A stretch of DNA of 23,357 bases from a virus, in IMG/VR virus record IMGVR_UViG_3300001041_000060, positions 1-23,357 of that record; one strand, 5' to 3'. This document shows positions 1-23,357 of the stretch, in pieces. The notes below the pieces were generated by a model. That model was given only the letters and a program-made list of their open reading frames with translations, was not told where the DNA came from and ran no database searches. Made by a program: the position numbers and the translations under genes. The first letter of the stretch is position 1; each line of letters starts with the position of its first letter.

Positions 1-3000
1 TGCTGAAATGGATTTGCTTTATACTTTCTTGTATCAGTTTTAATAGTTTCAATACTTCCATCATTGATTCGATAAATTGTAGGAATTGGAGAATATTTAG
101 TGTTGAGTTCAACTACAATTCCATAGTCAGGAGAGATATTTGGATTTATTGATTTTGCATATCCTAATAATTCAATTTCATTTTGTATTTGTTCTCTAAT
201 ATTTAATGACTCATTAGGTATATTATCCCATAACCCCAATAAAATATTGTCAACATCTAATTCTACATAAGTTTTATCTGTTGATCTTGAATATTTTTCA
301 ATTAATTCTATTGGTAATTCAGACAATATTGCTTTTTCTTTAGATATTTGTTTAGAATCTCCTAATAAATCATAGTAATCATTAAATATTTGTATTTTTT
401 TGATATCAGCATAATCTCTAAAATAACCTAATTTAATTAAAATATTTAATTGTCTTGAATTAACCTTAGTTGATTTAATGTTTCGTAATAATTCATAAAA
501 ACTATCATATTTTTTCTTTGATAATTTCAATAAAGTATGAGCCATTTCTTTATTTAAGAATTTAATTGATAGCATCTCTGGATAAATAGTTTTATTTTCT
601 TTATCTGCTAAGAATTTAGTATTATCTAATCCAAACGTATATTCTCCTTCGGATATACCAAACCCCTCTATCATTTCTTTTTTAAATAATGCAACTTTAT
701 CCTTATTGCCTTTATCTGAATAAGACTGTAACATAACTTCGTAAAATTCATAAGGGTAATGTGCTTTTAAATATGCACAATAAGCTGAATCAATGGCATA
801 ACTTAAAGCATGTGACGCATTAAACGAATAATTGACAGAATCCGCTATAATTCGCCATATATCCTCACTTTTCTCTAATGCTAACTCTAACGTAATATTC
901 TCATCTAATACTAGTTTTTTACTAAATCCATCTAAAAATCTCTCCTTTAAAGGAATAATAATTTCTGCTTTTTTCTTACTGATAGCTTTTAATATGCCGT
1001 AACTCTCATCCATAGGGAATCCTGCATATTGCAATGTTGCCATTGTTTGCTCCTGATATAATACAAAAGAAAATGGCATTTCTTCAGTTTGAATTAATTT
1101 ATCAAAACTTGGAGTATTATAGTTAAATGGTTTTCTAGTTTCAAATGTATGATACATTGATTTAAACCCAGGACGAATGGCAGCAATTAGTGCGGTCAAT
1201 TCTGAAATATTACTAGCTTTGTACCTCATTGCTTTTTGTGTCGTAGATGGTTTTTCTACTTGATTAACACCAATAGTCAATCCTTTAGCATATATACCCC
1301 ATGTCTCTGAATCATTTTTAATAATAGTTAATAATTCATTCACTGTATGAGGTTTAATTCCAATTCTTTTATAAACCTTATCAATCAATAATACAACATC
1401 AACTTTAAGTAAGTCATTTTTTAAGAACTTATATTTCTCTGCCACATAACCATCAATTACAGTGGTAACTACTTCTTTTTTTGTTGATTCACTCTTACAT
1501 TTGATTAATCCTATATCTTCTTTAATATTGCCTTGATATAAAAGATATCCACATGGATGAGCAGATTTAGAAGCAATAATGCCCATGTATTTTTCTGAAC
1601 CTTTAAGTATTTCATGATGTTTTTCTTCTACATAATCATAAACATTAATTAAATCTTTATCATCTTCATCTGCATATTTTAAATCTCTCTCATATTTTTC
1701 AATTTGATTAGTGATTTCATTTGCAGTATCAAATGGCATACTTTGCGATTTTGCATATAACTTAAATGCTGATTTAATTTTAAATTTTCCATATGCAATC
1801 ATAGGATATGCATGACCTTCACCAAGAATTTTATCTTGTGCTTGAACAAATATTTCAGGAGTACCACAATTCAAATCCAAATCAGGTAAACTTTTAGTTT
1901 GTAATATTCTTGTTTCACTCATAAATCTCTCAGGATATAATTTAACAGGTGATGAAATTCTGTCTACTTTACTAAATCCTAATAATGTATTAGTAATAAA
2001 GGACACGCCTGAACCTCGGCCACTGTTAGTAATAATTCCTCCATCTGCAATTGCTTGTTTTACAATCTCATAATCCATTAAGAAATAATCTACCATGCCA
2101 GTATTCCTAACAATATTAACTTCTTTTTGAATTTCTTGAAGATATAATTCATGTTTACTTGGATCAATATCTTTACTGAACTCTTTCCACTTTTCAGTTA
2201 ATAATGTTGTATATATCTTATTCTTTTCTTCTAAAGATAAATTGGGGTAAAGTGATGGCAATTTAATATTTTTATCAAATTCTATATCTTCAAATTCAAG
2301 AAAAATATTAGTATTATTGATTGCTCTCATTATTTGTTCATGATTTAATATCCCTTGATCTACAAATCTCTGATATGCAGTATCCCCATCGGGGTAGTCT
2401 AAGAACCACCCCTCCTCTCCTTCATATCTTATCCCTCTTGCTTCTAAAACATCATCTCTGCCTTTTGCTTGGTCTGGATATATATAATGAGAATCACAAC
2501 CCATTACAATATTTAAACCTAGATTAAGGATTCTTTTGTTAATTTCACGTTGAATATCTGTATGATGATATTGTACTTCAAGAAAAAAATTATCTCCAAA
2601 ATGTTTATGCAATTTCCATATAATATCTTCTATATCATCATATTTCCAAAAAGCCATACATGCTGTACTAATAAATACTTCCGATTGAGGAAGAGATAAT
2701 AATAATTCAATGTCCACTCTTGGTTTATAGTAATACCCATCAATGTTTGCTTCTGATAGAACTCTATTAATGGATTTTCTGCCAATCTCTGATTTAGCAA
2801 ATATGCAAATATGCCCATTAGTTCTGTCTTTCTCAAATCTATCTTTAACCCAATATGCTTCTGTTCCAAAAATGAATTTGAGATTATATTTTTTTGCCAT
2901 TTCATAAACTTCATAATATCGGCCCTGAAAACCATGCTCACAAGAAGATAGAATAGTATGACCTAATTCAACTGCTCTTTTAGCATAGTCCTCTACAACC

Positions 3001-3068
3001 ATTGCACTATCGGCTGTGAAGATGTTACTATCGCTGGAATGGCGGTGAAAATTTTGAAATTTAATCAT
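1..3068 (-). CDS. dnaE: DNA polymerase III alpha subunit, DnaE type (3' end outside window)
   Basis: Replicative DNA polymerase of the C family; about 1022 codons are in the window with no stop. An N-terminal PHP domain is visible (HRHSSDSN, with H8 and H10; later DSHY). The polymerase core shows RGSGVSF, the catalytic motif PDLDLNCG (D396 and D398), and KNDLLKVD, whose D552 matches the third catalytic aspartate; the 156-residue spacing fits the family. The fingers region has YQEQTMATLQYAGF and SFNASHALSYAIDSAYCAYL. All three catalytic aspartates are present, so it should be active. The ATG overlaps the stop of the HNH gene (ATGA) and has GAGGTGA upstream. The C-terminal OB and clamp-binding regions lie off the window. 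It is the last gene visible in the replication operon. Confidence 0.95.
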   Translation of the reverse strand, partial: MIKFQNFHRHSSDSNIFTADSAMVVEDYAKRAVELGHTILSSCEHGFQGRYYEVYEMAKKYNLKFIFGTEAYWVKDRFEKDRTNGHICIFAKSEIGRKSINRVLSEANIDGYYYKPRVDIELLLSLPQSEVFISTACMAFWKYDDIEDIIWKLHKHFGDNFFLEVQYHHTDIQREINKRILNLGLNIVMGCDSHYIYPDQAKGRDDVLEARGIRYEGEEGWFLDYPDGDTAYQRFVDQGILNHEQIMRAINNTNIFLEFEDIEFDKNIKLPSLYPNLSLEEKNKIYTTLLTEKWKEFSKDIDPSKHELYLQEIQKEVNIVRNTGMVDYFLMDYEIVKQAIADGGIITNSGRGSGVSFITNTLLGFSKVDRISSPVKLYPERFMSETRILQTKSLPDLDLNCGTPEIFVQAQDKILGEGHAYPMIAYGKFKIKSAFKLYAKSQSMPFDTANEITNQIEKYERDLKYADEDDKDLINVYDYVEEKHHEILKGSEKYMGIIASKSAHPCGYLLYQGNIKEDIGLIKCKSESTKKEVVTTVIDGYVAEKYKFLKNDLLKVDVVLLIDKVYKRIGIKPHTVNELLTIIKNDSETWGIYAKGLTIGVNQVEKPSTTQKAMRYKASNISELTALIAAIRPGFKSMYHTFETRKPFNYNTPSFDKLIQTEEMPFSFVLYQEQTMATLQYAGFPMDESYGILKAISKKKAEIIIPLKERFLDGFSKKLVLDENITLELALEKSEDIWRIIADSVNYSFNASHALSYAIDSAYCAYLKAHYPYEFYEVMLQSYSDKGNKDKVALFKKEMIEGFGISEGEYTFGLDNTKFLADKENKTIYPEMLSIKFLNKEMAHTLLKLSKKKYDSFYELLRNIKSTKVNSRQLNILIKLGYFRDYADIKKIQIFNDYYDLLGDSKQISKEKAILSELPIELIEKYSRSTDKTYVELDVDNILLGLWDNIPNESLNIREQIQNEIELLGYAKSINPNISPDYGIVVELNTKYSPIPTIYRINDGSIETIKTDTRKYKANPFQ

Positions 3069-4036
3069 ATAATTCTCACCTCTATCCCATATTCTTCAAA
3101 TAATTGTTTTTGAGGTGATAATATTCCTAATAACTCATTTTCTTTAGATAGTCTTAATATAATCGCATCATCTTTGCTTTTTCTGTTTCCTAATTCTAAT
3201 CTTTTGCCCTCCCAATTTATATACGATCTCCATGAGTTGGCAGTTTTGCTAAAAGAAACTCCAGTAACACCACTTATGTTGTTATTTCTTAATCCACAAT
3301 TTAATGCATTTAATGATTTATTCGAGGGCATTAAATTATATTTCCTATTATTTAATGTATTTCTATCAATATGATCAATTAATCCTACGTGATTTAAAAT
3401 AAAATTTTGTAACATCGTAAAACTTTCTTGAGTTTTACTGGTCGCATATCCCCATGTGCTATGACCCCACACTCTTTGTAATACCCTTTCCAATTCTTCA
3501 ATGTCAATTGTCGTTCTTGCTATTTCATTGTGTTCTATATTCCTTAATATTATCTCTGCATATTCTCCAAATTCATCCTCTTTCAAAACATATGTATTTT
3601 TATCATGAATACTTCTCTCCAATATATTGCCATATGTACGGATATGATTATAATGTTTTCTACAGAGCATTTGATTTGTTTCAGCACAAAAAATAACGTC
3701 AGTAGATTTATCTTCCCCACAAATTTCGCAAACCCTTAATATATCTTTATGAGTTGGTAATTCATCAAATATTATTCCTTTTTCAAATATTTGAGAATAA
3801 TGTTTTCCACACAATGTTTTACCTTTGAAGTCTCCGTCTAACCCACATCTTTTTAACCCTTCAGTATGACCACAAACTTCACATAAATTTAATTTTATAT
3901 TTGGAGTATCATCAGTAATTTTGCCATGCCTTCTCATTTGAAGATAATGCTTATTGCATAGATTATTCCCATAAATTCCACTATAATAAAATTTTGGTGA
4001 ATCTTTTTCATCAATATTACAAATACTACAGTTCAT
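3065..4036 (-). CDS. HNH-AP2 homing endonuclease with three N-terminal zinc-finger-like repeats
   Basis: A 323-residue free-standing homing endonuclease. Three Cys repeats of the form CxxC...LCxKHY occupy about residues 3-31, 52-80 and 103-129 (CSIC/LCNKHY, CEVC/LCGKHY, CEIC/LCRKHY). An HNH core follows at about 215-245 (LIDHIDRNTLNNRKYNLMPS), then an AP2-like DNA-binding segment at about 254-288 (SGVTGVSF...SWRSYINWEGKRLELG). In this family the HNH part cuts DNA and the AP2 and finger parts read the target. The chosen ATG has a strong GAAGGAGGAC site; a longer in-frame start 12 codons upstream would run into the nuclease gene. It sits between two replication genes and ends in a 4-base overlap with dnaE. 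I infer a selfish insertion tolerated because the reading frames on both sides are intact. Confidence 0.88.
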   Translation of the reverse strand: MNCSICNIDEKDSPKFYYSGIYGNNLCNKHYLQMRRHGKITDDTPNIKLNLCEVCGHTEGLKRCGLDGDFKGKTLCGKHYSQIFEKGIIFDELPTHKDILRVCEICGEDKSTDVIFCAETNQMLCRKHYNHIRTYGNILERSIHDKNTYVLKEDEFGEYAEIILRNIEHNEIARTTIDIEELERVLQRVWGHSTWGYATSKTQESFTMLQNFILNHVGLIDHIDRNTLNNRKYNLMPSNKSLNALNCGLRNNNISGVTGVSFSKTANSWRSYINWEGKRLELGNRKSKDDAIILRLSKENELLGILSPQKQLFEEYGIEVRII

Positions 4037-4050
4037 TATAGTCCTCCTTC

Positions 4051-5157
4051 TTATCCAAATAAATCTTCCCACTCAGAGTCTTTCTTAGTAACACCTAACT
4101 TTAATCTCTCATAAAAATCTAATAAATATCGACATGATTGACGTAACCCACAAAGATTACTACAGAAAAAGTTATCATTCTCAATATCTAAAGGTTTCCA
4201 ATCGTTTTCATTCTCAACATCTTTCTTAATAATTTTCTCATGTGTAGATTTCACAAATTCCATAAATTCGCTCTTTGTTTCTTCATTAAACTCATATTCA
4301 AGAATACAATCCTCTAACCAATACTTATCTTGAATTTCTTTTGGCATATTTAATAAACTATTATTATTTATTGCTTCGTTAATTAATATTTCGATCTCAA
4401 AATCTTTATATTTTAAAGATTCTAATTCTCTTTTTAAAGCACTTTTGGTTAATTTATATGTATTAGTTTTTTTATCTTTTATATTTTTATCAGTCCCTAT
4501 TTCCTTAACCCATTTCCCTCTATTACACATTTTCTTATTAATATTGCCGTTTTTCAATTTAGAACAAACATAAAGATATTTAAGCATATACCATGCTATT
4601 TTATTAATCGTATATTTATCTTGTTTTGCTATTCCATATAACACCAACTGTCTTCCTGCTCCAATTAATTTCTTTTTATCAAATTTACTGCTTGTTTTGA
4701 AATCAATAATTGAAATATTATTTTCATCATGATGCTCCACCATATCAATATACCCTTGTATATAAACTCTAGGCATTATTTCAAATATAAACCCTTCCTC
4801 AGTAATATATGATCCTTCTTTTGCTTTAAAGTTTTTAGTGAAATGTTCCATGTCAGCCACCCAAGCGTTTCTAATTTTATCGTTTGCAAAATTAACTCCC
4901 AACATGTCTAATTCTGAAAGTGTATTATTTAATGATTTAGTTAAATCTACTTCTTTACCATTATATATTTGCTCCAAATCATTATGAATATTGCTTCCGC
5001 AAACACTATAAATATTATCAATGCCTCTATTTTTAAGTATATATGTATTATAATATCCATATTCACATTGATTAAATGAACCTAATTTACTAAAACTATA
5101 AACTATATTACCTTCTTCTATTAATTTTTTTACTATTGGTTCTAATTCTCTAGCCAA
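4051..5157 (-). CDS. Cas4/RecB-like PD-(D/E)XK exonuclease with Fe-S cysteines
   Basis: A 368-residue nuclease. The N-terminus SFSKLGSFNQCEYGY matches the Cas4/AddB opening (S-x-S-x-L-x-x-F-x-x-C). The catalytic motifs are GSNIHNDLEQI (H58), GYIDMV (D138), IDFKT (D152, K154) and RQLVLYG (Q170, Y174). C31 plus C332, C336 and C342 (FCSNLCGLRQSC) form the four-cysteine iron-sulfur staple typical of Cas4 and AddB. The family degrades or trims DNA ends; here it probably serves replication-linked recombination. The start is TTG at 5157 with AAAGGAG nine bases upstream, overlapping the end of the primase gene by 16 bases. No CRISPR array or other cas gene is nearby, so a CRISPR role is not supported. 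Confidence 0.88.
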   Translation of the reverse strand: MARELEPIVKKLIEEGNIVYSFSKLGSFNQCEYGYYNTYILKNRGIDNIYSVCGSNIHNDLEQIYNGKEVDLTKSLNNTLSELDMLGVNFANDKIRNAWVADMEHFTKNFKAKEGSYITEEGFIFEIMPRVYIQGYIDMVEHHDENNISIIDFKTSSKFDKKKLIGAGRQLVLYGIAKQDKYTINKIAWYMLKYLYVCSKLKNGNINKKMCNRGKWVKEIGTDKNIKDKKTNTYKLTKSALKRELESLKYKDFEIEILINEAINNNSLLNMPKEIQDKYWLEDCILEYEFNEETKSEFMEFVKSTHEKIIKKDVENENDWKPLDIENDNFFCSNLCGLRQSCRYLLDFYERLKLGVTKKDSEWEDLFG

Positions 5158-6155
5158 ATTATATTCTCCTTTGCTAATTGCATTATTTTTTTATTATCAT
5201 CTAAGTCAAACAAAGACATTTTTGAATCTTTAGGTAAACAAGTGGTATCAAAAACCCCTATATTATACTTCAGGAAACTATTTTTAAATTTATTACACTC
5301 TATAATCAGCTTCTCTTTTTCAATTCCTTCATCAAAAGAAATTATTATTCTTTTTGGCATAAGTGATTTAATTAGTTGTACTTGGATTGCAGAAATACTA
5401 TGACTTCCTACGGATATTACATTATTCAAGTTCATACCTTTAGCAATCATCACACTTTTTTCTGCTTCGCAGATCCAGATAGTTTGGCCTACTAGATTCT
5501 GATAGTTTTCACTAAATCCATATAAACTATATGATTTTGAGAATGGAAGGAGTGCTAAATATTTAGGATTATCTTCATTAACTACATCATCGTTTAATCT
5601 TCCTACGATTCCTATCAATTTTCCTTCTGCACTCCTCCAAGGAATAGTAATTCTTAAAGATGATATATCATAACCAATATTGAATTGTTTTTGAATATCT
5701 AAGTCAATTCTATCATTAAAAAATCTAATATTAGGATTATTACAGTATTCATCTAAAATACTTTCTGGATAAGTTTTTAACTCTATTTGATCCAAAGACG
5801 TTGGAGGAATTATTTTTTTATAAAATCCTCCAAATGGTAATTGAATCTTTTTATGTGGTATTAAATCAAGATTAAAATAATCAATTATGTATTCTAATGA
5901 TGATCTATATCCTATTTGTTTGAATTCCTGAATAAGTGAAATTATATCTCCGTTTTTACTGCTTTTATAATTTACACATCCTAGAGTTTCTGTGTTAATT
6001 TTAATTGCTGTAGGATTTCCATGTTCGTGTTCAGCACACCGTATTTCTTTATGTTTATAATTGTGTTTTATGTGGCAAAATCCAACATCATTAAGTAATT
6101 CTATAATTTTTTCTGCATCATCCTTTAAGAATTCTTTTGTTGAGATTAAATCCAT
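5142..6155 (-). CDS. DnaG-like Toprim primase
   Basis: A 337-residue primase-like protein that would make RNA primers beside the helicase. The N-terminal zinc-binding region reads C40-x2-H43 ... C60-x2-Y63, with NGDIISLIQ following as in CHC2 primases, but the fourth ligand is Tyr instead of Cys. The Toprim core shows IWICEAEKSVMIAKG (E230, E232), ISVGSHSIS and IIISFDEGIE (D275). The usual DxD of Toprim reads D-E-G here, so metal binding may be altered. No separate helicase domain is fused to it; the DnaB-type gene is 9 bases upstream. The GGAAGG site lies in the end of that gene. A primase is the best reading; a Toprim nuclease or an inactive relative is less likely. Confidence 0.82.
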   Translation of the reverse strand: MDLISTKEFLKDDAEKIIELLNDVGFCHIKHNYKHKEIRCAEHEHGNPTAIKINTETLGCVNYKSSKNGDIISLIQEFKQIGYRSSLEYIIDYFNLDLIPHKKIQLPFGGFYKKIIPPTSLDQIELKTYPESILDEYCNNPNIRFFNDRIDLDIQKQFNIGYDISSLRITIPWRSAEGKLIGIVGRLNDDVVNEDNPKYLALLPFSKSYSLYGFSENYQNLVGQTIWICEAEKSVMIAKGMNLNNVISVGSHSISAIQVQLIKSLMPKRIIISFDEGIEKEKLIIECNKFKNSFLKYNIGVFDTTCLPKDSKMSLFDLDDNKKIMQLAKENIIWLEN

Positions 6156-6164
6156 ACATCATTA

Positions 6165-7628
6165 CTACCTTCCCCATCCATCAAATTCGATATCGACATA
6201 ACCCAATTCATGGATCGAATTAAAGTCCATATTCCTTTCATAGAGTATACAAATATTTGCTTTACCATATCTATTTTTAGAGACAAACATAATGATGTAA
6301 TCTTTATCTGGCGATAAGTCAATTACTGTTTTTATATTAGTATATTTACCTTCGTTATTTTTTTTATATGAATAACCCTTCATTTTTTCTTTTTCTTCAT
6401 TTCTTACTGGCCTAAACATTAATACTTGCCCTGCTGTCTCTGCAATTGCTTTTGATTTTCCAATACATGATAAATCTAAATATTTACGTTTATTAGATTC
6501 TCCTGATAATTGTGCAGTAGCAATAAGAGCTATATCTTCTTTGTGAGCTATCAAAAATAATTCCTTGGCTACTTCACTGAACTGCGCCCAAGCCTTGTCT
6601 GAGGAGTCATCTTCTGGTTTCATAGTATCAAATAAGTATACTCCTACGCCTCTCTTACTATATTTCTTAATGATTTTCTTTACTGTATTAATATTATAAT
6701 CTTGCAAATGAGCAAAAAATATTTTACCTTTAGATTTTTTTAACCATTCTGTTGCTTTTTGTAATCCCTCCTTATCTTCGTCACTAAATCCTCCAAACAT
6801 AAATTTTTGTCTATTCATTTTTCTATAATTAATTTTATTAAACAATACAGAAGATAAAATCATTTGTCTCCAAGCATCTTCATCTTGTTCATTTCCAATA
6901 ATTACAATGCTTTCTCCTGATTCAATAGTTGGAAGCACATAAAACAAAATTGCAGATGTACTTTTACCTTGACCAATTCCTCCAACATGAAGAATTAAAT
7001 TTCCTTTATGTACTCCAGCCATATGATAATTAATAAGTGGAAATCCCATCTTATATCCCATTGAATTTCCTTGATCCCATTTATCAATCCATTCATCATA
7101 ATTCTCGTTTAAATCTGCAATATTAGCTTGCACAGATTTATTTAAAGCAATATTATTTAATTGGTAATCATAAAAAGCATATACTTCATCGCTAGTCATT
7201 TTTATAAATTTATCAATATTATTTTCAACATTAAATCCTTTGTCATATAATCTTAATAACATATTGTATTTAACTAATTCATCATAGTATTTATCTAGAT
7301 TTTCTAAGTTGATTAAACTCTTCATTTCTTCAACGGATTTATATCCACCTCTTGATTCAAATCCATCCTTTAATACTTGATTACTTTCTAAGAAAGCATA
7401 TGCACTTAAACTATCGAAAGTTTGATATCCTAATTTAAACATCTGCAATCCTAAGCTATAATAGAAAATTCCGTCATCAGTTCGTATATCGCTATCTTCC
7501 AAATCAATTTTAAGATTTTTGTGGTAATCATCATATAGTGAAGGATTTTTATAGAGAGAAAAAATAAATGATGCTTCAACCATTTGACGATTTTTTGTAA
7601 GTGATTCTGGGTATTCTTCTAGTTTCAT
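6165..7628 (-). CDS. dnaB: Replicative DNA helicase, DnaB type
   Basis: A 487-residue hexameric helicase of the DnaB/RecA superfamily that unwinds the phage fork. After a divergent N-terminal domain (about 1-180), Walker A is GGIGQGKST (216-224), followed by the conserved glutamate in IGNEQDE (E247). Walker B is VGVYLFDT (D334) and the sensor-like motif is IATAQLSGES (about 369-378). Near the C-terminus, VSKNRYGKANICILYE resembles the KNRxG motif of DnaB proteins. The length is usual for the family. The ATG follows GAGGAGGATTT and overlaps the upstream stop (ATGA), so it is translationally coupled to the small unknown gene before it. The primase follows directly downstream. Confidence 0.93.
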   Translation of the reverse strand: MKLEEYPESLTKNRQMVEASFIFSLYKNPSLYDDYHKNLKIDLEDSDIRTDDGIFYYSLGLQMFKLGYQTFDSLSAYAFLESNQVLKDGFESRGGYKSVEEMKSLINLENLDKYYDELVKYNMLLRLYDKGFNVENNIDKFIKMTSDEVYAFYDYQLNNIALNKSVQANIADLNENYDEWIDKWDQGNSMGYKMGFPLINYHMAGVHKGNLILHVGGIGQGKSTSAILFYVLPTIESGESIVIIGNEQDEDAWRQMILSSVLFNKINYRKMNRQKFMFGGFSDEDKEGLQKATEWLKKSKGKIFFAHLQDYNINTVKKIIKKYSKRGVGVYLFDTMKPEDDSSDKAWAQFSEVAKELFLIAHKEDIALIATAQLSGESNKRKYLDLSCIGKSKAIAETAGQVLMFRPVRNEEKEKMKGYSYKKNNEGKYTNIKTVIDLSPDKDYIIMFVSKNRYGKANICILYERNMDFNSIHELGYVDIEFDGWGR

Positions 7629-8119
7629 AAATCCTCCTCATCTAGATATTGCCTAATATCAACACGTTTAATCAATTTAATTTTAATATTATTTAATTCT
7701 TCTATATTTACTTCAACACTATTTTCTTCTACTTGTTTAAATGGTTTTATGTCATTGATAACACTTTCAATTATTTTAATAATATAACTTATTTTTTGTT
7801 GCTCAGTAGAATATCTTAATTTATCATTTAGTACGTATTTAATTCTGTCTGTTTGCTTGATAAATGCGAGATATATTATTTCATATGTAAAATGTTCATT
7901 TAATTCTCCTAATCTCTTTTTGAGATAATTTGAATATTCATATCCTAACAATGATAGAAAATACTCAATAGTTTTTCGTTTGTATTCCTGATCCTTCATG
8001 TATTCATTATACACTTCTTCTGATTTATAGTATTTATTTTTGCCCTTATCATTAATACAATAAAATATATCAGTTGTTCCACTTTCCTTAGTTGCTGAAC
8101 ATATACATTTTCTTGCCAT
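7625..8119 (-). CDS. Unknown protein coupled to the helicase; possible loader or accessory factor
   Basis: 164 residues and not recognised. The N-terminus has two nearby cysteines (MARKCICS) and a basic stretch (KGKNKYYKSEEVYNEYMK) that looks like a small DNA- or protein-binding module; the rest is predicted mostly helical, with an acidic end (LDEEDL). It overlaps the helicase start by 4 bases and sits between the Sak4-like and helicase genes, where phages often carry a helicase loader or replication accessory protein. That role is inferred from position only; there is no P-loop, which argues against a DnaC/DnaI-type ATPase loader. The chosen ATG has AAGGA ten bases upstream; a TTG three codons earlier lies too close to that site. 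Confidence 0.75.
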   Translation of the reverse strand: MARKCICSATKESGTTDIFYCINDKGKNKYYKSEEVYNEYMKDQEYKRKTIEYFLSLLGYEYSNYLKKRLGELNEHFTYEIIYLAFIKQTDRIKYVLNDKLRYSTEQQKISYIIKIIESVINDIKPFKQVEENSVEVNIEELNNIKIKLIKRVDIRQYLDEEDL

Positions 8120-8146
8120 ACATATCAATTCCTTATATATTAATTA

Positions 8147-8171
8147 GGGATAGGGTATTTTCACCTATCCC
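8147..8171 (-). other. Intergenic RNA hairpin after the Sak4-like gene
   Basis: GGGATAGG (8147-8154) pairs perfectly with CCTATCCC (8164-8171) around a 9-base loop, and flanking TAATTA arms (8141-8146, 8174-8179) can extend the stem. It starts just after the stop at 8185. No U-tract follows on the transcript strand and the operon continues, so an mRNA stability, processing or attenuation element fits better than a terminator. Confidence 0.6.
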
Positions 8172-8184
8172 CTTAATTATTATT

Positions 8185-9285
8185 CTAACCTAAAGTTGTT
8201 ACTATTTTCTTTAATCCTTCAGTTGAAAGTTCTTCTGGAGATTTAAAGTTTTCAATTTTGTATTCAGACATAATTCCTTTTACAATTTCTTTAATATCTT
8301 CTGTTGCTTTAGGATATTTTAATTGAATTGTAGTTACAAATGCTAAATTATCATCTTTGCTCATTTCTGCCTGAATCAATTTATGCTCTTTTTTCCATGC
8401 AATTTCAGCAGCAGAATCAATTTCTTTTACCTCTACCTTTTTCTGATCTTCAATATCTTTATCAGATACAGGGTTAATCATTGAGTTTTTAACACCTGTT
8501 TCAAATGCTAACATAAAGTTTTCAGCAGATAGTTCTAATTTTTCTGGCAATCCAACAAATCTTCCTCCTGCATCAACAATAGAAGTGTTTCTAAAATACA
8601 TCATTCTCTTTTCTCCAACTTGTTTTCCTTCAACTATTTCACGTTCCATTGTAATATTTACTATCATTTGTGCTTTATCTGCAACACTACCAAAGAAATC
8701 AGCACGAAGATTATTTGTTAATTGCTCATAATCTTCTCCTGTCATTACATCTTTAACATTCTTTAATTTGGTATGACAAAGGATAAATACGGCATATCCT
8801 GCATTTCTTAGACGAGTAATTTGAAGATTTACAGATTCTAGAAGTCTATCTCTTCCTTTCTGAAAGCCACCAAACGCATCATTAAGAGATTTACATACAG
8901 TACCTTTTTCTCTTTTATGTTGTTTAAGCATTTCTGTAGTACCAATAGAAATCATTTCATCAAGAGTATCTAAACAAATAGCTTTAATTCCATATTCTTT
9001 TCTATTTTCAACCAAATCATCTACTACTTGAATAAAACCACGAAGATTAGTTTCTTCGTCTGTATCAGCATCCCATTCTACGACACGCTCATATTGTAAT
9101 CCATCTAAACTATGATATCCTTCTTCATCTCCAAAAGAAATTAAAAGTCCTGCATCAAATGTTTTATAGTGAGTTAATAGCAATTTATAAAATAAAGATG
9201 TCTTTCCAATTTTTCTTTGGCCCATGATGATGTATGGTGGATATGATGCCAGTTCAACCTTAACCGTATTCTTTTTAAATGCCAT
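8185..9285 (-). CDS. Sak4-like RecA-fold ATPase, phage single-strand annealing/recombination protein
   Basis: 366 residues. An N-terminal P-loop YIIMGQRKIGKTS (Walker A about 22-30) is followed by ISFGDEEGYHSL and Walker B KAICLDTLDE (about 101-110), then FILCHTKLK. This is the arrangement of phage nucleotide-binding/Sak4 ATPases, which are RecA-core proteins that anneal single-stranded DNA together with a partner SSB. The gene for an SSB-like protein lies immediately upstream, which supports this. The C-terminal 100 residues are an extra charged domain (KEIDSAAEIAWKKEHK onward) of unknown role. The ATG has GGAGGAA seven bases upstream. It could instead be a DNA-packaging or partition-like ATPase, but the replication context argues against that. 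Confidence 0.78.
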   Translation of the reverse strand: MAFKKNTVKVELASYPPYIIMGQRKIGKTSLFYKLLLTHYKTFDAGLLISFGDEEGYHSLDGLQYERVVEWDADTDEETNLRGFIQVVDDLVENRKEYGIKAICLDTLDEMISIGTTEMLKQHKREKGTVCKSLNDAFGGFQKGRDRLLESVNLQITRLRNAGYAVFILCHTKLKNVKDVMTGEDYEQLTNNLRADFFGSVADKAQMIVNITMEREIVEGKQVGEKRMMYFRNTSIVDAGGRFVGLPEKLELSAENFMLAFETGVKNSMINPVSDKDIEDQKKVEVKEIDSAAEIAWKKEHKLIQAEMSKDDNLAFVTTIQLKYPKATEDIKEIVKGIMSEYKIENFKSPEELSTEGLKKIVTTLG

Positions 9286-9342
9286 TATAAAATTCCTCCA
9301 TTATATTTATTTTATTATTTTTATTTTTCTATTTACCAATTG

Positions 9343-9368
9343 AGAGGGAAGCTATTACTCTTCCCTCT
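9343..9368 (-). other. Intergenic RNA hairpin after the SSB-like gene
   Basis: A perfect 9-bp stem: AGAGGGAAG (9343-9351) pairs with CTTCCCTCT (9360-9368) around an 8-base loop, nine bases after the stop at 9378. The transcript downstream is A-rich, not U-rich, so this is not a canonical intrinsic terminator. It probably protects or processes the abundant SSB message, or tunes expression of the downstream ATPase. Confidence 0.65.
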
Positions 9369-9377
9369 ATAGTTATA

Positions 9378-10484
9378 TTAAGAAAATAAATCTTCATCAT
9401 CTTTACTAATGACTTCATCAACCTTTGATTCCACTTTCTGCTCAATGAGTTTTTCTTCTTTAGGTTTTTTAAATTTTTCAGTTTTTTCTACTGGAGTGAA
9501 TACATTATTATTTTCGAATTCTTCAATTTTAATCTCAGAATCTACTACTCCTTCGGAAAAATCTCCTACCAATAATGGTTTAGTTAAACGATACTCATAT
9601 ATGTTGCCTCCAAGCATATTTGATTTAGGTTTAAAATCATCTACAGAAGAAAGACCAAACGCAACCTGTTCTTTTTGTGCCTTAGTAAGCATTGATTCAT
9701 TCCAATCAACTTCATCAGCACCTCTAAAGACTGTCATTTGCCAAGGAATATGCACATAAGTTTTAGTTTTTACTGTAAGATATTTCTTTAAGAACTCAAA
9801 TTTTTCTACATGCTTTTCATTTGTGAAATCTAATTTCTTAGCACTCAATATAAATGGATGTGGCATATATTTTATACCAGTCTCTTTATCTATGTATTGA
9901 GGAACAAATCCTGCAAGTTTAATAATTTTTTCTTCTTTAAAATCATCTGTGTCTAAAGAATCTTTAGAGTAATAAATTTCTATATTAGCAGAGAGTTTAT
10001 TCTTTTCATCTTCTTTAGCAAGTCTTATAGTTTTAATGATGAATACATCCGTATATTTTCCCTTATATTCTTTATGTTTAATTTGTCCTGTAATTACAAC
10101 TGGTTTTGTAATCTTGGGAAGTTCATCTTTTAAACACTCAATCATATCGAACTCTGTAATAAATTCTTTTTGTTCTCCAAAATTAACTTTAAATTTTTTC
10201 ATATCTGCTACCATTTTTAAAGTTTCTGTATTATTACGATCTGCCCAAGGAATTTCAATATTATTATTTTCTAAATCCTTTGAGAATACTTTCCCTTTTC
10301 CATCAGCCATATACCCACCAAATAGTTCTACAAATACTGCATTATGGTCAGATTCTTTAATCATGAAATTGATCTTAGATGATCTCCATGTTCCTTTATC
10401 ATTTAAAAATGAATTATAAAATTTTTCTTTATCTTTCGCTATACCAATATCACCAATGAAAATAAACTTGTTATAAAATGCCAT
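9378..10484 (-). CDS. SSB-like single-stranded DNA-binding protein, unusually long, with acidic tail
   Basis: 368 residues. The opening MAFYNKFIFIGDIG resembles the first OB-fold strand of SSB proteins (NKxxLIGxL). Beta-rich segments follow, including KPVVITGQIKHKEYKGKYTD (about 123-142) and a second half beginning about residue 175. After a charged low-complexity linker (about 320-360, many E and K) the protein ends DDEDLFS, close to the acidic DDDIPF-type tip with which SSB recruits partners. It is twice the usual SSB length, so two OB folds are possible. It is the first gene after a strong promoter and precedes the Sak4-like ATPase, the expected partner. The ATG has AAGGA about ten bases upstream. 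OB-fold assignment is by eye, not by search. Confidence 0.68.
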   Translation of the reverse strand: MAFYNKFIFIGDIGIAKDKEKFYNSFLNDKGTWRSSKINFMIKESDHNAVFVELFGGYMADGKGKVFSKDLENNNIEIPWADRNNTETLKMVADMKKFKVNFGEQKEFITEFDMIECLKDELPKITKPVVITGQIKHKEYKGKYTDVFIIKTIRLAKEDEKNKLSANIEIYYSKDSLDTDDFKEEKIIKLAGFVPQYIDKETGIKYMPHPFILSAKKLDFTNEKHVEKFEFLKKYLTVKTKTYVHIPWQMTVFRGADEVDWNESMLTKAQKEQVAFGLSSVDDFKPKSNMLGGNIYEYRLTKPLLVGDFSEGVVDSEIKIEEFENNNVFTPVEKTEKFKKPKEEKLIEQKVESKVDEVISKDDEDLFS

Positions 10485-10651
10485 ATGTATTAATTCCTTC
10501 TTTCAATAATTTTATTTTATTATTTATACAAGTAGTTTTAAAAATATATTGAAAGAGGTGGACTTTTATTAAATTTGATAGGTCTTCTGCATTTACCTTT
10601 ATTCTTCAACCAATCAATCCTTTCTTCTTAATCAATTATTTTTCTAACCTC
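10485..10651 (-). promoter_or_regulatory. Long 5' leader of the replication operon
   Basis: About 165 bases separate the predicted transcription start (near 10651) from the SSB-like ATG, much longer than the 40-70 base leaders of the other two promoters here. It is purine-rich early and AT-rich late and contains a possible short peptide gene (10538-10609). No known riboswitch is recognised. Confidence 0.45.
10538..10609 (-). CDS. Possible 23-residue basic leader peptide
   Basis: TTG start preceded by GAAAGG at nine bases, then 23 codons beginning MKNKGKCRRPIKFNK and ending SIYF, then TAA. The peptide is strongly basic. It lies wholly inside the leader between the promoter and the SSB-like gene. 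It could be a regulatory upstream peptide or a chance reading frame; support is spacing and composition only. Confidence 0.25.
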   Translation of the reverse strand: MKNKGKCRRPIKFNKSPPLSIYF

Positions 10652-10657
10652 TTAATC

Positions 10658-10687
10658 ATTATACCATATTACTCAAACCCATGTCAA
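10658..10687 (-). promoter_or_regulatory. SigA-type promoter for the replication operon
   Basis: On the minus strand TTGACA (10687-10682), an 18-base spacer, then TATAAT (10663-10658) preceded by TGG, an extended -10. Both hexamers are perfect consensus. Predicted start near 10651. It points at the SSB-like gene and the genes after it. Confidence 0.85.
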
Positions 10688-10771
10688 ATATATATTTATT
10701 TTACAATTCATAAAAACATTTCACAACCTCAACCTAATTCAACCAAAACCCTTCGAAATCTCACGTTTATT

Positions 10772-10981
10772 CTATAACTCATCTTCAACAATCTTAAAAC
10801 TAAGACTGCCTACTTTTGCATTAACAACTTCAATCATCCTACAACTGTCTACATAATCGTTCAATGATTCTTGAAAATCTCTCATAGCCGATTCCTTAGT
10901 CTCTTCACTATTGAAAACAACTCCAACTGTCATAATCCAAGTTTTACTTATACTTTCTTGGGTTTTTGTTTCTTTTGCCAT
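10772..10981 (-). CDS. Small protein of unknown function, last gene of block 2
   Basis: 69 residues (MAKETKTQES...), not recognised. It has a Lys/Thr/Glu-rich N-terminus, then a predicted beta-strand (SKTWIMTVGVVF), a helix containing SEETKESAMRDFQESL and a final beta pair (AKVGSLSFKIV) with acidic end, a compact alpha/beta layout. The start follows AAGAAGGAAGG and lies 2 bases after the upstream stop, so it is co-translated with the gene before it. It closes the operon; no clear terminator is visible after it. Confidence 0.72.
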   Translation of the reverse strand: MAKETKTQESISKTWIMTVGVVFNSEETKESAMRDFQESLNDYVDSCRMIEVVNAKVGSLSFKIVEDEL

Positions 10982-10983
10982 TA

Positions 10984-11352
10984 TTACCTTCCTTCTTTCT
11001 TAAGTATATTAAAAGCATCATTAAGTTGTTTTAAGAAATTTTCAGGATTAAAACTATCAGAATCTAAAGTTAAATTAATTGTAATATTATTAATAACAGG
11101 AATTTGTGGTTCTTCTACTTTTGGTTCTTCCTTCTCAACCTCTTCAACCCAATCCCATTCTTTAGGTTCTCTATTACACAATACCTTTGATAAAACTTCT
11201 ACACAACTTTCATATTGTTTAATAGCAACAATATCATAATCGTCATTGTCACAATGTCCTAAATTTTCATATAAATCATAAAGAAATACAGTTCCTTCAG
11301 TATATCCTGCATTAATATCATCTACATCATAAAAAAACCAAGTCTTCCTCAT
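10984..11352 (-). CDS. Unknown acidic protein
   Basis: 122 residues from the chosen start (MRKTWFFYDVDDINAGYTEG), not recognised. An aromatic/acidic N-terminal domain is followed by a Glu/Pro linker (KEWDWVEEVEKEEPKVEEPQ, about 68-87) and a C-terminal segment with alternating Ile/Asn/Leu then helix (NPENFLKQLNDAFNILKK). The gene overlaps the end of the upstream one by 26 bases. Neither this ATG nor an in-frame ATG at 11370 has a good ribosome site, so translation probably depends on coupling; the start is uncertain by six codons. Confidence 0.68.
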   Translation of the reverse strand: MRKTWFFYDVDDINAGYTEGTVFLYDLYENLGHCDNDDYDIVAIKQYESCVEVLSKVLCNREPKEWDWVEEVEKEEPKVEEPQIPVINNITINLTLDSDSFNPENFLKQLNDAFNILKKEGR

Positions 11353-11677
11353 GATCAGGAAGCAATACATATAATTTATTATCTCTCATTTTAAATAACA
11401 TTGAACTATGTAAATCAGATTTCTTCATTTTAATATTCCTACTTTCATTATTAATTTCTATGTATGGTTCAAAATCTTCTGGTAAGAAATAATCTCCATC
11501 ACTTTTGTCAACACTTAAAACAATTATCTCTTCTTTAATTTTAGTAATAAACAAATAAGGTTGATTAATTGATTTCGCTTGTCCCCAATGATGACTATTT
11601 TCTAAATCACCATAATCAAATACACTTTTGGAATGAGGAACTACTTTTTGTCCTATTTTGCAATTTTTATATTTCAT
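11327..11677 (-). CDS. Unknown phage protein, SH3-like N-terminus possible
   Basis: 116 residues, not recognised. The opening MKYKNCKIGQKVVPHSKS resembles the first strand of small SH3/KOW-like domains often seen in phage accessory proteins, followed by several predicted beta-strands (PYLFITKIKEEIIVLSV) and a basic segment (RNIKMKKSDLH). The ribosome site (GAGAGGGG) is rather distant. Its 3' end overlaps the start of the next gene. No catalytic residues are evident. Confidence 0.7.
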   Translation of the reverse strand: MKYKNCKIGQKVVPHSKSVFDYGDLENSHHWGQAKSINQPYLFITKIKEEIIVLSVDKSDGDYFLPEDFEPYIEINNESRNIKMKKSDLHSSMLFKMRDNKLYVLLPDHEEDLVFL

Positions 11678-11686
11678 ATTAATTAT

Positions 11687-11863
11687 CTAACCCCTCTCTA
11701 CAACCCTATAAACAATCCCATTATCACTTTTATGCATCCAATACAACTCATTACTATCCAATTTAATTTGAATCCTATAATGAAGTTCAGTTTCTTCCAT
11801 AATTACTCGACAAGTATCTTTTTTAAATGAGTTGAAGTCTTGCAAGAATATTATTTTATGCAA
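11687..11863 (-). CDS. Small unknown protein (58 aa, TTG start)
   Basis: 58 residues, found by reading the gap. It starts with TTG immediately after the TAA of the upstream gene, with GGAGG eleven bases before it inside that gene. The sequence reads MHKIIFLQDFNSFKKD..., then alternating polar and hydrophobic residues (ELHYRIQIKLDSNELYW, KSDNGIVYRVVERG) that suggest a small beta-sheet. Not recognised. Codon use resembles that of its neighbours and it fills the space between two genes exactly, which is the main support. Confidence 0.65.
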   Translation of the reverse strand: MHKIIFLQDFNSFKKDTCRVIMEETELHYRIQIKLDSNELYWMHKSDNGIVYRVVERG

Positions 11864-12025
11864 TTATCTATCATCCTCCATAATCAATTCCTTCAATGCA
11901 ATAAATGCAACATTATTAATCAATATTCCACCTTCAGTTTCATATCCACAAAACTCTAATTGTTCAATTGCTTTCTTAGGATTGTTCTTATATTCATTAA
12001 TCATTTTGCGTGATGTTGTTTCCAT
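11864..12025 (-). CDS. Small helical protein of unknown function
   Basis: 53 residues (METTSRKMINEYKNNPKKAI...). The ATG at 12025 has a near-perfect AAGGAGGTGAAC site, so the in-frame upstream ATG ten codons earlier is rejected. Predicted two helices, one containing NEYKNNPKKAIEQLEF, around a turn with a single cysteine (CGYETEGG). Not recognised. It is followed without a gap by the TTG of the next gene, suggesting coupled translation. Confidence 0.72.
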   Translation of the reverse strand: METTSRKMINEYKNNPKKAIEQLEFCGYETEGGILINNVAFIALKELIMEDDR

Positions 12026-12064
12026 ATTGTTCACCTCCTTAAAATTAATAACCAAGTATAAATT

Positions 12065-12439
12065 CTAATGTTTTACAGGTGTATACTTATCAATAAAATT
12101 AATCATCTCATATTTATTTTTTAATCCAAAGAATAATTGAATACATTCTGTTTTATCGTCTTCACTCATATTAGACCACAACATTTGAATATTACCAATT
12201 ACTTCATTAAATGTTATAAACTCATCGGTAATATTATTCTTAACTGGTTTTAACCATTTTTCTGACCACCAATAAACTCCATCATCAATATTTAATTCAT
12301 ACCAACTATCACTTAATACTTCTGTAATTTTTGCTTTTTTATCTGCATATTCTAGCATTTCAAAAGTAATATCTTGATTAAATTTTTCTCTAAGTTCTTT
12401 AAGATTATCTGTGATTAAAACTTTATCTCCGATTTCCAT
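12065..12439 (-). CDS. Unknown phage protein with SH3-like beta N-terminus
   Basis: 124 residues. The N-terminal half has the pattern of small phage beta-barrel proteins: MEIGDKVLITDN, AKITEVLSDSWYELNIDDG and VYWWSEKWLKPV. The C-terminal half is predicted helical (FNEVIGNIQMLWSNMSEDD). The family pattern is familiar from phage hypothetical proteins but no function is known to me. The ATG has GGAGGAATAATGTA upstream, a good site. Confidence 0.75.
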   Translation of the reverse strand: MEIGDKVLITDNLKELREKFNQDITFEMLEYADKKAKITEVLSDSWYELNIDDGVYWWSEKWLKPVKNNITDEFITFNEVIGNIQMLWSNMSEDDKTECIQLFFGLKNKYEMINFIDKYTPVKH

Positions 12440-12468
12440 TACATTATTCCTCCAATATATTTATTTAT

Positions 12469-13032
12469 CTAATTGACAAACTCTATATAATTTCTCCAAA
12501 ACAACAACTCTGAACTGCTTCTATACGCCACTTTCTCTAAACAATCACTACAAAACTTCCTATACTTTTCTTCACTTTTAAATCTACTATCAATTTTTCT
12601 TTTTGCTCTTTTTACTAACTTAACTCCTTGCATATCAGGGATTTTCTGTGAATATTTCTTTAATTCAAAGATATCAAAATCTACTTCAATTAATCCTACA
12701 GATTGAGGCAAAATATTAACTGGAATAGTATTTACTGTACTTATAACATAACTCATTGCAGGAGCGCAACAAAATCCATTATTATAATCTGACAAACTTG
12801 CTTTTGCTTCAATTCCTTTGATATCATAATGAAATTTACCTCTGCCTTCTGATATCTTTTTAAGTCCTACGCAATCTATAATTTCTTTTCTCTTTTTACC
12901 AATGTCTAAGTCCCACATGCCATGGACTTCTGTTCCAATCATTTTATATCCCCAACCAAATAATATGTATTTAGATATTTCTTTTAGTAGAAAATGTGTT
13001 TCTGATTCATTCTTTGGTCTGTTAAAATTCAA
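12469..13032 (-). CDS. PD-(D/E)XK-type protein, MmcB-like DNA repair nuclease
   Basis: 187 residues. The core reads IIDCVGLKK (D53), YDIKGIEAKASLSDYNNGF (E75, K77) and SVGLIEVDFD, an arrangement resembling MmcB-like and other PD-(D/E)XK proteins where D53, E75 and K77 would be the catalytic set. The basic stretch VKLVKRAKRKIDSRFK could bind DNA. Starts with TTG; the upstream in-frame codon is a stop, so no earlier start exists. The ribosome site GAGGAGGTGAT is the full consensus. It is the first gene of block 2, about 42 bases after the predicted transcription start. Family assignment is by motif only. Confidence 0.65.
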   Translation of the reverse strand: MNFNRPKNESETHFLLKEISKYILFGWGYKMIGTEVHGMWDLDIGKKRKEIIDCVGLKKISEGRGKFHYDIKGIEAKASLSDYNNGFCCAPAMSYVISTVNTIPVNILPQSVGLIEVDFDIFELKKYSQKIPDMQGVKLVKRAKRKIDSRFKSEEKYRKFCSDCLEKVAYRSSSELLFWRNYIEFVN

Positions 13033-13080
13033 TTAAGATTTATCACCTCCTCGATTCTTATGTAACTTCTCTACTTATTC

Positions 13081-13109
13081 ATTATAACATTTTACTTCCT
13101 ACATGTCAA
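13081..13109 (-). promoter_or_regulatory. SigA-type promoter for block 2
   Basis: On the minus strand TTGACA (13109-13104), a 17-base spacer, then TATAAT (13086-13081) preceded by TGT (extended -10). Consensus hexamers and optimal spacing. Predicted start near 13074, giving a leader of about 42 bases before the TTG at 13032. Confidence 0.88.
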
Positions 13110-13144
13110 ATAATTATTTTAGTATTTATGAATAATTTATTGAA

Positions 13145-13468
13145 TCACCGACTACACTTAACGCTACCTCCAGCATCAATATCTCCAGACACCTTGCCAC
13201 ATCGTATACTTCCACCTGCATCAACATTTCCTCCGACATCACCACACTCTAAAGATCCTCCGACATCTACATTGCCTTTTATACTACCACTTATCTCAGC
13301 ACTTCCATCACATTTTAAAGATGCCAAATCGCCTTCAAATTTAATATTTACGTCACCTGATAAACCAGATAAAGCAACCTTTCCATCACAATATATAATT
13401 CCATTTACAACTGAAATATTATTACCACTTGTTTGGATTTTAGTTCCATTGATAATTATTGTGTTCAT
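13145..13468 (-). CDS. Beta-helix-like repeat protein with cysteine ladder
   Basis: 107 residues. After an opening typical of its kind (MNTIIINGTKIQTSGNNISV), the C-terminal two thirds is a short-period repeat of G/S-x-V/I-x-V/A-G-G, for example KGNVDVGGSLECGDVGG and VDAGGSIRCGKVSGDIDAGG. Such repeats form stacked beta-helices (DUF4097- or bactofilin-like folds). Five cysteines recur at matching positions (YC, KC, EC, RC, KC), which would stack along one face. Function unknown; an oligomerising or cell-surface scaffold is possible. AAGGAGAATG lies upstream. It is the last gene of block 3, next to the SPFH-like gene. Confidence 0.72.
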   Translation of the reverse strand: MNTIIINGTKIQTSGNNISVVNGIIYCDGKVALSGLSGDVNIKFEGDLASLKCDGSAEISGSIKGNVDVGGSLECGDVGGNVDAGGSIRCGKVSGDIDAGGSVKCSR

Positions 13469-13555
13469 AATTTATCATTCTCCTTTATTAAAATTTAATT
13501 ATAATTTAAATGTAATTATTTATATTAAACAACAATAACGTAATTTTAACCAAAT

Positions 13556-13592
13556 GTGAAACCCTATACCCTTACTCTGGCAAGGGTTTCAC
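13556..13592 (-). other. Intergenic RNA hairpin after the SPFH gene
   Basis: A perfect 10-bp stem: GTGAAACCCT (13556-13565) pairs with AGGGTTTCAC (13583-13592). A competing inner stem, ACCCTT (13568-13573) with AAGGGT (13582-13587), is mutually exclusive with it, so two structures are possible. It lies 15 bases after the stop at 13608. Downstream bases are AT-rich but have no clear U-tract, so terminator function is uncertain. Confidence 0.6.
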
Positions 13593-13607
13593 TAACTAAG
13601 ATTCTTA

Positions 13608-14519
13608 TTATTTCCCTGCATCTGCCATTGGCAAACTAATAATTTGATTACCACCTACAACTTGAGGGTATGCACCATTCCATTTCAAAACAGTTTGATA
13701 TCTTACAAGTGCATCCGTCAAAGATGCTTGTAATACTTGATTTGCTTTTGCTTCACCTTCTGCTTTGATAAGACTTGCGTCTGCAACACCTTGAGCATCA
13801 ACTCTTGCTTTATCAGCTAATACTTTAGATTGCATCAATTCTGTTTCCATCTGTTGTAATTTTTGCTGTGCATCAACCTTTAATTGAATTGCTTTTTTGG
13901 TTTCTTCATCAGGACGAATTTCACCAAAACTAAATGTTTCAATTACCAAACCAAATGGAGTAAGTTCTTTGATTAATAATTCGTGTACTTTTAATTGAAT
14001 TTCTGTACGCTTATTTCCATATAAATCCATAACACTATATCCAGAAGTAATTGATTGAGATGCTGTTTTTATTTGTTGTTTTAAATATCCTCCAGAAATA
14101 CTTTCAATTGAAGCACCTTTGAAGCGAGTAAATATGGCAGGTAATTTATCAACATCAACATGGTATGTAAAATATGCATCAACTGAAACTGGTTTTCCTT
14201 CCATTGTTGAGGTATTGAACGAATCATCATTTGGAGAACCTTCTGTTTTTGATTGTGTTAACCATACTGTTTCAGTTGATACAGGATATTCTCTAACTGA
14301 TTTCCAAGGAGCGACTATATGCCATCCTTGTGATAGCGTATTTTCCTCTAAACCTCCACGCATGTTATAAATGATTCCTGCATGTCCTGGATTAATCTTT
14401 GTAGTTGACATTCCAAATCCTGCAAGTAAAACAACTGCTGATACTCCGGTAGCAATCAAACCTTTGGTGAATTTATTTATTTTAAAATTACTCATATCAA
14501 TATTAATATTATTTCTCAT
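13608..14519 (-). CDS. SPFH/Band 7 (prohibitin-like) membrane protein
   Basis: 303 residues. One membrane segment (about 19-37, GLIATGVSAVVLLAGFGM) is followed by an SPFH domain (INPGHAGIIYNMRGGLEENT, SQGWHIVAPWKSVREYPV, GKPVSVDAYFTYHV) and an Ala/Gln/Lys/Glu-rich coiled-coil (about 200-270, QQKLQQMETELMQSKVLADK, AEGEAKANQVLQ). This is the prohibitin layout; such proteins form ring or cage scaffolds on membranes and regulate membrane proteases or microdomains. A phage copy could shield or remodel the host membrane. Its start overlaps the stop of a 41-residue membrane protein by 1 base; GAGGAG lies upstream. The protein looks complete. Confidence 0.92.
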   Translation of the reverse strand: MRNNINIDMSNFKINKFTKGLIATGVSAVVLLAGFGMSTTKINPGHAGIIYNMRGGLEENTLSQGWHIVAPWKSVREYPVSTETVWLTQSKTEGSPNDDSFNTSTMEGKPVSVDAYFTYHVDVDKLPAIFTRFKGASIESISGGYLKQQIKTASQSITSGYSVMDLYGNKRTEIQLKVHELLIKELTPFGLVIETFSFGEIRPDEETKKAIQLKVDAQQKLQQMETELMQSKVLADKARVDAQGVADASLIKAEGEAKANQVLQASLTDALVRYQTVLKWNGAYPQVVGGNQIISLPMADAGK

Positions 14520-14644
14520 TATTTTTTAATCTCCTCTTTAATTTTATTTTCTACATTTTCAATCTTCTGGCCTATTTTACCGTATAGTGGTATTGCTAAG
14601 AATAGTAGTATTGCAACTATAGATAGAATAAATAATACAAACAA
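14519..14644 (-). CDS. 41-residue single-span membrane protein coupled to the SPFH gene
   Basis: A hidden small gene: TTG start with AAAGGATGTGAT upstream, then MFVLFILSIVAILLFLAIPL (one hydrophobic span) and a charged helix (YGKIGQKIENVENKIKEEI). Its TAA overlaps the ATG of the SPFH gene by one base (TAATG), so the two are translated together. I infer a small partner or regulator of the SPFH assembly; a holin role is unlikely since no lysis gene is near. The open frame, hydrophobic span and coupling make a chance frame unlikely. Confidence 0.7.
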   Translation of the reverse strand: MFVLFILSIVAILLFLAIPLYGKIGQKIENVENKIKEEIKK

Positions 14645-14679
14645 TTTACATCACATCCTTTCATTATAAACAGTTTTTA

Positions 14680-14928
14680 CTACCAATTACCTAAAACGCC
14701 TACCATTTCCTCAGCAGTATAAAGTTCATCTTCGTATACTGAATAATGCTTGAATGGCTTTAGAGATTTAACCTCATATTTTACTCTATAAATATCAACA
14801 TTATATGCATTTACTTCATGATCGATTGCAATAACTGTTGTCACTTCGACTGGCATAAAAGTATTATTCTCAAGAATCATAAATGCTTTGTCAGAATCCT
14901 CAAATTTTGTATTAATCTTTATTTCCAT
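14680..14928 (-). CDS. Unknown 82-residue protein in the membrane cluster
   Basis: 82 residues, not recognised. Predicted mostly beta (TFMPVEVTTVIAIDHEVN, VDIYRVKYEVKSL) ending in a short helix (ELYTAEEMVGVLGNW). No signal or membrane segment, so probably cytoplasmic. The ATG directly follows the stop of the His-rich membrane protein gene, and the ribosome site (GGAGGATGTGATTAA) lies inside the end of that gene, so the two are coupled. Confidence 0.75.
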   Translation of the reverse strand: MEIKINTKFEDSDKAFMILENNTFMPVEVTTVIAIDHEVNAYNVDIYRVKYEVKSLKPFKHYSVYEDELYTAEEMVGVLGNW

Positions 14929-15399
14929 TTAATCACATCCTCCACAATCACAACTACTTGAGTCAGAACTGCCACCAGAATCATACGAGCTATGCGAACT
15001 ACTACCACTATCATGTGAGTCATGATAACTATGCGAACTATGATATGAATGTTTATGACTATCATGATCATCTGATGCAGAACTAATAATTCCAAAACCT
15101 ATTGAAGTATTTAACAAATAATCATCTTCAACATGATTATTATTCTTACGATTTTGATTAGAATTAGAATTATAAGTTGTCTTAGGAGTTGGTTTTGTAT
15201 TTTTAGGAACATAATTTAATGGAGCATATGTTTTCTGTGATAATTCAACTTTTTGCTTTTGTTTGATTTCTTTTACTTTGATTTCTGGTTTAGAATTAGA
15301 ATTAGGAATAGATTTGTTTTTAGAGTTGTATAAATAATATCCTATACCAAAAGCACCTAATGCTACCATACCTGAAATTACACCTATGGTCATTGACAT
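14929..15399 (-). CDS. Membrane-anchored His/Ser/Asp-rich protein ending in a Cys cluster
   Basis: 156 residues. A hydrophobic N-terminal segment (about 4-24, TIGVISGMVALGAFGIGYYL) anchors it, followed by a Lys/Asn/Pro-rich linker (about 27-90). The tail is low complexity, rich in His, Ser and Asp (about 108-148, for example DDHDSHKHSYHSSHSYHDSH), and ends CDCGGCD. His/Asp and CxC-x2-C patterns commonly bind metals; metal binding at the membrane is inferred, not shown. Similar Ser/Gly/Cys-ended tails occur on small bacterial membrane proteins of unknown role. GGAGAGTGATTAA precedes the ATG. Lies three genes upstream of SPFH in transcription order. Confidence 0.75.
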   Translation of the reverse strand: MSMTIGVISGMVALGAFGIGYYLYNSKNKSIPNSNSKPEIKVKEIKQKQKVELSQKTYAPLNYVPKNTKPTPKTTYNSNSNQNRKNNNHVEDDYLLNTSIGFGIISSASDDHDSHKHSYHSSHSYHDSHDSGSSSHSSYDSGGSSDSSSCDCGGCD

Positions 15400-15415
15400 T
15401 TAATCACTCTCCATT

Positions 15416-15823
15416 TTATTTGTTAATCTCTATATTTAATTGATTTAATTTATCTTCCAACACCATCCTATACTCTTTTCTTTCTTCCTCTGTATCGCTT
15501 TCATCTAAATACCAATTAGTCCAATCATCAAGGTTATTATTTATATCATCATATAATTCTTTTGCTAATGCATGAATATTCTTGCTAACTGTAAATAATT
15601 TTGCATCATCCTTATCTACAATAATATAACTACAATAGTATGATGCAACCAAATGAAAGCCCCAACCTTCAGCATCAAAGAAAACTACAGCAGGAGTGCT
15701 ATTTTGTAAAGCACTGATAAAAGCATCTAGAAATTCATTTGGTATGTTTGTCATGTAACTCGCTCTTTCTGAGAAGTCATTAATTTGTAGGTTAGTCCAA
15801 CCATGTTCTGGTTTTGTAAGCAT
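15416..15823 (-). CDS. Unknown phage protein, 135 aa
   Basis: 135 residues, not recognised. The centre is hydrophobic and beta-rich (TPAVVFFDAEGWGFHLVASY, YIIVDKDDAKLFTV) and the end is a charged helix (SDTEEERKEYRMVLEDKLNQ). The N-terminus (MLTKPEHGWTNLQINDFSERASYM) is polar with no signal peptide, so it is probably cytoplasmic. GAAGGAAACAATAA precedes the ATG. It sits between the lipoprotein and the His-rich membrane protein genes. Confidence 0.75.
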   Translation of the reverse strand: MLTKPEHGWTNLQINDFSERASYMTNIPNEFLDAFISALQNSTPAVVFFDAEGWGFHLVASYYCSYIIVDKDDAKLFTVSKNIHALAKELYDDINNNLDDWTNWYLDESDTEEERKEYRMVLEDKLNQLNIEINK

Positions 15824-15853
15824 TTATTGTTTCCTTCTTTAGTTTTTAAGGAA

Positions 15854-16141
15854 CTAATTCAATATGGTCAATTTTAGTATTAAAGACCCTATAGTATTTA
15901 TTTTAACTCTATCTCCGTTTTTAGGATTTAGTTTTACGATTTCTTCCATTCCTTTTTCAGTAAAATCATAATCTCTAAGTTTCCATTCATATGTAGCATA
16001 TTGATTATCTACGCTACCCGTAAAAACAACTTTAACTCCATCATATTGACTTATTCTAGTTACTGTTGTACCTTTACTACCACAGCCAGTTAAACCAATT
16101 GATAATATGATTGGTAATACGATGTGGAAAAATTTCTTCAT
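15854..16141 (-). CDS. Small lipoprotein
   Basis: 95 residues. The N-terminus is a lipoprotein signal: MKKFFHIVLPIILSIGLTGC, with lipobox LTGC and lipidated Cys20. The mature 75-residue domain is beta-rich (VTRISQYDGVKVVFTG, YATYEWKLRDYD). Phage lipoproteins of this size often act in superinfection exclusion or modify the host surface; that role is only an inference here. AAAGGAG precedes the ATG by a good 7 bases. It begins the run of envelope-directed genes that continues to the beta-helix gene. Confidence 0.82.
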   Translation of the reverse strand: MKKFFHIVLPIILSIGLTGCGSKGTTVTRISQYDGVKVVFTGSVDNQYATYEWKLRDYDFTEKGMEEIVKLNPKNGDRVKINTIGSLILKLTILN

Positions 16142-16174
16142 ACTAAACTCCTTTTTCTTTAGTTTATATATGTA

Positions 16175-16348
16175 TTACCTCTGACCACACCCAATAAATC
16201 TTTTAAGCATACGCTGATTTCTATAGATGCTTTGACTAATGCATCCTCTTATATCTTTATCCATTGCCTTAGCTTTTCTTGCAACTTCTTTATCTGCTTC
16301 ATTTTTTATGTATGCAATAATCTTTTCTGCTAAGATAATTATTTTCAC
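16175..16348 (-). CDS. Small basic protein (about 57 aa), unusual start
   Basis: A hidden small gene reading ILAEKIIAYIKNEADKEVAR...AMDKDIRGCISQSIYRNQ...LKRFIGCGQR. Helical and basic, two cysteines, not recognised. The only canonical in-frame start is GTG at 16348, but AAAGGAA abuts it, far too close; the GTG looks like part of an extended ribosome site (AAAGGAAGTGA). ATA (16342) or ATT (16339) lie at normal spacing. The next ATG is about 30 codons in. The clean open frame filling the gap supports a real gene; the start is unresolved. Confidence 0.6.
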   Translation of the reverse strand: MKIIILAEKIIAYIKNEADKEVARKAKAMDKDIRGCISQSIYRNQRMLKRFIGCGQR

Positions 16349-16363
16349 TTCCTTTAATTTTAT

Positions 16364-16699
16364 TTATCCAATTAACCTATCATTGATTCTCTGAATATCC
16401 TCAATAATTCTAACATTCAAATACTTTTTATGGATATTGAATTCCATTGAACAAGATGTATATTGCAAATCTTCTTCTGGAATTAAATAACCACTTTCAT
16501 CAAGCATTAAACCACCAATCAAAGTTAATCCTTTATCACCAATGGTAGAACCTCTAAGGTATAATTTATCACCTAATTTCTCTTTTCCAACAATGATAAT
16601 GTCAAGGTCTAATTCTTTCTTCATATAATCTTTTGTTGACCATTGTTGATAAGTTTTACTGTCTTTCTTTAATTTGAATAAGTTGAATTCAATTTTCAT
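16364..16699 (-). CDS. Unknown phage protein, 111 aa
   Basis: 111 residues, not recognised. The opening MKIEFNLFKLKKDSKTYQQW is followed by beta segments (DIIIVGKEKLGDKLYLRG, LTLIGGLMLDESGYLIPEED) and an amphipathic end (NIHKKYLNVRIIEDIQRIN). Its ATG overlaps the upstream TAA by one base, and two further upstream genes are joined in the same way, a run of three tightly coupled genes. No catalytic motif seen. Confidence 0.75.
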   Translation of the reverse strand: MKIEFNLFKLKKDSKTYQQWSTKDYMKKELDLDIIIVGKEKLGDKLYLRGSTIGDKGLTLIGGLMLDESGYLIPEEDLQYTSCSMEFNIHKKYLNVRIIEDIQRINDRLIG

Positions 16700-17028
16700 T
16701 AATCGCCCATCCTCTCTATAATTTTATAATCATTCAAATTAACAATAGGATTTTCACTTTTATAATTGTTAAAATCTAATCTCGTAATGACATGTCTTTC
16801 TTCCATTTGTAATGAAAAGTTCTTATAATCTGTATCTAAATCAAATTTAGTTCCACATAGAGGACATTCTAAATACATTGTTTGATCTGCATCAGAATCC
16901 TCATATTCTAGTGTTCCATCATCTTTAAGAATGAATTTTTGATAGTGATTTTCTTTTACAATTAGATGTAAATTTAAATATTCTTCTTTTTCATCTTCTC
17001 CACGAAGTAAACACAATTCGCATTTCAT
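16699..17028 (-). CDS. Zinc-ribbon-like protein, 109 aa
   Basis: 109 residues with two CxxC pairs: C3/C6 (MKCELCLLRG) and C55/C58 (LECPLCGTKF), the spacing of a zinc ribbon with a long insert. Between them is a beta-rich, acidic segment (LILKDDG-like, EYEDSDADQ). Likely a structural zinc site; target unknown. GAGGAGG lies upstream; the start overlaps the previous stop by one base (TAATG). Confidence 0.76.
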   Translation of the reverse strand: MKCELCLLRGEDEKEEYLNLHLIVKENHYQKFILKDDGTLEYEDSDADQTMYLECPLCGTKFDLDTDYKNFSLQMEERHVITRLDFNNYKSENPIVNLNDYKIIERMGD

Positions 17029-17213
17029 TAATTATTTTCCTCCTCTACAATTTCATATTCTCCATTAAATATTGTCATTGCATATAATAGCCCTTCGACT
17101 ATTGAAACATCTCCGTCTCCATCTTTTTGTGCATTAAAAATTTGACCAACATATTTACTAATATCACTTGCTCCATTAACAGGAGGATCATTTTTAATAA
17201 TTCTGATTTGCAT
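17028..17213 (-). CDS. Small unknown protein, 61 aa
   Basis: 61 residues, not recognised. Compact beta pattern (MQIRIIKNDPPVNGASD, YVGQIFNAQKDGDGDVSIVE) ending in an acidic strand (EYEIVEEENN); the Gly/Asp-rich middle resembles turns of small SH3-like phage proteins. AAAGGAATG lies upstream. Its stop overlaps the start of the zinc-ribbon gene. Confidence 0.72.
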   Translation of the reverse strand: MQIRIIKNDPPVNGASDISKYVGQIFNAQKDGDGDVSIVEGLLYAMTIFNGEYEIVEEENN

Positions 17214-17272
17214 TATTTTATCATTCCTTTCTTAAATTCAGATAAACTGAAACTTTCGAAGGATTATACTCT

Positions 17273-17416
17273 TTAATCTTTATTACAAATTGCATCTCTA
17301 ACAATATCTATTTTATTCAACATACTATCAATTTCATTTTTAATTTGATCATCATAATATCTTTCATAACTACCTCTATCATTAACACTACCAATTATAT
17401 TAAAAATTAAATTCAA
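17273..17416 (-). CDS. Small helical protein, 47 aa (TTG start)
   Basis: A hidden small gene. The TTG overlaps the TGA of the upstream gene (TTGA) and has GGAG seven bases before it. It reads MNLIFNIIGSVNDRGSYERY, then a charged helix (QIKNEIDSMLNKIDIV) and ends RDAICNKD. Heptad-like spacing of I/L in the second half could allow dimerisation. Not recognised. Start-stop coupling and intact frame support it; about 60 bases of spacer with a TTCGAA motif follow. Confidence 0.65.
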   Translation of the reverse strand: MNLIFNIIGSVNDRGSYERYYDDQIKNEIDSMLNKIDIVRDAICNKD

Positions 17417-17979
17417 TTCAATTCTCCATAAGTCAAATTTATAGGATATAAGTCATCATCATTAATATTTTTTGTTTTGGTGATTACTTTATTTTCACAT
17501 CCCTTAAATTCATTATATTTTTCTCTTGCAATTTCATACGCTCTTTGAAATCCAATTTCTTTATCATATGTATCTTGATAATGACAACTGACAACGCCTT
17601 TATAATATCTGCCATCTGACTTGATTAATACAATTGTTTCTTTATTGTGATAGATTACTTTAATGATTTCTTTGGATGTTTCTGTTGGAATTTTTATCTC
17701 AATTTTTATCTTGTCTTTAGAAAGTCCTTGGAATTCAACTATTGTATAATGTTCATTTTCATAATGTTCTATATCTGCAAAAGTAAGTGATGTTTGGTGT
17801 CTATAACAAGTACTTTCGTCACTCCAATAATTATTTTTTATTGAGTGACCAAACCATGTAATATTTTGTTTGCTACAATAATCATGAAACTCATTTGCTA
17901 ATTCTTGAGTTGGACAATTTACCACCAATTTATTGTTTTTGAAATCATCCCAGTGTTTTTCAATATCAAATATTTCCAT
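17413..17979 (-). CDS. Unknown phage protein, 188 aa
   Basis: 188 residues from MEIFDIEKHWDDFKNN, not recognised. The N-terminal half looks like a phage domain that reads short arguments: KLVVNCPTQELANEFHDYCS followed by WFG, W and CYRHQTSLTFADIEHYE. The second half contains beta segments (KIKIEIKIPTETSKEIIKVI) and a helical stretch. The chosen ATG has GAAGGAAACAAT upstream; the in-frame ATG six codons earlier would lie inside that ribosome site and is rejected. Followed by the coupled 47-residue gene. Confidence 0.75.
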   Translation of the reverse strand: MEIFDIEKHWDDFKNNKLVVNCPTQELANEFHDYCSKQNITWFGHSIKNNYWSDESTCYRHQTSLTFADIEHYENEHYTIVEFQGLSKDKIKIEIKIPTETSKEIIKVIYHNKETIVLIKSDGRYYKGVVSCHYQDTYDKEIGFQRAYEIAREKYNEFKGCENKVITKTKNINDDDLYPINLTYGELN

Positions 17980-18041
17980 ATTGTTTCCTTCTTTCATTTT
18001 AATTATTTCTAAAATCCCTCGAATCTAATTTTTCCTCGGAT

Positions 18042-18812
18042 TTAATCTTCATCTCCCTCATCGTTTTCTTCTTCAATTTCTTCCGTCTTGTCTCTATTTA
18101 ACCAATCGCAATATTTTTGGCATTCTTCTTTAATTTTGAATCCAATTTTTGTATCCCATTTCTTATCTTCATGAAGTTCTTTAGTACTATCATTAAATTC
18201 GTCTACTATTTGACAAAGTTTAAAATCATTATAGCTGTGATCATCATAATAACTAGATTTTCCTGATGGTACAAAAGTTTTCCATAAATAAAATTTTCTT
18301 TCTGATTGATATTGACTATCTCTTTTGCTAAATCTAATAGTAGATAACTCAGATATTTCTGGAACATACTTAGATATTATTCTACTACAATCGCAATTTA
18401 TTTCTGTTGTTTTACCACCAGGGAATTCAGCAACTAATTTACGTTTATCATTACATAAATGACATTTATCTTGTTGAAATCCCTTACTATCCGCGAACCA
18501 CACTTCTGCATTTTCTATGTAATCTTTCAAAGTGTCGCCTATGTTACTTGCATAAAATTCTCTTTCAACTTCTCTTTTAAGATTATCTTCTTTATATTTT
18601 AAGTCTCTTTCCTTATTACTTAATTCGGATTCCTTAGTCTTATATTCATTATATTTTTGTCTAAGTTCAATATTTTCTTTGTTTAGGCGATCAATTTCTT
18701 CTTGAATATTAGGTAATAAATGTTCCCTAATTTTATCTCTAAACTCTTCAACTAATTGATCTACTTCGCTTGGTTCATATTGGGTTTCATAGTCATAATC
18801 ATCATAATTCAT
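18042..18812 (-). CDS. Coiled-coil protein with zinc-binding Cys cluster
   Basis: 256 residues. A long charged coiled coil spans about 18-87 (EEIDRLNKENIELRQKYNEY onward), followed by a four-cysteine site C117-x2-C120 ... C140-x-C142 (CHLCNDKRK...INCDCS) resembling DnaJ-type zinc ribbons, and a Tyr/Ser-rich segment (RKFYLWKTFVPSGKSSYYDD). The tail is very acidic (TEEIEEENDEGDED). Function unknown; the coiled coil suggests a dimer or a tether. AAAGGAGAGATTAATAA precedes the ATG. One of the longest products of block 3. Confidence 0.76.
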   Translation of the reverse strand: MNYDDYDYETQYEPSEVDQLVEEFRDKIREHLLPNIQEEIDRLNKENIELRQKYNEYKTKESELSNKERDLKYKEDNLKREVEREFYASNIGDTLKDYIENAEVWFADSKGFQQDKCHLCNDKRKLVAEFPGGKTTEINCDCSRIISKYVPEISELSTIRFSKRDSQYQSERKFYLWKTFVPSGKSSYYDDHSYNDFKLCQIVDEFNDSTKELHEDKKWDTKIGFKIKEECQKYCDWLNRDKTEEIEEENDEGDED

Positions 18813-18867
18813 TTATTAATCTCTCCTTTTTAATTTATTTTCATTGGAAATCGACTATTCAATTGAT

Positions 18868-19197
18868 TTATCCTTGCTCCCAACAATTAATCATTTCACT
18901 ATTATCTCCAATTTTTCTAGTATAAATCCTATTCATCTCATACCACCTATCATAACAACCCAAATTAAAATCAATAAAATTATATTTACAATTATCACAA
19001 TTCTCTTTATCATTCATATATCTATCAATTTGTTTTACAGAATCATCAATTTCAGTAGGCATTCCCATTACTCCGTTTAACACATTAATATGACCAATTT
19101 CTACCTCTATTTTAGTCATTTGATCAAAATGTTTCATTAAGAAGTCCTGCAATGGTTTTGATGCTTCTTCTAACTCTTTAAACAATTCTTTATCCAT
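18868..19197 (-). CDS. Unknown protein with C-terminal Cys site, 109 aa
   Basis: 109 residues. A helical N-terminal half (ELFKELEEASKPLQDFLMKH, KIEVEIGHINVLNGVMGMP) is followed by a likely metal site with C67-x2-C70, C81 and C105 (ENCDNCKYNF, GCYDRW, NCWEQG). Not recognised. The start is preceded by AAAGGAATTGATACATA, the same ribosome-site context as the genes at 8119 and 10484. Confidence 0.74.
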   Translation of the reverse strand: MDKELFKELEEASKPLQDFLMKHFDQMTKIEVEIGHINVLNGVMGMPTEIDDSVKQIDRYMNDKENCDNCKYNFIDFNLGCYDRWYEMNRIYTRKIGDNSEMINCWEQG

Positions 19198-19251
19198 TAT
19201 GTATCAATTCCTTTCTTTCTTAAATTGCTAGAAAATATACCATTCAACTAT

Positions 19252-19548
19252 TTAATCAACTCGTATGTCTAACTGACAGAATGGACAATTTACATACTCA
19301 TGAAATATATCGTGTTCTCCACAATACAAAAATCCTACTTTTGGAGCGAATTTATCAAAAGTTTTCATAATAAGTTGATCATAATTGCCAGTTGTAATTT
19401 TTGCAATAATATTCAATATAGGCATTCCTGCATCCTCTTCTAACCATTTTCTTTCACTATCATGTTCTCCTCTAAAAAATTCTTCTCTTGTGTATGTAGC
19501 AATAAATTCTAATGGCGTTAGATATTTAAGTGTAATTTTCTTTTCCAT
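19252..19548 (-). CDS. Unknown protein with C-terminal zinc-ribbon motif, 98 aa
   Basis: 98 residues. The N-terminal part is helical (LTPLEFIATYTREEFFRGEH, MPILNIIAKITTGNYDQLIM); the C-terminus holds C76-x2-H79 and C88-x2-C91 (LYCGEHDIFHEYVNCPFCQL), a zinc-ribbon arrangement. Not recognised beyond that. GAGGAGAGTGTTTAATAA precedes the ATG. Only 3 bases separate it from the upstream gene's stop. Confidence 0.75.
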   Translation of the reverse strand: MEKKITLKYLTPLEFIATYTREEFFRGEHDSERKWLEEDAGMPILNIIAKITTGNYDQLIMKTFDKFAPKVGFLYCGEHDIFHEYVNCPFCQLDIRVD

Positions 19549-19551
19549 TTA

Positions 19552-19800
19552 TTAAACACTCTCCTCAATTTTTGTTGCTTTTAGTAATCCCTTTTCGATA
19601 AACATATTTCTAACAATTTCTCTTAATTGAGATTCTATAATGTCTTGGAAATTACTTTCAGAATACAAATTGTCAATCTCATTTGCAATATAATCTAAAA
19701 ATATTTCTTGAATTGTTTCATCTGGAATAGAATTAATTGCTTTGGTAATTTTACTGCTCATAGCTTTTTTATGATTATCTTGTAGGGTAATTGTTTCCAT
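19552..19800 (-). CDS. Small helical protein, 82 aa
   Basis: 82 residues, predicted almost entirely helical (KKAMSSKITKAINSIPDETI, EIFLDYIANEIDNLYSESNF, IESQLREIVRNMFIEKGLL). Not recognised; a dimerising or protein-binding role is possible. GAGGATAAAA precedes the ATG, two bases after the stop of the frameshifted gene upstream, so correct reading of that gene would deliver ribosomes here. Confidence 0.73.
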   Translation of the reverse strand: METITLQDNHKKAMSSKITKAINSIPDETIQEIFLDYIANEIDNLYSESNFQDIIESQLREIVRNMFIEKGLLKATKIEESV

Positions 19801-19802
19801 TT

Positions 19803-19963
19803 TTATCCTCTAATCCTATAAATTATTTCTCTAACTTCACAATCATCGAAATCATCAAGGTTTTCCACTTCTTCTACTTCAATAATTGTTCCGTCATGGT
19901 CTATGATAACTGTAGCAGTTCCCCAAAATGTACCTTTGATTTTGCTTTAACTTTTTGTTGCAT
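19803..19963 (-). pseudogene. Small acidic protein gene broken by a one-base deletion in an A run
   Basis: From the ATG at 19963 the frame reads MQQKVKAK and then leaves the coding frame, ending after 20 codons. One base back, an open frame continues to 19803 as IKGTFWGTATVIIDHDGT, then EVEEVENLDDFDD and a short end (IYRIRG). Adding a single A to the AAAA run (19940-19943) joins the two exactly, giving 53 residues that end 2 bases before the next ATG. The downstream frame has no usable start of its own. No classic slippery heptamer is present. Thus either a real lesion, a -1 recoding site or a sequencing error. The product would be a small acidic beta-strand protein of unknown role. Confidence 0.65.
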
Positions 19964-19983
19964 TATGTATTTTAGTCCCCTTT

Positions 19984-20127
19984 TCAATTATATTCTTTAT
20001 AAATATCCCAATCTTTATCAATGCAATAATCAGTTATTAATTCGCCAATTTTAACTGCTTGATGTTCATCATAATTAGTATTCATCTCTTTAAATATTTC
20101 TCGTATAAGTAAATTTAGTTTATCCAC
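19984..20127 (-). CDS. Small unknown protein, 47 aa (GTG start), first gene of block 3
   Basis: A hidden small gene: GTG with AAAGGAGG six bases upstream, then MDKLNLLIREIFKEMNTN, KIGELITDYCIDKDWDIY and a short acidic end. Two predicted helices, one cysteine, not recognised. It begins about 66 bases after a good promoter, so it opens the block 3 transcript. The ribosome site is one of the strongest in the window, which supports it despite its length. Confidence 0.7.
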   Translation of the reverse strand: MDKLNLLIREIFKEMNTNYDEHQAVKIGELITDYCIDKDWDIYKEYN

Positions 20128-20199
20128 AATTAACCTCCTTTCTGTCTTCAATTAAAAGAAATAATTCGAAGTATTTATTTATGTATTTGGTATATTTAT

Positions 20200-20228
20200 A
20201 TAATAACATGGGCAAGGTATTAAGTCAA
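20200..20228 (-). promoter_or_regulatory. SigA-type promoter for block 3
   Basis: On the minus strand TTGACT (20228-20223), a 17-base spacer, then TATTAT (20205-20200) preceded by TGT (extended -10). One mismatch in each hexamer, optimal spacing. Predicted start near 20193. The leader contains one TTCGAA motif (20165-20170) before the GTG at 20127. Confidence 0.82.
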
Positions 20229-20247
20229 GTATTTATTTTATAATTTG

Positions 20248-20364
20248 TTATTCTCTAATCATTTCTTCGTATGAAATATATATGATACATTCATAGTCAG
20301 ACTTTTGATTACATTTTTCTTTTGTGATTGCACAAAAATATTCAGAGTTTCTATATTTGCACAT
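20248..20364 (-). CDS. Cys-rich miniprotein, 38 aa
   Basis: A hidden small gene reading MCKYRNSEYFCAITKEKCNQ, then KSDYECIIYISYEEMIRE. Four cysteines (C2, C11, C18, C25) at even spacing suggest a zinc knuckle. Similar short Cys-rich proteins are common in phage accessory regions; function unknown. Only a weak GAGATGA lies upstream. It is the last gene of block 4 and ends about 20 bases before the block 3 promoter. Confidence 0.62.
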   Translation of the reverse strand: MCKYRNSEYFCAITKEKCNQKSDYECIIYISYEEMIRE

Positions 20365-20408
20365 TAATAATCATCTCATTTCAAATAAAATTTGTGATTC
20401 GAAGGATA

Positions 20409-20600
20409 TTAATCTTCATAATTCATCTGATATAATACGTTTTCATCCACTAGAAAATCTAAGGTGTCTCCACTTACATTTGCAGGATGAATATAGAAAA
20501 CTATATTGCCATAATCATCTTTATGCGCTCTAATAGCATGATCAATTACATTATTTTTAATATTGTCTTCAAGATATTTGCTTAATGTTTTATTAGACAT
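20409..20600 (-). CDS. Small unknown protein, 63 aa
   Basis: 63 residues (MSNKTLSKYLEDNIKNNVID...), helical N-terminus then beta segments (DDYGNIVFYIHPANVSGDTL, FLVDENVLYQMNYED). Not recognised. The chosen ATG has AAGGAGGAATAAAT upstream; the in-frame ATG eight codons earlier would lie ahead of that site and is rejected. A TTCGAA motif follows three bases after its stop. Confidence 0.73.
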   Translation of the reverse strand: MSNKTLSKYLEDNIKNNVIDHAIRAHKDDYGNIVFYIHPANVSGDTLDFLVDENVLYQMNYED

Positions 20601-20626
20601 ATTTATTCCTCCTTCAACTAACATTT

Positions 20627-20833
20627 TTAACTTCCAATATTATATTTTTCTTTTATTTTAGCAATATATTTTTCAACAGTGATTTTACCATCTGCATATT
20701 GGTCAATTAAATTAACAGCATAATCACTAGGTTCTAAACCTTCAAATGATATAGATGCTTTAATACTTGATATTATATCTTCTTTACACGAATCTTCATA
20801 ACAATTTATTAATCTTCTTTTACATCTTATTAT
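20627..20833 (-). CDS. VbhA-type antitoxin domain (Fic inhibitor), orphan
   Basis: About 68 residues: a basic, Cys-containing N-terminus (RCKRRLINCYEDSC) then the VbhA-type helical domain, KEDIISSIKASISFEGLEPS followed by a helix and GKITVEKYIAKIKEKY. It carries the Fic-inhibitory motif [ST]-x-x-x-E-[GN] as S-I-S-F-E-G (20738-20755). In the known family (VbhA of the Bartonella VbhTA pair) this glutamate blocks the ATP site of a Fic AMP-transferase. No Fic motif (HPFxxGNGR) is seen in the window. AAAGGAG sits at 20841-20847 but no ATG, GTG or TTG follows in frame; ATA at 20833 is used here provisionally, and the only canonical in-frame starts (20938, 20935) are unsupported. Confidence 0.72.
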   Translation of the reverse strand: MIRCKRRLINCYEDSCKEDIISSIKASISFEGLEPSDYAVNLIDQYADGKITVEKYIAKIKEKYNIGS

Positions 20834-21036
20834 AATAATTCTCCTTTCATCAAACCAAAAGTTGTTTGCTGTGATTTTACATAATACTTTTTCCCTAAAA
20901 TATATAAAGATTTTCTTCTTTGATATTCGTCCCAACATTGTACATCACAAATTGGAATACCACGATAATTAAAATCAAACATAATTTCAGTTCCACAAAT
21001 ACAGCAAAACATTGGTTGTTTAGTAAATAGAGACAT
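20830..21036 (-). CDS. Zinc-finger-like protein, 68 aa
   Basis: 68 residues with C11-x2-C14 and C30-x3-C34 (FCCICGTEIMF, IPICDVQCWDEYQ), a treble-clef-like zinc site. The basic C-terminal half (RRKSLYILGKKYYVKSQQTT) could contact nucleic acid. Not recognised further. AAAGGAGTAATAT precedes the ATG. Its last codons hold the ribosome site of the VbhA-like gene, with a 4-base overlap or near-overlap. Confidence 0.74.
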   Translation of the reverse strand: MSLFTKQPMFCCICGTEIMFDFNYRGIPICDVQCWDEYQRRKSLYILGKKYYVKSQQTTFGLMKGELL

Positions 21037-21069
21037 ATATTACTCCTTTCTATTCTAAGAATAGTGATA

Positions 21070-21218
21070 TTATCGATAATTAATAAAACATGGTCGTGTA
21101 ATCCACTTACTATTACAATGTGACATACATTATATTTACAATGATTTTCTTTAACAATGTTCGGCTCATCGAAATGTTTCTTGCACATTTCACATAAATA
21201 TGGAAATTTTCTAATCAT
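21070..21218 (-). pseudogene. Zinc-ribbon miniprotein with probable one-base frameshift
   Basis: The ATG frame reads MIRKFPYLCEMCKKHFDEPN, then KYNVC, and continues as hydrophobic sequence through the next gene without a stop, which is atypical here. Shifting by one base near VC (around 21120-21126) gives HCNSKWITRPCFINYR and a stop at 21072, placing the end 33 bases before the next gene's ATG and restoring a CxxC ... C ... CxxC pattern. I read this as a 49-residue zinc-ribbon protein with one base lost. It may be a mutation or a sequence error. AAAGGAAG lies upstream. Confidence 0.5.
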
Positions 21219-21224
21219 TATTAA

Positions 21225-21350
21225 TCAACTTCCTTTTTGAAGCAGTTTGTTTTCACTAAATGCAAAATGGCAACACAGACAAAAGGTATATGGTGGTTTA
21301 TGATTCTCACACTCAGTACATTCTGGAATTGGTTCTTCCCACGGAATCAT
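21225..21350 (-). CDS. Cys-rich miniprotein, 41 aa
   Basis: A hidden small gene: strong GAGAGGAGGACTTCTA before the ATG, then MIPWEEPIPECTECENHKPP and YTFCLCCHFAFSENKLLQKG. C11-x2-C14 and C24, C26, C27 make a compact zinc ribbon. Not recognised. It ends 6 bases before the next start. The ribosome site decides in favour of a real gene. Confidence 0.72.
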   Translation of the reverse strand: MIPWEEPIPECTECENHKPPYTFCLCCHFAFSENKLLQKGS

Positions 21351-21393
21351 TAGAAGTCCTCCTCTCCTACGAAATATGAGATTCGAAGTATAA

Positions 21394-21630
21394 TTATTTA
21401 AGTCTTACACTTGGCTTGTCACATCCAGATTCTCCCCATGTAAGTGCTAGTTTTTCTGCTACCCAACTAAACTCAGCACAGGTATTACATATAATTCTAG
21501 ATGTAGTTGAATAGCGAATTTTCCATCCGTATTCATACTTAAATTCACTTCCACACAAATCGCATTTATGCCATAAAAATAATGGTACTATTCTATCTAT
21601 TATGTATGGTTTCTTTAATTCTCTTCTCAT
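21394..21630 (-). CDS. Zinc-ribbon protein, 78 aa
   Basis: 78 residues. C23-x2-C26 and C48-x2-C51 (HKCDLCGSEFKYEYGWKIRY, IICNTCAEFSWVAEK) form a classic zinc ribbon; flanks are basic and aromatic. Function unknown. AAAGGATGGTGAATAT precedes the ATG. A TTCGAA motif follows the stop closely. Confidence 0.76.
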   Translation of the reverse strand: MRRELKKPYIIDRIVPLFLWHKCDLCGSEFKYEYGWKIRYSTTSRIICNTCAEFSWVAEKLALTWGESGCDKPSVRLK

Positions 21631-21658
21631 ATATTCACCATCCTTTGAATTTCTTTTT

Positions 21659-21853
21659 TCATTGCCACTCTAAACTTTCAATTATTCCATAAATACCTAA
21701 CACAAGTGCTATAAGTGCAAATATATAATGGTCTAAGAAAAGAAGATAAGTTGGAACAAATATTGCTGATAAAAATATTACTATGTAAGATAATAATTTA
21801 ATTGATCTTGGCACTTCAATTTATGTCAATCTATGGCTTAGTTTTCTTAACAC
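21659..21853 (-). pseudogene. Small two-span membrane protein interrupted by an in-frame TAA
   Basis: A GTG at 21853 with AAGGAG nine bases upstream starts a frame (MLRKLSHRLT) that hits TAA at 21823-21821 and then stays open to 21659: IEVPRSIKLLSYIVIFLSAI, then FVPTYLLFLDHYIFALIALV and IESLEWQ, two hydrophobic spans. Either the gene is broken, or the 10-codon upstream piece is a leader and translation restarts at GTG 21814 (51 residues, no ribosome site of its own), or the TAA is bypassed. The membrane protein itself is not recognised. Confidence 0.55.
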
Positions 21854-21891
21854 TTAAATAAACTCCTTCCTAATCACTTGAAATCAGTTTT

Positions 21892-22281
21892 TTATCGTGC
21901 AATAATTTTCTCTAATCGTTTAATATTCCAATCCCATCTATCATCTTTTTTAGTGTTATTAATTGCTTCAATTTCCAAAGGAGCAAGCTTCTTTGCTTCT
22001 TGCACAATTTCATACCACGTTTTATTAACTCGAATTGAACTTACTCCATATTCTAATATTGGATGCCTTTTCTCCATTGAGAAGGCAATATTTCTTGCCA
22101 TATTAATATCTCTAGTATACCTAGAATCACCATACATTTCTACTATTCTAGTGGATACAGGTTTATCAACAGACATCATACCATCAAGAAAAGTCCAGTA
22201 AAGATTATCAATTGCTTGAGCATGGATTACTCTGTATTGATCTTTGCACTCTAAAATATAAATACCATTGTCTGCACTCAT
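21892..22281 (-). CDS. Conserved phage protein, 129 aa, MSADNGIYIL family
   Basis: 129 residues. The opening MSADNGIYILECKDQYRVIH followed by AQAIDNLYWTF is a pattern I recognise from many phage and prophage hypothetical proteins; no function is known to me. The rest is alpha/beta with a helical end (WNIKRLEKIIAR). GGAGGAATACAT precedes the ATG, a strong site. Confidence 0.8.
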   Translation of the reverse strand: MSADNGIYILECKDQYRVIHAQAIDNLYWTFLDGMMSVDKPVSTRIVEMYGDSRYTRDINMARNIAFSMEKRHPILEYGVSSIRVNKTWYEIVQEAKKLAPLEIEAINNTKKDDRWDWNIKRLEKIIAR

Positions 22282-22310
22282 ATGTATTCCTCCTATTTTT
22301 TATTTAATAT

Positions 22311-22586
22311 TTACACGGTTTGAGATTTAATAAAATCCACTTGTATTTTCCATCCTTGAGCAAACATTGTCGCATATTTTGTAAATTCTTGATCATGTAT
22401 TTGTAAACATTTAGAACATAATTCTTTTTCTTCAAATTCCAATGCCTCACCCATATATGCAAGTTTTATATTACTTTTTCCACCAGTCGCATATATTTTA
22501 TTAATAACCGGAATAAATTTTTTAGTTAAATCTAATTCACTTATCTCTTTATTACAAATATCACAATAAAAAGTTTCTTTCTTCAT
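22311..22586 (-). CDS. Zinc-ribbon-like protein, 91 aa
   Basis: 91 residues with C8-x2-C11 (TFYCDICNKEI) and C57-x2-C60 (KELCSKCLQ), two halves of a zinc site around a beta-rich insert (KFIPVINKIYATGGKSNIKL). The ATGGKSN stretch resembles a P-loop by chance but lacks the fold context. GAAGGAGTAATACAT precedes the ATG. Function unknown. Confidence 0.76.
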   Translation of the reverse strand: MKKETFYCDICNKEISELDLTKKFIPVINKIYATGGKSNIKLAYMGEALEFEEKELCSKCLQIHDQEFTKYATMFAQGWKIQVDFIKSQTV

Positions 22587-22639
22587 ATGTATTACTCCTT
22601 CTTTCTAATAATCGAATCAAAGGTTAATTCTATTGTACG

Positions 22640-22987
22640 TTACTTTAATTTCTGACTACAATATCTACAAAATTTATCATCTTTGCTTATTTTACTCTCA
22701 CATCTTGGGCAAAAGTAATACTTCCTACCTTCGAATGGTTTACATTCAACATTTTTAATATCATTAAAAGTGTTTCCTTTTCTAACTATAGGAGTTTGTG
22801 GCTCAATTCTAAATTGTCCACTTTCCCAATCAAACCCCATACCTGCAGAATAAATTCTAGCAAAAGCTCTTGAACCAATTGAACTTTCCGACAAAGTAAT
22901 TGCAACAACAATATCTTTTGGGTCTTGATAATCTCGTAAATTATTAATTATGTAGTCAACATTTGTTTTTAATTCTAGCAAATTCAA
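22640..22987 (-). CDS. Unknown protein with C-terminal zinc ribbon, 115 aa
   Basis: 115 residues from TTG 22987. N-terminal helix (LELKTNVDYIINNLRDYQDP), beta-rich middle (SRAFARIYSAGMGFDWESGQ) and a C-terminal ribbon C93-x2-C96 ... C107-x2-C110 (YFCPRCESKISKDDKFCRYC), a double-CxxC zinc ribbon. Not recognised. An in-frame GTG at 22999 is part of an extended ribosome site (AAAGGATGTGA) and too close to it; the TTG fits better by comparison with the gene at 14644. Confidence 0.74.
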   Translation of the reverse strand: MNLLELKTNVDYIINNLRDYQDPKDIVVAITLSESSIGSRAFARIYSAGMGFDWESGQFRIEPQTPIVRKGNTFNDIKNVECKPFEGRKYYFCPRCESKISKDDKFCRYCSQKLK

Positions 22988-23025
22988 ATTTATACTCACA
23001 TCCTTTAAATGATTAGTTTTATGCC

Positions 23026-23078
23026 ATATTGTGTTTTCTAAAAGCCTACTGTAGCAACACTTTCAGAAAACACAATAT
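23026..23078 (-). other. Long intergenic hairpin, 14-bp stem
   Basis: A perfect 14-bp stem: positions 23026-23039 (ATATTGTGTTTTCT on the plus strand) pair with 23065-23078. The 25-base loop can itself fold into two short inner helices. It lies between the stop at 23110 and the next gene. No U-tract follows on the transcript strand, so a terminator is not supported. Confidence 0.65.
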
Positions 23079-23109
23079 TATATTTTACTTTGTATTTTTC
23101 AAGAAATTC

Positions 23110-23357
23110 CTACTTCAATAACTTAAATCCACCCTTAATTAACCAATCCTTAATTTCTCTGACCTCTTCAATGTCTGTACCTTCTGGAACTAAAATACTA
23201 TTAATATGAGCATAAGTTGAAGATTCTCCACTTCCCATATATTCATCAGATATAATTATGTAAAGCCAAATCTTATCATTAAAGATTAAAAAATATTCTT
23301 TTGTACTGTCAGGTAATGGCATATCAAAATCATAAGCATTTTCCTCTAAATCTACTT
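23110..23357 (-). CDS. Unknown protein, 5' end outside window
   Basis: The frame is open from the window edge: VDLEENAYDFDMPLPDSTKE, then beta segments (YFLIFNDKIWLYIIISDEYM), a Ser/Gly-rich turn and a helix (GTDIEEVREIKDWLIKGGFK). The internal ATG at 23322 has no ribosome site at a useful distance, so the true start is probably upstream of the window. Not recognised; at least 82 residues. Confidence 0.65.
   Translation of the reverse strand, partial: VDLEENAYDFDMPLPDSTKEYFLIFNDKIWLYIIISDEYMGSGESSTYAHINSILVPEGTDIEEVREIKDWLIKGGFKLLK

What the first reader, a model, noticed from the sequence alone, without database searches (positions are those of the whole stretch)
20627..20833. Orphan VbhA-type antitoxin with an intact Fic-inhibitory motif in a phage accessory operon
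The protein keeps the inhibitory motif [ST]-x-x-x-E-[GN] (S-I-S-F-E-G at 20738-20755) in the usual helical context, but no Fic toxin is visible in the 23 kb. Known VbhA proteins (class I Fic antitoxins) sit beside their toxin. A free phage copy could neutralise a host Fic toxin or defence, an anti-defence role. That is inference; the family assignment is from motif and context.
Basis: partly seen in the sequence, partly recalled or inferred. Interest (0 to 1): 0.65.

Follow-up and report, generated by a model that had tools for sequence, protein, structure and literature searches.

The report
Orphan Fic-toxin antitoxin in phages
Three related bacterial viruses carry a small, selectively maintained protein that has the sequence signature and predicted fold of the antidote to Fic toxins, yet no Fic toxin was found on their contigs, so it most likely disarms a Fic toxin made by the bacterium or by a rival prophage.

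Summary
The minus-strand frame 20833-20627 matches Pfam VbhA (PF18495, 9.5e-7, above its cut-off) and carries SISFEG at 20738-20755. AlphaFold models are three-helix; for the G309 orthologue the five best PDB fold matches are all VbhA/BiaA antitoxins (individual E-values weak). Two orthologues in other IMG/VR contigs (G001, 121 kb, 87% identical; G309, 40.7 kb, 60%) are also orphans. No Fic was found in 317 kb of five related contigs, none known to be complete. The core is under purifying selection (dN/dS 0.12-0.29). No neighbour is shared by all three copies, and sister contig G306 has the island without the gene. The closest bacterial and prophage relatives mostly sit beside, and once are fused to, a class I FicT toxin, so the predicted target is a gyrase/topoisomerase-AMPylating FicT of host or prophage. 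Best explanation: a phage antitoxin mimic that binds a foreign FicT and blocks AMPylation. Family membership is near certain; the anti-defence role is inference. Corrections: the gene lacks ATG/GTG/TTG (probable AUA start, shared with G001), and orphan VbhA copies also occur in bacterial genomes. The strategy is known (DarTG/AdfB, Dmd); I found no earlier report of one against FicTA.

The parts
20627..20833 (-). VbhA/FicA-type antitoxin, 68 aa read from the ATA at 20833 (start codon inferred); stop 20629-20627
   Evidence: PF18495 E 9.5e-7; orthologues in G001 and G309; dN/dS 0.12-0.29; predicted three-helix fold
20738..20755 (-). Fic-inhibitory motif [S/T]xxxE[G/N] (S-I-S-F-E-G), end of predicted helix 1
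   Evidence: Read directly; S27, E31 and G32 identical in seven relatives; E and G invariant in ten, including one with a longer spacing
20841..20847 (-). Shine-Dalgarno-like AAAGGAG, 7 nt before the ATA; lies inside the end of the upstream gene
   Evidence: Sequence; G001 has AAAGGATGTGATT in the equivalent place
20830..21036 (-). Upstream 68-aa cysteine-motif protein; inserted relative to G001, where its homologue lies about 44 kb away, so not an obligate partner
   Evidence: BLASTN to G001 50181-50365, 79%; no significant Pfam match
20409..20624 (-). Downstream small gene (probable start ATG 20600); not next to the antitoxin in G001 or G309, not a Fic toxin
   Evidence: no significant Pfam match

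Best explanation
The gene is a genuine FicA/VbhA-family antitoxin carried alone, as a one-gene cassette in a variable island of a group of large phages. During infection it is expected to bind a class I FicT toxin made by the host or by a resident prophage. Helix 1 would enter the Fic active site and Glu31 would pair with the second arginine of the FIC motif, so ATP sits unreactively and AMPylation of gyrase/topoisomerase IV stops; by analogy with Fic-1/AntF the complex might also remove AMP already added to GyrB. Shown here: family, motif, predicted fold, orphan state on the contigs available, selection, and FicT partners of the nearest relatives. Inferred: binding, identity of the target, and the anti-defence purpose.
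For: PF18495 matches: P0001 9.5e-7, P0002 8.4e-8, G309 copy 3.2e-7. Best PDB fold matches of the G309 model are 5eu0, 3zcb, 3shg, 3zc7 and 5nh2, all VbhA/BiaA, TMq 0.61-0.71, probability 0.96-1.00; the P0001 model also ranks 5eu0_B first. Nearest bacterial/prophage relatives sit directly upstream of FicT with HPFREGNGR (L011; L013-L015), and L068 is a FicA-FicT fusion. No Fic in the window, G001, G305, G306 or G309 (motif and tblastn scans). dN/dS 0.29, 0.19, 0.12. No neighbour common to all three copies. FicT inactivates topoisomerases by AMPylation (PMC5033356, PMC8401265); FicA binding can give a deAMPylase (PMC13327609); phages do use antitoxin mimics (PMC11481870).
Against: The host and its Fic content are unknown. 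No phage genome of the group is known to be complete, so a Fic could be encoded in the missing part. Orphan VbhA copies also occur in bacteria (L065, L067), so being alone is not proof of anti-defence. The non-ATG start of the window and G001 copies suggests low expression. No binding or inhibition was tested. The fold-match E-values are individually weak (0.07-0.5).
Confidence: 0.62

Rival explanations
1. Split toxin-antitoxin pair: the phage encodes a Fic protein in the unsequenced part of its genome and this antitoxin controls it in trans.
For: None of the five related contigs is shown to be complete; G001 carries mostly metabolic and accessory genes and G306 seems to end before the head genes (by size and order only).
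Against: No Fic in 317 kb of related phage sequence, which includes the antitoxin's own surroundings three times. FicA and FicT are adjacent or fused in most close relatives.
Confidence: 0.14
2. Decaying remnant of a FicTA module that lost its toxin, without present function.
For: Non-ATG start in the window and G001; degraded (L069) and toxin-less (L065, L067) copies exist in bacteria.
Against: dN/dS 0.12-0.29 across three phages whose synonymous divergence reaches about 0.7-0.9; the inhibitory motif is intact in all three; the frame is open; no FicT remnant was detected beside it.
Confidence: 0.1
3. The VbhA fold has been re-used to bind something other than a Fic protein.
For: One VbhA-like hit (L029) has a downstream frame that looks ParE/RelE-like by eye (not profile-tested); small three-helix proteins can change partner.
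Against: The Ser, Glu and Gly that contact the Fic active site, and the P-S-x-x-A segment after them, are kept as in FicT-linked relatives.
Confidence: 0.08
4. The target is a class II Fic of the SoFic anti-phage type rather than class I FicT; AS1, a small protein, is known to neutralise EcSofic.
For: In phage L012 the VbhA-type gene lies directly downstream of a SoFic-like Fic (PADLOC SoFic 7.8e-36). Sofic/AS1 is an anti-phage toxin-antitoxin pair (PMC12249575).
Against: SoFic already carries its own inhibitory helix. L012 occupies the same terminase-portal site where L011 and L013 have FicA-FicT, so its FicA may be a leftover beside a newcomer. The sequence of AS1 was not available to compare.
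Confidence: 0.06

Closest known systems
VbhA / FicA antitoxins of class I Fic (VbhTA of Bartonella schoenbuchensis; BiaA)
   Same: PF18495 profile, three-helix fold, [S/T]xxxE[G/N] at the end of helix 1
   Different: No toxin gene found on the phage contigs; phage-borne; probable non-ATG start in two of three copies
FicTA modules of Syntrophomonadales and of phages/prophages related to PV036453 (L011, L013-L015, L063-L068)
   Same: Nearest relatives with a known partner (about 40-50% identical over the core), same KAS-x-x-x-EGL-x-PS segment
   Different: There FicA precedes, or is fused to, FicT; in the present phages FicT is absent
Fic-1/AntF of Pseudomonas bijieensis (PMC13327609)
   Same: Fic antitoxin with a catalytic/inhibitory glutamate (E28; by role the counterpart of E31 here, not aligned here)
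   Different: A complete toxin-antitoxin pair of the bacterium itself
Phage-encoded antitoxin mimics: AdfB of ICP1 against DarT (PMC11481870), Dmd of T4, TifA against ToxIN
   Same: A phage carries a lone antitoxin-like protein (as proposed here) against a host toxin-antitoxin defence
   Different: Different toxin families; those were shown by experiment, this one is not
Sofic-AS1 (PMC12249575)
   Same: Small protein that neutralises an anti-phage Fic toxin
   Different: AS1 is bacterial and next to its toxin; its mechanism and relation to VbhA were not tested here

Membership tests
VbhA/FicA antitoxin (PF18495) | Match to the VbhA profile above the curated cut-off | tested here: met
   9.5e-7, 29.1 vs 25.9 bits; orthologues 8.4e-8 and 3.2e-7
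VbhA/FicA antitoxin (PF18495) | [S/T]xxxE[G/N] inhibitory motif at the end of helix 1 | tested here: met
   SISFEG, residues 27-32; predicted helix 14-30
VbhA/FicA antitoxin (PF18495) | Three antiparallel helices resembling VbhA/BiaA | tested here: met
   Predicted models: helices 14-30, 37-47, 53-63 for P0001 at pLDDT 70.9; G309 orthologue pLDDT 81.5 with the top five PDB matches VbhA/BiaA, but E-values 0.07-0.5
VbhA/FicA antitoxin (PF18495) | Binds and inhibits a Fic-domain protein | not testable with these tools
   Needs co-expression or binding assay
FicTA toxin-antitoxin module | FicT toxin gene adjacent to, or fused with, the antitoxin | tested here: not met
   No Fic in window, G001, G305, G306, G309 nor by motif/tblastn scan
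Phage counter-defence antitoxin mimic | Carried by a phage without its own toxin and maintained by selection | tested here: met
   Three orphan orthologues, dN/dS 0.12-0.29; caveat: the phage genomes are incomplete
Phage counter-defence antitoxin mimic | Relieves a host defence during infection | not testable with these tools
   Host unknown

The most novel reading that the evidence does not exclude
A phage-borne FicA acts as a counter-defence protein that binds a host or prophage FicT during infection and converts it from gyrase AMPylase to deAMPylase, implying that class I FicTA modules (for example those in the terminase-portal gap of prophages) work as anti-phage defences.
Probability: 0.3. 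Interest if true: 0.72.

Novelty: new variant of a known kind. Interest (0 to 1): 0.45.

Why it matters
The natural role of class I FicTA modules is largely unknown. A selected, toxin-less FicA in phages would be evidence that they, or prophages carrying them, block infection, and it names a small protein and toxin partners that can be tested directly in a laboratory strain. Searches of the open full-text library showed no report of a phage-encoded FicTA antitoxin mimic.

Tried and rejected
Sequence search of PDB with P0001 or alignment A3 gave no VbhA chain; only the fold comparison did. Weak tblastn hits in Vibrio phage sm033, Streptococcus Javan411 and Caulobacter DMCA lie in longer annotated genes or on the opposite strand to the annotated gene and were taken as chance. 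An L025-type VbhA found nothing in the phage collection. NCBIfam has no matching model for the protein. The upstream cysteine-motif gene and the downstream gene were considered as partners and rejected because neither accompanies the antitoxin in G001 or G309. Starting the gene at ATG 20938 was rejected: it would overlap the upstream gene by 109 bases, and G001 has an in-frame stop just before the ATT-ATA-ATA. Several PF18495 hits of the Bacillota survey (L032, L034-L039) are chance or short low-complexity matches without the motif. One Pfam call failed on a wrong frame and another on a coordinate slip; they affect nothing.

Full report
What was checked. The frame 20833-20627 on the minus strand translates to IIRCKRRLINCYEDSCKEDIISSIKASISFEGLEPSDYAVNLIDQYADGKITVEKYIAKIKEKYNIGS. 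It matches Pfam VbhA (PF18495) at 9.5e-7, 29.1 bits against a cut-off of 25.9. The motif SISFEG is at 20755-20738. The whole 23,357-base record is an IMG/VR fragment and contains no PF02661 match.

Start codon. The only ATG in frame is at 20938, and a gene from there would overlap the upstream gene by 109 bases. In G001, 87% identical, an in-frame TGA lies a few codons upstream and again only ATT-ATA-ATA is available before the conserved coding sequence. Both have a Shine-Dalgarno-like stretch at a suitable distance. The third orthologue (G309) starts with a normal ATG and lacks the N-terminal extension, beginning near residue 15 of the window protein. An AUA (or AUU) start in the first two is therefore the best reading, but inferred. 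The extension itself shows only six differences between the two phages, too few to judge selection on it.

Relatives in phages. Viral contig searches gave G001 (121 kb) and G309 (40.7 kb). Two further contigs share the replication genes of the window: DnaB 97-98% identical in protein, and the first 10.7 kb of the window 88-89% identical in DNA. These are G306, 112.8 kb, and G305, 19.4 kb. They lack the antitoxin. In G306 the island is covered and holds other small genes after the same zinc-ribbon gene; G305 does not reach it. No PF02661 match occurs in G001, G305/G306 or G309, and motif scans and tblastn with relatives' Fic proteins found nothing convincing (the L011 query was read in a wrong frame and does not count). 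The searched total of the five related contigs is about 317 kb. None is known to be complete: G001 has mostly metabolic and accessory genes, and G306 carries long tail-type genes, judged by size and order only.

Selection and cassette behaviour. Nei-Gojobori dN/dS over the 49-codon core is 0.29 (window-G001), 0.19 (window-G309) and 0.12 (G001-G309). The gene is flanked by different genes in each phage: a cysteine-motif protein upstream in the window that sits about 44 kb away in G001; a different small gene downstream in each. The block shared by window and G001 is essentially the antitoxin gene plus about 15-20 bases on either side. It behaves as a one-gene accessory cassette without a partner.

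Relatives with a toxin. L011 (phage), L013, L014 and L015 (Bacillota genomes) have the antitoxin directly upstream of a class I FicT of about 205 residues with HPFREGNGR; NCBIfam gives VbhT as the nearest model, below its cut-off. In the order of L015 (taken to be Syntrophomonadales) 8 of 63 genomes have a FicA of this subtype: four beside FicT, one fused to FicT (L068, 278 aa), two with no Fic in about 3 kb (L065, L067) and one degraded (L069). In phage L012 the antitoxin follows a SoFic-like class II Fic. The antitoxin genes of L011, L012 and L013 lie between, or right beside, terminase and portal-type genes, a place where prophages often keep cargo (general knowledge).

Fold. The AlphaFold model of the window protein has three helices (14-30, 37-47, 53-63) at mean pLDDT 70.9 and its best PDB match is BiaA in 5eu0. 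The model of the G309 orthologue is better (81.5) and its five best matches are all VbhA or BiaA chains, TMq 0.61-0.71. Each E-value alone is weak (0.07-0.5), as expected for 55 residues, but the unanimity of the top five is informative.

How it probably works. In class I Fic systems the antitoxin's first helix enters the active site and its Glu pairs with the second Arg of the FIC motif, which misplaces ATP (PMC5033356, PMC8401265). FicT toxins AMPylate and inactivate gyrase and topoisomerase IV. In Pseudomonas the Fic-1/AntF complex also removes AMP from GyrB, using Glu28 of AntF (PMC13327609). The phage proteins keep the motif Ser, Glu and Gly. With no own toxin found, the simplest purpose is to silence a FicT that the phage meets in the cell: chromosomal, plasmid or prophage-borne. 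Phage-encoded antitoxin mimics are established for other systems (DarTG/AdfB, PMC11481870). Target identity, binding and benefit are inferred.

Verdict. The finding is real and well interpreted. It is a new instance of a known strategy applied, as far as the searched literature shows, to a toxin family for which no phage antitoxin was described. Interest is moderate because the mechanism is predictable and untested.

Noticed in passing
window 20831-20836; L001 4998-5006: The antitoxin gene has no ATG/GTG/TTG in either the window or G001; ATT-ATA-ATA is conserved after a Shine-Dalgarno-like stretch, suggesting an AUA or AUU start.
   Followed up: partly
window 20895-21218 (around 21120-21125): The zinc-ribbon gene upstream appears to have a 1-base deletion relative to G001 and G306 that destroys the second Cys pair (frameshift or assembly error).
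   Followed up: partly
L068 1468-2304: Natural fusion of a FicA-type antitoxin to a class I FicT in one 278-aa protein.
   Followed up: partly
L012 4784-6156; L011 5914-6715; L013 4914-5781: Fic/FicA genes sit next to terminase and portal-type genes in related phages/prophages; in L012 a SoFic-like Fic stands in place of FicT.
   Followed up: partly
L067 1540-2338; L065 1492-1692; L069: Toxin-less or degraded FicA copies in bacterial genomes of the order of L015, L067 beside a PemK/MazF-type gene pair.
   Followed up: partly
G001 54153-54935, 60359-62068, 64381-64797: Related phage contig encodes a tRNA-His guanylyltransferase (Thg1), a nicotinamide/nicotinate phosphoribosyltransferase and a PemK/MazF-type toxin.
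   Followed up: no
L029 1453-1955: VbhA-like protein followed by a frame that looks ParE/RelE-like by eye; not profile-tested.
   Followed up: no
window 13145-13468 and 13608-14519: A bactofilin-like small protein (below Pfam cut-off) and a Band_7/SPFH protein in the phage.
   Followed up: no
window 20218-20233 (-); L007 15191-15239: TACTTGACTTAAT, promoter-like, occurs once in the window and as an inverted pair in G001.
   Followed up: no
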